Shown in pieces: positions 1 to 64,000 of a stretch of DNA of 64,000 bases. The DNA comes from Leptospiraceae bacterium (GTDB lineage: Bacteria > Spirochaetota > Leptospiria > Leptospirales > Leptonemataceae). Where the stretch lies: NCBI GenBank assembly GCA_025059995.1, contig JANXCF010000009.1, positions 1-64,000 of the forward strand, written 5' to 3'. Positions within the stretch are counted from its first letter, which is position 1, and each line of letters begins with the position of its first letter. The notes beneath the pieces are model-generated. The model did not search any database, had not been told where the DNA came from, and was given only the letters and a program-made list of their open reading frames with translations. Position numbers and translations under genes: made by a program.

Positions 1-585
1 ATTTTGAAACTAAAGAAATGAAACCTTTACTTCCGGAATAAAAAGGCAAATTTAAAACATCTTGCCATGTTACAGCTGGATACTCAGTTGCAGTTGTACA
101 TCTTTCTAATAATTTTTTGACAAATCGCGTCTTGTAATATGCAAAAATATAGTAATGATTTAATGTGCTTTCTTTAGGACCTATAACAGCAAAACCTGAT
201 GAACATACAAGAACATTATCATTTTTTTCAATTAAAGTTACAGCATTTCTATTAGGCCTAACAGTAGAAACTAAAACATCCCCTTTCTTCACAATCCATT
301 GTGCCCTATCTGGAGCCTCTTTCCCTAAAATTCTTGATATTTTAAACTCTCCCGTACCTAAATCTATTTCAGATTTTCTATATAATCAAAGTATCCATCA
401 TCCTTTGGTTTAAATTTTCTTTTTAATGGCTGAATAAAATTTTTGGCTGCCAAAGCTCCTTTTTCAAAAAGTAAATTTTTTAAATACAAATATTCCGGCT
501 TATAATACTCTGCATCAATTCTTTTTGCACCTTCAAGTTCTGATAATTTTACTATGCTATATACCGCCAAAGATTTTATCTCCAA
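1..585 (-). pseudogene. hsdS: Type I-like R-M specificity subunit (HsdS), frameshifted and cut by window edge
   Basis: Would supply the target-recognition subunit for the methylase encoded just upstream on the same strand. The first frame runs from a TTG at 585 (or a TTG at 570 that has GGAG upstream) and stops at 364. A second frame without stops continues from about 380 to position 1. It reads like the first target-recognition domain of HsdS, with 'SEIDLGTGEFKISRI' and 'KKGDVLVSTVRPNRNA'. Joining the two frames needs one extra base near 372-377 (minus strand GAAAATCTG where GAAATATCTG would restore the frame). The gene overlaps the methylase stop by 10 bp. The 3' part lies outside the window. 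The family call is firm; whether the frameshift is real or an assembly error cannot be told from one sequence. Confidence 0.75.
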
Positions 586-3002
586 AAGTCAAAATGGTTA
601 TCGCCATTTTTTAACTGTTCTTTGGCAAATTTTATAAAAGCCTCTGCGATTTCGTCCAAATCATGATCAATGACTGGGTGGCCGTGTTGGTCCATTATGA
701 AAGTTCCATCTGGATTTTTCTTGTATCTATACTCTCCGCTTTCGTCTTTTACTGGTTTTTCGTTTACCGCAAAAAATATAGGATAGTCTAACTCTTTCAT
801 TATTTTTCCATCCAGCCAGTATTTTTTAAAGCTTTCTAATATTCTTTTATCGTTTAAAACTAAACTTACTTGTCCTGCCAATGTTCTTTGCGAAATTTCT
901 TTTATAAGTTTATTTATCTCGTTTTGTAATGTTTTAATCTCCTTTTTTAATTCTTGTTTTCTTTGTTTTGCTGCTCTTTCTAATTCTTCCTGTATTTCTC
1001 TTAAAGCTAAATTGTAGTTATCTAATGTTTCCATTAATTGAGAAAATGATTTTTTATTCTCAGTTTTTCCTTCGCTGCCTTCTTCAGTTGTTTCGATATT
1101 TTCAACATCTTCTAAATCTTCCCTCCTTCCAAAATAGGTTTCTAAAAACCCTAAGAGCTCTTCGGGGAGTTTCTCTTCATCTATGTTGTCATTCCATTTA
1201 ATATCTTTGTATTCTTCTTTTAGTTTGGCTAAGAAATCTTCCCATTTGCTTTCATATTTAAGTTTTATCTCTTGGTTTTTTGCTTTGTCATCATCAGTAT
1301 ATTTTCTTAAAAACAAAACGCTTGTCTTTGTACCAGTATGAGGCTTAAATGTATTCCCGTGTAATCCTACAACAGCCAAAATTCTTGCTTCTTCAATAAT
1401 AAAGCGTCTTATGTATTCTGCGTTTGTGTTGTTTAAAAGTCCCTGTGGCAAAACAATTGCCATTCTGCCACCGGGTTTTAAGAAGTGCAAGCAACGTTCT
1501 AAAAATAAAATGTGGCGACCTATTTTTTTTACCCAACGTCCGTCTTTTTCCGCTAATTGATAAAGTCTTAATATATCTCTTTCTTTTACTGTCCCTGCAA
1601 ATGGTGGATTGGTCATTAAAACATCAAAGTCAAAATATAAAAATTTATCTTGGTTTTCTCTGTCTTTTTGAGGATCGTTTGGAAATCTTAAAAGTCTTTC
1701 TCTTAAGCCAGCTTTTGTTTGATCATCCCAAGTGTGAGGTGCTAATGAATTAGCCTTAAAAATGTGAGACTTACCATCACCAACAATCAAGTTTACTGCT
1801 TTTGCTATCTTTACTGCCTTTTTGGCAAAGTCAATTCCATAAATTTTATACTGAGCAAAATTTTTAGCATTGTCAGGCAATGGTCTACCTGAGATCATAC
1901 CACCAGCAACATGCATCACTGAATGTAGAAGAAAACCAGCCGAACCACAAGCAGGGTCAATAACAAACTCATTAGCTTTAGGATTAAGCATCAAAACTAT
2001 CATGTCTTCTACGGGTCGAGGTGTAAAAAATTGTCCCTCTTTCTTTTTTGATACTTGCGGGATTAAATATTCAAAAGCCTCATCTATAATGCGAAGATTG
2101 GAATTGAAAAGTTTAATCTTTTCTAAAAACGAAACACAAACTTTCAAATGTTCATCTCTTAATTCAATTTTATCTGTTGGTTCAAATACACCTGGCCACT
2201 CTCTTTTTGCTCCCTCTAATAAACTTGTAATAGCTTCTTTAACATCTTTTGGGCTTCTATCTCCTACAAAGAATTTTAATAGATAGCTTGAACTATTAAT
2301 TCCCATCCATTCATCATAAAGTTTGGCATATATAAGTTTAAATATTTCCTCAAATGGTTCAACTCCTGCATTGCCTAAAACAAGCTCTTCTAAGTCAAGT
2401 AAGATCTTTTTAAGCGTTGTCTTGCCTTGCTTTAGTTCGTCGTGTTCTTCAAGCCACTTTATTGTCCATCTTTCCGTTAAAACGTCCCTTAATGTTTCAC
2501 CTGCTTTTGGAATACGTGGAATTTCAACAAAAATGTTTGGTTCTTCTCTATGTAGCCTTATAAGTTCATTTCCATTTGACCAAACACCTATTGGCGCACC
2601 TTCTGCGTTGCAATAACTTTTTAACTGTTCTAATCCCTCCTTTCTTTGAGGTCTTTTAATTTCAAAAATTATATATGGATGAGTTAAGTCTTCGTGCAAA
2701 ACGACAATATCAGCAAGTCCAGAATCTCTTGAACCAAAATATATTACCCTCTCAACATCAATTCTATCTTTTGGATAGTTATATTCGTTTAATAATCTAT
2801 ATATCCAAAGTTGCCTAACGATTTCTTCTGGTTTTGCGGGTTTTAATTTCTCTTTAACCTGACATTTTATAAAGAATTTCCCTTCCCTTTCTTCTATCAA
2901 TTTTTCAATGTTTTCTTTCTCTGGATCAGTAAATAAAGTGATCCCATATTTTACATCTTGCGAAGAAAAAATACTTGATATTTTTGAATTATTGTTTGGC
3001 AT
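576..3002 (-). CDS. hsdM: N6-adenine DNA methylase with N-terminal HsdR_N-like nuclease domain (type I-like / type IIB-like RM subunit)
   Basis: Modifies adenine in host DNA and may also carry the cleavage function. Counting from the ATG at 3002 (808 aa), the N-terminal part has a PD-(D/E)xK pattern, D98 followed by E114-I-K116 ('FEIKRP'), as in HSDR_N domains. The methylase part has FFTPR near 325, SAM motif I 'DPACGSAGFLL' near 349 and the adenine-methylase 'NPPF' near 465, then a charged coiled coil around residues 640-690. A longer frame opens with ATG at 3116, but its extra 38 residues are Phe/Cys-rich; neither start has a clear ribosome-binding site. The separate HsdS gene and the fused nuclease domain resemble BcgI-type enzymes. 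No hsdR is seen in the window, but one could lie to the left. Confidence 0.85.
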   Translation of the reverse strand: MPNNNSKISSIFSSQDVKYGITLFTDPEKENIEKLIEEREGKFFIKCQVKEKLKPAKPEEIVRQLWIYRLLNEYNYPKDRIDVERVIYFGSRDSGLADIVVLHEDLTHPYIIFEIKRPQRKEGLEQLKSYCNAEGAPIGVWSNGNELIRLHREEPNIFVEIPRIPKAGETLRDVLTERWTIKWLEEHDELKQGKTTLKKILLDLEELVLGNAGVEPFEEIFKLIYAKLYDEWMGINSSSYLLKFFVGDRSPKDVKEAITSLLEGAKREWPGVFEPTDKIELRDEHLKVCVSFLEKIKLFNSNLRIIDEAFEYLIPQVSKKKEGQFFTPRPVEDMIVLMLNPKANEFVIDPACGSAGFLLHSVMHVAGGMISGRPLPDNAKNFAQYKIYGIDFAKKAVKIAKAVNLIVGDGKSHIFKANSLAPHTWDDQTKAGLRERLLRFPNDPQKDRENQDKFLYFDFDVLMTNPPFAGTVKERDILRLYQLAEKDGRWVKKIGRHILFLERCLHFLKPGGRMAIVLPQGLLNNTNAEYIRRFIIEEARILAVVGLHGNTFKPHTGTKTSVLFLRKYTDDDKAKNQEIKLKYESKWEDFLAKLKEEYKDIKWNDNIDEEKLPEELLGFLETYFGRREDLEDVENIETTEEGSEGKTENKKSFSQLMETLDNYNLALREIQEELERAAKQRKQELKKEIKTLQNEINKLIKEISQRTLAGQVSLVLNDKRILESFKKYWLDGKIMKELDYPIFFAVNEKPVKDESGEYRYKKNPDGTFIMDQHGHPVIDHDLDEIAEAFIKFAKEQLKNGDNHFDFWR

Positions 3003-3273
3003 ACTAAAGAATAATTTTTTTACAGAAAACTCAAGAAAATTTTTTAAAATTTTCGGAAAAAACCTGCAAAAACTTAAGCAACCCACAGCACTATCATAAG
3101 TTTCTCTATAGAACATCTAACAGATTATCCACCGCTTTTAGAGAATTCGGTCATCAGAGCTTTCCAAAATCCTTTTATCAAAGAAAATATGCGAATTTCA
3201 ATGATTCTACAAAGACATATTTTGGGATTCTACTTTTGATGAAAGAAATACAAAATGGGGATTTTTTCTTAAA

Positions 3274-4479
3274 TCATTTCCCTACAAAGGCTTTGATTTC
3301 TTGGATGGTGTTTTGGTGGTGTTTGCGCCAGTATTCTTGTTTTTTTCTCTGTTCTCGAAGGTAGGAGTCAATGTTTTCTATTGTGAGTGGGTAGCCAAAG
3401 TCAGGATGTGGTTCTTTGGGGTTGTGGGTGAGCATTTTTTTTATGATGAGTTCTCCTACTTGATGATTGATATGGGAACCCTCGATAAAGTAATACTTTA
3501 CGGTGTTTTTTTCGTGGGTGATTTCTTCGGTGGTGATTTCGTTATAGCCGCTAAAATCCCAAAGGGGGATGGGTTCTTGTTGGAATTCTTCTGATAGTTC
3601 CTGATGGATTTTGACGAGCTCTTTTTTCCAAAACTCGGATTGCTCATAACCAATCCGAAGGTCCTCTATCTCCAAAAGCCTCACATGAAAGGGATTGATG
3701 AAGATAAAAGCCTTAAGCTGGTTTTCGTGAAGAAAAGTCAAAATGTCTCTATAAATGGCAAAAGAAGAAAGGGTTTTCGTCTCGAAAGAAAAATCCGAAT
3801 AGAAGTTATCATAAAACGCTTTTTCGTTCAACAAAAACAAATCATGAATCCGAACGTTGGGAAGAAACTTGTCTTTGTAGTTTTCCAAAATCAGCCATGC
3901 CCCATTGTCCTTATAAAAAGAAATTTGTTTTGCATGGATAGTTTTCAGACTATCAAGAAAAGTGTTTTTGGAAATCAAAAGTAAGTAGCGATAAACCCAC
4001 GGATTTCGATAAACCTTCATTTCGAAGGCATCCGGTTGGATTCCCTTTGCGTTGAATTGTAATAAATCCATGCCATAAAAAATCACTTTTGCCTTAGCAT
4101 ATTTGGCTGAAATCCTCAAAAGATGATAAACCTCTAAGATATTTACTCCATTTATCCCTGCATTATAATACGTCGGACAGAGTTCACGAAAAGTCGGTTC
4201 TTGGATTTCGTCAAAAGCACCTTCTACCCGACTGGATCCCAAAAACACGCAAGCATAGGTATTCGAAAGCAGCTTCTGGGTTTTATGATACCTTGTGAAA
4301 CCATTCACCTGAGGTTTGTTTTTGAAAGCATCAAGCTCCACCACATCATAGACATCATAAGGATCCACTATCAGATTGAAGCCGGAAAACAAAGTCCCCA
4401 AAACAAAAAACAAAAAAAGAAACCCCAAGACATAACCTCGATAAGTAAATTCGTTTTTTGCAAAACCAAAAAACTTCAT
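3274..4479 (-). CDS. SGNH-type (AlgJ/DltD-like) membrane-anchored acyl-transfer partner
   Basis: Probable extracytoplasmic partner of the MBOAT protein encoded immediately upstream; together they would O-acylate a cell-surface glycan. The 401-aa protein has one N-terminal membrane anchor (about residues 14-36). It then has an SGNH block I 'GSSRVEGA', a block resembling 'NAGINGVN', and near the C-terminus 'EGSHINHQVGELI', which suits the His-containing last block. The ATG at 4479 is preferred because a GAGG ribosome-binding site lies 6 nt upstream and shares bases with the MBOAT stop codon (TGAGG), so the two are probably translationally coupled. The acceptor glycan cannot be inferred. Confidence 0.75.
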   Translation of the reverse strand: MKFFGFAKNEFTYRGYVLGFLFLFFVLGTLFSGFNLIVDPYDVYDVVELDAFKNKPQVNGFTRYHKTQKLLSNTYACVFLGSSRVEGAFDEIQEPTFRELCPTYYNAGINGVNILEVYHLLRISAKYAKAKVIFYGMDLLQFNAKGIQPDAFEMKVYRNPWVYRYLLLISKNTFLDSLKTIHAKQISFYKDNGAWLILENYKDKFLPNVRIHDLFLLNEKAFYDNFYSDFSFETKTLSSFAIYRDILTFLHENQLKAFIFINPFHVRLLEIEDLRIGYEQSEFWKKELVKIHQELSEEFQQEPIPLWDFSGYNEITTEEITHEKNTVKYYFIEGSHINHQVGELIIKKMLTHNPKEPHPDFGYPLTIENIDSYLREQRKKQEYWRKHHQNTIQEIKAFVGK

Positions 4480-4487
4480 CAAGTTCC

Positions 4488-5933
4488 TCAGAAATTAAAA
4501 TAGATAAACTTTGTGACGTTAAGTAGATTTACAACAGAATAAAAAAACAAAATCAACGTGAACAAAAGAAAAAACCAGTTTGGTCGAAAACGCTCAGCCC
4601 ATTCCCTCGAGTTTGGAGTAAAAAAAACCACAAACAACGCCACAACGAAATACAGTCCAATATCCGTATGGGTCCTATGCAAAAAGATGCTTCCCAAGGG
4701 ATGGTAGGTCAACGAAGGATTATAATAAATTCCTTTGATTTCTTCGGGAAGGATAATGCCATTCAATCCCAACATGCCTTTTAAGATTTCGAAAGCAACT
4801 TCTAAGTCAGGAGCTCGAAAGAACACAGAACTTAAAACAAAAAAAACAAAATTCACAATCACATCCAATGGGCTCGGAAGGTTTCCTCCATTTTTCTGCC
4901 AAATTTTATGAAAAACAATTCCTAATCCAACGAGAGCTCCCCAAATCACAAAGGTCCACCCTGCCCCATGCCAAACTCCGCCAATCACGAATGTCAAAAA
5001 CAAATTTAGATTGGTTCGAAACTCAGAAACCTTACTACCACCCAAAGGAATATAAACGTAATCCCGCAAAAATCGAGATAAACTCACATGCCACCTTCTC
5101 CAAGTATCCTGAATGTTTTTGGCTTTGAAGGGAGAATCAAAATTCCACAAAATGTGAATGTTAAACATTCGACCCAATCCAACTGCCATGTCGCTATAAC
5201 CAGAAAAATCAAAGTAAATTTGCAAAACGAAAGAAGTGCTCACCAACCATGCATCAATGAACCGGATACCGTGGGGTTGACTATAACCCGCATCTGCAAG
5301 CTGACCTAAGGTATCCGCAAAGACGACTTTCTTAAAAAGCCCTATGCTGAAAATAAACAATCCCAGAGCCAGATTTTGATATTGGATTTTGAGGTTATTT
5401 TCATTTTCGAACTGGGGCATCATTTCTTTGTGATGAACGATAGGACCCGCAATCAACTGAGGGAAAAAACTCACAAACAAGGCATAATCTACAAAACGAT
5501 ATTCTTTTGTTTCTCTTTTATAAGTATCCACCAAGTAGGCAATCTGTTGGAAAGTAAAAAAACTAATCCCCAGAGGCAGAACCAAGTAAAAAAGAGGAAA
5601 CTGGGTTCCCAAAAGCCAGTTAATATTTTTTATAAAAAAATCAAAGTATTTGTAATACCCCAAAAGTAGTAAATTAAAAACAATCCCAAGGATCAAAAAT
5701 AGCTTTTTTTGGTGTTGAAACTTTCCGATGAGGTAGCCCAAAAAATAATTCACTATGATGGATGTTAAAATCAAAGGCAGGTATTTGATTTCCCAGTAGC
5801 TATAAAAAAACAAACTCCCTAAAACCAGCCAGAGCTTCGAAATGGCACGATGGGTATGAGATGCCAACCAAAAATACCCCACAAAAACCAAGGGCACAAA
5901 AAGAAAAATAAATTCAAATGAGTTAAATAACAT
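4488..5933 (-). CDS. MBOAT family O-acyltransferase (AlgI/DltB-like)
   Basis: Integral membrane enzyme that moves an acyl group across the cytoplasmic membrane for O-acylation of a surface polymer. The 481-aa protein is highly hydrophobic throughout and shows the family landmarks: 'IYFDFSGYSDMAVGLGR' in the middle, 'TWRRWHVSLSRFLRDYVYIPLGG', and the catalytic-His region 'GGVWHGAGWTFVIWG'. It lies upstream of the SGNH-type gene, an arrangement usual for alginate, peptidoglycan (PatA/PatB) or teichoic-acid style acylation. No biosynthesis genes for a particular polymer are adjacent, so the substrate is open. Confidence 0.92.
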   Translation of the reverse strand: MLFNSFEFIFLFVPLVFVGYFWLASHTHRAISKLWLVLGSLFFYSYWEIKYLPLILTSIIVNYFLGYLIGKFQHQKKLFLILGIVFNLLLLGYYKYFDFFIKNINWLLGTQFPLFYLVLPLGISFFTFQQIAYLVDTYKRETKEYRFVDYALFVSFFPQLIAGPIVHHKEMMPQFENENNLKIQYQNLALGLFIFSIGLFKKVVFADTLGQLADAGYSQPHGIRFIDAWLVSTSFVLQIYFDFSGYSDMAVGLGRMFNIHILWNFDSPFKAKNIQDTWRRWHVSLSRFLRDYVYIPLGGSKVSEFRTNLNLFLTFVIGGVWHGAGWTFVIWGALVGLGIVFHKIWQKNGGNLPSPLDVIVNFVFFVLSSVFFRAPDLEVAFEILKGMLGLNGIILPEEIKGIYYNPSLTYHPLGSIFLHRTHTDIGLYFVVALFVVFFTPNSREWAERFRPNWFFLLFTLILFFYSVVNLLNVTKFIYFNF

Positions 5934-5973
5934 TGATTTAAGTTGCTTTTTTTAAGGCAATGTGTTATGACAA

Positions 5974-7950
5974 TTAATTTCTGGAAAAGAGCTTCATTTG
6001 TTGTCGTAATTTTTGGGCGTTTATGTCTAATTTTGCTATAGCCTCGGTGAGTTTTCGTGATATTTCTGTGAAATGAACCGATAGTTGGCTCGCTTGATCA
6101 ATGGATTGATGGATTTCGCTAATGATTCCTTTCACAAACTTGATGGAGTTGAAGGTATCTGTGGCAAGAGAACTCATACGATTTGTATTATCAAAAATCT
6201 TTTGTGAACTTTGTATCTGATCTTGGATGATGTCTTTGGAATTTTGAATTTCTTTATCCAGCAAGGATACCATGTCATTACTTTTACTCATCATTTCTGT
6301 GGATTGATCAATATATTGTATGGCTTGATTCATTTGAAAGGTAGTTTGTTCTATGAGTTCTTCGATGTCCTTGACACTTTTTTCTGTGGTTTCTGCTAAG
6401 TTGGAAATGGACTGAGCTACCACGGCAAAACCCTTCCCGGCTTCTCCTGCCCTTGCGGCTTCAATTGATGCATTCAAAGACAAAAGATTGGTTCTATCAG
6501 AAATTTCTTTGATGATGCTCAAAATCTCTGTGATTCTTTCTGATGTTTCTTGGATGCCGTAGATCATGCTTTTGAGTTTTTCAGACTGCTCTTTGCTTTG
6601 CTTGGTGAAATTTGCCGTATTATTCGAAATCTCTGCTAATTCATTTAAGGTTTTTCCTAATATGTTTAGTTTTGCCAAATTGGTTTGGATTAATTCTTGG
6701 ATTTCTTTTGCTTGTTCGTAGTTCTTTTTCCCGAGTTTTTCAATGTCCTCCATGGTGGAGTTGATCTCTTCCAAAGAGGCACTGTTTTCTTCTAATATGG
6801 AAGAAAAATCAACGGAGGTTTTTTCAATGGTGGTGGACGTATTCTTCACAGTCACGAATAAATGATCAATACCATCCGAAGTTGCTCGAATATCATTGAT
6901 AAGTAAATGGATTTTTTCTAAGAGGTTGTTGAATTGCTTCACTAAGTTATCGGTTTCTTTGATTCCAGTTTTTGTATTGAGGGTTAGACTCAAACCCTTT
7001 TCTTTTTCCATTTCTTCAAGACTACTGGTAATTTGTTTCAATGGTTTGATAAAGCGGCTTGAGATTTTGTAAATGATATAAATTATGATGATACCTAAAC
7101 CTGCGAATACGATTAACGTTCGGATTAATTGGAATTTAACGAAACTTAAAATCTTTTCTTCTGTGATTTCAGCTACCAAACTGTAGCGAAAATTAGGAGA
7201 TTGTGTAATGCATGAATAGACTTTTATCGACTCATGGTTTTTGGCAAATTCACAATAAAGTTGATTTTTGATGTTTCTATTGGTTACTTTTGAAAAAATT
7301 TCATGGTTTTGAAAATCTTGAACTTGTAGTAGTTTTCCTTTGGAATAACGAAATCCTTTGTTTCTTTCGTCTACAATGTAGGTGGTAAGTAAATCTTGTT
7401 CCAATAGAGAACTCAATATGGCAAATTCAACCTCTCCAATGAGATAAAAATCACCCACAGGAACGATAGCCAAAGGATGGATATGCTCATGCCCAAAAAT
7501 TGAATCAAAAAAGGTAATTTGAATCTGTTTATTTAAAAACTCCTTAGGAACTTTTTGACCTTCGTAGGTGTGGGTTTCCCCTTCATGCTTTGGACTTAGG
7601 ATTACATTTCCTTCATCATCTGTGATAAATACATTATGAAAGTAATGATTCCAATACAAACTTTGTAGTTCTTTGATGATTTTCTCGATTTCCGTCTTGT
7701 CTTTTAAATCCAGAAAACGAGAACTAAAAGTGAGAACTTTTATCGAACTGGAAAGGTGGTTATCAACTACTTTTGAAAGGCTTTCTAGTTGTAGTTCTAA
7801 TTCCTCTCTTGCCAACTTTATGGCATTATTGTAAATCAAATAAAAATCAAATCCATAATTTATGATCGCAGGTATTAAGCTTGTGAAAATGACAGTGATA
7901 ATGAGTAAACCTAAAATCGAACGGAATTTTTCTACTATTTTCGCTATCAT
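5974..7950 (-). CDS. Methyl-accepting chemotaxis protein
   Basis: Transmembrane chemoreceptor that signals to CheA/CheW. The 658-aa protein has a TM segment near residues 10-33, a periplasmic sensor region of about 240 residues, a second TM near 277-297 and a HAMP-like linker. A long helical signalling domain follows. Its hairpin tip is present as '[18 protein letters not shown]' followed by '[16 protein letters not shown]', close to consensus. The sensor includes the dCache-like stretch '[18 protein letters not shown]', but I cannot name a ligand. It is a single-gene unit lying between the O-acyltransferase pair and tRNA-Asp. Confidence 0.93.
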
Positions 7951-8040
7951 AGACTTATTTTTAAATTATCGATCAGAATTCAAATTCTTTTTACCGATAA
8001 CTAAAAAATTATAAACTTCAAAAAAGGCAATTTTGATTGA

Positions 8041-8056
8041 CAATTCTATAGAATTG
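8041..8056. promoter_or_regulatory. Perfect 16-bp palindrome at the -35 end of the tRNA-Asp promoter region
   Basis: CAATTCTATAGAATTG is its own reverse complement. It begins two bases inside a consensus -35-like TTGACA (8037-8042) and ends 17 bp before the tRNA-Asp gene. It therefore fills the presumed promoter spacer; no good -10 hexamer is seen (best guess near 8057-8066). It may be an operator, or a chance palindrome in AT-rich DNA. Confidence 0.35.
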
Positions 8057-8073
8057 TAAGTTATGGACTTAAC

Positions 8074-8147
8074 GGGGTAGTAGCTCAGCTGGTTAGAGCG
8101 CTGGTCTGTCACACCAGAGGTCGCGGGTTCAAGTCCCGTCTATCCCG
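8074..8147 (+). tRNA. tRNA-Asp (GTC)
   Basis: All four arms fold. The acceptor GGGGTAG pairs with CTATCCC (one G-U pair) and is followed by discriminator G. The D arm is GCTC/GAGC. The anticodon stem CTGGT/ACCAG holds loop CTGTCAC with anticodon GTC, and the T arm is GCGGG/CCCGT with loop TTCAAGT (one G-T closing pair). CCA is not encoded. It stands alone between the chemoreceptor and a hypothetical gene. Confidence 0.97.
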
Positions 8148-8295
8148 CTCTTCTTAGCAATACCTTAGCTTCACAAGAGATAAAAAAACCAAGTTCAGAA
8201 ATCAATTCTTTCAAATCCTGCAAACAAAAAAAACTCTGATTCCATAGTGCAATAAGGTTCTTTTATTTTGATAAAAGGTATTTTTTTTTATGAGA

Positions 8296-8301
8296 TATAA
8301 T
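8296..8301 (+). promoter_or_regulatory. -10 element TATAAT upstream of the 128-aa hypothetical gene
   Basis: A perfect TATAAT at 8296-8301 would start transcription near 8308, just upstream of the AAGGGAGG ribosome-binding site (8316-8323) and the ATG at 8329. A TTGATA lies at 8268-8273 but the 22-bp spacing is too long. The arrangement argues against the upstream ATG at 8290. Confidence 0.4.
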
Positions 8302-8328
8302 TATAAAAAACCTATAAGGGAGGCCAAA

Positions 8329-8715
8329 ATGGATGATATTCGTGAATTAAAAACTCACAAAGAAGCATTCCTAAAAATTTTAAAAGAAATCCTCCGCTGG
8401 GAAGAAAAAGAAATCAATACGGAATTAACAAAAGATGACTACAAGATACGTAAACTCATTAGTGAAATGCCACCAAATAAATTGAAAATCTCTTTTTTGA
8501 AATTAGAAGAAGCTATTTATTACGTTGTTATTCGTTATGAAACAGCGAATGGAGAAATTTCAACCTCATGGATACACGAAGATGAAGTTTTCAAGGAACG
8601 TCTCATTTTTTCTTATGATAAGAATCACTTAAGCCATCAAGTCCCTTGTTTGACTGACCTTTATCAAATAGCAGAACCCATCAGCTATCCTTTTTATCAC
8701 TCTGAAGTAGCATAA
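8329..8715 (+). CDS. Hypothetical protein, 128 aa
   Basis: I do not recognise the family. The start at 8329 is chosen because a strong AAGGGAGG ribosome-binding site lies 5 nt upstream; an in-frame ATG at 8290 has none and precedes a TATAAT. The soluble product has a charged, helical N-terminal half rich in Lys and Glu, then a stretch with beta-strand character ('AIYYVVIRYETANGEIST'). There is no signal peptide or membrane segment. It is convergent with ppdK, and a 14-bp inverted repeat lies between the two stops. Confidence 0.75.
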   Translation: MDDIRELKTHKEAFLKILKEILRWEEKEINTELTKDDYKIRKLISEMPPNKLKISFLKLEEAIYYVVIRYETANGEISTSWIHEDEVFKERLIFSYDKNHLSHQVPCLTDLYQIAEPISYPFYHSEVA

Positions 8716-8723
8716 ACGGGATA

Positions 8724-8757
8724 CTTCCAGAACAAGATTGATTTCTTGTTCTGGAAG
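8724..8757. terminator. 14-bp perfect inverted repeat between convergent genes
   Basis: CTTCCAGAACAAGA and its exact complement TCTTGTTCTGGAAG flank a 6-nt loop TTGATT. It sits 8 bp after the stop of the 128-aa gene and 20 bp after the ppdK stop on the other strand. It lacks a T-run on either side, so it is a stem-loop mRNA end or a bidirectional terminator of atypical form. Confidence 0.6.
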
Positions 8758-8776
8758 ACAGGAAGTTTCTGAAATC

Positions 8777-11467
8777 TTACTCTTTGACTGCAATGATGGC
8801 ACCTGCCAATCGAGCAATGGGAACCCGATACGGAGATGCACTCACATAATCCAAAGGAATTTTAGCAAAAAAGTAAACACTCTGGGTATCACCCCCATGT
8901 TCACCACAAACTCCACACTTCAAGCTGGCTTTTCTTGCTTTTCCCTTTTGGGTTGCCATTTTTACAAGTTCTCCTACTCCATTTACGTCTATGGTTTCAA
9001 AAGGGTTTTTTTCATAAATCCCCAAACGAATATATTCTCTTAAAAAGACCTCTGCATCATCACGTGAAAATCCTAAAGTCATTTGGGTTAAGTCATTTGT
9101 TCCATAGCTGAAGAAATCTGCCACTTCTGCAATCTCATCGGCGGTAATAGCAGCTCTTGGAACCTCAATCATGGTTCCTATTTCATAATGGATTACCATG
9201 TTTTGTTCTTTCATCACTCGCTTTGCGGTTTTCTCTATGATTTCTCTTTGGAGTTCTAATTCTTTTTTGTTTCCCACAAGGGGCACCATGATTTCTGGAT
9301 AAATATCCATGCCAGTTCTTTTACATTCAATCGCAGCTTCAATGATGGCTTCCACTTGCATTTCCGTTATTTCAGGATAGGTAATTCCTAACCGACATCC
9401 TCGATGCCCCAACATGGGATTCATTTCTCTTAGGGACTCTCTACGTTCGATGATTTCTTCCACGGGTATACCAATCTTCATCGATAAATGCTGAGCATCT
9501 TCATCGGACATGGGTAAAAACTCATGGAGAGGTGGATCCAACAATCGAATTGTAACAGGATACCCTTCCATTTCTTTGAAGATTTGCACAAAATCTTCTT
9601 TCTGGAATTTTTTTAGTTCTTTTAAGACTTCTTTTCGTTCAATTGAAGTTTTCGATAAAATCATCTTTTGCATGAGGGGTAATCGTTCTTCTCCAAAGAA
9701 CATGTGTTCTGTTCTACATAGCCCAATCCCCTTTGCTCCCAAGATTCTTGCCATTTTCGCATCTAACGGGGTGTCTGCGTTTGCTCGAACTCCAATTTTT
9801 CTATACATATCCGCCCATTCCATGATCTGCAAGAAGTGGGTTGCGATTTCGGATTCTTCTTTAGGGATTTCTCCTGTCAAAACTCGGATGATTTCTGATG
9901 GTATGGTTTTAATCTTTCCAAGCAATACTTCTCCCGTTGTTCCATCAATTGATAATTCATTACCTTCTCGAATGCAAAGACGTCTTCCATCAAAAGTAAC
10001 GACTTCAATATGGTTTTCAAAAACAGCAATGTCGGAACAACCCACGACACAGGGTTTATTCATTGCTCGAGCAACCACAGCTGCATGAGAAGTCATACCA
10101 CCACGAGAGGTCAAAATTCCCTCCGAATACTGCATTCCTTTGATGTCATCAGGGCTGGTTTCCGTTCTCACCAAAAGGACCTTTTCGCCTTTTGCGGCCA
10201 GTTCTACTGCTTTTTCACTGGTAAGAACAATCTTTCCGCTCGCAGCTCCAGGACCCGCATTCAAGCCTTTCGTTAAATAATGACCATTGTTTTTAGCCGC
10301 TTGGAGTTCCACAGGATCAAAAATAGGAGTCATCACAGAAGGCAACGATTCAGGATCCACTCGAGTGATGGCTTCTTTTGGTGTGATCAATCCTTCTTTG
10401 ACCATATCGTAAGCAATTTTTAAGGCAGCTCGCGCTGTTCTTTTTCCACTTCGAGTTTGTAGGATATATAATTTTCTTTTTTCTACGGTGAATTCAATAT
10501 CTTGCATGTCTTTAAAATATTCTTCTAGTCTTTGTGTAGTTTGATAGAGTTCTTGGTATACTTCGGGCATGACAAACTGAAGATTTTCGATATTCTCAGG
10601 TGTTCGTATCCCTGCTACTACGTCTTCACCTTGAGCATTGAGTAGATATTCCCCGTAAAAGCGTTTTTCCCCCGTTGAGGGATTTCGAGTAAAGCACACC
10701 CCAGTTGCTGAATCAAACCCCATATTTCCAAATACCATAGCTTGGATATTGACAGCAGTTCCATAAGATTCCGGGATGCTGTGGATTTTTCGATAAATGA
10801 TGGCTCGTTCATTATTCCACGAACGAAAAACCGCTTCAATCGACATCCGAAGTTGATCTACAACATTATCAGGGAAATCTTGCTTTGTGTATTTTTTGAT
10901 GACATCTTTGTAGGATTTCACTATTTCTTTGAGAACTTCCGGAGTTAAATCTGTATCACTTGCTGCATTCGATAACTTTTTGAAGCCATCTAAAATCTTT
11001 TCGAATTCATCATGGGGAACCCCCAAAACGATATCTCCAAACATCTGGACAAACCTTCGATAAGAATCATATACAAACCGTTCATCTTTGGTTTCTAAGA
11101 TCAAAGCTTTGATGGTTTCTTCATTCATCCCTAAATTTAGAATGGTATCCATCATTCCCGGCATACTCACAGGAGCACCAGAACGAACCGAAACCAATAG
11201 AGGTTTGACACTTCCGCCAAAAGTTCTTCCCGTAGATGTTTCCACTAATTTTAATTTTTCCAATACAAAATCCATAAAATCATCTGGCAATCCCCCCTGT
11301 TTTAGATATTCATGGCAATACTTTGTAGGTATAACGATACCTGGTGGAACAGGGATACCAATCTTTGCAATGATGCACAAATTAGCTCCTTTTCCACCTA
11401 ATTCCATTTTATCTATTTTTTCTATCTCAACATTGCCTTTTTCAAAAAAGTAAATATCATATTTCAT
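8777..11467 (-). CDS. ppdK: Pyruvate, phosphate dikinase
   Basis: Interconverts pyruvate + ATP + Pi with PEP + AMP + PPi in the cytoplasm, a gluconeogenic or PPi-linked glycolytic step. The 896-aa length suits the family. It has the N-terminal nucleotide-binding start 'ELGGKGANL' and the swivelling phosphohistidine domain 'GGMTSHAAVVARAMNKPC' near the middle. The C-terminal TIM barrel has 'GLCRTEHMFF', 'GTNDLTQMTLGFSRDD' and the catalytic Cys motif 'CGVCGEHGGD'. The ATG at 11467 is preferred to the one at 11479 because GGAG lies 6 nt before it. The gene is single and divergent from the STAS gene. Confidence 0.97.
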   Translation of the reverse strand: MKYDIYFFEKGNVEIEKIDKMELGGKGANLCIIAKIGIPVPPGIVIPTKYCHEYLKQGGLPDDFMDFVLEKLKLVETSTGRTFGGSVKPLLVSVRSGAPVSMPGMMDTILNLGMNEETIKALILETKDERFVYDSYRRFVQMFGDIVLGVPHDEFEKILDGFKKLSNAASDTDLTPEVLKEIVKSYKDVIKKYTKQDFPDNVVDQLRMSIEAVFRSWNNERAIIYRKIHSIPESYGTAVNIQAMVFGNMGFDSATGVCFTRNPSTGEKRFYGEYLLNAQGEDVVAGIRTPENIENLQFVMPEVYQELYQTTQRLEEYFKDMQDIEFTVEKRKLYILQTRSGKRTARAALKIAYDMVKEGLITPKEAITRVDPESLPSVMTPIFDPVELQAAKNNGHYLTKGLNAGPGAASGKIVLTSEKAVELAAKGEKVLLVRTETSPDDIKGMQYSEGILTSRGGMTSHAAVVARAMNKPCVVGCSDIAVFENHIEVVTFDGRRLCIREGNELSIDGTTGEVLLGKIKTIPSEIIRVLTGEIPKEESEIATHFLQIMEWADMYRKIGVRANADTPLDAKMARILGAKGIGLCRTEHMFFGEERLPLMQKMILSKTSIERKEVLKELKKFQKEDFVQIFKEMEGYPVTIRLLDPPLHEFLPMSDEDAQHLSMKIGIPVEEIIERRESLREMNPMLGHRGCRLGITYPEITEMQVEAIIEAAIECKRTGMDIYPEIMVPLVGNKKELELQREIIEKTAKRVMKEQNMVIHYEIGTMIEVPRAAITADEIAEVADFFSYGTNDLTQMTLGFSRDDAEVFLREYIRLGIYEKNPFETIDVNGVGELVKMATQKGKARKASLKCGVCGEHGGDTQSVYFFAKIPLDYVSASPYRVPIARLAGAIIAVKE

Positions 11468-11680
11468 ATCACTCTCCATGTTCCAAAGTCTTTATAGTTA
11501 AGCACATGAAAATATGAGATCAAAATAAAATCAATTTTTATTATGTTCATTAAATATTTTATTTACGTGAATACGATATTTGATAAAAATTAAAATTTTC
11601 AATACTATAAATTACAAATGAAAATGTTTTTTTGTTTTAGATTTGACATGATTAAAAAAAAAGAATAAAAGGAAGCAACT

Positions 11681-12037
11681 ATGATAAAAACAAGATACGA
11701 AAATGACATTCTTGTAATTGAAACAGAAGAACAAAGACTCGACATGGTGGTTGCGAGGAAATTCAAAGATAAACTATCAGAAGCTATACAAGATAAACCC
11801 AAAAAGATCATCTTGAATTTAGCAAAAACAAATTACTTCGATAGTTCTGCTTTGGGAGCTTTGGTATCCTTCTTGAAGGACGTAAAAACTTACAATGGGC
11901 ATTTAGTTCTTTGTAACCTTTCTCGTTCCTTGATGGCACTTTTGAAGTTATCAAAATTAGATATTTTGTTTGAAATTAAAGATAGCGAACAAGAGGCAAT
12001 CCAACATTATAATGATCTTCATCCCAAAAAGAAATGA
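11681..12037 (+). CDS. STAS-domain anti-sigma factor antagonist
   Basis: SpoIIAA-type switch protein of 118 aa, a single STAS domain. The conserved phosphorylation loop 'YFDSSALGALV' places the acceptor serine at residue 56 (or 55). Such proteins bind anti-sigma kinases or act in c-di-GMP and flagellar regulation; no kinase or sigma factor is adjacent. A clear AAGGA ribosome-binding site precedes the ATG. It is followed 21 bp later by the PilZ-like gene on the same strand, suggesting joint transcription. Confidence 0.9.
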   Translation: MIKTRYENDILVIETEEQRLDMVVARKFKDKLSEAIQDKPKKIILNLAKTNYFDSSALGALVSFLKDVKTYNGHLVLCNLSRSLMALLKLSKLDILFEIKDSEQEAIQHYNDLHPKKK

Positions 12038-12058
12038 TATTATTACAAAAATGAGAAA

Positions 12059-13372
12059 GTGACAAAAAAGCAAAGTTTCCAAGAAATAGAAAAACAACTT
12101 CAAAAAGAAATAATAAAAATCCTAAAGAAAGAACACGACCCCCCAGAAAAACACACAATCTTAGGAAATAATCTCAACGAAATTAGACACATTCTTTATT
12201 ATCTAAAAAGCAAAAAGGTTCCAATTTATATTTACTATTTAGTTGATACTTTTACAGGTTTTATTCTTGATGTAGAAGATATTTTTGTAAAGGTTCAAGT
12301 CCTTGGTTTTGAGGAAACAAGCTTTCGTAGGTGTAGAATTGCTTTCAACTTCATGAATGTTTTTTATCAATTTGAGGTTTCAATCTACAGAGTTGATAAA
12401 GACATAATCACAATTTATACCCCATTATACATTCAATACACAACTAAAAGAAAATTCCCAAGATATACCACGCATAATCTCTATGCAAACATCAATATTG
12501 TTTACTACCAACTTTTCTCTCACCATGAATACGAAAACATCTTAAAGCATCATTTCCCCAAAATTATCGAAGAACTACAAAAAGACCTACCAGATCTCAG
12601 CATGATTTTAAGAGTCATGCTTCAAGAGTTAGAGAAAATCTCTGATACCTACGAAATCCACTTTTTTTCTATAGAAACCTTAAAGTCTCTGGATTGGAGA
12701 ATAAAACAGATGAAATCAATACAAAAAACCATTTATATCGAAAATACAGACTCGATAAGAAGCTACTATGCTCCGATTAACAATCCGTCTATCACTAATT
12801 TCGAAAGATTCTATCGTAATATGCTCAAGACTAACAGTGAAGAAGACGTTTTACGTTTCTTTGAAAATCTTATGAGAGAAGACAAAAGAAATCAAAAAAA
12901 TAGTTATGTCTATGCCCCCATTTTTTTATTTGATGAAATTATTGGTTACATTTACACTGAAACCAGCTATATAGAAAGAAAAAAAATTTTCTTAGATGAT
13001 GCTATAAAGATTCACATACTAAGCAAAGTTTTAAGTTATACGATAAATCGAATTATTTTTTACAAAGGTTTTTATGAAACCTCATCTGCTTTAGTAAAAA
13101 ATATAAGCTTGTCAGGAATTTTATTAAACATCACATCCCAATATATCTATAACTACCTGATTGGGAATGATTTATTGAAGATTGAATTAGAACTTTTCAA
13201 TCAAAAAGCTAAGTTTTTAGGTATGATAACAAGAATGTTTACTTTAGGTGAGAAGAATTACAACATTGCTCTTGAGTTTACTGAATTTTTTGATGATTCT
13301 TTTAAAATCTTAGAAAATTTTATATTTCATTTACAAAAACAAGAGCTAAAAAAAGGGGCGTCAGCCCCATAG
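12059..13372 (+). CDS. PilZ-like composite protein (possible c-di-GMP effector), 437 aa
   Basis: Cytoplasmic protein with the two hallmark PilZ motifs. RxxxR is at 131-135 ('RKFPR'), after a YcgR-N-like beta-rich region, and NxSxxG is at 348-353 ('NISLSG'). Canonical PilZ domains hold these about 30 residues apart. Here about 210 residues lie between them, including a GAF-like stretch near 280-335 ('YAPIFLFDEIIGYIYTE'). The start is GTG at 12059 with a weak ribosome-binding site. It probably forms an operon with the STAS gene. Its last codons (GASAP) lie on the hairpin of a terminator serving the convergent cheX gene. The c-di-GMP role is inference. Confidence 0.65.
   Translation: MTKKQSFQEIEKQLQKEIIKILKKEHDPPEKHTILGNNLNEIRHILYYLKSKKVPIYIYYLVDTFTGFILDVEDIFVKVQVLGFEETSFRRCRIAFNFMNVFYQFEVSIYRVDKDIITIYTPLYIQYTTKRKFPRYTTHNLYANINIVYYQLFSHHEYENILKHHFPKIIEELQKDLPDLSMILRVMLQELEKISDTYEIHFFSIETLKSLDWRIKQMKSIQKTIYIENTDSIRSYYAPINNPSITNFERFYRNMLKTNSEEDVLRFFENLMREDKRNQKNSYVYAPIFLFDEIIGYIYTETSYIERKKIFLDDAIKIHILSKVLSYTINRIIFYKGFYETSSALVKNISLSGILLNITSQYIYNYLIGNDLLKIELELFNQKAKFLGMITRMFTLGEKNYNIALEFTEFFDDSFKILENFIFHLQKQELKKGASAP
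13348..13368 (-). terminator. Rho-independent terminator of the cheX transcript
   Basis: On the minus strand GGGGC-TGAC-GCCCC forms a GC-only stem with a 4-nt loop followed by seven T residues. It lies 80 nt downstream of the cheX stop and inside the last codons of the convergent PilZ-like gene. On the plus strand no T-run follows, so it acts for the minus strand. Confidence 0.85.
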
Positions 13373-13448
13373 CGTCGGAGTTACGCGAATGATACTTATA
13401 TTATCGACGAGCTCAAGAATTTCATCATTTTTTTTCTTCGGGGAGGAA

Positions 13449-13913
13449 TTATTTAATAGATACAGCAATCTCAAGCATACCAATTCTGGAAAACATGTTG
13501 ATTCTTACAGTGACTATTTTATCTGAAATAAACTTTTTTTCCCTTAAATCTATAATTTCTGGAACAGAAACTTCTATAAATTGATTTTTACTAAGAAAGA
13601 TATTCATAGCATTTCCTGTAATGATATTCCCCACTTCTCCTAATACGTCTTTGTATTCTGATCTAAATAAATTTTCATCTTTTGAGCCTGTTAATTTTTC
13701 GAATACTTTCTTAGCTGAATATTCTGGGAAGGCATAAATTACTTTTCCTTGAATAGAACCACCAAAATGAATTAAAATTACGATATCAACTCCTTTGTTG
13801 GGCTCAAAATAGGGATTGATTTGGATTTTTCCTCGAATGAGCCTTTCTTTTAGAAGTTCTACATAGACCAGGTTTGCTGCTTCTAAAAAAGGGTTTATAT
13901 ACTCGGCCTTCAA
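13449..13913 (-). CDS. cheX: CheX-like chemotaxis phosphatase (CheC/CheX/FliY family)
   Basis: Dephosphorylates CheY-P in spirochaete-type chemotaxis. The 154-aa single-domain protein carries the family signature ExxN at E93/N96 within 'LGEVGNIITGNA'. That is one copy, as in CheX rather than the two copies of CheC. It has no membrane segments. The gene follows the SurA/PpiD-like gene by 14 bp on the same strand and ends before a strong terminator within the convergent PilZ-like gene. The chemoreceptor lies 5.5 kb away; the other che genes are not in the window. Confidence 0.85.
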   Translation of the reverse strand: MKAEYINPFLEAANLVYVELLKERLIRGKIQINPYFEPNKGVDIVILIHFGGSIQGKVIYAFPEYSAKKVFEKLTGSKDENLFRSEYKDVLGEVGNIITGNAMNIFLSKNQFIEVSVPEIIDLREKKFISDKIVTVRINMFSRIGMLEIAVSIK

Positions 13914-13927
13914 AATTACCTCTCTTA

Positions 13928-15094
13928 TTATTCTTCGTTAGAAATCATTCTAATCTGAAATTCACCTCGTTTTTTGTATTGTTCTAAAACATATTCATAG
14001 AATCGATACGACATTTCTCGTTGGGTTTGTGGGATGAGTGCTTTTTCCAGTGGGATGTTTTCTTTTCGGATATCAAGAATCTTCGCATAAATAGTGATTT
14101 CTCTATCTGTAATTGGTCCGATGACTTTTTCTTCTAAAAAACTTAAAGAACTCAAAAATTCAGGCTTTTGCAAATTGATTTTTTTATCTCCTACAACCAC
14201 AGAAGAAAGTTCCTGAAAATTAGCCATTATTTTGATAGGTTTGATTTTTACAATACTTTCAATCTCCGCGAAGTTCTGTGGGTCTTTTAAAGTGCTTAAC
14301 GCTTCTTTGATTTTGGTGAGTTCTTGTTGTTTTTTTTCATTTTCTAAGAGTTCTTTGATGTATTTGTATCTTTCTTCGAAGGTAGGATATCGTTGATCTT
14401 TGTTCTCTTCTTTTTGGTAGAATTCAACTTTGTCTTTTTCGTATTTTTCTTGGATTTCTTTTTCGGAAACCGTCACAACGAAATTTTTCATTAAGTCTTG
14501 ATTGGTAAAAGCTAAGACTTCCATTTCGATTTTAATGGAACTTTGGAATAATCTTTTTTCTTCTTCTGATACAGGGAAGGGTTGTAGAAAAAATCGATCC
14601 ACAAAATCCGCCTCCAAAATTGCTATTCTTCGATATATGGGGAGATATTGAAGCTCTCGTTGGTATAATTCTTCTATTGGAACCAGATCGTCTTTAAGAT
14701 GGCGTTTTTGTTGAGCTCGATAGATTTGCTTAACATAATCCTCGAGTTGTTTTTCCACAAACTCCTTTGAAACTTCAAATCCTAAGTCTTTTGCTATGGT
14801 AGGTTTTACATACAAAGCCAAGATGTTTTGATAAATACAACTCTGCAAAAATTGTGGTGGGATTTCTGTTAATCCAGCTTCTCGGAATTGGCTCTCGCAT
14901 TCGTTGTAGACGAAAGAATAGTCTTTTACTAAAATGGGTTCTCCCCGATAGGAGCCTACTTTTGATGCACCACTGATCAAAGCTATGATTTCTTCCATAG
15001 GTTGACTCGAGAAGGTAATAGCCAGCATCAAAATCAAAAGGATGACAATCAAGCTAGCTCCTATTTTTTTAAACACATCCCAGAAGTTAGCCAT
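13928..15094 (-). CDS. Membrane-anchored SurA/PpiD-like periplasmic chaperone
   Basis: Probable folding factor for exported proteins. The ATG at 15094 (388 aa) has AAGGA just upstream; a frame extension to 15244 would run through the divergent gene. The N-terminus has one membrane segment (about residues 12-33) and then a SurA-N-like helical domain ('YRGEPILVKDYSFVYNECE'). A long charged helical region follows, and a C-terminal 'VIGPITDREITIYAKILDI' stretch resembles the parvulin fold edge. A canonical parvulin active-site domain is not evident, so isomerase activity is doubtful. The gene is upstream of cheX and divergent from a membrane-anchored unknown. Confidence 0.6.
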   Translation of the reverse strand: MANFWDVFKKIGASLIVILLILMLAITFSSQPMEEIIALISGASKVGSYRGEPILVKDYSFVYNECESQFREAGLTEIPPQFLQSCIYQNILALYVKPTIAKDLGFEVSKEFVEKQLEDYVKQIYRAQQKRHLKDDLVPIEELYQRELQYLPIYRRIAILEADFVDRFFLQPFPVSEEEKRLFQSSIKIEMEVLAFTNQDLMKNFVVTVSEKEIQEKYEKDKVEFYQKEENKDQRYPTFEERYKYIKELLENEKKQQELTKIKEALSTLKDPQNFAEIESIVKIKPIKIMANFQELSSVVVGDKKINLQKPEFLSSLSFLEEKVIGPITDREITIYAKILDIRKENIPLEKALIPQTQREMSYRFYEYVLEQYKKRGEFQIRMISNEE

Positions 15095-15149
15095 CCATTC
15101 CTTTTTTTTTATTGTTTTCAGATTTTCCAGCCGAAATTCTAATAATGAT

Positions 15150-15887
15150 ATGTATTTTTTAGGATTTCTTTTTATCTTTATTGGGCTTGTTTTGTTAGCA
15201 TATACGTTGATATCCCTTTTTTTAAGCAAAACACAACAAGCCAACGAAAGTTTTGGATTTAAATCAAAAGCTTTCGAAAAATCAGAAAAGGAAGAACCAA
15301 AACCTCAACCCAACGAATCACCAGTTAAAACTCAAACCACAGAAAATACCATAGAAAATCACAAATCAAAAATCACACCAACATCAGAAGAATCAAACCT
15401 ACTACCAATATCGGAACAACAAGCCCCAATACAACTAAACCCAACAAATAAAGAGGCATTATCAGAAATCCCAAAAGAACCAGAAAAACCCATAGAAAAA
15501 CCCAAAGAAGAAACACCACAAAACCCATTAAGCTCATCCAAAATTAACCTCAAGGATCTCGATATTTTTCTCACAGGTTATTTATATTATGATCCATCCC
15601 AATCATCTGAAATCATTCTAGAAAAATTTGACAAAACTCCCACGGACTATTTGACCCACTTAATTCGACTTGGTAACTGCACCTTAGAATGGAAAGAGTA
15701 TGAGTTCATTTTCAATTATGACGAAGACAAAATCATTCTACCAATTGATCTTATTAAAGAAATCCGTTTTGGTGAATTAGGAGCTATATTTTTAACAAAA
15801 AAGAAAGACATCCCCTATTACTTTTTTCTATCGAAACAAATCTACGAGCTAAAGGACTTTTTGAAAAAAATTGCTCTCACCCATTAA
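15150..15887 (+). CDS. Membrane-anchored protein with Pro/Glu-rich linker, unknown function
   Basis: I do not recognise the family. Starting at the ATG at 15150 (245 aa), it has one N-terminal membrane segment (residues 3-22, 'LGFLFIFIGLVLLAYTLI'). A low-complexity Pro/Glu/Gln/Ser/Thr linker covers about residues 35-130, and a compact C-terminal domain of about 110 residues begins 'INLKDLDIFLTGYLYYD'. The start is chosen because a frame extension to 15042 overlaps the divergent SurA-like gene. The C-terminal domain is probably cytoplasmic if the single anchor is reversed, but topology is uncertain. Its 3' end overlaps the convergent PBP gene by 4 bp. Confidence 0.8.
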   Translation: MYFLGFLFIFIGLVLLAYTLISLFLSKTQQANESFGFKSKAFEKSEKEEPKPQPNESPVKTQTTENTIENHKSKITPTSEESNLLPISEQQAPIQLNPTNKEALSEIPKEPEKPIEKPKEETPQNPLSSSKINLKDLDIFLTGYLYYDPSQSSEIILEKFDKTPTDYLTHLIRLGNCTLEWKEYEFIFNYDEDKIILPIDLIKEIRFGELGAIFLTKKKDIPYYFFLSKQIYELKDFLKKIALTH

Positions 15888-17986
15888 TGAAAATCTTGCT
15901 TAGGTTTTTGGAAAAAATCAAACCATTCCATTTTTTTGGGTTCAGGAAATTTTTGTTCAATTGGTTCAGGCATAGCTTTTGACATATAATCCACCCAAAC
16001 CTGAGGTGCGTAAGCATTCAGTGGAACACCTTTATCGTTTCCAACCCAAACCGTTGTTACGTTTGTGGGTATCATACCGACGAACCAAGAGTCTCGTATT
16101 CCTTTGATGTTATTGTATTTTTTTCTAATCTCAGGGGGAATTTGTGTAGTTCCTGTTTTTCCTGCGATTTCATAAGGAAGAAAGTTGGGGGTTTCTTTTT
16201 TCTTTTTTCCAATCCAGCCAGCTGTTCCATCTTCTTCTTCCTCAACAACACCTTTCAGAAGTTCCAAAATCGCGGCTGAGGCTTCATAACTTACAATAGA
16301 TATGTTTTTCTGGGAAGTTTCATCTTCATAAACGACAATGCCATCATCACGAGTTTCTATTTTTTGAATCAAAATCGGAGATACTTTATAACCTTCATTG
16401 AGTAAAGCCGAATACAAAATCGTAAGTTCCATGGGACTTAACTCAAAACTACCCAAAGCAACCGTTAAGTTTCGTGGGAAGCGTTTTTTCGCATCAAAAT
16501 AGCTTATCCCCAAAGCTTGAGTCAATTCTTCAATGAAAAAATCAATACCAATTGTATCGAGGGTTTTTACCGCCGTAGTGTTGATGGAACGAGCAATGGC
16601 GGTTTTTAAAGGAACTTCACCTAAATACGAATTATACCAGTTAACGGGTTTGTATCCTCCAAAATTGACGGGTTCATCTACCACTGAAGAATTTAGATCA
16701 TAAACTTTTCTATGTAAAGCTAAAGCATATAAAAAGCCTTTAATCGTTGAACCTACTTGACGCCTCATCCGAAAAATCCTATAACTAAGAATTCCTGTTT
16801 CATAAATTTCATATCCACCAACAAGAGCTCTTATGTGTCCAGAGGGAATATCCATCGATATTAACACCCCTTGAATGTGATTTGCCAAATTAGGATCGAG
16901 ATTGTATCTTAGATAAAGTTCAAAATTTTCCTGCCGAATTTTTCTGATGTATTCACGAAGTACTTGTAGTGCGTATTCTTGACTTTTGAGATCGATTGTG
17001 GTATGGATATGAAAACTTTGGCGATTCAAGATCTCAATAGGAAGATTTTCTTCCAAGAATTGTTTTACGTATTCATTGACTTCTGGAGCCTTGTTAAGCC
17101 GAAAATATCGATTTGAACCAAACTGAGCTATGGCACCAGGATCTTCTTTTTGGGGATCAACACGATAGCGAGAAAGAAAATTGGCTAATTCTTTTTCCGC
17201 TGCTTCTGGGGTTAAGTGTCTGGCTTCTACTAACTTTTGCATAATGATTCTTTGTTTTTGTAGAGCATTATCTAAGTTCTTTAAAGGGTTGTATCTTTCT
17301 GGGGAGGGAAACATGCCAACCAATAAGCTAGCTTCTGCAGCGGTTAGAGCTTCAGGAGGTTTATTAAAATAAAACCAAGAAGCTTCTTCTGCACCAAATC
17401 GGTTATTACCCATATAGATTTTATTCAAATACAAGCACAAGATTTCTTTTTTTTTGAATTCTTTTTCAAGCATGAATGCAAGTAAAGTTTCCAAAAGTTT
17501 TCTTTGAAAGGTTTTTTCATGACCTGTAAATAAGTTCCTTGCCAATTGTTGTGTGATGGTTCCGCCACCTTGACTTAAAGAAAAGGTTTTTAGATTATAC
17601 CACATGGCACGAAGAATCCCTTTGATGGAAATTCCCTTATGCTGGTAAAACTCTTGATCTTCAGCTACCACTGTGGCTTTATTTAGCCAGTGGAGTTTTT
17701 CACATCGATTTATCGGAATATATGAACCTAAAATGGGGGTATACTCACCAATCAAAAGTCCATTTCTATCATAGATATAATGATAAATTGGCACAGGAAT
17801 ATTAGTTCCCTTTCCATGAAGCCAGAGTTTCCAATCTTCTATCTTTTGCTCATAATCTTTTTTCTTGAGGGAAAAATCCCAAATAGTCAAAACTCCAATT
17901 CCAACAAGTATCAAAAGTAAAATAGTGAACAAATTTCTAATAATACCGAAAAGCAACTTGATCAAAAAAATTATGATAGAACTCAT
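15884..17986 (-). CDS. Class A penicillin-binding protein (PBP1A/1C-like)
   Basis: Bifunctional peptidoglycan synthase at the cytoplasmic membrane: glycan polymerisation plus peptide cross-linking. The 700-aa protein has an N-terminal anchor (about 5-33). The GT51 glycosyltransferase domain has catalytic Glu in 'VAEDQEFYQHKGIS' and 'GGGTITQQLARNLF'. The transpeptidase domain has SxxK 'STIK', SxN 'SIN' and 'GKTGTTQ'. All active-site motifs are intact. The gene is single, divergent from the omega-like gene, and overlaps the neighbouring unknown by 4 bp at its 3' end. Confidence 0.95.
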   Translation of the reverse strand: MSSIIIFLIKLLFGIIRNLFTILLLILVGIGVLTIWDFSLKKKDYEQKIEDWKLWLHGKGTNIPVPIYHYIYDRNGLLIGEYTPILGSYIPINRCEKLHWLNKATVVAEDQEFYQHKGISIKGILRAMWYNLKTFSLSQGGGTITQQLARNLFTGHEKTFQRKLLETLLAFMLEKEFKKKEILCLYLNKIYMGNNRFGAEEASWFYFNKPPEALTAAEASLLVGMFPSPERYNPLKNLDNALQKQRIIMQKLVEARHLTPEAAEKELANFLSRYRVDPQKEDPGAIAQFGSNRYFRLNKAPEVNEYVKQFLEENLPIEILNRQSFHIHTTIDLKSQEYALQVLREYIRKIRQENFELYLRYNLDPNLANHIQGVLISMDIPSGHIRALVGGYEIYETGILSYRIFRMRRQVGSTIKGFLYALALHRKVYDLNSSVVDEPVNFGGYKPVNWYNSYLGEVPLKTAIARSINTTAVKTLDTIGIDFFIEELTQALGISYFDAKKRFPRNLTVALGSFELSPMELTILYSALLNEGYKVSPILIQKIETRDDGIVVYEDETSQKNISIVSYEASAAILELLKGVVEEEEDGTAGWIGKKKKETPNFLPYEIAGKTGTTQIPPEIRKKYNNIKGIRDSWFVGMIPTNVTTVWVGNDKGVPLNAYAPQVWVDYMSKAMPEPIEQKFPEPKKMEWFDFFQKPKQDFH

Positions 17987-18137
17987 AATCTTTTATTTCG
18001 ATTTTTTCTTTTTTGTCTTTGTTTTGATCAAGTCTTTTTATTTTTAGCTTGCCAGAAATCTTAGAGTTTTTACTTTGGCCTTTTCAATGTAAACAAGTAT
18101 CAAGTGTTTCCACAACACACAACGAAGGACAACACGA

Positions 18138-18596
18138 ATGGATAAAAGATTCAAAGAATTCCAAATCCGAGATTTGCTCGAAATCACAAAAGACAAAAAA
18201 TACGCAGTAACTGTAGCAGCTTTCGAAATCGTTGAAAACTTCGACAAACTCAATTTAGAATTAGAAAAACTTGGTTGGAAGAGCAACAAAATTTCTGTGA
18301 TTGCGATGATGTGCCTTGCTCGAAATCTAATCAAATATGACTTCATCACTGATGAGCAAAGAAAACAATTAGAAGAAGAACTTAAAAATTTAGACAACAT
18401 CCATCTAAGAAAAGCTGAGGCTCTTTTTCAAAAGAAAAAAATGCTCAAAGACTCAGAAGAAGATCTTTCAGATGAAGATATTGGTGAAATCATCACAGAA
18501 AAAGCAACCATCAATGACGATTATGACGAATCAAAATACGACGATGAAGACAATGACGAAGATTCTGATTCTTACGATGACTCCGACGACGATTAA
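18138..18596 (+). CDS. Possible RNA polymerase omega-like protein with acidic tail
   Basis: The 152-aa protein has a short folded N-terminal region that lines up by eye with RpoZ: 'IRDLLEITKDKKYAVTVAA' (omega 'EKIxNRFxLVLVAA') then 'KISVIAMMCLARNLI' (omega 'TTVIALREIEEGLI'). After about residue 105 comes an extremely acidic Asp/Glu tail to the end. A GAAGGA ribosome-binding site lies 8 nt before the ATG. It is followed 6 bp later by the DUF115 gene, and relA/spoT lies convergently beyond that. rpoZ and spoT are neighbours in many bacteria, which supports the guess weakly. Otherwise it is a hypothetical acidic protein. Confidence 0.5.
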   Translation: MDKRFKEFQIRDLLEITKDKKYAVTVAAFEIVENFDKLNLELEKLGWKSNKISVIAMMCLARNLIKYDFITDEQRKQLEEELKNLDNIHLRKAEALFQKKKMLKDSEEDLSDEDIGEIITEKATINDDYDESKYDDEDNDEDSDSYDDSDDD

Positions 18597-18602
18597 ATCC
18601 TT

Positions 18603-19859
18603 TTGCTAATTCCAAACTTTGTCTCTCGAAGAGTTAGGGTAAAAAAAATTGATTCTTTTTATATACCCGAAATCGAGAATAAGCAGTTTTACTCGTCTTT
18701 TTTAGAAAAAGAAGTAAAAAGGATTGTTTCTACTTTCCCTAAAGACATCGAAATTCTTGTCTTGATTGGAGCCGGGTTATTGCCTATTGTTGATTATCTT
18801 GTTGATTTTTTGAACCTAAAGCTCATTCTTTATTTTGAGTCTTTATGGAATTTTGAAGTTTTTCAAAAACGTTTTTCTTTAATTACAAACAATAGTTTAA
18901 TAAAAACCATCAAACATTATGAAGAACTTAAATATCATTTACAAAAATTTCCAAAAGCCATTGTTTTCCTTCATCCTTCTTACAAGCGTTTCTTTCCTTT
19001 CTTAACAGAAAGTATTTTTGCTTTTCTTCGAAACGATACCCATTCCAAAACTATCTCTAAATTTCAATACTACTGGCAGGTTCATTATGCAAAAAACCTC
19101 CAACAAAAAGAAATCCTTTTTCTTGATACTACTCTCATAAAAAAAGAAAAGATACTCTTTATTGGTAGCGGTTTCACTTTAGATGAGGACTTAAAGAATA
19201 TTGATTTTGATGAATTTTTTATTGTTGCTTCTGACTCTGCGTTGGTACCAGCTCTTTATAGAAAAATTCCTGTTGATATGGTGATTTCATTAGACCCCCA
19301 AGTTGGAACTTTGTATCACTTTTATCACTACAAAGAGAAGTTTAAAAAAATATTTTTACTTACTTGGTTAGGCGGCAGACCAGAAATCAGAAACTTTTTT
19401 CAAGAAACGTTTTATTTTCTAACTACCTTTCCGTTTGATCAAGTAATCAAAGACTATGAAGCTGATATCGTAGCACTATCCAACCCAGAACGGGATGCGT
19501 TAGGATATATCAAGGAGTTATCGTTTGAATTAGGAAAAACTATCCTTCCTATTGGTTGTGGACTTCCTTCAAATCAAAAGATGTATTATACCCCAAACAC
19601 AGGATATGATTACTTTGGTCTATTAAAAGAAAATCGGATTCAAACAAATCTTCATTATCACTATGAACTTTATCAAAACCAATCTTATAAGAGAATAAAT
19701 TTCGATAAAAAAGCTATTTCCTCAGATCAACCACAAAAAAAATTTCCAAGAAAAACTTTGAGCTCCCAACAAATCATAGCCTATCTACATCAAAAAAAAT
19801 CAGCATTGCTTTCCAATTATCCTTTTTTGAAAACCTTCTATTACTTACTTGAAGACTAA
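18603..19859 (+). CDS. DUF115 / motility-associated Maf-type protein (MptE-like)
   Basis: The core 'ILFIGSGFTLDEDLKNI' followed by 'ASDSALVPALYRKIPVDMV' and 'SLDPQ' is typical of the DUF115/MptE-like fold found in flagellin glycosyltransferases of the motility accessory factor family. At 418 aa it is shorter than usual Maf proteins (about 600 aa). An N-terminal Rossmann-like region ('EILVLIGAGLLPIVDYL') precedes the core. The start is uncertain: TTG at 18603, 6 bp after the upstream stop, is the first in frame and lacks a good ribosome-binding site. A sugar-transfer role on flagellar or surface protein is inference. Confidence 0.7.
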   Translation: MLIPNFVSRRVRVKKIDSFYIPEIENKQFYSSFLEKEVKRIVSTFPKDIEILVLIGAGLLPIVDYLVDFLNLKLILYFESLWNFEVFQKRFSLITNNSLIKTIKHYEELKYHLQKFPKAIVFLHPSYKRFFPFLTESIFAFLRNDTHSKTISKFQYYWQVHYAKNLQQKEILFLDTTLIKKEKILFIGSGFTLDEDLKNIDFDEFFIVASDSALVPALYRKIPVDMVISLDPQVGTLYHFYHYKEKFKKIFLLTWLGGRPEIRNFFQETFYFLTTFPFDQVIKDYEADIVALSNPERDALGYIKELSFELGKTILPIGCGLPSNQKMYYTPNTGYDYFGLLKENRIQTNLHYHYELYQNQSYKRINFDKKAISSDQPQKKFPRKTLSSQQIIAYLHQKKSALLSNYPFLKTFYYLLED

Positions 19860-19908
19860 TGACAAAAACGTTGTCGAATGCCAAAATCTAAAGATGACTA
19901 CAAAAAAG

Positions 19909-21963
19909 TTAATTTTTTCTTTTTGCTTCTACTACATCTTTAATCAATAGGATACTTTGGATGACTTCGTTCAATTGATCTATGTGTTCTACTTCTAACA
20001 AAAAAGTCGCTTTCATCAAACCGTTTTTTTCTTTGGGTAAATCTGCCAATGCCTTTAGAATATTGGTCTTTGTTTGGGTAATGGCTTTGACAAGATCCAA
20101 ATATAAACCTTGACGATCTTTCGCTATGATTTCGATAGCGACGGGATATACTTCCGTTAACCCAGCCCACTTCACGGAAATAAAACGTTCTACTTCATTA
20201 TTATTTTTCGGTAGTTGTTGACAATCCACACGATGGATAGTAATACCTTTCCCTCTTGTTATGTAACCGATGATTTTATCCCCAGGCACTGGACTACAAC
20301 AACCTGCATATCGAACGGGAACATCAACTTCTCCCCCTGCAATTTCAATGGGCACTTCCTTTGGATTTTTTGATGGCTTTCGTTTGATGATGATTTCTTT
20401 TTTCTTCTCGTGGGTTTCTGTCTTTTCTTTTTGTTTTTCCAGTTCTTCTTTCTTGCGGAAGAAAGCTCGAACCTTTTGTCTTGCTCGATTGGACTTTAAA
20501 TACTTGATCCAGATTGGCGATGGTTTAGGTTCACTATGTGTGATAATTTCGACTTTATCACCACTTTTGAGCTCTGTGCTCAAGGGTACAATTCGATCAT
20601 TCACCAAAGCTGATTTACAACGCAAACCCAAATCCGTATGAATCTTAAAGGCAAAGTCCAACACAGTGGCACCACGAGGCAAAGTGATAATATCAGCTTT
20701 GGGAGTAAAGACATAGATTTCATCAGGTTGTAATTCTTCTTTTAGGTTGTCCAAAAATTCTTTGGAATGCTCTAATCCCTGTTTAGCAGAAGATTGAAAT
20801 TCTTGTGTAAGTTGTTTCAATGTTTGCAGCCATTCCAATTTGCCTTTGGCATTTTGAAAATCTAAGTTATGTTTATAGAGCCAGTGAGCGGCAATTCCGT
20901 TCTCAGCTCGTTCATTCATCTCAAAAGTTCGAATTTGAATTTCTAAAGGTCTTCCATCAGGCGCTAAAACTGTAGTATGCAAACTTTGATAACCATTGGG
21001 TTTTGGCAGAGCTATGTAATCCTTAAACCTACCTGGAAGAGGTTTCCACATCGTATGAACAATCCCTAAAACAGTATAGCAATCATTCAATTCTTTAACG
21101 ATGATACGAATCCCACGCAAATCGTAAATTTCACGTATGGTTTTGTTGCCTTTTTGCATCTTTTGATAGATTGAATACAGATGTTTAACCCTCCCTTCGA
21201 TTTCAGCTGTGATATTGATTTCTTGTAATCGATTTTGAAGAACCTTCTTGATTTTTTTTAGAAAACCTTCTAACTCTGATTTGGATTGTTGAATCTCGTT
21301 TTTGATTTTTTTTGCTACTTCTGGATAGAGAGCTTCAAAGGCTAAATCCTCTAATTCTGACTTAAGTTTATACATTCCTAATCTTCCAGCTATAGGCGCG
21401 TAGATATCCAAAACTTCTCGGGAGATCCTTTCGATTTTATGGGGAAGCTGATGTTGTATGGTTTGCATATTGTGGAGTTTATCCGCCAGCTTAATGATGA
21501 TGACGCGAATATCTTCCACTGTTGCAAGCAACATCAATCTTAGGTTTTCTGCTGCTTCCTGCGCCTTAATTTCTGAAAGGTTTTCTTTATAGGAGTCTTT
21601 CTTTACTAAAGAAATTTTTGTTACAGCTTTGACCAAACGAGTAATCTCATCGCCAAATTCCTTTCGTATGAAATCTTCGTTATAGTAAGTATCTTCAATC
21701 ACATCATGAAGTAACCCAGCAGCAATTGTGGCTGGATCCATCGAAATATCTGCCAAATACAGTGCTACATGAAGAGGGTGAATAACGAAGGGTTCACCTG
21801 AAAGTCGTTTTTGATCTTTATGAGCTTCATAAGCAAGTTGGTAAGCCTTCTCAATGATTTGCAAATCTTTTTCATTTACATCTGGATGTCTTTTCTTAAT
21901 GGTTTGAATGAGCTGTTTGTAAAGGTTTGTAATCTTAAAATTTTGTAGACTATCGAGGATCAT
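19909..21963 (-). CDS. rel: RelA/SpoT bifunctional (p)ppGpp synthetase/hydrolase
   Basis: Makes and degrades the stringent-response alarmone. Counting from the ATG at 21963 (684 aa; a TTG at 21972 is also in frame), it has an HD hydrolase domain with 'AAGLLHDVIEDT'. The synthetase domain has 'YDLRGIRIIVKELNDCY' and 'RFKDYIALPKPNGYQSLHTT'. Next come the TGS domain ('DEIYVFTPKADIITLPRGAT'), the conserved Cys/His region 'YAGCCSPVPGDKIIGYITRG' and a C-terminal ACT domain. The HD motif and the synthetase core are both intact, so both activities are likely. It is divergent from ktrB with 36 bp between start codons. Confidence 0.96.
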   Translation of the reverse strand: MILDSLQNFKITNLYKQLIQTIKKRHPDVNEKDLQIIEKAYQLAYEAHKDQKRLSGEPFVIHPLHVALYLADISMDPATIAAGLLHDVIEDTYYNEDFIRKEFGDEITRLVKAVTKISLVKKDSYKENLSEIKAQEAAENLRLMLLATVEDIRVIIIKLADKLHNMQTIQHQLPHKIERISREVLDIYAPIAGRLGMYKLKSELEDLAFEALYPEVAKKIKNEIQQSKSELEGFLKKIKKVLQNRLQEINITAEIEGRVKHLYSIYQKMQKGNKTIREIYDLRGIRIIVKELNDCYTVLGIVHTMWKPLPGRFKDYIALPKPNGYQSLHTTVLAPDGRPLEIQIRTFEMNERAENGIAAHWLYKHNLDFQNAKGKLEWLQTLKQLTQEFQSSAKQGLEHSKEFLDNLKEELQPDEIYVFTPKADIITLPRGATVLDFAFKIHTDLGLRCKSALVNDRIVPLSTELKSGDKVEIITHSEPKPSPIWIKYLKSNRARQKVRAFFRKKEELEKQKEKTETHEKKKEIIIKRKPSKNPKEVPIEIAGGEVDVPVRYAGCCSPVPGDKIIGYITRGKGITIHRVDCQQLPKNNNEVERFISVKWAGLTEVYPVAIEIIAKDRQGLYLDLVKAITQTKTNILKALADLPKEKNGLMKATFLLEVEHIDQLNEVIQSILLIKDVVEAKRKN

Positions 21964-21999
21964 CTTTGACAAAAAAAAGAAACATTTTCTATTGACAAG

Positions 22000-23805
22000 A
22001 TGATTTTCAAAAAGAATTCAAAATCAAATATGATACATGACTTCAATGAATTCCATACAAAACTAAGTAATTTCTATGGAAGGATCATTTATCCCACCTT
22101 CAAGTTTATCTTTCTTTTTAACTCGATTGCATCTTTTGTTATTTTGCTCTGGGAATACGGATATGAAATCCCAAAAGCCATTGAGCCTTATGCTTTAAGC
22201 ATTATTAGAATCATAGTAGCAATCTTTCTTTTATATGAGTTTGCCAACTTATTCTTTTATAAATTCTATCAAACGTCTCTAAAAGAATACCTGAAAATCA
22301 GAAAATTAGAACTCATATTAGCTCTCATTGTTTTTATTTTGATTTTATTTGAAGGTTTTTTTATTTCTTACTTTTTTAAAACCCAAATCGTTTCTGAATA
22401 CATCGTATTGACCTTTTTGTCGATACCCCAGTTTTTGATTTTGATTAATAATTTTTTTCATTTCAGTCGATTTGTTTCGAACATTCAATATAAAGCTTTG
22501 AATCCCTCACTGGTATTTGTGATTAGCTTTCTTTTTGTGATCGTAATTGGTTTTATTCTTTTGTCTTCTCCAAAAACCCACAATAGGGATTTGTCTTGGG
22601 TGGATATTTTCTTTATTGTAGTGAGTGCCACCTGCGTGACTGGACTTTCTCCGTTAGACATCAGTAAAGACTTTAACTTAGTAGGACAGATCATCATTTT
22701 AGTCCTCATCCAGATTGGAGGTTTAGGACTCATGACCTTGACTTCTTTTTTCTCGTATTACTTAGCTGGACAAGTAAGCTTAACAAACCAAATTGTCGTA
22801 AAAGAACTCTTTAGCGACATCTCCTTAGAGAAAGCCAAAAGAACCCTAAGAGATGTGGTAATTTTTACGTTTATTATAGAATCCATTGGTGCCATTTTTC
22901 TGTATTTTAGCCTGCCAGATCAACTCATTCCCAAAGGGAAAAGCAAGATTTTTTATGCTATTTTTCATAGTGTTTCTGCTTTTTGTAATGCTGGTTTTAG
23001 TTTATTTCCTGATAGTTTATTTAGTGTTCATCAGTATTCTTTTTTTTCAATCTATACCATTATGACGTTGATTGTTTTAGGGGGATTGGGATTTCCTACC
23101 ATCAAAGACATTTTCAATAAAGCCAGAAATCATAAATATCGCTTTTCTTTGACAACAAAAATCATTTTCTTATCGAATGGAATTTTGTGGCTGAGTGCCT
23201 TTTTGGTTTTCTTTTTATTTAGTTATTTTTACAAATTGAATTTCACTCTTTCTGAAAGAATTCTTCATAGTTTGTTTTTTTCCATTACACCACGAACAGC
23301 AGGTTTCAATATTTTATCTTATAGTGATTTTCCTCTGCCTTTGATATTCTTTACTTTTCTCTTGATGTGGGTGGGAGCTAACCCCATTTCCACTGGTGGG
23401 GGTATTAAAACCACTACTTTGATCATTGCTATTCTACACATATCAGCGTTGATACGTGGAAAAAAGATGGTTGAAATCTTTCGAAAAAGGATAAGCGAAG
23501 AAACCATCATACGGGCTTATACAAATGTTTTATTGTCATTGATGACAATTTTTATTGGAATTTTTTTAATCAGTATTTTTGAGAAAATAGACTTTTTGAA
23601 GATTACTTTTGAAGTGGTTTCTGCTTATGGAACCGTAGGTTTATCAATGGGGATTACTTCTGATTTGACAAGTTTCTCTAAGATCATCTTATCTATCATA
23701 ATGTTTATTGGTAGAATTGGGATTTTAACTTTTCTTTTAGCCATCATGCCAAAAATCAAAAAAAGTAATTATCAATATCCAACTGAATATGTGATTGTAA
23801 GTTAG
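22000..23805 (+). CDS. ktrB: Potassium uptake channel subunit KtrB/TrkH family
   Basis: Membrane subunit of a K+ (Na+-coupled) uptake system. The 601-aa protein has the four repeated pore-helix/filter segments: 'VVSATCVTGLSPL', 'SVSAFCNAGFSLF', 'ITPRTAGFNILS' and 'VSAYGTVGLSMGI'. An N-terminal hydrophobic extension of about 170 residues is longer than typical KtrB. The regulatory subunit gene follows 12 bp downstream. The ATG at 22000 or an in-frame ATG at 22030 could be the start; neither has a strong ribosome-binding site. Confidence 0.94.
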   Translation: MIFKKNSKSNMIHDFNEFHTKLSNFYGRIIYPTFKFIFLFNSIASFVILLWEYGYEIPKAIEPYALSIIRIIVAIFLLYEFANLFFYKFYQTSLKEYLKIRKLELILALIVFILILFEGFFISYFFKTQIVSEYIVLTFLSIPQFLILINNFFHFSRFVSNIQYKALNPSLVFVISFLFVIVIGFILLSSPKTHNRDLSWVDIFFIVVSATCVTGLSPLDISKDFNLVGQIIILVLIQIGGLGLMTLTSFFSYYLAGQVSLTNQIVVKELFSDISLEKAKRTLRDVVIFTFIIESIGAIFLYFSLPDQLIPKGKSKIFYAIFHSVSAFCNAGFSLFPDSLFSVHQYSFFSIYTIMTLIVLGGLGFPTIKDIFNKARNHKYRFSLTTKIIFLSNGILWLSAFLVFFLFSYFYKLNFTLSERILHSLFFSITPRTAGFNILSYSDFPLPLIFFTFLLMWVGANPISTGGGIKTTTLIIAILHISALIRGKKMVEIFRKRISEETIIRAYTNVLLSLMTIFIGIFLISIFEKIDFLKITFEVVSAYGTVGLSMGITSDLTSFSKIILSIIMFIGRIGILTFLLAIMPKIKKSNYQYPTEYVIVS

Positions 23806-23817
23806 GAGCAAAACCTT

Positions 23818-24495
23818 ATGATACGACCCAAAAAAATCGCAGTTATTGGCTTAGGCGACTTTGGGAAAGCCTTAGTAAAAAAACTTAACGACCAAGGACA
23901 TGAAGTTACAGCTATCGACATTGATTTGAAAACAATTGAACAAATCAAAGATTACTGCACTCACGCAGTATGTTTGGACTCCACAGATGAATCCGCCTTA
24001 GTTGCTCAAGGAATACGAGACATGGATTTAGTGTATTTAACTTCATCAGCTAATTTTGAAACCTTAATCACCACGACAAAAATTTTGCTACAAAACTGCT
24101 CTCGTGACAAAATCATCGTTCGCTATCGAAACGAAATCCAAAAAGAAATCTTAGAAAAAATGTATAACATCCAAAACATTTTCAATCCTGACGAAGAAGC
24201 AGCAGATAACATGTCCCTTTATGCAAGACACAAATTTGTTGGAAAAAGCTATTCGATTTTAGAAAACTACGAAATATTAGAAATCGAAGTTCCTAAAGAA
24301 TTCCACCAAAAAACCATCCAAGAACTGAATGTTCGAAATGATTTTCAAATCAACATTTTACTTGTAAAATCCAAAAAAGAAGATCAAATCAAAGAAACCA
24401 AAGCCGACATGGTCCTACAAGAAGGAGATACTTTCATCATATTTGGTTCCCAAGAAAACATACAACGATTTGTTGAAAGATTTTATAAAAAATAA
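23818..24495 (+). CDS. ktrA: Potassium uptake regulatory subunit KtrA (RCK domain)
   Basis: Cytoplasmic gating ring of KtrAB. The 225-aa protein has an RCK-N Rossmann domain starting 'IAVIGLGDFGKALVKKL' (GxGxxG) with the acidic residue 'AIDID' at the end of strand 2, which binds nucleotide. An RCK-C domain covers about residues 140-223. GGAGC lies upstream of the ATG. Its stop abuts the argC stop on the other strand with no bases between. Confidence 0.95.
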   Translation: MIRPKKIAVIGLGDFGKALVKKLNDQGHEVTAIDIDLKTIEQIKDYCTHAVCLDSTDESALVAQGIRDMDLVYLTSSANFETLITTTKILLQNCSRDKIIVRYRNEIQKEILEKMYNIQNIFNPDEEAADNMSLYARHKFVGKSYSILENYEILEIEVPKEFHQKTIQELNVRNDFQINILLVKSKKEDQIKETKADMVLQEGDTFIIFGSQENIQRFVERFYKK

Positions 24496-25515
24496 TTATA
24501 ATAATCCCTCGGTTTCTTCATAACCCAACATTAGATTTAGGTTTTGCAGGGCTTGACCGGCAGCTCCCTTTACTAAATTATCAATAGCACAAACAATCAC
24601 AGTCGTTTTTCCTTTTGTGCGAAAAGAAAAATCACAATAATTCGTCTGCTGAACTTTTCTTAAATCAATACTTTCAGGAGTGTCGTAGAATCGAACAAAA
24701 GGTTCATTTTGTATCTGTTGCTTTATTTCTGTTATGAGTTCTTTATCGTTTGGAAGAACATCATTCCAATGAATAAAAATCGTAGAAAGAATCCCACGAA
24801 AAATAGGAAGTAAATGAGGAACAAACGTCAAATCACCAGAAAAACCAGAAAAGTCTTTTAGATACTGGAGTATCTCTGGTTCATGTTGGTGTTGTAAAAC
24901 TTTATAAGCACGAAAATTTTCATATACATTTGAGAATGAAAAACCCCCATCTTCGACTCTTCCCCCTGCGCCAGATACTCCAGATTTTGAGTCGATTGAA
25001 ATTGCTCGAACTCCTGCTAAATACTTTCGAAAGTAATACAATGGAATCAAAATCGATGTGGGATAACAACCGGGATTAGATACGAGTCGAGTTTTTTGAA
25101 TTTGCTCACGATAGATTTCTGTCATTCCATAGACCTTGTGCTTTAAAAGTTCAGGATATTTATGTTCAAACCCATAGAATTTTTGAAAATCCAAAAGAGA
25201 ATCCAAACGATAAGCACCACTCAAATCTACTATGATTCGGTTTTCATGAAAGAGCTGATGGACCAATTCCATCGATTCTTGATTGGGTGTTGCCAAAATC
25301 ACTGGAATACCCGATGGGATTTTTTCTTGATGGGATTGAAAAACCAAATCCCCAATTTTACTATATGCCAGTTCTGGGAAGATATCTTTTACTTTTTTTC
25401 CTTTGTATGCATTACTAGTGATATGAACGGGCTTGATAAATGAATGATCCCGAAGAAGTCGCAGTAGTTCTTTTCCCGTAAAACCACCCGCACCTAAAAT
25501 GGCAATCTCTGTCAT
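24496..25515 (-). CDS. argC: N-acetyl-gamma-glutamyl-phosphate reductase
   Basis: NADPH-dependent third step of arginine biosynthesis. The 339-aa protein starts with a Rossmann motif 'IAILGAGGFTGKELLRLL' and has the catalytic-Cys motif 'VSNPGCYPTSILIPLYY', 'SKSGVSGAGG' and the C-terminal 'KGAAGQALQNLNLMLG'. No other arg gene is next to it. It is divergent from the small 54-aa gene and convergent, with zero gap, to ktrA. Confidence 0.96.
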   Translation of the reverse strand: MTEIAILGAGGFTGKELLRLLRDHSFIKPVHITSNAYKGKKVKDIFPELAYSKIGDLVFQSHQEKIPSGIPVILATPNQESMELVHQLFHENRIIVDLSGAYRLDSLLDFQKFYGFEHKYPELLKHKVYGMTEIYREQIQKTRLVSNPGCYPTSILIPLYYFRKYLAGVRAISIDSKSGVSGAGGRVEDGGFSFSNVYENFRAYKVLQHQHEPEILQYLKDFSGFSGDLTFVPHLLPIFRGILSTIFIHWNDVLPNDKELITEIKQQIQNEPFVRFYDTPESIDLRKVQQTNYCDFSFRTKGKTTVIVCAIDNLVKGAAGQALQNLNLMLGYEETEGLL

Positions 25516-25602
25516 AATGAGAGAAAAAACGACATCAAGCTACTGACAAGGATTATTCTCAATTCGATTTGACGAAGAAAATCAAGAAAAACATTTGACC
25601 TC

Positions 25603-25767
25603 ATGAATGAGAAAACAGCAAAACTCTTGAATAAATATGCAATGGCAAAAGGCTTAAATCCAAAGAACCTCAAACGATTTTGGCTTTCTTTGAACAAAGA
25701 ACAGCGATTTCTCGAACGACAAAAGATTTTGAAAGAACTTTTAGAACTCCATAAGAAAAAATCCTAA
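25603..25767 (+). CDS. Small basic protein, 54 aa, coupled to the EpmA-like gene
   Basis: Runs ATG (25603) to TAA (25765-25767); the last base of the stop is the first base of the next ATG (TAATG), a typical coupling overlap. The product begins 'MNEKTAKLLNKYAMAKGLNP' and ends in a Lys-rich helix. It is soluble, strongly basic and predicted helical. Family unknown. The coupling and protein-like composition support a real gene; there is no clear ribosome-binding site. Confidence 0.65.
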   Translation: MNEKTAKLLNKYAMAKGLNPKNLKRFWLSLNKEQRFLERQKILKELLELHKKKS

Positions 25768-26699
25768 TGCCTAAGCTTTTGGAAGTTCAGGTATTTTCTG
25801 ATTTCTTGTATGAGATTCGAACCTTTTTTCGAAAGAAAAACTTCATTGAAGTAGAAACTCCTTTACTCAACCCTTTTTCTACCCCAGAACCCCACATCCA
25901 AGCATTCCAAATAGGGAAAGAATATTTAATTACGAGCCCTGAGTTTAATCTAAAGACCTTGGTTTCGTGGTATAAGAAAAATCTATTTCAGATTGCTCAT
26001 GTTTTTCGGAAGGGAGATGAAAGCAAGCACCACCGAAAAGAATTCTTAATGTTGGAATGGTATCACATTGATTATGATCATTTTGATTTGATGGAGGAAG
26101 TAAAAGAACTTTTGCTCTATTTGTCAGAAACCATACCCCAATTTCATAAAATCACTACTTTTCGTAAGATAAGCATCAAAGAGCTTTTTTATCAAAAATT
26201 CCAGCGAGGTTTCCATAAAGAGGATTTAATAGAAATCATACAAGAACACCAACTGACAGAATCAAAGAAGCTTGCTACATTAGAACAAGAAGAATATGAT
26301 GATTTGTTTTTCTTAGTTTTTCTTTCGTTGATTGAACCCAAATTAGAGACAGAAGAGCCATTGTTTTTGTATGGATACCCCAAAGAACTACGAGCATATA
26401 GCCGATTAGATCCTGATGACCCAGAAATCTCCTGTCGATTTGAGCTTTATTGGAAAACATGGGAGATTGCCAATGGATATTACGAGATTTCCAATCCCCA
26501 AGAACAATGGGAAGTTTTTCAACAAGAAATTCAGAAAAGAAAAAGACTCCATAAGCCCATCCCTCCCATTAGTGAGACTTTCCTTCGAGCTCTACCCCTA
26601 CCACGTTGTGCGGGCATTTCAATTGGCTTAGAACGACTTTACTTGGCTTTTCGAAATTTGAAGGACATTTCCCAAATCTCCTTTGTGGGAAAGTTTTGA
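25767..26699 (+). CDS. epmA: EF-P beta-lysylation protein-like (EpmA/GenX family, class II LysRS paralogue)
   Basis: Lysyl-tRNA synthetase catalytic core without the anticodon-binding domain, expected to attach (R)-beta-lysine to elongation factor P. The 310-aa protein has 'FIEVETPLLNPFSTPEPHIQ', class II motif 2 'HVFRKGDESKHHRKEF' followed by 'LMLEWY', and motif 3 'CAGISIGLERLYLAF'. Length and motifs fit EpmA. Neither efp nor epmB is in the window. Translation is probably coupled to the 54-aa gene through TAATG. Confidence 0.88.
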   Translation: MPKLLEVQVFSDFLYEIRTFFRKKNFIEVETPLLNPFSTPEPHIQAFQIGKEYLITSPEFNLKTLVSWYKKNLFQIAHVFRKGDESKHHRKEFLMLEWYHIDYDHFDLMEEVKELLLYLSETIPQFHKITTFRKISIKELFYQKFQRGFHKEDLIEIIQEHQLTESKKLATLEQEEYDDLFFLVFLSLIEPKLETEEPLFLYGYPKELRAYSRLDPDDPEISCRFELYWKTWEIANGYYEISNPQEQWEVFQQEIQKRKRLHKPIPPISETFLRALPLPRCAGISIGLERLYLAFRNLKDISQISFVGKF

Positions 26700-26770
26700 T
26701 TTGGTTTTTTCTCAAAGAAAATATTGCAAAATCCAGCAAAGATATATTTCTGTGATTTAGGAGTTTGGAC

Positions 26771-27529
26771 ATGAGAAGATTTATTTTGTTATTAGCTACG
26801 GTAATGTTTATTACTTATTGTCAGAGTCTTCCACTACTTGATGATAAACAAGTCAATCAAATGGGAGTAGATACCTTTCAAAAAATCAAAGCTGAAACCC
26901 CCATTGAGAAGGACCCGAAAATCAATCAATACGTTCAATGTGTAGCAAATCACATTTTATCTGTAGCTGTTGATCCAACGGGTGTTAAAGAATGGGAAGT
27001 TGTGGTTTTTCGTAGCGATATGGTAAATGCTTTTGCTTTGCCAGGCGGAAAGATTGGAGTTTACACAGGAATCCTAAAAGTTGCCAAGACCCAAGATCAA
27101 CTTGCAGCAGTAATTGGACACGAAGTTGGGCACGTCATCAAAAGACATGGAAAACAACGTATTGAATCTCACATGATTGCTGCAGGTAGTTTAAAAATCT
27201 TAGAAGGAACTGTCGTCAACAATCCAGCTATCTTAGGTGCTTTAGGAGTTGGTGTGCAATATGGTATCATTCTTCCTTTCTCAAGAACCCAAGAAAGTGA
27301 AGCTGATACTGTCGGATTAGAACTCATGGCAAAAGCAGGTTTTCATCCCAGAGGAGCAATCGAACTCTGGCAAAACATGAAAGAACTCTCAGGACCAAAA
27401 GTTCCTGAATTTTTATCCACTCACCCAGCACCTGAAACACGTATCAAAGAACTACAAGAAAAACTACCACAAGCATTACTCATTTATGAAACAGTATCAA
27501 AAACCAAAAATGTTGATTGTAAAGTGTAA
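26771..27529 (+). CDS. M48 family zinc metalloprotease (lipoprotein-type)
   Basis: Periplasmic or outer-membrane-associated peptidase for protein quality control, like LoiP/BepA. From the ATG at 26771 (252 aa; AGGAG lies 7 nt upstream) it has a hydrophobic N-terminus with a possible lipobox ending in Cys near residue 18 ('MFITYC'). The zinc site is 'AAVIGHEVGHVIKRHG' (HExxH), and the third ligand is in 'RTQESEADTVGLELMAKAGF'. A TTG at 26765 is excluded because it touches the ribosome-binding site. It overlaps the next gene by one base (TAATG). Confidence 0.9.
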   Translation: MRRFILLLATVMFITYCQSLPLLDDKQVNQMGVDTFQKIKAETPIEKDPKINQYVQCVANHILSVAVDPTGVKEWEVVVFRSDMVNAFALPGGKIGVYTGILKVAKTQDQLAAVIGHEVGHVIKRHGKQRIESHMIAAGSLKILEGTVVNNPAILGALGVGVQYGIILPFSRTQESEADTVGLELMAKAGFHPRGAIELWQNMKELSGPKVPEFLSTHPAPETRIKELQEKLPQALLIYETVSKTKNVDCKV

Positions 27530-29022
27530 TGCCAAGTTATCGGAGTTATCAGGAATTTCGCCCCATTGAGTATTTATATCACTACTACCTAAACGAAAAC
27601 AAAGAAAACCACTTTCTTTTGGATTTTTTGGTCGATACAAGTCTTCATCTTTGGAAAATCTGGAATGGAAATAAAAAAGATGTGATAGAGCTGGGAGGTG
27701 GTCCTTCGTTATTTTCTATCATTCCCTTGTCGCTTATAGCACAAAATATCTATTTCTCCGATGCTTTGCAAATCAATCTTGATTTGATTGAACAATGGTT
27801 AAAAAAGAAAGAATATTTCCCTTGGGATCATGTGATTGAAAAAACTCTTTTTCTGGAATATCACAAGGTCCATCAGCAAGCTGAAAACTTCATCCCCTCA
27901 AGGCTAATAGAACACCGCAAAGAAGTGATTCGAAGACGCTGGAAGGAATTAAAATTGATTGATCTTACATCCCTTCATTTAGAAACCCATCCTTATGATG
28001 TTGTTTCGTTTCATTTTGTTCCAGAATGTATCACCCAATCCAGAGAAGAGTTTTTGTTTGTTTTTCAGAATCTGATTTCGTTTTTAAAACCAAATGCTTA
28101 TTTAGTTGGTTCCTTTTTTTTGGAAGCACGATCCATTAAAGCTGGCAATAGCTATTATCTTTCGTATGAATTATCAAAAGACGAAGTGATAGAACTATTC
28201 AAAGAGAATCATTTACGCATGATTGATATTCGTTCGTTAGGAACGATTTTTCATAATGGCTATCGAGAAATTCTTTGTGTTTTTGCTCAGAGTGAAATCC
28301 CTCCTACAGCTCTCAAAATACCCATCAAGAAATCTTTATTTCTTTTGAATTTTTTCGTTTCTCATAGTAGCATTCATCATTATGGACTGTGGGATTATCA
28401 GTTCCTATTTCTTTGGAATACTAAATATCTACGTTTGAGTTTTTGGGAACATTATTTTAGCAAAATTGAAACAAATTCTTTAAAACTACTCTATGACAAA
28501 GACTATTTATACCTTGAATTACCTAATGAAAAAGTTTTGACAATCTTAGAGAAGTTTCAAATCCCAACTGAAAACATGTTTTTGAGCTCTCTCGAAAAGA
28601 AATCTCAATATATAAATGAATTCATAAAAAAAAGCCTCATATCTAATCATGTAGAACTCTACAAAAGTTTTATTTTATTCAAATTGGTTTCGGAAAAATG
28701 CTTACAATATCTTTCGAGTGAATCTATAGTAAAAAAATTTTTCATTCTTAATGAAGTTTGGGTTTTCTTTCCCATTTCTATGCTACAAAACCTACAAGAT
28801 ATCAAGAACCTCATCAAGATTTTAACCCAATTAAAAGAAAAACAATGTTTAGAAGAAATTTCGTTCGAAAAAATAGAAAAACTTTCTTTTTTTGAGGATT
28901 TGGAGAATACGAATCATTTAAAACCAGTCATCACTTTATTTCATGATTTTATCATTGATGTGGGATACCATCGAACCTCAGGTGAACAAAAAGAACTATT
29001 GTCTATTGAACTGGCTTTATGA
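27529..29022 (+). CDS. NNMT/PNMT/TEMT-like SAM methyltransferase with unknown C-terminal half
   Basis: Probable small-molecule methyltransferase. In the first half of the 497-aa protein, SAM motif I is 'DVIELGGGPSLFSII'. Then come 'PYDVVSFHFVPECITQS' and 'LVGSFFLEARSIKAG' with 'YYLSYELSKDEVIELF', in the order seen in the nicotinamide/phenylethanolamine N-methyltransferase family. Residues from about 265 to the end are about 230 aa of unknown type, not part of that family. It overlaps both neighbours (TAATG upstream, ATGA downstream), so it lies in a tight operon with two zinc peptidases. The substrate is unknown. Confidence 0.65.
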   Translation: MPSYRSYQEFRPIEYLYHYYLNENKENHFLLDFLVDTSLHLWKIWNGNKKDVIELGGGPSLFSIIPLSLIAQNIYFSDALQINLDLIEQWLKKKEYFPWDHVIEKTLFLEYHKVHQQAENFIPSRLIEHRKEVIRRRWKELKLIDLTSLHLETHPYDVVSFHFVPECITQSREEFLFVFQNLISFLKPNAYLVGSFFLEARSIKAGNSYYLSYELSKDEVIELFKENHLRMIDIRSLGTIFHNGYREILCVFAQSEIPPTALKIPIKKSLFLLNFFVSHSSIHHYGLWDYQFLFLWNTKYLRLSFWEHYFSKIETNSLKLLYDKDYLYLELPNEKVLTILEKFQIPTENMFLSSLEKKSQYINEFIKKSLISNHVELYKSFILFKLVSEKCLQYLSSESIVKKFFILNEVWVFFPISMLQNLQDIKNLIKILTQLKEKQCLEEISFEKIEKLSFFEDLENTNHLKPVITLFHDFIIDVGYHRTSGEQKELLSIELAL

Positions 29023-30032
29023 GAATCGCAAGATGGCAGTTTTTTTTGGGTTTGGTTTTGGGACTTTTCTCTTGTGTTCCAAATGAACCTTTTTATTTGC
29101 TCAAGCAGGGGAAAAAACAAATCGAAATCAACCTAAAAAAAAGAAAAATAGATTACCTACTCAACAATCAAACCATTTCAGAAGAAAAAAAACAAAAATT
29201 TAAAACTTTAAAGAATCTATTAGATTTTGCTCAAAGAGAACTAAAACTCAATACGAAAGATCAATTTGAGTATTACTACGAAGTCTCAGGAAAAGCCATC
29301 AGCTTTATGGTGGTTGCTTCGGAGAAATTACAGCTACGACCCAAGAAGTATTGGTTTCCTTTTGTTGGAACTGTTTATTATATTGGTTTTTTTGATTTGA
29401 ACGATGCCAAAGCATATGCAGAATATTTAAAAAACCAAAACTGGGATGTGAGAATTTCGGGAATATCAGCGTATTCAAGTTTGGGGTGGTTTAAAGATCC
29501 TATTTTTACTTATCATTTAGAATATTCAGAAGTGGAGTTAGCGAGATTGGTGTTTCATGAACTGACCCATAATACCTATTGGAATCAAAATGATTCTCAG
29601 TTTAACGAAACCCTTGCGGACTTCGTTGAGCGAGAAGGAACATCTCTATACTTAATCAAAACCCAACAAAATGAAAAATTAAAAGAATTCCATCAACAAC
29701 TCCAATTCGAGGCAGAACACCAGAAGCTTTTTTATGATTACAAGATAAAACTACAAAATTTGTATGACGATCAAACTCTAACAACAGAACAAAAACTGAC
29801 AAAAAAACAAGAAGTCTTAAATCACATAAAACATGATTTGGTCAGCCTATATAAAAAATTCAAGAAAGACAATTTGATAGAAAACCTACAAAAAAGAAAT
29901 TTCAATAATGCTGATTTTGTTTTATTGCAAATTTATTCCCACAAAGAAAAAGAAGAAAAAATCAAAAAGATTTATCAGGACTGCGATAAAAACTGGGAAT
30001 GCTTTTGGAAGAAAATTAAAGAAAATCATTAA
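29019..30032 (+). CDS. PF10023-type putative aminopeptidase, lipoprotein
   Basis: The 337-aa protein begins with a lipoprotein-like signal ('FFLGLVLGLFSC'). It carries the family landmarks in order: 'YWFPFVGTVYYIGFFD', 'DVRISGISAYSSLGWFKDP', the zinc motif 'LVFHELTHNTYW' (HExxH) and 'QFNETLADFVEREG'. The last 130 residues are a charged helical tail. ATGA overlap with the methyltransferase stop implies coupling. Peptidase activity comes from family annotation and the HExxH motif. Confidence 0.85.
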   Translation: MRIARWQFFLGLVLGLFSCVPNEPFYLLKQGKKQIEINLKKRKIDYLLNNQTISEEKKQKFKTLKNLLDFAQRELKLNTKDQFEYYYEVSGKAISFMVVASEKLQLRPKKYWFPFVGTVYYIGFFDLNDAKAYAEYLKNQNWDVRISGISAYSSLGWFKDPIFTYHLEYSEVELARLVFHELTHNTYWNQNDSQFNETLADFVEREGTSLYLIKTQQNEKLKEFHQQLQFEAEHQKLFYDYKIKLQNLYDDQTLTTEQKLTKKQEVLNHIKHDLVSLYKKFKKDNLIENLQKRNFNNADFVLLQIYSHKEKEEKIKKIYQDCDKNWECFWKKIKENH

Positions 30033-30166
30033 TCAAATTTTATTAATTAAATTTAGATTTGATGATTACAATTCTGATGTTTTAGAAAAAATATTATATG
30101 AATTTAATAAAAAAAATTATAAATTTAAAAAACAAATAGAAATTATAAATTCTTACTTCTAATTGA

Positions 30167-30194
30167 TTGACTTAAAAAAAGATTTCGTTATTAT
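30167..30194 (+). promoter_or_regulatory. Promoter for the marR-like gene; predicts a nearly leaderless mRNA
   Basis: -35 TTGACT (30167-30172) and -10 TATTAT (30189-30194) are separated by 16 bp. The ATG at 30202 begins 7 nt after the -10 box, where transcription would be expected to start, so there is no room for a ribosome-binding site and none is seen. Confidence 0.55.
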
Positions 30195-30201
30195 GTAAAG
30201 T

Positions 30202-30642
30202 ATGGCAACAAAAATTTCAGAACAAAATTTAATATTGAACATGGGGACTGTTTTTCGTAGCTCCATTGATATCATTAAATCCGAAATGCAATTATCCGAA
30301 AAAATTTCTACTTTGGCTTTATCCATTTTGATACAAATTGACGAAAATCCAGAAATCTCACAAGGAGAGTTGGGAAAACTCCTAAAAAGAGATCCCATGA
30401 CCATGAGCCAAGCAGTTAGAGCCCTTCAACTCAATGGCTTAGTTGTTAGCGAACAAGACAAAGAAGACAAACGAATCAAACGACTAAAAATCACCAAAAA
30501 AGGAAAACAAGTAGCAGACAACCTAAGAAATAGCGAAAAAAAACTAATCGATGCATTGATCAAAAAATGGGGGAAACAAAAAGTTTTGGATTTAGCAAAA
30601 GCCATTTGGGAATTCAATGAATTCTTGAGGGAATACAAATGA
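30202..30642 (+). CDS. MarR family transcriptional regulator
   Basis: DNA-binding repressor or activator of 146 aa. A winged helix-turn-helix is seen as 'EISQGELGKLLKRDPMTMSQ' followed by 'AVRALQLNGLVV' and the wing 'DKEDKRIKRLKITKKGK'. Flanking helices fit the MarR dimer. No effector or target is evident: the downstream neighbour is on the other strand with its stop directly abutting. The promoter places the start codon at or next to the transcript 5' end. Confidence 0.9.
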   Translation: MATKISEQNLILNMGTVFRSSIDIIKSEMQLSEKISTLALSILIQIDENPEISQGELGKLLKRDPMTMSQAVRALQLNGLVVSEQDKEDKRIKRLKITKKGKQVADNLRNSEKKLIDALIKKWGKQKVLDLAKAIWEFNEFLREYK

Positions 30643-31404
30643 TTAATCCGAAGGAGAAAAGAAATAAATTTTTTTTCCTTTATAAAAAAAATACTTTGAA
30701 AAAAAAGAATGTATCTCTTTATTCTCTCGAGGGATCTCTTTCAATTTCAAATCAAGAATTTTTTCTTTATATACTACCTTCTCATTCGTAAAAATAGCCA
30801 TTTTGCGTTTTTCTCCATCAACATTGACTTCTAATAAAATCATATAATGAGGATGTCCTTTTGAAAAATAATATTTCCACGAAGAAGGATCGGGAAATAA
30901 AAACTTGATTTCTTTTTTGTTTTTTAAAAAATCCAAAAGTTCTTTTTCTTGTTCAAACTTCAAAGCTTGATCCCATCTTCCGTGCACACAATATAATACT
31001 GAAGCTATTTTGAAGATAAAATAAGACTCTTTTATTTTGATGTTTTTATTTTTTAAAAGATAATTTTTTTTTAGTTTTTCAACCACGTGGGTTTCAACCG
31101 ATGGTGAGAAAAAATCAAGGATTTCTGTTTTTTGTAGTTGTTCGATTTTTCGATAGGCTATTTCATGAATTCGATGGAGTCTTTGATAAAGGATTTCCAT
31201 CTTTTGGATGTAGGAAGTCAAATTTTGGATTTGGATTTTTGTGTAAGTTCGAACTGGAAGTCTTTGAAACTCTCGAAGATAATTTTTTGTTTCTGCAAGA
31301 GAATTCATATAATCCAACAAGTGCTTTTCTGATTCTAAGAGTTGATTGTAAAATAACTTTAGCTTCCCTTTGAAGAATTCTAATTCTACGATTCGTTTTT
31401 TCAT
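30643..31404 (-). CDS. Unknown coiled-coil protein at the end of the elongation operon
   Basis: I do not recognise the family. From the ATG at 31404 (253 aa; the longer frame would overlap rodA) it has a long helical, coiled-coil-like N-terminal half (about residues 1-115). The C-terminal half is of mixed strand/helix character with many aromatic and Lys residues ('SSWKYYFSKGHPHYMILLEV'). There is no signal peptide or TM segment. It lies 40 bp downstream of rodA on the same strand, so it is likely co-transcribed with the cell-elongation genes. A role in elongation is inferred from position only. Confidence 0.75.
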   Translation of the reverse strand: MKKRIVELEFFKGKLKLFYNQLLESEKHLLDYMNSLAETKNYLREFQRLPVRTYTKIQIQNLTSYIQKMEILYQRLHRIHEIAYRKIEQLQKTEILDFFSPSVETHVVEKLKKNYLLKNKNIKIKESYFIFKIASVLYCVHGRWDQALKFEQEKELLDFLKNKKEIKFLFPDPSSWKYYFSKGHPHYMILLEVNVDGEKRKMAIFTNEKVVYKEKILDLKLKEIPRENKEIHSFFSKYFFYKGKKIYFFSPSD

Positions 31405-31444
31405 GAATTTTCTATCGGTTCTCTTACAAGAAAAATTTCTTTTA

Positions 31445-32974
31445 TTAGATGTTGATATATTTTCTACTATAAATACTTTGTAAAATTCCCAGGCCAATGT
31501 AGCAAATCAAAAGATGTGAACCTCCATAGCTAACAAAACTCAAAGGCAGACCCGTCACAGGCATGAGTCCGATTTCAATCCCGATATTAAAAACAATATG
31601 ATACAAATAAAGAAATGTGATCCCCGAAGCCAGTAAGGAACCAAAACGATCACGAGCTGAAATAGCAATGTAAAACCCTCGAATGACCACCAAAGAAAGT
31701 AAAATCAAAAGGATGATTGAACCCAAAAAACCTGTCCTTTCCGCCCACGAAGCAAAGATAAAGTCAGTAAACGATTCAGGTACAATAGGGTTTTTTCCTG
31801 TAGTCATTTCGGCTGATTGGAGTCCTTTCCCAAAGAGTTGTCCAGAACCTATGGCTACTTTTGAGGCACGAATCTGATATGCCAAATCACGAGGAAATTT
31901 ATCGGGATTCAAAAAAGCCGTTACCCTTACCACTTGATGATACTTGAAGGAAAAGGAATTATGAATCAAATAGGCAGAAAGTAAAGAAATCCCAATGACC
32001 CCTAAAGGTATGTAATATTTTCTTAGATAATGATAAACAATCCCCTGAGTTAATCGAATGAAAAACAAAATCCCGGCAATCACTAAAAGTAAGATACTTA
32101 CAATCAGTAGCAGTGTATCGTTATCGAAAATCTTAATTAAAAAACCTCCTTTTTCGTAGCGAACACTATAAGCAATTTCTTTCAGTTCTGTAAAAAGAAC
32201 TACATTATTCGTTAAATTATTCAAATATTCCAAATCTATGGATTGAACTTCTTTGGGAATTTTCGAGGTTTCTAAAAACTTCCAAATCTGAAATTTTAAT
32301 ATATTTACGGCTGGAATGAATTGAACTTTATCGATGGCATAAAGTCTTTCAATCAAGCTATCCACAAGAATGATATTATGATATTCAATGAAAAGTGGGA
32401 TCAAAAGAGAAATACCAAAAAAAAGAATTATAGAAGTAATATGCAATATATCAGCTCCACCAACAAAGAGCATAGAAAGTAAAATGGGAGCTAATATCAT
32501 AGCTCCTCCTAAATCAGGCTGAACCAATATCAACAAAATGGGAAGAAGAAAAATCAAGGATGCCAATAGTAACGAAGAAAGTTGTCCCATCTCTTTTTCT
32601 TTGATTTCTAAAAATTTTGCAAGCAAGAGAATTGAAGCCAATTTTGCAAACTCAGAAGTTTGAAAGTTAATAAACCCCAATCTTATCCAAGAACGGGCAC
32701 CTTTGATTTCTGCCCCAATGAAAGGAACCAACGTAATCAAAAGCAAAAAAATTGCAACTAAGTAAATACCAATGCTGTAATTCCCGAGAGTTTGGTAATG
32801 AACTCGAAAAAAAACAAAGAAGACAATCAGCACAAATGCCAAGAAAAATGTTTGCTTTAACCAACGATTAGGCGGATCTTCAACAAAGTTTTCTTGAGTA
32901 TAGAGTGTAATGATACCGATGATAGTAGCCAAAAAAGCAGACAAAAAAAGAACCCAATCGAATTTATATCTCAT
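31445..32974 (-). CDS. rodA: Rod-shape SEDS glycosyltransferase RodA
   Basis: Peptidoglycan polymerase working with PBP2 in the elongasome. The 509-aa protein is polytopic with SEDS landmarks 'GARSWIRLGFINFQTSEFAK', 'LVQPDLGGAMIL', 'ASKVAIGSGQLFGKGLQS', 'PESFTDFIFASWAERTGFLG' and 'PVTGLPLSFVSYGGSHLL'. It is longer than usual (about 370-400 aa) because of an inserted region near residues 190-290 between membrane segments, partly hydrophilic ('LEYLNNLTNNVVLFTELK'). It starts 3 bp after the mrdA stop. Confidence 0.95.
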   Translation of the reverse strand: MRYKFDWVLFLSAFLATIIGIITLYTQENFVEDPPNRWLKQTFFLAFVLIVFFVFFRVHYQTLGNYSIGIYLVAIFLLLITLVPFIGAEIKGARSWIRLGFINFQTSEFAKLASILLLAKFLEIKEKEMGQLSSLLLASLIFLLPILLILVQPDLGGAMILAPILLSMLFVGGADILHITSIILFFGISLLIPLFIEYHNIILVDSLIERLYAIDKVQFIPAVNILKFQIWKFLETSKIPKEVQSIDLEYLNNLTNNVVLFTELKEIAYSVRYEKGGFLIKIFDNDTLLLIVSILLLVIAGILFFIRLTQGIVYHYLRKYYIPLGVIGISLLSAYLIHNSFSFKYHQVVRVTAFLNPDKFPRDLAYQIRASKVAIGSGQLFGKGLQSAEMTTGKNPIVPESFTDFIFASWAERTGFLGSIILLILLSLVVIRGFYIAISARDRFGSLLASGITFLYLYHIVFNIGIEIGLMPVTGLPLSFVSYGGSHLLICYIGLGILQSIYSRKYINI

Positions 32975-32977
32975 GCT

Positions 32978-34882
32978 TTAATTCAAAGAAAATTTAGAAA
33001 CAACGGGATTTGTGGGTATAGAGTTGGGATTTTCCCATTTTGGAAACGCTTCTTTGAAGATCTTCAACGCAATAGGAACACCACTGGCAGATCCTGCTAA
33101 TCCATGTTCTACAAACACAGCTACAACAATTCGGTCATGTAAAAATTGATCATCATCACTATATGGTGCATATCCGATAAACCAAGCATGATCGATACTT
33201 TGAGCTTTTGATCTGGTTTGAACGGTTCCTGTTTTCCCTGCAATTGGCACAAGACCCGGTTGATTGAGCAACTTCCCAGTTCCTGATAAGACTACTTCTC
33301 TTAATCCTTTTTGAACAATCTGTAAAGTTTTTTCTGAGATTTTGAGATTTTTGATTACTTGAGGTTCATATTTTCTTAAAACCTTTCCGTTCGAAGAGTC
33401 TCGAATTTCTCGAACGATAAAAGGTTTCATTAATTTTCCCTTATTGGCAATTGCGGCATAGACCATTGCCATAGCAATCGGAGTTACTTCAATAAATCCC
33501 TGACCAATGGATAGATTCACAGTGTCTCCATCATACCATCGATTGGACCAACGTATTTGCTTCCACATTTGATCAGGAACAAAGCCAGAAACCTCACCCG
33601 GAAGGTCAATCCCAGTTTGTTGATTCAAATGAAACTCTTGGGCAGTTTTTATGATGGGGGTTGGACCAATTTCTAATCCCAATTGATAGAAATATACATT
33701 ACAACTTTGGGCTATTGCTTGAACCAGATTTAATGTTCCATGGCCTTCTCTTTTGTGGCAAAGATAGATAGCATCAGGAACTCCTTTAAGAGTGGATTTT
33801 AATCTATAATGTCCGGGACAAAAATAAGTGGTATTTTCATTAATTTCTAAGGGATTTCCTTGTTCTAATGCAGCAATACTTGTGATAAGCTTGAAAGTAG
33901 ATGCTGGTGGAAACTTGGATTGTATTGCTAAGTTCAAAAAACTATTGAAGTGTTTAACAATTTTTAAATGCTCATTTCTTAGCGGATGTTTTGAGTCAGA
34001 AAGGATATTGGGATCATATGAAGGATACGATGCCAAAGCCAGGATTTCTCCAGTTGCAGCTTTTAGAACAATGACTGTTCCTCGTTTTTGAGATTCCACT
34101 AAAGCTCTATAAGCAGCTATTTGAAGTTTTTTGTCAATATTCAAAACCAAATGATTTCCTTGTTGGGTAAACTTTAAATATTCTGTTTGTTCGAATATTT
34201 TATTATGAATGAAAATCCCATCTTTTCCTTGTAGTTGATCATTGTAAAACAGCTCTAAACCATCTTTACCTGTGATTTGATAAAGTTGAACTTGTCTTTC
34301 TGAAACTTCTTTTCTTGAAGGTAATCCCACATAACCCGAAACATGGGCAAAATACGGACCTAAAGGATAATAACGGATGTGATTCCCTTCAAAAGTTGAA
34401 TACTCAGAATCAAACTGAAAAGCCACCAAACGTTCTTGTTGTTCACGCGAAACTTTATGTAAAAGAATGATTTTTTCATTTTTCTTTGCAAGAGTCTTCC
34501 ATGTTTCATTCTGGAAGTATTTTGAATAATTTTGACAATCAATTCCCATCACCTCGCAAAAACGAAGAATGTATTTGATACCTGTCTCATAATTAGGAAA
34601 CCTTGATGGATACAAAACAAAATCCAAGTAATTTACGTTATAGACTAATGGTTCTTTTAGATTGAAGTCTTTATCGTAAATATTTCCTCTGGGAGCTACT
34701 TTATATTCTTCTCTACTGACAAATCTTTTCGAAAGGAGTTTGTTTTCTTTGCCATTGAGGATCTGCAAATGAAATAACTGAAAAAAAAAGATGGTAAGCA
34801 CAAAAACAAAAAGTCCAAAGGAGAAAAATATACGATTACGAAACCTTGATTCTAATTTATATTCACTCAGGGTTTTTGCCAT
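32978..34882 (-). CDS. mrdA: Penicillin-binding protein 2 (elongation transpeptidase)
   Basis: Class B PBP that cross-links peptidoglycan during elongation. The 634-aa protein has an N-terminal anchor (about residues 19-40), a pedestal/dimerisation domain, and a transpeptidase domain with SxxK 'PPASTFKLITS', SxN 'AQSCNVYFYQLGLE' and 'GKTGTVQTR'. The flanking 'SIGQGFIEVTPIAMA' is typical of PBP2. It lies between mreD and rodA with gaps of 14 and 3 bp. Confidence 0.96.
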   Translation of the reverse strand: MAKTLSEYKLESRFRNRIFFSFGLFVFVLTIFFFQLFHLQILNGKENKLLSKRFVSREEYKVAPRGNIYDKDFNLKEPLVYNVNYLDFVLYPSRFPNYETGIKYILRFCEVMGIDCQNYSKYFQNETWKTLAKKNEKIILLHKVSREQQERLVAFQFDSEYSTFEGNHIRYYPLGPYFAHVSGYVGLPSRKEVSERQVQLYQITGKDGLELFYNDQLQGKDGIFIHNKIFEQTEYLKFTQQGNHLVLNIDKKLQIAAYRALVESQKRGTVIVLKAATGEILALASYPSYDPNILSDSKHPLRNEHLKIVKHFNSFLNLAIQSKFPPASTFKLITSIAALEQGNPLEINENTTYFCPGHYRLKSTLKGVPDAIYLCHKREGHGTLNLVQAIAQSCNVYFYQLGLEIGPTPIIKTAQEFHLNQQTGIDLPGEVSGFVPDQMWKQIRWSNRWYDGDTVNLSIGQGFIEVTPIAMAMVYAAIANKGKLMKPFIVREIRDSSNGKVLRKYEPQVIKNLKISEKTLQIVQKGLREVVLSGTGKLLNQPGLVPIAGKTGTVQTRSKAQSIDHAWFIGYAPYSDDDQFLHDRIVVAVFVEHGLAGSASGVPIALKIFKEAFPKWENPNSIPTNPVVSKFSLN

Positions 34883-34896
34883 AGAACACCCTTTGA

Positions 34897-35406
34897 TTAC
34901 AATCTATAAATCCATTTTAAAAACAAAAACCAAACGGGTGCTAAGACACTAGTATAAATTGAAGGTCCGATGAATGAATACGAAGAATAAAAATCATCCA
35001 AAATCCCCATGACAAACCAAACATAAATCCTCGAAACCAATGAAGAAACAAACACGACAAACATTATGGTTTTAAAATTTTCGGTATCTAGATGCTTTTG
35101 TAATTTCGCTATTACAAGAGCTACCAAGGGATAAATCAAAGAATGAATACCTAAGACATTCACAAATTCAGACTCCTCTGGGGAGAAACTCAAAATAGTT
35201 GAGTCTTCTAAAAGACCTCCAAAAAAAGCAATCCAAATAGCTTTGAATTCATCTGTTTTCATCGCAAAATAGATAATAAATATTAAGAGAAAATCTGGAT
35301 AAATACTCCCTATCTTAAAAAACTCAAACTCCAAACCTAGAAAATTTATATCTTTTAAAAAATAAGAAAATATCAAACCCAATAGGATAATAAAGAATTC
35401 TAACAT
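34897..35406 (-). CDS. mreD: Rod shape-determining protein MreD
   Basis: Small polytopic membrane protein of the elongasome: 169 aa with about five hydrophobic segments and the charged family landmark 'AIWIAFFGGLLEDS'. MreD proteins diverge strongly, so much of the call comes from position: one base after mreC and directly before mrdA. Length and hydropathy fit. Confidence 0.88.
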   Translation of the reverse strand: MLEFFIILLGLIFSYFLKDINFLGLEFEFFKIGSIYPDFLLIFIIYFAMKTDEFKAIWIAFFGGLLEDSTILSFSPEESEFVNVLGIHSLIYPLVALVIAKLQKHLDTENFKTIMFVVFVSSLVSRIYVWFVMGILDDFYSSYSFIGPSIYTSVLAPVWFLFLKWIYRL

Positions 35407-35407
35407 T

Positions 35408-36514
35408 TTATTGCAGTGGATCCAGTGGATTGATCAACTTTCTTTTTGGTTCTTGTTGCTTCTCTATCAAGGTAGCTTCTTTTTTAGTTTCTTGATTTTC
35501 ACTTGGTTTTACTTCTTTATTATTGTCTTTTGAGATTAGTTCTTGATAGTTCTTCATCAAATCTTGTGGAATGTAATTACTGTCTAAAATTGTTTTTAAA
35601 GGTTCATTTTCCTCATGAATATAATTTGACCAATCTTCTGGTTTCTTGATTAGAACAATCACATAATCTAAGCTATCGATTTTGATATATGGTTCTACAT
35701 AAGCAATGCTAAAATTATGTTCGTCTTGCTCTATATCACTAATCACTCTACCAATTGGGATATTTGGAGGAAAGATTCCTTCATTTCCACTTGTGACTAT
35801 CCTTGATTTTTGAATCTCTTGATATGTATCAAAAAAATAAACACTTTTCTTATCCACGTAGCTTGATATGTATTTTAACCTTAATCTATCAAAAGAAAAA
35901 GTGCTTCCCTCTAAGATTCCCCACTGGTTTGTTGTATCAATTCGAACACCAATTTTTGATTGGGGATGTTGTATTGGTTGGACGATACTACTATTTTCTT
36001 GCACCTTTGCTATAATACCTACCACAGCACGAATTGGATTTTGGTTCTCGTCTGTAGTAATTCCAATCACAGGCATGAAGGGTTCTATATTATGTCTTCT
36101 TCCTTTATTGATAATAATTCTTGGTGTCACAGAACTTAATCGTATCCCCAGGACCTGGGCTTTTTCTTCGGGATAAGTTTGAAGTGGCTCGAAGTTCATC
36201 ATCCTTCTTAATTTTTCATTCTCAATCAAGAGTTGTTCAAGTTGTTCTTTTTGGGATTTGTATTTTTCGATTTCTTCGAGTGCTTTTTCATATTTTTGTT
36301 TTAATTCCGAATATTCAGAAATTCTCTGAATAAAAGTAAAGGGAAAACTTATAAAGCTTTTAAATATATAATTTGTTTGCTCTACAATCTTATTTACATA
36401 CACAGATGTATTCGTGAACAAATTCTTTTGCCAAATGATATTTACCAATGAAAACAAAACAAAAAAACTTAGGCTTAAAGCAACTCGGTGTCGATATATA
36501 TATTCCCATAGCAT
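35408..36514 (-). CDS. mreC: Rod shape-determining protein MreC
   Basis: Bitopic scaffold of the elongasome. The 368-aa protein has an N-terminal TM (about 11-30) and a coiled coil near residues 60-105 ('LKQKYEKALEEIEKYKSQKE'). The periplasmic beta-barrel domains carry landmarks 'VTPRIIINKGRRHNIEPFMP' and 'IVTSGNEGIFPPNIPIGRV'. The C-terminal 70 residues are a charged, Glu/Lys/Pro-rich tail not needed for the fold. It sits 3 bp after mreB. Confidence 0.95.
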   Translation of the reverse strand: MLWEYIYRHRVALSLSFFVLFSLVNIIWQKNLFTNTSVYVNKIVEQTNYIFKSFISFPFTFIQRISEYSELKQKYEKALEEIEKYKSQKEQLEQLLIENEKLRRMMNFEPLQTYPEEKAQVLGIRLSSVTPRIIINKGRRHNIEPFMPVIGITTDENQNPIRAVVGIIAKVQENSSIVQPIQHPQSKIGVRIDTTNQWGILEGSTFSFDRLRLKYISSYVDKKSVYFFDTYQEIQKSRIVTSGNEGIFPPNIPIGRVISDIEQDEHNFSIAYVEPYIKIDSLDYVIVLIKKPEDWSNYIHEENEPLKTILDSNYIPQDLMKNYQELISKDNNKEVKPSENQETKKEATLIEKQQEPKRKLINPLDPLQ

Positions 36515-36517
36515 AGT

Positions 36518-37555
36518 TTATCTTCTGTTATTGAGCATGCCTCTTTGCTTTAGTTTTGGCAATTCTTCTAAATATTTTCCCGTTCCTAGAGCTACGCAGA
36601 TCAAGGGATTCTCGGCTCGAATCACAGGTACTCCTGTTTCTTTACTCAAATATTTATCTAAACCTTTAAGCAAACATCCACCGCCAGTAAGAACAATTCC
36701 TCTTTCAACTATATCAGCCGCTAGTTCAGGTGGGGTTTTTTCTAAGGTATTTTTGATGGCTTCTAAGATTTGTTCTAATGTTTCTTTTAATGCTTCGCGG
36801 ATTTCGTTGGAGTCTACCTCGAGTGTTCTTGGAAGTCCTGTTACCGCATCTCGACCTTTGATTTCCATTGTTTCTACGGTTTTTTCTGGATATGCATTCC
36901 CTAGCTTGAATTTTAGTTCTTCGGCGGTTCTTTCCCCTATGATGAGATTATACTGAGTTCGTATATACCGTATGATTGCTTCATCGAACTCATCACCAGC
37001 AACACGTATCGAATCAGAAATTACCATACCTCCCAGAGAGATCACGGCAATTTCTGTGGTTCCACCACCAATATCGACAACCATGGTTCCCGCTGGTTCA
37101 TCGATGGGAATATTAGCTCCAATCGCCGCAGCAAGAGCTTCTTCTATAAGGTAGATTTCACGGGCACCTGCTTGTTCAGCGGACTCCCTCACAGCTCTTT
37201 TTTCTACTTCTGTAATCCCGGATGGGATTCCAATCACCAACCTGGGTTTTACTAAAGTAGTTCGTTTGTGGACTTTTTGAATGAAATAGCGAATCATTTT
37301 TTCTACTGTATCGAAATCAGCAATAACCCCATCCCTCATAGGTCGAATGGCAACAATATCGCCTGGAGTCCTTCCTAACATTCGCTTTGCCTCGTGCCCA
37401 ACAGCCAAAACTTTTCCCGTCGACTGCTGAACGGCTACAACAGATGGTTCATTTAAAACAATCCCTTGACCTTTCACATACACCAATGTATTAGCCGTTC
37501 CTAAATCAATCCCCATGTCGTTGGAAAATAAGTTATAAATTTTATCAAAAATCAT
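36518..37555 (-). CDS. mreB: Actin-like rod shape protein MreB
   Basis: Cytoplasmic filament that organises lateral wall synthesis. The 345-aa protein has all actin-fold nucleotide motifs: '[20 protein letters not shown]' (phosphate 1), '[20 protein letters not shown]' (phosphate 2) and '[19 protein letters not shown]' (adenosine), plus '[20 protein letters not shown]'. It is the first gene of the mreB-mreC-mreD-mrdA-rodA run. Confidence 0.98.
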
Positions 37556-37669
37556 GACTTAGACACCTATTCTTATTATCGTATACAATGTCTGAGTGAA
37601 TAAAAAAAACAACACTATTTTGAAGACAATCGAATTTGAGTTTTAAACGAAAAATTAACAAAAACAACT

Positions 37670-38728
37670 TTACTTAAAAGTATTTTTTAACCTTTGTCTG
37701 ACACGTTGAATTCTTTCTTTTAGTTCTTTTTGATTTTGATCGGGATACAATCTCTCAATTTGTTCTAAATAATATTTTGAAAAAATATAATTTTTTTGCA
37801 ATAAAAAAGACTCAGCTAATAATAGATAAAAACTTGCATGTATGAAGTTCTGATTTTGTTCGTTTGGCAGAGTGGGAATTTGTTTCTGGAGATTTTGAAA
37901 TTGCAAAAACGTCTGAAACAATTTATAGTAATCTTTTCTGTAGAAAAAAGCATTAGCAACTAGAAGTAATTTCTCTTCCTCAGAAAATTCCCAGTAACTG
38001 TTTTGTTGAAAGATTAATTGGATTTTCTCATTCAAACCAAAATTAGAAAAAATTAACAAATATAACCATTCATAATATGGATATAAAAAAAGTAAGATTT
38101 TCTGCTTATCTATATAATTAAGTTTTTTTTGTGAACTTATGTTTAGTATTTTGTAATAGAGAATGTCACTATAAACATCTAAAAAAAGCAGATTGTGATC
38201 TTCTTCGTTAGAAATTGCTAAGGTTTTTTTGGTGTATTTTTTTAAAAGAAAGACGGTTTCTTCAATTTGATGTTGGTCATTTGCTTCAGGAAAAAAGCCT
38301 GTTATTAATTGTTTTAGCATTATATCTTTTTGTAAATCAAAAAGCAAAATGGTTTTATAAAAATAACCGAAGGACAAAATTTTATACACCTCATATAAAC
38401 TATCTGTATTTTGTTCAACGTAATTTGCTATATGTATCATTTCATTAACTTGTTTTTCGAGTTCTTCTTTAAGGACATTGTCTTTATGGATTAGATGGAT
38501 CTTTTTTTGAGTTACTAATTCGTTGAACTTTAGTATGATTTTTTCATTCCTGTTTTTTAAAAATACGACATTTTCGGGAAGTAGGATTACCCTTATAGTG
38601 TTGGATACTTTGTCTCTATAAAAAAAAAGAAGAACAACCAACATCAAAATCAACCCGAAAAGAACAAAGTAGAAGATTTTATTTCTATTGTTTCTTTTCT
38701 GAACGTATACTTCTACTCTTCTATACAC
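37670..38728 (-). CDS. Membrane-anchored, TPR-like helical protein of unknown function
   Basis: The 352-aa protein starts at GTG 38728 and has one TM near residues 19-41 after a basic N-terminus (inside-positive). A wholly helical region follows; its last third ('LLLAESFLLQKNYIFSKYYL') resembles TPR repeats. No catalytic motif is visible. It lies between the recA terminator and mreB on the same strand, 114 bp upstream of mreB. A scaffold role in the envelope is a guess from topology and place. Confidence 0.75.
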   Translation of the reverse strand: MYRRVEVYVQKRNNRNKIFYFVLFGLILMLVVLLFFYRDKVSNTIRVILLPENVVFLKNRNEKIILKFNELVTQKKIHLIHKDNVLKEELEKQVNEMIHIANYVEQNTDSLYEVYKILSFGYFYKTILLFDLQKDIMLKQLITGFFPEANDQHQIEETVFLLKKYTKKTLAISNEEDHNLLFLDVYSDILYYKILNISSQKKLNYIDKQKILLFLYPYYEWLYLLIFSNFGLNEKIQLIFQQNSYWEFSEEEKLLLVANAFFYRKDYYKLFQTFLQFQNLQKQIPTLPNEQNQNFIHASFYLLLAESFLLQKNYIFSKYYLEQIERLYPDQNQKELKERIQRVRQRLKNTFK

Positions 38729-38785
38729 AATTCAGAATTTTTTTTCGAAGTTAACTTTAAAAGAAAAATTTAACTCCTTTTCAAA

Positions 38786-38820
38786 AACATAAACACAAGG
38801 TTTTTCCTTGTGTTTATGTT
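38786..38820 (-). terminator. recA terminator, 15-bp perfect stem
   Basis: On the minus strand AACATAAACACAAGG pairs exactly with CCTTGTGTTTATGTT around a 5-nt loop, followed by a short T-run. The stem begins within the last sense codons and includes the recA stop codon (38814-38816), so the hairpin could form only behind the terminating ribosome. Confidence 0.85.
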
Positions 38821-39971
38821 CCAAATTCATCTTGGATTTCCCCTGTTTCTGGATCGTAAGTAATGTCTTTGTTTTGGTTATTCTCGACTTCTGGCGTTGG
38901 TGAAACTTGATTTTCGCTTATTAGTTTTTCTTTGATCTTTTGTTCAATTTCTTTTCGGATTTCTGGATGTTCTTCTAAGAATTGGTAGCAATTTTCTTTT
39001 CCTTGTCCTAAGCGTAGATCACCATAAGAAAACCACGTTCCTGAACGTTCAATGATTTCATAAGAAAGCGCTGCGTCGAAGATACAACCCACTTGATGAA
39101 TCCCCTTTTGGAATAAAATATCGAACTCAGCTTGCTTGAAGGGGGGAGCTACTTTGTTTTTTACTACTTTTACTCTGACTCTACTTCCGTAAGCTTCCTC
39201 TCCTTTTTTGAGGGTTTCTAGTTTCCGAATATCTAACCTCACAGACGCATAAAACTTCAAAGCATTTCCACCCGTTGTGGTCTCAGGCGAACCAAACATC
39301 ACTCCGATACGATTACGGATTTGGTTAACAAAAATCACAACAGCTTTTGATTTAGAGATGGTTCCAGTGAGTTTTCGCATTGCTTGGCTCATGAGCCGAG
39401 CTTGTAGTCCTATTTGAGTATCTCCCATGTTACCTTCTAATTCTGCCTTAGGAACCAATGCTGCCACACTATCGACAATGATCAAATCAATAGCATTTGA
39501 ACGAACCAATGCTTCTGTGATTTCTAATGCTTCTTCTCCGTAATCCGGCTGTGCGACTAAGAGTTCATCAATATTGACACCAATTTTTTTCGCATAGTTA
39601 GGATCAAGAGCATGTTCTGCATCGACAAAAGCAGCCACCCCACCCATTTTTTGAGTTTCTGCAACCGCACTCAAACACAAAGTTGTCTTCCCTGAGGATT
39701 CGGGTCCAAAGATTTCGATGATCCTACCTCGTGGATATCCACCAACCCCCAAAGCAATATCCAAAGTCAACGCACCCGTGGGAATCACATCAATTTGTTG
39801 GGTAGCCGAACTACCCAATTTCATGATTGCTCCTTTTCCAAACTGTCTTTCGATCTGCTGGATAGCTCCTTCAACAGCTTTTTTCTTTTCAGCACTGATA
39901 GTGTATTCTCCCTCTTGGGATTGTAGAGTATCATTTTCAATCTTTTCTAATTTGACTTTTTTCTTTGCCAT
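38814..39971 (-). CDS. recA: DNA recombinase RecA
   Basis: Homologous-recombination ATPase and SOS co-protease. In the 385-aa protein the Walker A motif '[13 protein letters not shown]' lies near residues 89-101, the Walker B '[20 protein letters not shown]' lies mid-protein, and '[20 protein letters not shown]' forms the L2 region. An N-terminal extension of about 25 residues and an acidic C-tail make it slightly longer than the usual 350 aa. AAGGAG precedes the ATG. I see no clear LexA box in the 230 bp upstream. Confidence 0.98.
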
Positions 39972-40205
39972 ACACCACTCCTTAGTATCAATATATCCAA
40001 CTATGGGACAATTTTTGAATTTTTTGCTGTTTTTTTATCATAGAGAAAAAAATCAAATACTAAACATATGAAAAGTGTTTTTTAAAAAATCGACAAATAT
40101 AGGGAAATACCAAGAAAAAAAGTATTGCTCACACGAAAAAAAGCAATTCTACAATAGCTTTTGATTTTCACTTTACAGTTAAAAAACTACAGGCTTTCTT
40201 TTTTT

Positions 40206-41516
40206 ATGAAGTTTTTTCTCTCTCCCTTTCAAAAAACAAAATCTGTTTTAGAAAAGTTCATCCAATACGAAGCAAGTAGTGGTTTGATTCTTTTGGTCAT
40301 TACGATTGTTGCTTTGATTTTATCCAACTCTCCTTTTGGTGAAAATTATTTTTCTTTTTGGGAAAAGAAAATTTCTCTTCAAATCGATGATTTTGAACTC
40401 ACAAAACCTCTGATTCTGTGGATCAATGATGGTTTGATGGCAATCTTTTTTTTCCTTGTAGGGTTAGAAATCAAAAGGGAGCTCTTGGTGGGTGAGCTTT
40501 CCTCTTTTCAGCAAGCCATCCTTCCTTTGGGAGCTGCTTTGGGTGGAATGATTCTCCCCGCCATTTTGTTTTTGACCTTCGAAAGAGAAGCCACTACTGG
40601 CTGGGCTATCCCCATGGCAACGGATATAGCTTTTTCTTTGGGAATCATCAAGCTTTTGGGGAGTCGGGTTCCTCATGCTTTGAAGGTTTTTCTAACAGCA
40701 TTTGCTATCATAGACGACCTTGGGGCAGTTCTCATCATTGCTGTCTTCTATACTACCCATCTGAAAACTTCTTATCTGGTTCTTGCTTTTGTAATCATGA
40801 TTGTTTTGGGATTGATGAATGTTTTTGAAGTTCGTAAAATCTCATTTTACATCTTATTGGGTATTTTTCTTTGGTATGGATTCTTGAAGAGTGGGATACA
40901 TCCTACCATTGCCGCTGTTATTTTAGCTTTTTTTATTCCTGCAAAGCCTCGTGTGGAATTATCAAATTTCCAAGAAACTCTCAAAGAGACAAACAACGTA
41001 TTTTCTGAATTTCCACACCACTACAAACGCATATTGCTAAACCCAAAGCAACAAGAAACCTTAGAAAACCTCGAAACATCAATAGAAAATATCCAATCAC
41101 CCTTGCAACGACTTGAGCATATGCTTCATGGTTTTGTTGCTTTTTTTGTCATGCCCGTTTTTGCTTTTGCCAATGCAGGTGTTCCGATAGAAGCAAGCAC
41201 AATAGGAGCTCTTTCCTTCACTCTGGGGTTTTCTCTTGTTTTCGGAAAAGCCATAGGACTTTCTTTGGGAACTTTTCTTTTCATGAAGTTGTTCAAAGCC
41301 AGTCTTCCTGAAGGGACAAAAAAAATTCATTTCCTTGGACTTGGGTTTTTAGGGGGTGTAGGTTTTACGATGGCTTTGTTCATCACAAATTTGTCTTACA
41401 CAGAAGCTATCTTGTTGAATCAAGCTCGTATAGGAATCCTGATGGGCTCAGCTGTTAGTGGAATGATAGGATATACTATATTGTATTTTTCATCCCAACC
41501 ATCAAAACATTCTTGA
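40206..41516 (+). CDS. nhaA: Na+/H+ antiporter NhaA
   Basis: Inner-membrane antiporter for sodium export and pH homeostasis. From the ATG at 40206 (436 aa) it shows 'NDGLMAIFFFLVGLEIKREL', 'GWAIPMATDIAFSLGIIKLL' with the essential Asp, 'AFAIIDDLGAVLIIAVFYT' with the paired Asp ion site, and 'FANAGVPIEAS'. A hydrophilic loop near residues 260-310 accounts for the extra length. The start is chosen over an upstream TTG (40161) because homologous sequence begins with the amphipathic N-terminus. Confidence 0.96.
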   Translation: MKFFLSPFQKTKSVLEKFIQYEASSGLILLVITIVALILSNSPFGENYFSFWEKKISLQIDDFELTKPLILWINDGLMAIFFFLVGLEIKRELLVGELSSFQQAILPLGAALGGMILPAILFLTFEREATTGWAIPMATDIAFSLGIIKLLGSRVPHALKVFLTAFAIIDDLGAVLIIAVFYTTHLKTSYLVLAFVIMIVLGLMNVFEVRKISFYILLGIFLWYGFLKSGIHPTIAAVILAFFIPAKPRVELSNFQETLKETNNVFSEFPHHYKRILLNPKQQETLENLETSIENIQSPLQRLEHMLHGFVAFFVMPVFAFANAGVPIEASTIGALSFTLGFSLVFGKAIGLSLGTFLFMKLFKASLPEGTKKIHFLGLGFLGGVGFTMALFITNLSYTEAILLNQARIGILMGSAVSGMIGYTILYFSSQPSKHS

Positions 41517-41549
41517 TTTTTTAAATTACTCATTATAACTTTAAACGCA

Positions 41550-42725
41550 ATGAACATACAAAAACTTTCTCAAGACTTGACCTTGATTTTTGGAGAAATC
41601 AGCGAACAATTCTTTTTTCAGCTCCGAGAAATCATTATTAACGCAATTGAATTTACTTATCAGCAAATCAAAGAATTGACCGACCATCCAACGTTACAAA
41701 ACACCATCATTCATCATTCCAAACCCCAAATCCTAAATCAACTCAAAGAATTAGAATATATCTCGCAAGAAAGTCTATTTCGATTTTTATATTTGTATGC
41801 AGAACTCTTACGTTATGTTTTGAATTTGATTAAACCCATAGAAAAAAAGATTACTTTATCTTTGTATGAAAACATCCAACCTCAGGTTTTATTTTCTGAG
41901 CGATTTTTTTCTGATACCACGAAGGATCGAATCCTTTTGCTTGAAGATCAAAACGTGATCTCTCCTCAAGACATCTATCATTCTGTGAACTCGAAAAACA
42001 AGAATAAAATTTATTTTCTTCTGCCACCTCTTTTGAGTGATGCAGAAATTTTCGAACAAAGCATTGTCTCCCAAAAATCCATTGGGACCTTTCTGAGGGA
42101 AAATCAAGTCCATTTTGTGAAAGTTCAATTCCAACCGAAACTTTCCCTTTCTGAAAACGCAGAACAATTATATGAAATGATAAAACTGACTTTTTCTTTT
42201 TTTTCTTCTGAGAGAGAATCCCCCAAAATCTCGTTTTTGACCTTTAGCACAGGAAGTTGGATTTTGTATTACTTACTCTTGAAGTATAAAGAGTTTTTCA
42301 AACCCAAAATAGAAAACTGCTTTGTAATAAGTTCCCCCGATTTGGGTTTTAAGTTAGAACGAATCCTTCTTTGGGCAGGTTTGGGATTCGATTATGAATC
42401 TACCATCTCTTTGAAAATTTTAAGACTCCTCACCTCCAAAGAACTCAGCATTTTAAAAGATTTCCACGAAAACATAGTAAATACCCATAAAAAACAACTC
42501 AAAGAAATTTTGCCTCAATTTCCCATCACGAAAATTTATTCTATCATCCTCGAAGAAAATACCCTTTGGGCAAATTGGCTTGGTGATGGTATCATCGAAG
42601 AAAGCAGCTTGAGTTTTTTCGATGACTGTTTACCTGAAGACAAAATTTATACGATCACTGGAATTTCTCACTTGCAAATTCTATCGTCTTTCGAAATCAA
42701 AAATGTCTTAAAAGAAATTTTATGA
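41550..42725 (+). CDS. Alpha/beta-hydrolase-like protein, unknown substrate
   Basis: The 391-aa protein has a helical N-terminal half and a C-terminal half with alpha/beta-hydrolase character. 'KIYFLLPPLLSDAEIFE' is a first strand and loop, 'ISFLTFSTGSWILYYLLLKY' places a nucleophile-elbow-like GxSxG variant (F-S-T-G-S) after a strand, and a late 'ITGISHLQILS' supplies a candidate His. The nucleophile motif is not canonical, so catalysis is uncertain. No signal peptide. It lies between nhaA and the DUF3108 gene, 33 and 37 bp from its neighbours. Confidence 0.6.
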   Translation: MNIQKLSQDLTLIFGEISEQFFFQLREIIINAIEFTYQQIKELTDHPTLQNTIIHHSKPQILNQLKELEYISQESLFRFLYLYAELLRYVLNLIKPIEKKITLSLYENIQPQVLFSERFFSDTTKDRILLLEDQNVISPQDIYHSVNSKNKNKIYFLLPPLLSDAEIFEQSIVSQKSIGTFLRENQVHFVKVQFQPKLSLSENAEQLYEMIKLTFSFFSSERESPKISFLTFSTGSWILYYLLLKYKEFFKPKIENCFVISSPDLGFKLERILLWAGLGFDYESTISLKILRLLTSKELSILKDFHENIVNTHKKQLKEILPQFPITKIYSIILEENTLWANWLGDGIIEESSLSFFDDCLPEDKIYTITGISHLQILSSFEIKNVLKEIL

Positions 42726-42762
42726 GAACTTTTTCAACTATAGAAACATCTAATTTATTTAA

Positions 42763-43542
42763 ATGAAGAAATTATTCATTTTTACTTTTATAACCATCAC
42801 CACTTTGAAAGCCCATTCTTTTTATGAATACAAATACAAAATCTACTGGAAGGGAATTCTGGTAGGTTATTCTTCCTTGGGGATTTACGGCATGATTGAT
42901 TGCGAAAAAGAACAATGTTATGTTCTAAAAGCTAAAGCCCACAACACAAAGGTTTTGCAATATATCTACCCAGTAAATAATTACGCCATATCTTATTGGA
43001 ATCCTAAACGAAGAATCCCCATTTATAGCGAAAAGTCCTTAAACGAAGGAAGATACCATCGGGATCAAAAAACATATTTTTCTTTTAAAACTCAAGAAAT
43101 CACGTGGTATCAAAGAGAATTTTCGGGAAACGTCAAAAACCGACAAAACGTATGGAAACACAAAGAGGGTGTGACAACTTTACTTCCAAACACTCAAGAC
43201 ATTTTATCAGCTATATTCTTTTTGCAACTTTCACCCCATCAACCTAAAAAAGAAATCACTTTCAGCATCCCTTTGTTTGATGACACAAAATTAGTGGAAT
43301 TAAAAATCCATATTGTGGATCAAGTAGAAATAGAAACCCACATCAACAACGTCAAAGAAAAAAAACGTGCTTGGATTGTGATACCTTCCTTTGAAACCTC
43401 AGGCTTGTTCCAAAGTTCCGGGAAAATCACACTATGGATACATGCAAACCCTCCAAGAGAGATCCTAAAAATGCGGGTTCAAATTCCGTATGTGGGACAT
43501 GTGACTACAGAACTTTATGAAATCAGGAAACTCGAATTTTGA
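42763..43542 (+). CDS. DUF3108 domain periplasmic protein
   Basis: The 259-aa protein has an N-terminal signal peptide (about residues 1-18, 'LFIFTFITITTLKAHS'). Then comes a beta-rich domain typical of DUF3108: 'YEYKYKIYWKGILVGYSS', 'YPVNNYAISYWNPKRRIPIY' and 'LPNTQDILSAIFFL'. Such proteins are periplasmic with a LolA-like beta fold, and their function is unknown. The 3' end overlaps convergent murB by 28 bp. Confidence 0.8.
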   Translation: MKKLFIFTFITITTLKAHSFYEYKYKIYWKGILVGYSSLGIYGMIDCEKEQCYVLKAKAHNTKVLQYIYPVNNYAISYWNPKRRIPIYSEKSLNEGRYHRDQKTYFSFKTQEITWYQREFSGNVKNRQNVWKHKEGVTTLLPNTQDILSAIFFLQLSPHQPKKEITFSIPLFDDTKLVELKIHIVDQVEIETHINNVKEKKRAWIVIPSFETSGLFQSSGKITLWIHANPPREILKMRVQIPYVGHVTTELYEIRKLEF

Positions 43543-44762
43543 AGAATTACCTCATCCATGAAGACAGGTTCGGTTTGAAGGCGAATCCCGGTTTTTTGAT
43601 AAACCTGATTTTGGATTCCTTTCACAAATGCTTTGAGCTCTTTTACATTGGCATGATAATTTATGATTGCCAAAGCATGATGAGGAGAGATACCTAAGGT
43701 TTGATTTTGACTTTTGTATCCTTTAAAAAATCCACTATACTCAATCAACCACGCAGCTGGAACTTTGTAATAAGAATCCTCGATATAATGTGGGATTTCA
43801 TAGGGGATTTTTGATTGTAAATCTTGGAATTCCTTTTTGCTCAAAAGAGGGTTAAGAAAAAAGGATCCTGCGGTATGGCGATCAGGACCTTGTTCATCCA
43901 AAATCATCCCTTTTTTTCGCCGTATCTCATAGATAGTCTTTCGTATTTGATAGGGGAAAAGGATTTCGTTTTTGAGATTAGAATCAAAAAAAGAATCAAA
44001 GAATTCTTTTTCTTTTTCTTTGGCAGAAATTTCTGTTTTAAATAATAAAGAATTTCGAAGTTCCTGATAATGCAAGGGAATTGGTTTTAAAACGTCCACC
44101 TCAAGTTCTAACTGGAACACAACAAAGCGCAGAGGAAATTTTTTAAAAATACTACTTCGATACCGAAAATCACAATCCTCACGTACAAACTTCTTTTTCT
44201 TTGGTTCATAATTTTCGATTTCGTAAGTAATTACAGATTTAACATAATTTTGGATTTCATCGCCGTAAGCTCCGACGTTCTGAATTGGAAGGGCACCAAC
44301 TTTTCCCGGAATACCCGATAACAAAACAAACGAAGGTATTGAATGCATCAAACAAAAAAAGACGAAGTTATCCCAACGAATCCCAGAATCTACCCATATT
44401 TGAACAGACTTATGTTTTTCTTTCGCCAATTGAACCAACTTTAACAACTCAGGATAAAACTTGATGGGATAAAATTCTTGGTAGGGTTTTTCTTCATCAA
44501 AAGGGATTTCCAAAACTTTATCCTCTACTTGAAATTTTGCTTGATGATTTTTTAAATGTAGTATTCCGATTGGCAATACTTCATCTGAACCAATCGTATT
44601 TGTGCCCTCCCCCAAAACGAAAAAACCCAGTTTTTTTTCTTTCAGAAAATCCAGAGCTTGCTTCAATTCTTCTTCATCAGAAATCTCCACCCAAAAAGGA
44701 ACTTTGTTTCCTAAACCCATTGAGGTTTTGGATTTTATTTCCACATCACGTAGAATCTTCAT
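43515..44762 (-). CDS. murB: UDP-N-acetylenolpyruvoylglucosamine reductase
   Basis: FAD enzyme making UDP-MurNAc for peptidoglycan. The 415-aa protein has 'FFVLGEGTNTIGSDEVL' (FAD), 'SGIPGKVGALPIQNVGAYGD', the catalytic serine in 'TAGSFFLNPLLSK', and the C-terminal 'TEPVFM' with its catalytic Glu. This is the E. coli-like class I form, somewhat longer (usual about 340) through insertions near residues 60-90 and 225-255. It overlaps mazG upstream by 17 bp and the DUF3108 gene at the 3' end. Confidence 0.93.
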   Translation of the reverse strand: MKILRDVEIKSKTSMGLGNKVPFWVEISDEEELKQALDFLKEKKLGFFVLGEGTNTIGSDEVLPIGILHLKNHQAKFQVEDKVLEIPFDEEKPYQEFYPIKFYPELLKLVQLAKEKHKSVQIWVDSGIRWDNFVFFCLMHSIPSFVLLSGIPGKVGALPIQNVGAYGDEIQNYVKSVITYEIENYEPKKKKFVREDCDFRYRSSIFKKFPLRFVVFQLELEVDVLKPIPLHYQELRNSLLFKTEISAKEKEKEFFDSFFDSNLKNEILFPYQIRKTIYEIRRKKGMILDEQGPDRHTAGSFFLNPLLSKKEFQDLQSKIPYEIPHYIEDSYYKVPAAWLIEYSGFFKGYKSQNQTLGISPHHALAIINYHANVKELKAFVKGIQNQVYQKTGIRLQTEPVFMDEVILQNSSFLIS

Positions 44763-45603
44763 TGTTTTTTTTCACTTGTTGATAGATTTCTTCTAAGATT
44801 GAGAGTTTTTCTTCTTTGGGTAAATCTGAAGGATACTTTTCTTGATAAAGACTCATCACTTTTTGAAAGCGATACAAAAATTTTTCGATACTTTTATGCA
44901 GAGCCAATTCTGCTGAGATCTTCACGTGTCTTGCTAAATTGACAACAGAAAACAACAAATCCCCAATTTCTGTTTCGAGTTTTTCTTTGTCTTTTTCGTT
45001 CGAGAGAACTGTTTCGATTTCTTGGATTTCTTCTTTGATTTTTTGTAGGATTTCTTTTAGGTGGGATTTGTTTTCATTGGGTATCCAATCAAATCCCTCT
45101 AATGAAGCTTGCTTTTGAATCTTTTGTGCTCTCATCAAAGCAGGTAAGAATTCTGTATTTTCTCCTATTTCTTTTTTTTTAAAGCTTTCCCAGTTTTTTA
45201 AGATAATGTCTGTGTCTTTTGTAGATTTATCCCCAAATACATGAGGATGACGAGAAATGTATTTTTCAAAAAGAAAATCATACACATCATTTAAAGTAAA
45301 AAGGTTTTCTTCTTCCCCCAAGTAAATATAGAAAAAAATCAAAAACAACATGTCTCCTAATTCTTCTTTGAGGATAGAGGCTTTTTTGGTTTTTTCCTTT
45401 GTTTGGATGCCTTGGATGATTTCGTAAGCTTCCTCCAACAAAGAAGGTGCTAAACTTTGAAACGTTTGTTTTTTATCCCACTCACAATAAGCCCTCAAGA
45501 TTGAAACCAATTGATAGAGCTTCTTGTCCTTTTGAGGAATGCTTTCTAAGATTTGGATGAGTTCTTGCCCCATCAGTGATAATTCTCGTTGAGAACTCTT
45601 CAA
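44746..45603 (-). CDS. mazG: Nucleoside triphosphate pyrophosphohydrolase MazG
   Basis: House-cleaning enzyme hydrolysing NTPs (and possibly aberrant dNTPs) to NMP + PPi. In the 285-aa protein the two MazG repeats show the EExxE...ExxD pattern: 'LLEEAYEIIQGIQ' with 'LKEELGDMLFLIFFY', and 'KEEIQEIETVLSNEKD' with 'LETEIGDLLFSVVNLARH'. Both metal-binding sets look intact. It lies between the GGCT-like gene (13 bp) and murB (17-bp overlap). Confidence 0.94.
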   Translation of the reverse strand: MKSSQRELSLMGQELIQILESIPQKDKKLYQLVSILRAYCEWDKKQTFQSLAPSLLEEAYEIIQGIQTKEKTKKASILKEELGDMLFLIFFYIYLGEEENLFTLNDVYDFLFEKYISRHPHVFGDKSTKDTDIILKNWESFKKKEIGENTEFLPALMRAQKIQKQASLEGFDWIPNENKSHLKEILQKIKEEIQEIETVLSNEKDKEKLETEIGDLLFSVVNLARHVKISAELALHKSIEKFLYRFQKVMSLYQEKYPSDLPKEEKLSILEEIYQQVKKNNEDST

Positions 45604-45616
45604 AGCAATTGTTTTA

Positions 45617-46075
45617 TCAGAACGAAAACTGTTTTTTCTCTTCGAGATATTTTAAATAATCTCCACTTTCAATCCAAACTGCTAAATTCAAAGGCTGATT
45701 GTACCAATAGATAAACGAAAAGATCTTCTGAAATTCATGAAGTTTTTGTATCAGTTCTTGAGAATTTGCATAATGGTGATCTTCAGGAATCAAAAATGAC
45801 TTTGTCCGCTTTCGAACAAATAAGGACTTTTTTAAGTTGTATTGATTGTAATCTTCATAAAAGTCTAAATCGAAAAACAAAATCGCTGGAACCCGATAGA
45901 TTTCTCCAATCACAATGCTGTCCTTTGCAGGTTTTGCCGCGGGATATTCCCCCAAATCATAGAGCTTCCCGAAAACAAATCCTTTTCCTAGGTAAATTCC
46001 TTCTTTTTTGAGTTTGATGGATAAAGGATGATGGAATTTAGAAAGCAATGTTCCATATACAAATAAAAATTCCAT
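45617..46075 (-). CDS. Gamma-glutamylcyclotransferase-like (AIG2/GGCT fold) protein
   Basis: The 152-aa protein begins with the family motif 'FLFVYGTLLSKFHHPLS' (YGxL) and 'GKLYDLGEYPAAKPAKDS', with a 'DFYEDYN' helix around the expected catalytic acid ('EDY'). GGCT-fold proteins act on gamma-glutamyl amines or peptides; the actual substrate here cannot be told. It is in a run with maf, mazG and murB with gaps under 20 bp. Confidence 0.82.
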   Translation of the reverse strand: MEFLFVYGTLLSKFHHPLSIKLKKEGIYLGKGFVFGKLYDLGEYPAAKPAKDSIVIGEIYRVPAILFFDLDFYEDYNQYNLKKSLFVRKRTKSFLIPEDHHYANSQELIQKLHEFQKIFSFIYWYNQPLNLAVWIESGDYLKYLEEKKQFSF

Positions 46076-46091
46076 TTATTCCAACATCAGT

Positions 46092-46775
46092 TCAAAGCTT
46101 GATTTCACTCAAAAGAAACCGTACGGCATTTAGCGACAATCCCACAGCATTCAAGTAATCCCCCACAATCGATTCCACCAAAATGGCACCTTCACCTTGA
46201 ATGGCGTATCCACCCGCCTTGTCATAGGGTTCTGCTGTTTCGATGTATTCTTTAATGTCCGTATCCGAGAGTTTACGAAAAGTCACTAAGGTCATAATGT
46301 CTTTTGTGATGATCATTTTATTATGATTGATAATGCAATGAGAGGTCACAACCGTATGAGTTTTTCCTGATAGGAACTTTAACATCAAATAGGCTTCTTC
46401 AAAGCTTTGTGGTTTTGTCAAAAAGTACTGATTGTAATAAACCAAAGTATCAGCGGAAAGAACCAAAAACTTTTGTTGGGTCTGTTGTAATTCTTCCCAG
46501 GTGATCAAAGCTTTTTGGATTGCTAAGTTAGAACAAATTTCATGTATCAACCCTTTGTGATGCGCTGATTGGACTTCCCATATTCCACCTTGTTTTTTTA
46601 TGGTTGATAGGTGCTGTAAAAACAGTTCTTCGTCGAATCTGGGTGGGATAACTTCGAAATCCAAACCCCATTTTTGCAAAATCCACTTTCTTCGAGGTGA
46701 GTTTGATGCTAAGTAAACTTTGATCTGCTGTTGGGAGAGAAAATCATTCCAATGTTGGATTTCACGTAATTCCAT
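46092..46775 (-). CDS. maf: Maf family nucleoside triphosphate pyrophosphatase
   Basis: Hydrolyses non-canonical or modified nucleoside triphosphates (dTTP/UTP or m7GTP type). The 227-aa protein has the phosphate-binding 'VYLASNSPRRKWIL', 'LVLSADTLVYYNQ' with its catalytic Asp, and 'YDKAGGYAIQGEGAILVESI' near the C-terminus. The start is uncertain: ATG at 46775 or 46781. It is slightly longer than usual (about 195) because of an N-terminal extension and an insert near residue 60. First gene of the maf-GGCT-mazG-murB run. Confidence 0.93.
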   Translation of the reverse strand: MELREIQHWNDFLSQQQIKVYLASNSPRRKWILQKWGLDFEVIPPRFDEELFLQHLSTIKKQGGIWEVQSAHHKGLIHEICSNLAIQKALITWEELQQTQQKFLVLSADTLVYYNQYFLTKPQSFEEAYLMLKFLSGKTHTVVTSHCIINHNKMIITKDIMTLVTFRKLSDTDIKEYIETAEPYDKAGGYAIQGEGAILVESIVGDYLNAVGLSLNAVRFLLSEIKL

Positions 46776-46937
46776 TGGCATAAAGCAAAATCTAGTTATT
46801 TTCAAGACAAACAAACGACAAGTGAATTTTTTTCTTTGAAATAAGGATTAATTTTTTAATTCAATAAAATTCAAAGAAATAATTACTGTATTGAGTTCAG
46901 ATAAAAATTCTTAAAATTAAGAAATCCGTCTAATTGC

Positions 46938-47000
46938 TTAATAAATAAACAATCTGAATAATTTTTATCTTAGATTTTGACTTAAAGGTTAATAAATAAA
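46938..47000 (+). repeat. Direct repeat TTAATAAATAAA, two copies 51 bp apart
   Basis: Identical 12-mers at 46938-46949 and 46989-47000 lie upstream of the outer-membrane protein gene (start 47085). The 51-bp spacing is about five helical turns, so both would face the same side of the DNA. A TTGACT lies at 46977-46982 between them. They may be regulator sites; AT-rich composition makes chance recurrence possible. Confidence 0.4.
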
Positions 47001-47084
47001 AAGGTATTTCTTTTGCATAATGTTTTTTAAACCTTTTTATTTTCAAAAAATTGATTTCACTTCAAACAACATTTGGAGGTTGTT

Positions 47085-48251
47085 ATGAAAAATCAACTGA
47101 AAATGAGATTAAAAACTTTTTTTTTCACTACTTTAGCTGTGTTTAGCTTACATCCAATCGGAGCTTTTGAACCATCTATCAATGTGAGCATTCCAGTTGT
47201 ATCAACCTACATCTTTCGTGGAGTTGATGTTTTTCAAAATAAACATTTGATTGATAAGACATCTTATAGTAGTTTTAATTTGGCGCCTGCGATACAACCA
47301 AGTATTACCTTTAATTTTTCAGAAGGGTGGTATTTTAATATTTGGTCCTCGTTTGCCTTAGTGAATCGAAGCGATGCCGATGTGGACGAATTGTTACAAG
47401 AAGGTCCTGGTGACACTGGTACGATTGCACAAGCCTATGGAAGTTTTATTGCAAGTCTTTTAACTGATAATCCATTGCCAATTGGTATCATAACATCGAC
47501 AATTCAAAATACTGTTGATCAAAACGGCTTAGAAGCTTATCTTACTGGTTCAGCTAATTTTCCAAATTTTTATAAAGAACCCGTTGGACTCCATCGCGTT
47601 GACGAGGTTGACCTAACGTTAGGATACTCTTTTTCCACAAAGTTAGGAACTATGTCAGGAGGGATTGTAACATACTTACTACCTAACACTGCGGAGGGTG
47701 TGGTAGGTGGTGATCAATTTACGGAAATTTTTGTTGGATATTCTCCCTCTGGACTACCAAATTTGTCGATTTATTTATACGGAGAATTCAACGGTGATGG
47801 ATACGGTGGTTCTACTTTCACAACAATTAGTTACAAAATCCCTATTGTTGAAGGAGATGCTGCTACATTCACTTTTGAACCTGCAATTGCTTATCAAACC
47901 CAAAACGGATTACAAGGTATCAAATATATTAGCTTTCCTTTTAATCTTAGTGTAGGGAATTTTTTTGTAAGTCTTGTAGGTTATTATCGCTTCACTATCG
48001 AATTCTTTGATCCAGACCCCTACAAAAATGACTTGGTCTCTTTGATAGGACTTTCATCCAATACAGACGGAAAAATACAAGATCCTTCAAAGTTAGGAAA
48101 TGGGTTTAATATCGAAGGAACTATCATTTCTGATATTTATAATGATATTTATACTCAAGCAGGTATACCTCTTACATACACTTACACCCCATTACAAGAT
48201 ATACCAAGAATCATTTTTTACTTTGCAATCGGTTATAGTTTCAGCTTCTAA
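47085..48251 (+). CDS. TorF-like outer-membrane beta-barrel protein
   Basis: The 388-aa protein has an N-terminal signal peptide (about residues 1-28, ending '...LHPIGAFE'). Alternating-hydrophobicity strands follow and the last strand is aromatic, 'IIFYFAIGYSFSF', ending in Phe as outer-membrane barrels do. The start 'INVSIPVVSTYIFRGVDVFQ' matches the 'SxYxFRGxS' onset of TorF-family putative porins. GGAGG (47075-47079) lies 5 nt before the ATG. It is monocistronic with its own terminator. Substrate unknown. Confidence 0.75.
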   Translation: MKNQLKMRLKTFFFTTLAVFSLHPIGAFEPSINVSIPVVSTYIFRGVDVFQNKHLIDKTSYSSFNLAPAIQPSITFNFSEGWYFNIWSSFALVNRSDADVDELLQEGPGDTGTIAQAYGSFIASLLTDNPLPIGIITSTIQNTVDQNGLEAYLTGSANFPNFYKEPVGLHRVDEVDLTLGYSFSTKLGTMSGGIVTYLLPNTAEGVVGGDQFTEIFVGYSPSGLPNLSIYLYGEFNGDGYGGSTFTTISYKIPIVEGDAATFTFEPAIAYQTQNGLQGIKYISFPFNLSVGNFFVSLVGYYRFTIEFFDPDPYKNDLVSLIGLSSNTDGKIQDPSKLGNGFNIEGTIISDIYNDIYTQAGIPLTYTYTPLQDIPRIIFYFAIGYSFSF

Positions 48252-48264
48252 ACTCTCTCCTTTA

Positions 48265-48300
48265 GCCACCTAAACAAGGTGGCATTTTTTTATTTTTTTT
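48265..48300 (+). terminator. Rho-independent terminator after the outer-membrane protein gene
   Basis: GCCACCT-AAACA-AGGTGGC (7-bp stem, 5-nt loop) is followed by A and two T-runs (48285-48300). It lies 13 bp after the stop codon and overlaps the 3' end of the convergent small gene. Confidence 0.93.
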
Positions 48301-48544
48301 CATCATTAAGCCATTTTCGTATAATCATACTTGCCTGCTTGGGATTTTCTTTTACAACTTCTTTCGTATTGTTGATCATTTCTTGTTTTTCTTCGGAGGT
48401 AAGGTTGACTTTTATTTTTTCTTTTTTATAAGAAGTAGGCTTCTTTTTTGAGGGAGCTTCACTCGAAAGGGAAAAATACAAAATAACGAAACCAACAATC
48501 AAGAAAAAAGCAAATGCCAGTCCAAATAAGAGCTCGATGGACAT
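48290..48544 (-). CDS. Small membrane protein with a FliF C-terminal-tail motif, 84 aa
   Basis: One TM helix (residues 4-26), a basic linker (32-45) and a cytoplasmic helix that ends 'KENPKQASMIIRKWLND'. This matches the short C-terminal motif of flagellar MS-ring protein FliF (N-P-x-x-A/V-x-x-I-R-x-W-L/I-N), the part that binds the N-terminal domain of FliG. The rest of FliF is absent. The start ATG overlaps the nikR stop by one base (TAATG), so it is coupled to nikR. A FliG-binding role is inference from the motif. Confidence 0.7.
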   Translation of the reverse strand: MSIELLFGLAFAFFLIVGFVILYFSLSSEAPSKKKPTSYKKEKIKVNLTSEEKQEMINNTKEVVKENPKQASMIIRKWLNDEKK

Positions 48545-48969
48545 TAAATTTCAGGGGGTGCAATTCTCGTGAGTTCGGCAAACTTGACCCCACGAACACC
48601 AGATAACTCAATATTAATTTTTTGGATTTCCTTTGCTAATCCTTTCATCACGATGATTTCTAAACAATCATCTTCATTTACATGAATGTGTAAATTACAC
48701 AAGATATTGATTAAGTTTGTATGTTGTATGTGGATCATTTTTTCTGAAAGATCAGAAGTATGGTGATTATAAATGATTGATAAAACGCCAATCACGTTTT
48801 CTTCTGGGTTTTTCCATTTGTCTGCAACAATCTTTTCACGAATCAAATCCCGAATGAATTCTGACCGAGAAGCATATCCCTGGTCAATGAACTGCTGATC
48901 CATGATTTGAAGTAATTCCTCCGGCAAAGATATACTAAAACGCACATATTTATCACTTTTAGTTTCCAT
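48544..48969 (-). CDS. nikR: Nickel-responsive ribbon-helix-helix regulator NikR
   Basis: Ni(II)-dependent repressor. The 141-aa protein has an N-terminal ribbon-helix-helix 'RFSISLPEELLQIMDQQF' and 'YASRSEFIRDLIREK'. The ACT-like metal domain keeps all four square-planar nickel ligands by alignment with E. coli NikR (H76, H87, H89, C95): here H83, H94, H96 and C102, in 'IQH', 'LHIHVNEDDCLEIIVMKG'. No nickel transporter or urease/hydrogenase gene is adjacent. Coupled (TAATG) to the FliF-tail-like gene. Confidence 0.93.
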   Translation of the reverse strand: METKSDKYVRFSISLPEELLQIMDQQFIDQGYASRSEFIRDLIREKIVADKWKNPEENVIGVLSIIYNHHTSDLSEKMIHIQHTNLINILCNLHIHVNEDDCLEIIVMKGLAKEIQKINIELSGVRGVKFAELTRIAPPEI

Positions 48970-49015
48970 AACTGGGTTTATTGGTTGATAATATTATTTA
49001 TTTCTTTTGGCAATT

Positions 49016-50017
49016 CTATTTTTTTAAGAACTTCATCATGGCTCGTAGTTTTTTTCCGGTTTCTTCGATTAAGTGTTTTTGTCCCTCTTCTCGTAATCGA
49101 TAAAAATTTGGATAACCATTTTTGGCTTCGTTTAACCATTCTTTTGCGAATTTTGCTCCTTTGTCTTTTTGGATTTCTTCTAAAATTGACTTCATGTTTT
49201 GCTTTACATGGTCATCCACTATTCTTGGTCCACGTGTCAAATCCCCATACTCAGCGGTATCTGAAATAGAATGCCTCATGTTAGCAATACCGCCTTCGTA
49301 AATCAAATCCACAATCAGTTTTACTTCATGAAGACACTCAAAATAAGCAATATCAGGATCATAGCCAGCTTCCACTAAGGTCTCAAAGCCTTTAATGATC
49401 AATGATGTAAGCCCTCCACAAAGAACAGCTTGTTCACCAAATAAATCTGTTTCGGTTTCATCACGAAACGTGGTCTCCAAAATCCCAGCACGTCCTGCTC
49501 CAATTGCCGCTGCGTGTGCCAATGCTCGTTGTTTTGCCCTTCCTGTGGCATCCTGATGGATTGCCATCAATGCGGGTACACCTCCCCCTTCAACAAAAAC
49601 TCGACGAACCAAATGTCCCGGACCTTTGGGAGCCACCATGTAAACATCAACAAAAGGTGGAGGTTGAATGACTTCAAAATGAATATTAAAGCCGTGAGAA
49701 AATACTAAAGCCTTACCTTCTTTTAGATTTGGAGCTATGCTCTCTTGGTAAAGTTGGAGTTGCGTCTGATCTGGGGTCAAAACTTGGATAATTTGAGCTT
49801 GCTCACATGCCTCATAAGGTTCAAAAACCTCGAAACCATCTTCTTCGGCTTTGGAACGTGATTTGGAACGTAGCGGCAAACCAATGATCACGTTTAACCC
49901 TGAATCTCGCATGTTCTGGGCTTGAGCATGACCTTGGCTTCCATAACCTAAAACCGCAATGGTATAGTTCTGGATTTCTCGTATATCACAAGAATCGTCA
50001 TAGTAAATTTTTGCCAT
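49016..50017 (-). CDS. ilvC: Ketol-acid reductoisomerase
   Basis: NADPH/Mg2+ enzyme of valine and isoleucine synthesis. From the ATG at 50017 (333 aa, class I short form) it has the Rossmann motif '[20 protein letters not shown]' and '[14 protein letters not shown]' (Ser/Arg, as in NADPH-preferring enzymes). Further on are '[16 protein letters not shown]', the metal-binding '[14 protein letters not shown]' and '[17 protein letters not shown]'. An ATG at 50032 gives five extra residues not typical of the family. No other ilv gene is close. Confidence 0.97.
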
Positions 50018-50258
50018 AAAGTCAACATCCAATACAAAACCACATAAACAAGAACTTTTTGAACGACAAAAGAACGAAAAAATAGAAATTAAAATGTTTA
50101 AATTTTTTTAAAGTCAACAAAATTATGATTTATAATATTTTTATAAAAATTATGTTCATAAAAATTTAAAGAATTGATACGCAAATTCAAAATCTGCTTT
50201 ACAAAGAAAGAAAAAAAGAAAGAAAAGGGATTAGAAAAACTCTTATCGAAGGTGATTT

Positions 50259-50534
50259 ATGAGCGAAGAAACTAAAAATCCAGAGATAAAAAACGAACCA
50301 AGCGAAAGTAAAGAAGACAAAACTGTCAAATACCGTTTTAAAAAGCGGGTCCTCGATACTCGTGGATTGGTGATCGATTATCGTAATCCAGAAGTGCTTA
50401 AGCGATTCATCACCAAAACAGGAAAGATCTTACCAAGAAGACTCACAGGAGCTACAGCAAAGGTCCAAAGAAAGATAGCCAAAGAAATCAAACGAGCTCG
50501 CATGGCAAATTTACTTCCCTTTACAAAAAGATAA
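50259..50534 (+). CDS. rpsR: 30S ribosomal protein bS18
   Basis: Small-subunit protein next to uS6. The 91-aa protein has a Glu/Lys-rich N-terminal extension (about 22 aa) then the conserved core '[20 protein letters not shown]' and '[20 protein letters not shown]' with '[11 protein letters not shown]'. AAGGTGAT precedes the ATG, and a TATAAT lies at 50131-50136. Unusually it is followed 20 bp later by sucA instead of being with rpsF, ssb or rplI. Confidence 0.96.
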
Positions 50535-50554
50535 ATTAAAATTACGAGGTTCCT

Positions 50555-53329
50555 ATGAAAAACTTACAATATATATCCGTATTACAAGGTGATCAAAAAG
50601 AATATTTAGAGCAACTATATGAAAAATACTTAAAAAGTCCAGAGAGCATACCACAAGACTGGAAGATTTTATTTGAAGAACTAGAAGAAGCAAAATCCCT
50701 TACAAAAATCAAAAAGACAACTGATGAAATTAGTCTCATTGAAACTAAAGAGATTTCCTCTCTTGAATATCATGAAGATTTAAATCTAAAAGTTCATGAA
50801 TTAATCCAAGATTATCGACGCCATGGACATTTGATGGCAAATATTGATCCTTTAGGGTTTAGAAAAACCCCCAAAGAGGAATTCTTTCATATAAGTAAGT
50901 ATGGGATTTCAGAACATGATCTAAAAAAGAAAGTCAAAGTTTCAATAGCAAATAAACCAACGATTGATACCGTAGAAAACATTATTAAGAAATTAGATCA
51001 AATTTATTGTTCTACTATTGGTTTTGAGTTTTTTTACATTCATAATAATACAAAAAGAAATTGGTTAATAGAAAAAGTCGAATCAGAAGGTTTTTTTGAT
51101 CCTTTACCACAGCAAGAGATTCTCAATATTTACGAAAAATTATACAGTGCTGAGTATTTCGAAAAATTTTTAACCATCAAGTTTCCGGGGAAAAAACGAT
51201 TCTCGTTAGAAGGGGGAGAAAGTTTGATTCCCGCCTTAGCAACACTTATCAATGAGGCGGCAAAATACAACATAGAACAAATAGTGATTGGTATGGCACA
51301 TCGGGGAAGATTGAACGTTCTTGCAAATATCCTCGAAAAAGACTTAGCCTACATATTCGCAGAGTTCTTAGAAAATGTTGATAATATTGAATTCATGGGA
51401 GACGTGAAATATCATTTTGGTTATTCTAAAGATCTGATTTTTTCGAATGGACACAAGCTTCATTTGAGTTTAGCATTTAACCCAAGTCACTTAGAAGTCA
51501 TCAATCCTGTTGTGATGGGTTCCGTTCGTGCAAGACAAACAAAAAATCATGACAAAGAAAGAAAAAAACATTTAGGATTACTCATTCATGGAGATGCGGC
51601 TATTTGTGGGCAAGGCATCAATTATGAAATGATTAACATGTCGAACCTCAGAGGATACACAGTAGGAGGAATGATACATTTTGTCGTCAACAATCAAATT
51701 GGATTTACTACTGATCCTATAGATGCAAGGTCGACACCCTACGCAACCGATATAGGCAAGCTTTTGATGAATCCCATCTTTCACGTCAATGGTGATGATC
51801 CCGTGGCTTTATACAAAGCTGTCAAGTTGGCAATTGAATATCGGCAAACCTTCCAAACTGATGTTTTTATTGACTTAATTTGCTACCGTCGATGGGGACA
51901 TAATGAAACTGATGAACCAACTTTTACTCAACCAATCATGTATAAAGTCATCAAAAATCATTCCGGAACTTTTAGTATTTTTGAAAACTCTTCTTATGGA
52001 AAACAGATCCCAGAAGAAGTAAAAAATCAGATCAAAACGAAAATTCAAAAAAAATTTGAAGCTGCCTATCAAAAACTACAATCAGAAAATATCAAAATTT
52101 ACATCCAAACCCTCACCGACCAATGGAAAGGTCTAAAGAAAATTGATTTCGAGAATGAACCCAACACTTCAGTAAGCGAAGATACTCTCAAAACCATCAC
52201 TGAAAGAATAACTGAAATACCTAAAGATTTCCATCCCAATCCCAAGATTGCACGGCTTCTACAAGAAAGAAGAGAAATGATCTTTCAGCCACAAAAACGA
52301 AAAATCGACTGGGGCATGGGAGAAACCTTAGCTTACGGAAGTTTACTATTAGAAGGATACCCAGTTCGTATCTCAGGACAAGATGTAAAGCGTGGGACAT
52401 TTAGCCATCGACATGCGGCAATCTATGACATAGAAACAGGGAATGAATATATCCCTTTACAACATCTTTCTTCAAACCAAGCTTCTTTTGAAATTGTTAA
52501 TAGCCTTTTATCTGAAGAAGCAGTGTTAGGATTTGAATTTGGATATTCCTTAGCTGATCCTAATACTTTAGTAATCTGGGAAGCTCAATTTGGTGATTTT
52601 GCCAATGGAGCTCAGGTGATTATCGATCAATTCATTAGTAGTTCTGAAGCCAAGTGGGAAAGGATGTCTGGAATTACTATGTTTTTACCTCATGGCTATG
52701 AAGGACAAGGACCAGAACACTCCAGTGCTCGATTGGAACGATACCTTCAACTCTGTAGTCAACACAATATCCAGGTGATCTATCCTACTTTGCCATCTCA
52801 AATTTTCCATCTTTTGAGAAGACAAATGAAAAGAAATTATCGAAAACCATTGATTGTGATGACACCGAAATCCTTGCTACGCCATCCAGAAGCTGTGAGT
52901 GAAATTTCTGATTTCACAAATGGGAAATTCATCGAAGTCATTGACGAAACTGATCCTGAAATCCAACCCGAAAAAGTAACAAAACTTCTTTTCTGCACTG
53001 GAAAAATCTATTACGAACTAAGAGAAGCACGAAGAAAACACCAAAAAAACCATATTGCCATCGTTCGTATAGAGCAACTATATCCCTTCCCTTTTGATCA
53101 GATCAAACAAATCTTACAAAAATATTCGAATGTACAAACTTATCATTGGGTTCAAGAAGAACCAAGAAATCAAGGAGCTTGGATTTACGTGGAAAATCAC
53201 TTAGGAAATCTATGTCCCAAGAAACTAACCTACATTGGAAGGGTAGCCTCTCCAAGCCCTGCTACAGGTTTTTATAAGGTTCACGTAAAAGAACAAGAAA
53301 ACATAATTAAAGAAGCAATAGAAATTTAG
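50555..53329 (+). CDS. sucA: 2-oxoglutarate dehydrogenase E1 component
   Basis: Thiamine-diphosphate decarboxylase of the TCA cycle. The 924-aa protein has an N-terminal E1-specific region ('[18 protein letters not shown]'). Then come '[20 protein letters not shown]', '[20 protein letters not shown]', and the ThDP motif start '[18 protein letters not shown]'. '[19 protein letters not shown]' and the C-terminal transketolase-like part '[20 protein letters not shown]' follow. GAGG lies before the ATG; sucB starts 8 bp after the stop. Confidence 0.98.
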
Positions 53330-53337
53330 GAGTGAGT

Positions 53338-54570
53338 ATGAGTATCGCAATCAAAGTCCCTCCATTAGGCGAGTCCATCACAGAAGCAACCATTGCTTCA
53401 TGGTACAAAAACCAAGGTGATTTTGTAAAGCAAGGTGAAATATTAGTATCATTAGAAAGCGACAAAGTTACGATGGAAGTTCCAAGTCCATCAAATGGAA
53501 TTCTCATGCAAATTCTCAAGAAAGCAGGAGAAAACGTCAAAATCGATGAGACAATTGCCATCTTGGAAGAAAAACAATCATCTACAATCGAACAACCAAA
53601 AAAAGAATCACCAACACCATCTCAAGTAGAGCCTACAAAAAATGACACTCTACCACCTTCAGTCCAACGTTTAGTTGCTGAACAAAAGCTCAACATCGAA
53701 GAAATTGAAGGCACGGGGAAAAGAGGTCAAATCACAAAAGAAGATGTAATCAAACACTTAGAGAAGCAAAATAATCAAAAAATGCAACCCAAAGAAGAAC
53801 CCATCCCCGTTAGTGTCTCCAACGTCTCCAACGTAATGAAAGAAGTACCAACTCTAAAACAAAAAAGAGAATTACGAGAAGAAGTCGTTCCCATGAGTAG
53901 GCTTCGCCAGAAGATTGCCGAGCGTTTGGTGCAAGCCCAACATACCGCAGCTATCTTAACCACTTTCAATGAAGCCGACATGTCAAAAATCATGGAATAT
54001 CGACAAAAATATAATGAACTCTTCCAAAAAAAATACGGAATCAAGCTTGGAATCATGTCGTTTTTTGTTAAGGCTTGTGTTACTGCTCTAAAGGAATTTC
54101 CTGCTGTCAATGCCGAGATACGTGATAACAACATTGTCTATAAATATTATTACGATATTGGTGTTGCGGTCGGTGGTCCGAGGGGTTTGGTAGTTCCTGT
54201 AGTTCGAAACGCTGATCAACTCAGTTTTGCCGAGATTGAGATGGAAATTGCTCGATTGGCTAATCGTGTTCGGGAAGGAATCATCACCCTCGAAGAACTC
54301 GCAGGAGGAACATTTACTATTTCCAATGGTGGGATTTATGGTTCGATGATGTCGACTCCCATCCTTAATCCACCTCAAGTGGGAATTTTAGGAATGCACA
54401 ACATCATAAAGCGTCCTGTTGTTGTTGATGATCAAATCGTTATACGACCCATGATGTATTTAGCCTTATCCTATGATCATCGTATCATCGATGGAAAAGA
54501 AGCCGTTAGCTTTTTAGTCAGAGTAAAAGAATGCGTTGAAAACCCTGAAAGAATGCTATTCGAAATCTAA
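53338..54570 (+). CDS. sucB: 2-oxoglutarate dehydrogenase E2 (dihydrolipoyl succinyltransferase)
   Basis: Core acyltransferase of the complex. The 410-aa protein has one lipoyl domain (residues about 3-77, lipoyl-Lys in '[13 protein letters not shown]'), a Glu/Pro/Gln linker, and the E1/E3-binding domain ('[20 protein letters not shown]' to '[15 protein letters not shown]'). The catalytic domain ends with '[16 protein letters not shown]' carrying the His/Asp site. The ATG at 53338 is preferred to the GTG at 53332 because GGAG lies 5 nt before it. Confidence 0.97.
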
Positions 54571-54616
54571 CCTTTTTCTTCGTTGCTTCTAAAAGACCTC
54601 TAGACAGGGGAAGCTT

Positions 54617-56041
54617 ATGAACCAAGAAAAATTTGATGTCGTTATTATTGGTAGTGGTCCTGGAGGTTATGTTTGTGCCATACGTTGTGCCCAATTAGGA
54701 TTTAAGACAGCCATCATAGAGAAAAACCCCACCCTTGGCGGAACGTGTTTGAATATTGGCTGTATCCCGTCAAAGGCTTTGCTTGATAGCACGGAGAAGT
54801 TTTATCAAATCCGACATTCCTTCAAAGAACACGGGATCATTGTTTCGGACGTAAAAGTTGATTTATCTCAAATGATGAAACGAAAAGAGCAAGTAGTCAA
54901 AGAACTCACGGATGGTGTTCGTTTTTTGATGAACAAAAATAAAATCGAGGTACTTCATGGTGTGGGTAGTATTCACTCACATTCGGAAGAACAGATACAA
55001 ATCCTAGTTCAAAATGAACAACCTCAAGTTCTCACAACAAAAAATTGTATCATAGCTACTGGCTCAACCTCAATCCTTCCCAAAGATATTGGTATCCCTG
55101 TGGATGTTGATGGAGAGCATATTTTGATTTCTGATCATGCCTTATCTTTAAAAGAAATCCCAGAATCAATGTTAGTCATTGGTGGTGGTGTGATTGGATT
55201 AGAGTTAGGTTCTGTTTGGAATCGATTGGGCACTAAAGTGACAATCGTTGAGATTTTACCAGACATTCTCTTGGGTTTAGACTCAAAGATGAGGCAGGTA
55301 GCCAAAAATGCCTTCACGAAACAAGGAATGAGATTTTTGCTAAATCACAAACTAAAAGAAATCATCATCAAAAATAACAGAGTCATTTCGAAAATAGAAA
55401 CACCGACAAACGAAATAATCGAAATCGAAACCGAGAAGGTTCTTTTCGCGATTGGTCGAAAACCCTATACGGAAGGTTTGAACTTAGAAGCGTTTGGTAT
55501 TGAAAAAAACGAACGTGGAAGAATCAAAGTCAACCAACATTACGAAACCAACCGAAAAGGTATCTTCGCAATAGGTGATGTGATTGAAGGACCTATGCTT
55601 GCTCATAAAGCCGAAGAAGAAGGAATCGCAGTAGCGAATTATATTGCCAATAAATATTCTCATGTGAACTATGATCTTTGCCCTTATGTCATCTATACTT
55701 GGCCAGAGATTGCGTGGGTCGGAAAAAATGAGGATCAACTAACACAAGAAGGAAAAGAATTTCTAGTAGGAACGTTTTTATTTCGAGCAAATGGAAGAGC
55801 TAAAGGTATGGGAGAAACCGAAGGACAGGTCAAAATCGTTGCCGATAAAAAAACCGATAAAATCTTAGGGGTTTCGATTATAGGACCTTATGCTTCAGAG
55901 CTCTTGGGGGAGGCTGTGATTGCTATGGAATTCGGAGCTTCTTCTGAAGATCTAGGCAGATCTTTTCATTCTCATCCTAATTTGATTGAAGTAATCAAAG
56001 AAGCCGCTTTAGATGTGCAAAAAGAAGCCATCCACAAGTAA
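54617..56041 (+). CDS. lpd: Dihydrolipoyl dehydrogenase (E3)
   Basis: Flavoprotein that reoxidises lipoamide. The 474-aa protein has FAD 'DVVIIGSGPGGYVCAIRCAQ', the redox-active disulfide in 'GGTCLNIGCIPSKALLDS', NAD 'VIGGGVIGLELGSVWNRLG', and 'GIFAIGDVIEGPMLAHKAEE'. The catalytic His-Glu at the interface lies in 'SFHSHPNLIEVIKEAALD'. AGGGGAAG precedes the ATG. It completes the sucA-sucB-lpd set and stops directly against dtd with no gap. Confidence 0.97.
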   Translation: MNQEKFDVVIIGSGPGGYVCAIRCAQLGFKTAIIEKNPTLGGTCLNIGCIPSKALLDSTEKFYQIRHSFKEHGIIVSDVKVDLSQMMKRKEQVVKELTDGVRFLMNKNKIEVLHGVGSIHSHSEEQIQILVQNEQPQVLTTKNCIIATGSTSILPKDIGIPVDVDGEHILISDHALSLKEIPESMLVIGGGVIGLELGSVWNRLGTKVTIVEILPDILLGLDSKMRQVAKNAFTKQGMRFLLNHKLKEIIIKNNRVISKIETPTNEIIEIETEKVLFAIGRKPYTEGLNLEAFGIEKNERGRIKVNQHYETNRKGIFAIGDVIEGPMLAHKAEEEGIAVANYIANKYSHVNYDLCPYVIYTWPEIAWVGKNEDQLTQEGKEFLVGTFLFRANGRAKGMGETEGQVKIVADKKTDKILGVSIIGPYASELLGEAVIAMEFGASSEDLGRSFHSHPNLIEVIKEAALDVQKEAIHK

Positions 56042-56548
56042 TCAAAATTCCAAGTAAAAAGTCACAGGTCCATCGTTGATAAGGGGGATATCCATCATTG
56101 CTTGAAACTTCCCTGTTTGAACGAAGAAATCTAAAGTTTTATCACTTATCGTTTGTTGAAATTTTTCTTTGTATAATTCAAGATAAGACATTTTGAAAAT
56201 ACTACAAAATTTTTCATAATGAGTTTTTGCTTCTTCGATTGGCATCGCATTTGTGAAAGAAGGTCGATTTCCTTGATAGGGATCCCCACAAAGAGTGAAT
56301 TGGGAAACTAAAAGAATCTGCCCTTGAATGTCGATCACACTCAAATTCATCTTTTTGTTTTCATCTTCGAAAATTCGCAAATTTAAAGTTTTCTTGGCAA
56401 TTTTTCCGTAATCAATTTCGGTCTTCGTTGTATCCTCTTTGCAAAAACCAATGAATACCAAAAGCCCCTTGTGGATTTTGGCTTTGATGACTTTTTCTTC
56501 GGGCAAAAATACAGAAGCTTCTTTTACCCGTTGGATCAAGATTTTCAT
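56042..56548 (-). CDS. dtd: D-aminoacyl-tRNA deacylase
   Basis: Proofreads D-aminoacyl-tRNA and glycyl-tRNA(Ala). The 168-aa protein has 'MKILIQRVKEASVFL', the active-site 'LLVSQFTLCGDPYQGNRPSF' (SQxTL) and the cross-dimer cis-Gly-Pro motif 'LINDGPVTFYLEF' at the C-terminus. It is longer than the usual 145-150 aa through a short insertion near residues 45-50 and 135-150. It follows the coiled-coil/TPR gene by 15 bp. Confidence 0.96.
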   Translation of the reverse strand: MKILIQRVKEASVFLPEEKVIKAKIHKGLLVFIGFCKEDTTKTEIDYGKIAKKTLNLRIFEDENKKMNLSVIDIQGQILLVSQFTLCGDPYQGNRPSFTNAMPIEEAKTHYEKFCSIFKMSYLELYKEKFQQTISDKTLDFFVQTGKFQAMMDIPLINDGPVTFYLEF

Positions 56549-56563
56549 GGTTGAAAAGAAATA

Positions 56564-57748
56564 CTATAGATTTTGATTGATGAAACGATTGACTTCTGGA
56601 TCCTCAACCCCCAATTCCCGTGCAGCTCGCAATTCACGAAAAGCTTCTTCTTTTCGTCCTAGTCGTAAATACAGTAAACCGATGTCGTATAAAGCCTTTC
56701 CCAAATAGAGCCTTGCTCTTTGTAACTCATCGATTTCATTTTTGATTTTAATGATCATCACCTCTTCTGAAAGCCCACCCGTTCGAATGATTTTATTGAC
56801 TCTATCCCGTATGCGGTTTAAGATTTCATGTAAAGATCTAACTTGATTTAGCTGTTCAATATGATTTCGTAATTCTATATTTTTCGAAACCAAAAGATCG
56901 TATTTTTCCATTAAAAGTTGATATTCTTTTTTCAAACTTTCCAGCTCTTCTTGCTGATTCATGATTGTGGGATTTTCAATAATCATTTCTGTTAAGCGTT
57001 GGATTTCTTTTTCTAAGATTTGATTTCTTGAGCGCTCTTGGAGAAGTTCCTTTTGAAGTTGACTCGATTGATTTTTATAATTTTCAATTTCTTTTTTGTA
57101 TTCCATGGGGATATTTTGGATTTCTTTATATCTCTCTAGTTCGATTTCTAAATTAATTTTCTCTTTTTCTAGTTTGTGGTATTGCCATGATAACTCACCA
57201 AAATTTTCAAATATCTCCTGAAAAATTTTTTGTGAATCATAGTTTTTCCATGACTTGGGAACTTGTAATTTTCGCTTGAGTTTTTGGATTTGTTGGAGCC
57301 AAATTTCTTTTTCATGAGAATCTTCTTTTTCTTCTTTCGGTACTCGTTTTGATTTATTTTTCAGCTTGATTTCTTTAATAGTTTCAATTGTTGCAAGGGA
57401 TAAAGATTTATCAAATGTTTCGGTATACAACTCTTCCCAAAATTTTTGAAGATAATAATACGTCACATAAGGATGCTCATATCTGCCTAGTTGGTTTTCT
57501 AACCAATTTCTTAATTTATATTCCACACATTGCAACCTATCAAAAATAGAGTAACAAAAGGGGACATAAACAGTGTTATCTCTTCTTAGTATGAATTTTT
57601 TGGGAAATTTATCAATTGATTCCTCTGGCCAAAGTAAATCTTTTGTTGAAAGATTCAAAATGAATTCATGAAATTCTTTTTTTAACTCATGATTGTAATA
57701 TATTTTATCCCATTCAATATCTTTTTCTTTTTTTTTCAATTGTTTCAT
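56564..57748 (-). CDS. Coiled-coil protein with C-terminal TPR-like repeat, unknown
   Basis: I do not recognise the family. The 394-aa protein is cytoplasmic in appearance (no signal or TM). An N-terminal region of about 110 residues with many Tyr and Trp ('HPYVTYYYLQKFWEELY') is followed by a long coiled coil (about 190-310). The C-terminus 'ALYDIGLLYLRLGRKEEAFR' with 'ELRAARELGVEDPEVNRF' is a single clear TPR pair. The gene precedes dtd on the same strand. Confidence 0.75.
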   Translation of the reverse strand: MKQLKKKEKDIEWDKIYYNHELKKEFHEFILNLSTKDLLWPEESIDKFPKKFILRRDNTVYVPFCYSIFDRLQCVEYKLRNWLENQLGRYEHPYVTYYYLQKFWEELYTETFDKSLSLATIETIKEIKLKNKSKRVPKEEKEDSHEKEIWLQQIQKLKRKLQVPKSWKNYDSQKIFQEIFENFGELSWQYHKLEKEKINLEIELERYKEIQNIPMEYKKEIENYKNQSSQLQKELLQERSRNQILEKEIQRLTEMIIENPTIMNQQEELESLKKEYQLLMEKYDLLVSKNIELRNHIEQLNQVRSLHEILNRIRDRVNKIIRTGGLSEEVMIIKIKNEIDELQRARLYLGKALYDIGLLYLRLGRKEEAFRELRAARELGVEDPEVNRFINQNL

Positions 57749-57955
57749 AATTTTTAATTATTATCGGTTTTGATTTCTTTCTTAATTTATCATATTTTTT
57801 TTCTTTGTCAAATCCTGATAATATGTCTATTCAAACAACACGCAATGTCAATATTGCTTCTTACACGCAAAAATTCATTCTCTTTTTATCTTCTTTATCT
57901 TCTTGACAAGTTATTTTTGTTTAAAGAATTAGTCCAAGAATTACAATCAAAATAT

Positions 57956-57978
57956 CTAAATGAATCTTATTCATTTAG
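57956..57978 (+). promoter_or_regulatory. Inverted repeat in the etfBA leader
   Basis: CTAAATGAAT and its exact complement ATTCATTTAG flank a 3-nt loop CTT, 29 bp before the etfB start. A consensus -35-like TTGACA lies 47 bp upstream (57903-57908) with no clear -10. It could be an operator or a hairpin in the mRNA leader; no T-run follows. Confidence 0.4.
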
Positions 57979-58007
57979 GTATTGATAATAACTTGTAGGA
58001 GTGGATT

Positions 58008-58775
58008 ATGAAGATTGCTGTTCTGATTAAGCAAGTTCCTGACACTGAAACCCAAATTAGTGCTAAGATTTCTGGCAATAAAATCAATGAAAGTGGTATT
58101 AAATGGATTGTCTCCCCTTTTGACGAACACGCATTGGAAGAAGCCCTACGTATTCGAGAAAAGCATAAAGCCGAAGTTGTTGCCATTTCATTGGGACCAG
58201 ACCGAGTGCAAGAAGCAATCCGAACCGCTTATGCTTTCGGAGTTGATAAAGGTTTACATATTCGTGATACTTCCTACAATACACTTGATATTTTCTACAC
58301 AGCAAATGTTTTAGCTGCAGTTTTGAAAAAAGAAAATCCTGATGTAATCTTAACCGGACACATTGCTATTGACTCCCAATCTTCTATGGTTCCAGCAATG
58401 ATTGCTCAAATTTTAGGTATTCCCAACATTAATAATGCGATCAAAGTTGAAATCCAAAATTCAAAAGTCAAAGTAACAAGAGAAATTGAAGGTGGTATTG
58501 CTGATGTAGAAACAGAATTGCCTGTTGTCATAACAGCAACAAAAAAACTTAACGAACCTAAATACCCTACATTAAAAGGAATTCTAGCCGCAAAGAAAAA
58601 AAACATTGAAGTGATTGAAGTCGATACTTTGGGCTTAAATATTCCCAGAATCCAGATCATTTCCATAGAACCACCACCGCCAAGACCACCTGGAAGGATC
58701 ATTGACGGTGAAACACCAGAAGCTAAAGCCAAAGAACTAGTTCGGCTTTTACGAGAGGAAGCAAAAGTGATATAA
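58008..58775 (+). CDS. etfB: Electron transfer flavoprotein beta subunit
   Basis: With EtfA carries electrons from acyl-CoA and other dehydrogenases. The 255-aa protein begins 'MKIAVLIKQVPDTETQI' and has 'SPFDEHALEEALRIREK', 'VISLGPDR'-type 'AISLGPDRVQEAIRTAYAFG', and the signature 'EIEGGIADVETELPVVITAT'. AGGAGTGG precedes the ATG. etfA begins 26 bp later. Confidence 0.96.
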   Translation: MKIAVLIKQVPDTETQISAKISGNKINESGIKWIVSPFDEHALEEALRIREKHKAEVVAISLGPDRVQEAIRTAYAFGVDKGLHIRDTSYNTLDIFYTANVLAAVLKKENPDVILTGHIAIDSQSSMVPAMIAQILGIPNINNAIKVEIQNSKVKVTREIEGGIADVETELPVVITATKKLNEPKYPTLKGILAAKKKNIEVIEVDTLGLNIPRIQIISIEPPPPRPPGRIIDGETPEAKAKELVRLLREEAKVI

Positions 58776-58801
58776 CTAAAGAATTCATCAGGAGGAAAGA
58801 A

Positions 58802-59749
58802 ATGTCAGTAATCACAATCGCTGAATTAAAAAATGGAAGCCTCAAAAAAATATCAAAGGAATTAGTTTCAGCTGGAAGAAAACTACAAGATCAAGTTACT
58901 GCTATACTTATAAATGGAACAGAACAACATTCCCAAGAACTCTTTCAAGCTGGTGCCGATAACGTAGTCAAAATCGATGGGAAAGAATACTCAGCGGAAG
59001 CATGGGCAAATATAATTACAGCTGTTGCCAAAGAAAAAAGTGCCAAGGTGATTTTAATTCCTCATTCAATCCTTGGGAAAGATTATGCTGGTAGAGTCGC
59101 TATACAATTAGGAGCAAACATTATTGCTGATGTTGTTGAAATCAAAGGCAATATTGAATCAATCCAAGTAAAAAAGCCCATTTATTCAGGAAAAGCCTTT
59201 GCGAATATCCAAGTTCCTACTCCGATCGTTGTTACAATCCGACCCAATACCCAAGAATTAATAGAAAATTATCAAGGTCCGAAAAACTTAGAAGTCAAAG
59301 TGATTGATGAAGGTAATGTTAAAGCAAAACTTACAAATATTCAACAAGTTGAAGCAGGAAAGATTCAATTAACAGAAGCTTCTATTATAGTTTCGGGTGG
59401 ACGTGGAATAAAAGGACCAGAAAATTGGCCAGTACTTCAAGCATTAGCTGATGTATTGGGTGCTGCCTTAGGAGCAAGTCGAGCTGCCGTTGATGCAGGA
59501 TGGATCGATCACAGTCATCAAGTTGGACAAACAGGAAAAACTGTATCCCCTAATCTTTATATTGCTTGTGGTATTTCGGGAGCTATCCAACATTTAGCAG
59601 GGATGGGATCTTCCAAGATCATAGTAGCCATCAACAAGGACCCTGATGCTAATATCTTTAAAGTTGCAACTTATGGTGTTGTGGATGACTTATTTAAAGT
59701 TGTCCCAGCTATGACTGAAGAAATCAAAAAATTATATGGAATATCATAG
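58802..59749 (+). CDS. etfA: Electron transfer flavoprotein alpha subunit
   Basis: FAD-binding subunit of ETF. The 315-aa protein has the C-terminal FAD signature '[20 protein letters not shown]' with '[20 protein letters not shown]', and 'VVSGGRG'-type '[20 protein letters not shown]'. GGAGGAAAG precedes the ATG. No ETF-quinone oxidoreductase gene is nearby. A perfect 8-bp hairpin begins at its stop codon. Confidence 0.97.
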
Positions 59750-59766
59750 AAGGGATGTTCCCTTCT
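59748..59766 (+). terminator. 8-bp perfect hairpin between etfA and lolA-like gene
   Basis: AGAAGGGA-TGT-TTCCCTTCT starts within the etfA stop codon and ends 11 bp before the next ATG. It has a short loop but no T-run, so it may be a weak terminator, an RNA-stability stem, or a structure that occludes the downstream ribosome-binding region. Confidence 0.4.
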
Positions 59767-59777
59767 TGAAATTGAAC

Positions 59778-60332
59778 ATGAGGCGAAAGTTTCTCACATT
59801 TTTTCTTATTCTGTTTTTTCCTGTTTATGTAAAGGCAGATGTATTAGAGGAATTGGTTCATCAATTTCAATCCTCTACATTTAAGGCTCATTTAGCAATT
59901 GAACTTAATCAACAAACTATCAAAGGAGAAATCTATTACCAAAAGGGGAATATCCACTTTCGATTGAATGATGGTCGAGTGATTGCCGGAAATGTGAAAT
60001 CAATCCTTGTGTTTGATCCATCAACAAAGGTAGCAGGAAGACAAGACAGAGAAGAGGGAGGTGGATTAAGTTGGATCCTAAAATATCCATATAACATCCA
60101 GGGCAACAAAGCCATCATAGAACCACCTTCAAAAAAACCTTACGAAAAAATCATTATTACTTGGAATCATAATCTATTCCCTACTAACATACAATTCATA
60201 AACAAAGATAAAACATTGACTTACCGTTTTTCTCAAATTGTTCTTTTAAATAATATATCATCAAGTATGTTTTCTTACAAACCACCGGCTGGTTCAAGAA
60301 CTGTTGACAATCCTCTTAATCTGAGAAATTGA
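59778..60332 (+). CDS. lolA: LolA-like outer-membrane lipoprotein carrier protein
   Basis: Periplasmic chaperone moving lipoproteins to the outer membrane. The 184-aa protein has a signal peptide (residues 1-18, ending 'VYVKA'). A LolA-type half-barrel follows: 'ELVHQFQSSTFKAHLAIELN', 'GEIYYQKGNIHFRLNDGRV', and 'IIITWNHNLFPTNIQF'. The ATG at 59778 gives a clean signal peptide; a longer frame from 59736 overlaps etfA. No ribosome-binding site is obvious because the hairpin after etfA occupies that region. Lol family resemblance is moderate. Confidence 0.75.
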   Translation: MRRKFLTFFLILFFPVYVKADVLEELVHQFQSSTFKAHLAIELNQQTIKGEIYYQKGNIHFRLNDGRVIAGNVKSILVFDPSTKVAGRQDREEGGGLSWILKYPYNIQGNKAIIEPPSKKPYEKIIITWNHNLFPTNIQFINKDKTLTYRFSQIVLLNNISSSMFSYKPPAGSRTVDNPLNLRN

Positions 60333-60374
60333 TTAACAAAAGAAACATTCCTTTAGTCTAATTTATAGTAAATT

Positions 60375-62129
60375 ATGAATGAACCTCTAACGAAAACACA
60401 AGCCTATAAAATTTTTGGCGAGCTCTACAAAAAACCTCGTCCACCAGAATTGAAAAGTAAAGTCGATGAAATTGTTCAAAAATATTCAGATATCTTTGTT
60501 CGCATTCAAAAAATCCAAGAATTGGACCTTCAATATCAAAAAGAAAAAGAAAGAAAAAGCTACATTGAACAAGATAATCCACCAACTATTGATGTGCCTA
60601 AAATCAATGGAAAATTACAAAAAACCAAATCAAAAACAAATTTTCTTAATAGCTTATTCAAAGGTGGTGAAATACCAAGATGGGGAGAGAGGACAGGAAC
60701 GTTAATTCATGGTATATTTGGTCTAAATTTAAAATTATCTCCCAACGTAGAACGCAGTTTTAATTTGTTTGAGGAAAAACAAATTATTGATTTTTTAAAA
60801 TCCGTTTCTTTTTTTATTCACAAGGGATGGGAAGACTTTCCCCCATCAAAATACAATATCATCATCACTCTTTATCAGTTTCTTCAAGAATATTTGAAAG
60901 TGCCTGTTCTATTCCGAAAGCAAGACCCTGTTTCTGTGATAATACAACAAACATTAAAAATGCAAGTTCTATATGCTAATTTACTTCTATTCCCGGATTT
61001 GAAAAAGATGCTTGAGGAAGAATTTATAGATTGGCTAAAAAAACAAAAAGAGGTAACTCCTTACTTAGCAAATACCATTTCTGTATTGAGAATTCTATCA
61101 ACGTTAGAGAATCGAAGACCAAAGTTTACTGATATTATCTTGTCATTTTATGTTTTGGAAAGAAGAAAAATTTTAACATGGCAGGATCTCCTAAAAGAAT
61201 TAAACATAAGAAAACCTGTAGTTGATAGATATAGAGCACCTGAAAAAATATTGAAGATCATCCATCAAAGAGTTGAAAAATTAAAACTTGAAATTCAAAA
61301 AAGAGAGGAGAAAATCAAAGACATACAATACATAAAAAATAAATACTTTCTTATCAATGAAAATGGAAGAATAAACACTGAATTTCTTAATAATATTGTA
61401 TTTTATGTTTTGCGAAGACAATATGGTGAGCAAAGAATTACAAAAGAATTAATTAAAAACTATATTTCAGAGCCACATAGATTATTAGGAATTATCACAC
61501 AAGATTTTGACATAAATTTTGCTAATTTCTTTTCTTCCACCGTAACAATTCAAGATGTAAAAGGTCAAAGTTTGGATGTAAACATTTTTAAACCAAATGT
61601 TTTTAAGAAAGAAATGGAATTATTTTCGGAAATTCTTTCAGAATTGAATGAATTTCTAAAGCAATACAAAAATGCCCAAATCAATTTCCATAATTTTTAT
61701 GCAGCAATGAAAAACAAAGGTAGTGATATTATATATCAAAACCTTATTAAGATTGTACTTAAATTCAGCACATTTTCTAATCGAATGGTAAATTTTCTAA
61801 AAGTCGTTATAGCAAATCACGAAGAAGCAGTAGAATTAGAATCAAAAGGTAAGCTAAAAGAATCAGTTGTGAGAAGCAAATTCATTCCTATTGAGGAAAT
61901 AGTAATAGAACCGAGATTTCTACCTTATGCAGACTCAAAAATCATTGCTATTGGAAGAATCAATAATATGACCGTCAAAAATGGATTAGAAGAACTGGTG
62001 AAAAATCTTTACAATTATCTTTATTTATTCCGAGACCAAAACTTATTACATAATTTATCTTCTGTTACGAGATTGGAGTCCGAAATCCAATTATATAAGA
62101 AAAAGTTATTGCAATATGGAATTGAGTAA
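60375..62129 (+). CDS. Large helical cytoplasmic protein, unknown
   Basis: I do not recognise the family. The 584-aa protein has no signal or TM. It is mostly helical, Lys- and Ile-rich, with a coiled-coil stretch near residues 300-320 ('KLKLEIQKREEKIKDIQYIK'), an N-terminal helical pair and repeated amphipathic helices. The absence of any strong motif suggests a structural or adaptor role. It is the first of a plus-strand run with hfq (45 bp later) and a glycosyltransferase. The start has no clear ribosome-binding site. Confidence 0.75.
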   Translation: MNEPLTKTQAYKIFGELYKKPRPPELKSKVDEIVQKYSDIFVRIQKIQELDLQYQKEKERKSYIEQDNPPTIDVPKINGKLQKTKSKTNFLNSLFKGGEIPRWGERTGTLIHGIFGLNLKLSPNVERSFNLFEEKQIIDFLKSVSFFIHKGWEDFPPSKYNIIITLYQFLQEYLKVPVLFRKQDPVSVIIQQTLKMQVLYANLLLFPDLKKMLEEEFIDWLKKQKEVTPYLANTISVLRILSTLENRRPKFTDIILSFYVLERRKILTWQDLLKELNIRKPVVDRYRAPEKILKIIHQRVEKLKLEIQKREEKIKDIQYIKNKYFLINENGRINTEFLNNIVFYVLRRQYGEQRITKELIKNYISEPHRLLGIITQDFDINFANFFSSTVTIQDVKGQSLDVNIFKPNVFKKEMELFSEILSELNEFLKQYKNAQINFHNFYAAMKNKGSDIIYQNLIKIVLKFSTFSNRMVNFLKVVIANHEEAVELESKGKLKESVVRSKFIPIEEIVIEPRFLPYADSKIIAIGRINNMTVKNGLEELVKNLYNYLYLFRDQNLLHNLSSVTRLESEIQLYKKKLLQYGIE

Positions 62130-62174
62130 AAAACATACCTTATTGAAAGCATCTTAGTCTTTGAGGATCAAGAA

Positions 62175-62537
62175 ATGCCAAAGAAATTTGGAGCTGTAGA
62201 ACAAAACCAAGTCATAAGCAAAGCGAGAAAAAGAAGACTTCCTGTTCAAATCTTTCTCAAAAATGGAAACATCATCTTTGGGAAAATCATTCGCTATGAT
62301 GTCTTTTGTCTTTTAGTAAAAACATCAAAAGCAAATATGATCATTTATAAACATGCCATATCCACAATTATACCTCATAAGAAAAAAAAGAAATCCAAAA
62401 AAAAGAAAGAAAAACAGCAAAAACAAACCAAAAAAACCATGCCCACCAAAAAAATCATCACTAATAAAAACTCCATACATCGATATAAGAAAGAACAAAA
62501 AATCAATAAAAAACCTCCCTTAGGTCCTCAAAAATAA
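62175..62537 (+). CDS. hfq: RNA chaperone Hfq with Lys-rich C-terminal tail
   Basis: Hexameric Sm-fold protein that helps small RNAs pair with mRNAs. The Sm core spans about residues 10-68: Sm1 'PVQIFLKNGNIIFGKIIRYD' and Sm2 'IIYKHAISTIIP' with the Y-K-H motif. After it comes a tail of about 50 residues that is almost all Lys, Gln, Thr and Asn. A basic tail is unlike the acidic E. coli C-terminus and may bind RNA. GAGG lies upstream of the ATG. The glycosyltransferase starts 2 bp after its stop. Confidence 0.88.
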   Translation: MPKKFGAVEQNQVISKARKRRLPVQIFLKNGNIIFGKIIRYDVFCLLVKTSKANMIIYKHAISTIIPHKKKKKSKKKKEKQQKQTKKTMPTKKIITNKNSIHRYKKEQKINKKPPLGPQK

Positions 62538-62539
62538 AG

Positions 62540-63643
62540 ATGCCTCACTTGGTTGCGGTTGACGGAAGACCTTTAAGTTCTCCTGTTAGTGGTATATCTA
62601 GATTAATAAGTAAAATTATTGAAAATTTTGATATGGATTTTGAATTTCATTTGTTTTCTCATCTACCAATTCATGATGATTTTAAGTTTTTATTAAAAAA
62701 ACCCAATGTAGTGTGGCATGAAAATCAATCTCTTTTTAAAAAAGGTGGTTCTTGGTATATCTTTCATTTCCCTAGGGAAATTCGAAAACTGAAACCCAAA
62801 ATTTATTGGGGAACTCAACAGACAATTCCTCCTTTTTTGTCAAAAAACATAAAAAAGGTCCTTACAATTTTAGATTTTGTTTCTTATTATTATCCGGACT
62901 CCATGAGAAAGATTGCCCTTTTTCAACAACGACTCCTCATGAGGCAGAGCTTCCAAAAAGCAGATTTTTTTATTAGTATTTCTCATCAAACTCAAGATGA
63001 CTTAGTAAAGTTATATCTAAAAAACCATAAGAAACATCTAAAAGTAATCCATTTGGGGTTTGATCCTCCAAAAGAGTTTTCTAAAGAAATTCCCATTTCT
63101 ATCAAACAACCCTATATTCTTTCTGTATCCACTATTGAACCACGAAAAAATTATACTACCCTATTAGAAGCGTATTATCAATATTATCAACAAGAAAAAG
63201 AACAAGCCTATAGTTTAGTGATAGTTGGGAAAAGAGGTTGGGAAACTTCGTCTTTTTATAAAAAACTAGATGAGTTCACAAAAAAAACCCAATCCATCTA
63301 TGTTCTTGATAACATTAATGATCAGCAACTATATTCTTTGTATTATCATGCGGCGTTTTTCTGTATGCCTTCTCTTTACGAAGGTTTTGGTTTGCCGGTA
63401 TTAGAAGCTCTGAGTTTTCAAAAACATGTTATCCTTTCGGACATACCTTGCTTCAAAGAAATCGCAAAAGACTACGGTATATTTCTATCACCTTATGATA
63501 CAAAAGCTTGGGCAGAAACGATAAAAGACTTTGTTCAACTTCATAGGAATCAAAAGCTTCCACCTGTTAACTTCCCTACTGAACTGTGGAGTTGGAAAAA
63601 GGTTGCTCAAAACTATAAAGAAGTTTTTAATTCATTGATTTGA
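62540..63643 (+). CDS. GT4-family glycosyltransferase
   Basis: Retaining glycosyltransferase that adds a sugar from an NDP-sugar to a surface glycan. In the 367-aa protein the GT-B N-terminal domain starts 'LVAVDGRPLSSPVSGISRLI'. The C-terminal domain has 'ILSVSTIEPRKNYTTLLEAY', 'LVIVGKRGWETS' and the nucleotide-sugar motif 'PSLYEGFGLPVLEALSF' (ExxxxxxxE). The N-terminal 'GxSR' is typical of mannosyl- and rhamnosyltransferases. Acceptor unknown. Its 3' end overlaps the convergent bactofilin gene by 31 bp. Confidence 0.92.
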   Translation: MPHLVAVDGRPLSSPVSGISRLISKIIENFDMDFEFHLFSHLPIHDDFKFLLKKPNVVWHENQSLFKKGGSWYIFHFPREIRKLKPKIYWGTQQTIPPFLSKNIKKVLTILDFVSYYYPDSMRKIALFQQRLLMRQSFQKADFFISISHQTQDDLVKLYLKNHKKHLKVIHLGFDPPKEFSKEIPISIKQPYILSVSTIEPRKNYTTLLEAYYQYYQQEKEQAYSLVIVGKRGWETSSFYKKLDEFTKKTQSIYVLDNINDQQLYSLYYHAAFFCMPSLYEGFGLPVLEALSFQKHVILSDIPCFKEIAKDYGIFLSPYDTKAWAETIKDFVQLHRNQKLPPVNFPTELWSWKKVAQNYKEVFNSLI

Positions 63644-63993
63644 TCTTCAGTTAGCATTTCACAATTACCATCGAAAATCACACCTTCGGCAATATACAAC
63701 CTTGATGTGCGAATGTTTCCAATGATTTTTCCTGTGTTAAGCATTTCGATTTTTTCAAAAGCCTCAATGTTTCCAATCACTTCGCCTCCTATTATTACTG
63801 TGCCTGCTTTGATGTTTGCTTTTAATTTCCCTTTTTCTCCAACAATCAATGTTCCTTTAGAACGGATTTCTCCTTCAAAATAACCGTTTATCAACAAAGG
63901 CTTTTCGAACTCTAATATACCGCTAAAATGCGTTCCCTCTTCAAAAATTGTTTGTATATTGGTATTTTCCGTCAAAAGGGTTTTCTTTGCCAT
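63613..63993 (-). CDS. Bactofilin (polymer-forming cytoskeletal protein)
   Basis: Self-assembling beta-helical cytoskeletal protein, often tied to cell shape or to peptidoglycan enzymes. The 126-aa protein has short unstructured ends and a central right-handed beta-helix with repeated glycine turns: 'HFSGILEFEKPLLINGYFEG', 'GTLIVGEKGKLKANIKAGTV', 'IIGGEVIGNIEAFEKIEM'. The whole gene is present (ATG at 63993). It is the last feature before the window edge; the 31-bp overlap with the glycosyltransferase gene is unusually large. Confidence 0.93.
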   Translation of the reverse strand: MAKKTLLTENTNIQTIFEEGTHFSGILEFEKPLLINGYFEGEIRSKGTLIVGEKGKLKANIKAGTVIIGGEVIGNIEAFEKIEMLNTGKIIGNIRTSRLYIAEGVIFDGNCEMLTEDQINELKTSL

Positions 63994-64000
63994 TGATTCA

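Follow-up and report, generated by a model that had tools for sequence, protein, structure and literature searches.

A small membrane protein carrying a FliF-type tail

The window, by which we mean the whole stretch of 64,000 nucleotides analysed, comes from an uncultured spirochaete. It contains a small gene joined to the gene of a nickel-responsive regulator, and it raises the question of what a short membrane protein ending like the flagellar ring protein FliF could do without the rest of FliF, and whether nickel has any part in it. The ORF at 48290-48544 on the minus strand starts with ATG and encodes a protein of 84 aa, a membrane anchor, linker and FliF-type tail in succession; its identification draws on the ORF, on a family of 14 and on a whole-genome match. 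The structure model and hydropathy place a single transmembrane helix at residues 3-27 (48464-48538, minus strand), followed by a flexible Lys/Ser-rich linker at residues 28-49 (48398-48463, minus strand), which is helix-free in the model and of low pLDDT (59 for residues 31-40). The FliF-type tail occupies residues 50-84 (48293-48397, minus strand) and forms two helices, 50-66 and 68-83, for which Pro68 is the hinge; the core motif NPKQASMIIRKWLND is read from the sequence at residues 67-81 (48302-48346, minus strand). This helix-hinge-helix tail belongs to a model with a mean pLDDT of 83.6 and a pTM of 0.36. The ORF, the model, hydropathy and profile searches together bear out the earlier note, which had described an 84-aa protein combining one transmembrane helix with a short FliF-type motif.

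Fourteen stand-alone copies were aligned (profile A1), with lengths of 83-136 aa that depend on the start codons chosen in this analysis. All 14 share a single strongly hydrophobic stretch, a linker that varies between members, and a conserved end. Numbered as in the window protein, Arg76 and Trp78 of this end never vary and Pro68 hardly does. The net charge before the hydrophobic stretch is not positive and after it is positive in every member, and because basic residues follow the membrane helix, the C-terminus of the small protein should be cytoplasmic according to this sequence pattern. No Pfam or NCBIfam family matched the small protein at its cut-off. At E ≤ 10, neither YscJ_FliF nor YscJ_FliF_C gave a Pfam match, and FliO was absent from the 8 Pfam families listed. 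A Foldseek search with the model of the window protein did not recover FliF (best E 6.9), and PHROGs returned four weak matches for this protein (best 0.0058) and zero for two relatives. Taken as a whole, the 14 copies are a real, previously uncurated small family, in which a part of FliF is used without FliF.

Homology of the tail with FliF

To compare the tail with proteins of known structure, a 36-column profile of the 14 stand-alone tails (A3) was searched against 177,635 distinct PDB sequences. The best four matches were all FliF (E 5.1e-4, 3.6e-3, 7.2e-3 and 0.023), two of them through an identical matched segment; 8 distinct sequences matched at E ≤ 10, and those other than FliF were designed or hypothetical proteins with E ≥ 0.1, headed by a designed one at 0.1. 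The full-length family profile also matched FliF chains, at 1.3e-3 to 9.8e-3, while its top match was a designed coiled coil (4.2e-6) aligned via the hydrophobic/linker part. The T. maritima FliF peptide 5tdy reached E 0.2 with the full-length profile and was missing from the tail-profile matches.

A search of 61 related genomes returned stand-alone relatives together with FliF C-ends matching residues 40-84. In a six-frame scan of the 22 genomes of the window's family at E ≤ 0.05, the tail profile gave 34 matches, namely the 14 small proteins, which match by construction, and 20 FliF ends, which like the absence of any other tail bearer are independent of how the profile was built. One of these FliF ends belongs to a frame of 326 aa in a fragmented assembly, and two genomes, G010 (81% complete) and G021 (77%), showed no FliF match.

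In the reverse direction, an HMM was built from the tails of 17 FliFs outside the family, with 8 family FliFs set aside. It recognized all 14 small proteins at 18.1-34.6 bits, and the best of 14,000 shuffled sequences scored 12.8. Separation was weaker with a longer HMM of the FliF end that included the membrane helix: the small proteins scored 17.2-46.9 bits and the best shuffle reached 21.5, a mark that the window protein clears at 24.5 bits and that three of the 14 miss (21.3, 18.2 and 17.2 bits). Aligned by hhalign with the 17 outside-family FliF ends, the small-protein alignment gave a probability of 98% and an E of 7.6e-14 over 46 tail columns. By these sequence comparisons, the tail is a genuine FliF C-terminal end, and the resemblance goes beyond chance.

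Neighbouring genes and the proposed nickel link

Upstream of the small gene lies nikR, encoding the nickel-responsive regulator (48544-48969, minus strand), and the two share one base, the small-gene ATG overlapping the nikR stop as TAATG. The regulator gene is genuine (NikR_C 1.3e-24 in Pfam; PRK00630 1.3e-54 in NCBIfam). The overlap reported in the earlier note is therefore present in the window, and from it the note had drawn a link between metal state and motility. A nickel-regulated motility switch would accord with this overlap and with the position of nikR directly upstream of the small gene in 3 of the 4 genomes of the window's genus, but these three are the only such cases among the 14 carriers; in the other 11 nikR is absent and other neighbours take its place. 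NikR_C was detected in just 4 of 48 genomes of the class, all four from the window's genus, and one of these, G001, has nikR without the small gene beside it or elsewhere. Moreover, in the window nikR is itself preceded, at a distance of 46 bases, by ilvC in the same orientation, and a crude scan for inverted repeats with 7-base arms upstream of nikR revealed no common one, with none in three of the four genomes and A/T-rich repeats only in G001. We therefore regard the switch as very improbable and rejected the nickel link as a general feature; nikR looks like a genus-specific neighbour, incidental to the small protein.

Across the carriers, the neighbours of the small gene are nikR, a K+-transporter gene, gatC/gatA and an NTP transferase gene, with no flagellar operon among them. 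In 8 of 14 carriers the K+-transporter gene (Pfam K_trans 7.4e-14 in G008, and identified in the others by common sequence) lies 3' of the small gene and is read in the same direction, and in 9 of 14 gatC/gatA stand divergently upstream. In the window, a 388-aa ORF (47085-48251, plus strand) is convergent with the small gene and has a weak match to a Gcw_chp/TorF-like putative porin (2.4e-3, below cut-off).

Distribution, origin and selection

Stand-alone copies were found in 14 of the 22 genomes of the window's family, spread over 8 of its 13 genera, and in none of the remaining 26 of the 48 class genomes searched. The small gene is dispensable, since it is missing from 8 of the 22 family genomes, five of which are 91-94% complete. 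A phylum-wide scan of 392 genomes gave a FliF-type match at E ≤ 0.001 in 339, and among the matches listed stand-alone frames occurred only in the same 14 genomes; weaker matches fell outside that listing, and a genome beyond the family with no other match might still harbour a stand-alone copy. Six genomes from outside the family had two matches each, and on re-examination they yielded a protein joining FliG_N to a FliF-like tail in G205 and otherwise weak partial matches. Family f49, which we guess to be non-flagellated, had no FliF-type match in the phylum scan, and all five of its re-examined genomes were without a stand-alone copy at E ≤ 0.1.

The presence of the small gene was mapped onto a midpoint-rooted FliG tree of 20 family rows, which excludes six outgroup loci. 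At least 5 gain/loss changes were needed, against a mean of 6.6 for shuffled data, and 76 of 500 shuffles were as low. Presence is not clearly clustered on this tree, and one gain followed by several losses is only one reading of it. At the K+-transporter/gat locus of G005, G017, G019 and G006, no ORF of at least 30 aa matched profile A1, and a K+-transporter match was not found in G012 and G015. In G013, an ORF with a hydrophobic stretch (L132:4447-4803, plus strand) occupies the syntenic place before the K+-transporter gene; it matches profile A1 at E 0.0066, is divergent and lacks the R-x-W motif, and is a decayed or changed member of the family.

The most FliF-like member, from G011 (L044), aligns with FliF over the membrane helix, the charged juxtamembrane stretch and the tail with 46 bits, a score that charged low-complexity sequence may inflate. 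This reach beyond the tail points to an origin of the family in a copied 3' end of fliF. In genus g2 (five genomes, 10 pairs, 26 tail codons), pooled pS was 0.550 and pN 0.030, a ratio of 0.054. For the three pairs from the window's genus, 36 codons gave pN/pS values of 0.30, 0.47 and 0.31, the synonymous sites there being almost saturated. Judged by these ratios, the small gene is under purifying selection, which is weaker in the window's own genus.

FliG as the likely partner

The FliF tail is reported to co-fold with FliG_N (PMC6079021, PMC7355467), and a hinge is described in the FliF tail of structure 5TDY (PMC6079021). All 14 small-gene carriers have a FliG_N match and 12 of 14 have a FliF tail. 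Since FliG_N accompanies every carrier and the tail is confined, in the 22 family genomes, to FliF ends and small proteins, the likely partner of the small protein is FliG, as the earlier note had proposed for its anchor and FliF-type tail. Of the two genes whose co-conservation it had suggested checking, fliG accompanies all 14 carriers by its FliG_N match and nikR only 3. Homologues in non-flagellated bacteria, which it had named as evidence to the contrary, did not appear: every stand-alone copy seen comes from a genome that also has FliG_N.

We think it quite probable that the small protein binds FliG_N. On balance, we favour the view that it is a detached FliF membrane helix and tail that grips the N domain of FliG and ties FliG to the membrane without the ring part. 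One membrane helix would hold the protein with its C-terminus in the cytoplasm, and beyond the loose linker the two-helix tail would enter the N domain of a FliG in the same way as the FliF tail. FliG would then be kept at the membrane by a partner without the ring-building portion of FliF, and the outcome could be extra anchoring points for the C ring, the holding of a spare or second FliG, or the removal of FliG from FliF. Tentatively, and with rather less assurance than an even chance would give, we take the small protein to be an accessory FliG anchor or adaptor at or beside the motor; that it is purely an inhibitor seems unlikely.

Such an inhibitor would compete with FliF, removing FliG_N from it and so limiting C-ring assembly or motor number. 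The loss of all ring-building parts with retention of the contact tail (84 aa, no FliF Pfam domain) would fit this, and a gene outside flagellar operons would suit a regulator, yet no sign of lowered motility lends support and purifying selection fits either role; we consider competition an unlikely main function. The small protein might instead anchor a second FliG, for the window's genome encodes two, the other being a divergent protein of 367 aa encoded downstream of rsmH. Two carriers, G020 and G021 (78% and 77% complete), show this second FliG only, and in Borrelia FliG1 is reported to sit at one cell end (PMC7225975), but second FliGs are as common where the small protein is missing: 7 of the 8 non-carriers in the family also have at least two FliG loci. 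The second FliG does not track the small protein and was rejected as a tracking partner, and we hold it improbable that it, rather than the main FliG, is what the small protein anchors.

A more radical objection is that the gene is a product of chance or decay, either a membrane helix that happens to end in an amphipathic tail or a remnant of fliF on its way to being lost. The gene is indeed small and patchy, and the syntenic ORF of G013 lacks R-x-W, but the shuffle test, hhalign, the PDB search and the six-frame scan all contradict this explanation, as does the pN/pS of 0.054, and we give it hardly any credence.

A FliG_N-plus-tail protein in another genus

The protein met in G205 (L161:1498-1911, minus strand; relatives L165-L172) represents a type of about 137 aa from family f22, genus g72, presumably Treponema, in which a FliG_N-like part is joined to a FliF-like end. 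Its FliG_N-like part scored 9.5e-5 in Pfam with 23.4 bits, just under the cut-off of 25, and its structure was poorly predicted (mean pLDDT 53.9). Matches to it occurred in 24 of 59 genomes of the genus; eight loci were fetched and six of them read, five ending in basic-x-W and one in S-x-W. This protein unites the two sides of the FliF-FliG joint within a single short chain, which fits the proposed pairing of the small protein with FliG.

The joint between FliG_N and the FliF tail is considered to be what makes the MS and C rings agree in copy number (PMC7355467), and the C ring of Borrelia has been reported as 46-fold (PMC6663468). Spirochaetes may conceivably have freed this joint repeatedly as a separate part, as a membrane-tethered tail here and as FliG_N plus tail elsewhere, with the C-ring number then decoupled, though we rate this as doubtful. 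If true, such parts would allow the cell to retain or add FliG subunits without a FliF ring subunit to match, and the MS ring would no longer dictate the copy number of the C ring one-to-one. As a naturally occurring FliF tail that stands free and is anchored in the membrane, the small protein offers a handy tool and perhaps a natural exception to copy-number matching, and it makes the loading, holding or limiting of FliG at the membrane without FliF testable.

Comparison with known flagellar proteins

With FliF of the MS ring, the small protein shares the tail sequence, the Pro hinge, R-x-W, the preceding membrane helix and a putatively cytoplasmic C-terminus. It differs from FliF in lacking the periplasmic domains that build the ring and the first membrane helix (one helix, not two), in its shorter and variable linker, and in the position of its gene away from flagellar operons. 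FlgV (H. pylori; Borrelia BB0268) has two membrane helices, whereas the small protein has one according to the model, with a C-in charge pattern in 14/14; the FlgV gene lies in flagellar operons (flhG-fliA region), whereas the small gene has no flagellar neighbours. In the phylum scan, the genomes listed for g76 (family f38), 22 in number and by our guess Borrelia-like, gave one match each, and no second, FlgV-like tail was picked up in them.

Engineered FliF-FliG fusions also tie the FliF tail to FliG_N (PMC6079021, PMC7355467), but unlike the small protein they are laboratory constructs with whole FliF. A literature search by title and start of abstract, whose coverage mostly leaves aside subscription journals, found no description of a stand-alone FliF tail.

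The second FliG of spirochaetes (FliG1/FliG2) is likewise a spirochaete-specific addition to the rotor and a possible partner, but it is a FliG, whereas the small protein is a piece of FliF. In the window's genome, the gene of the second FliG (L055:9095-10198, plus strand) is on contig C1, away from the fliF contig, and directly downstream of an rsmH-like gene and a short FtsL-like ORF. The fliF and main fliG genes share a contig of the same genome (G000:C6; L056, L057), separated by about 19 kb, and in several other family genomes fliF and fliG are neighbours by their coordinates. G005, G011 and G017 contain three FliG_N-bearing loci each.
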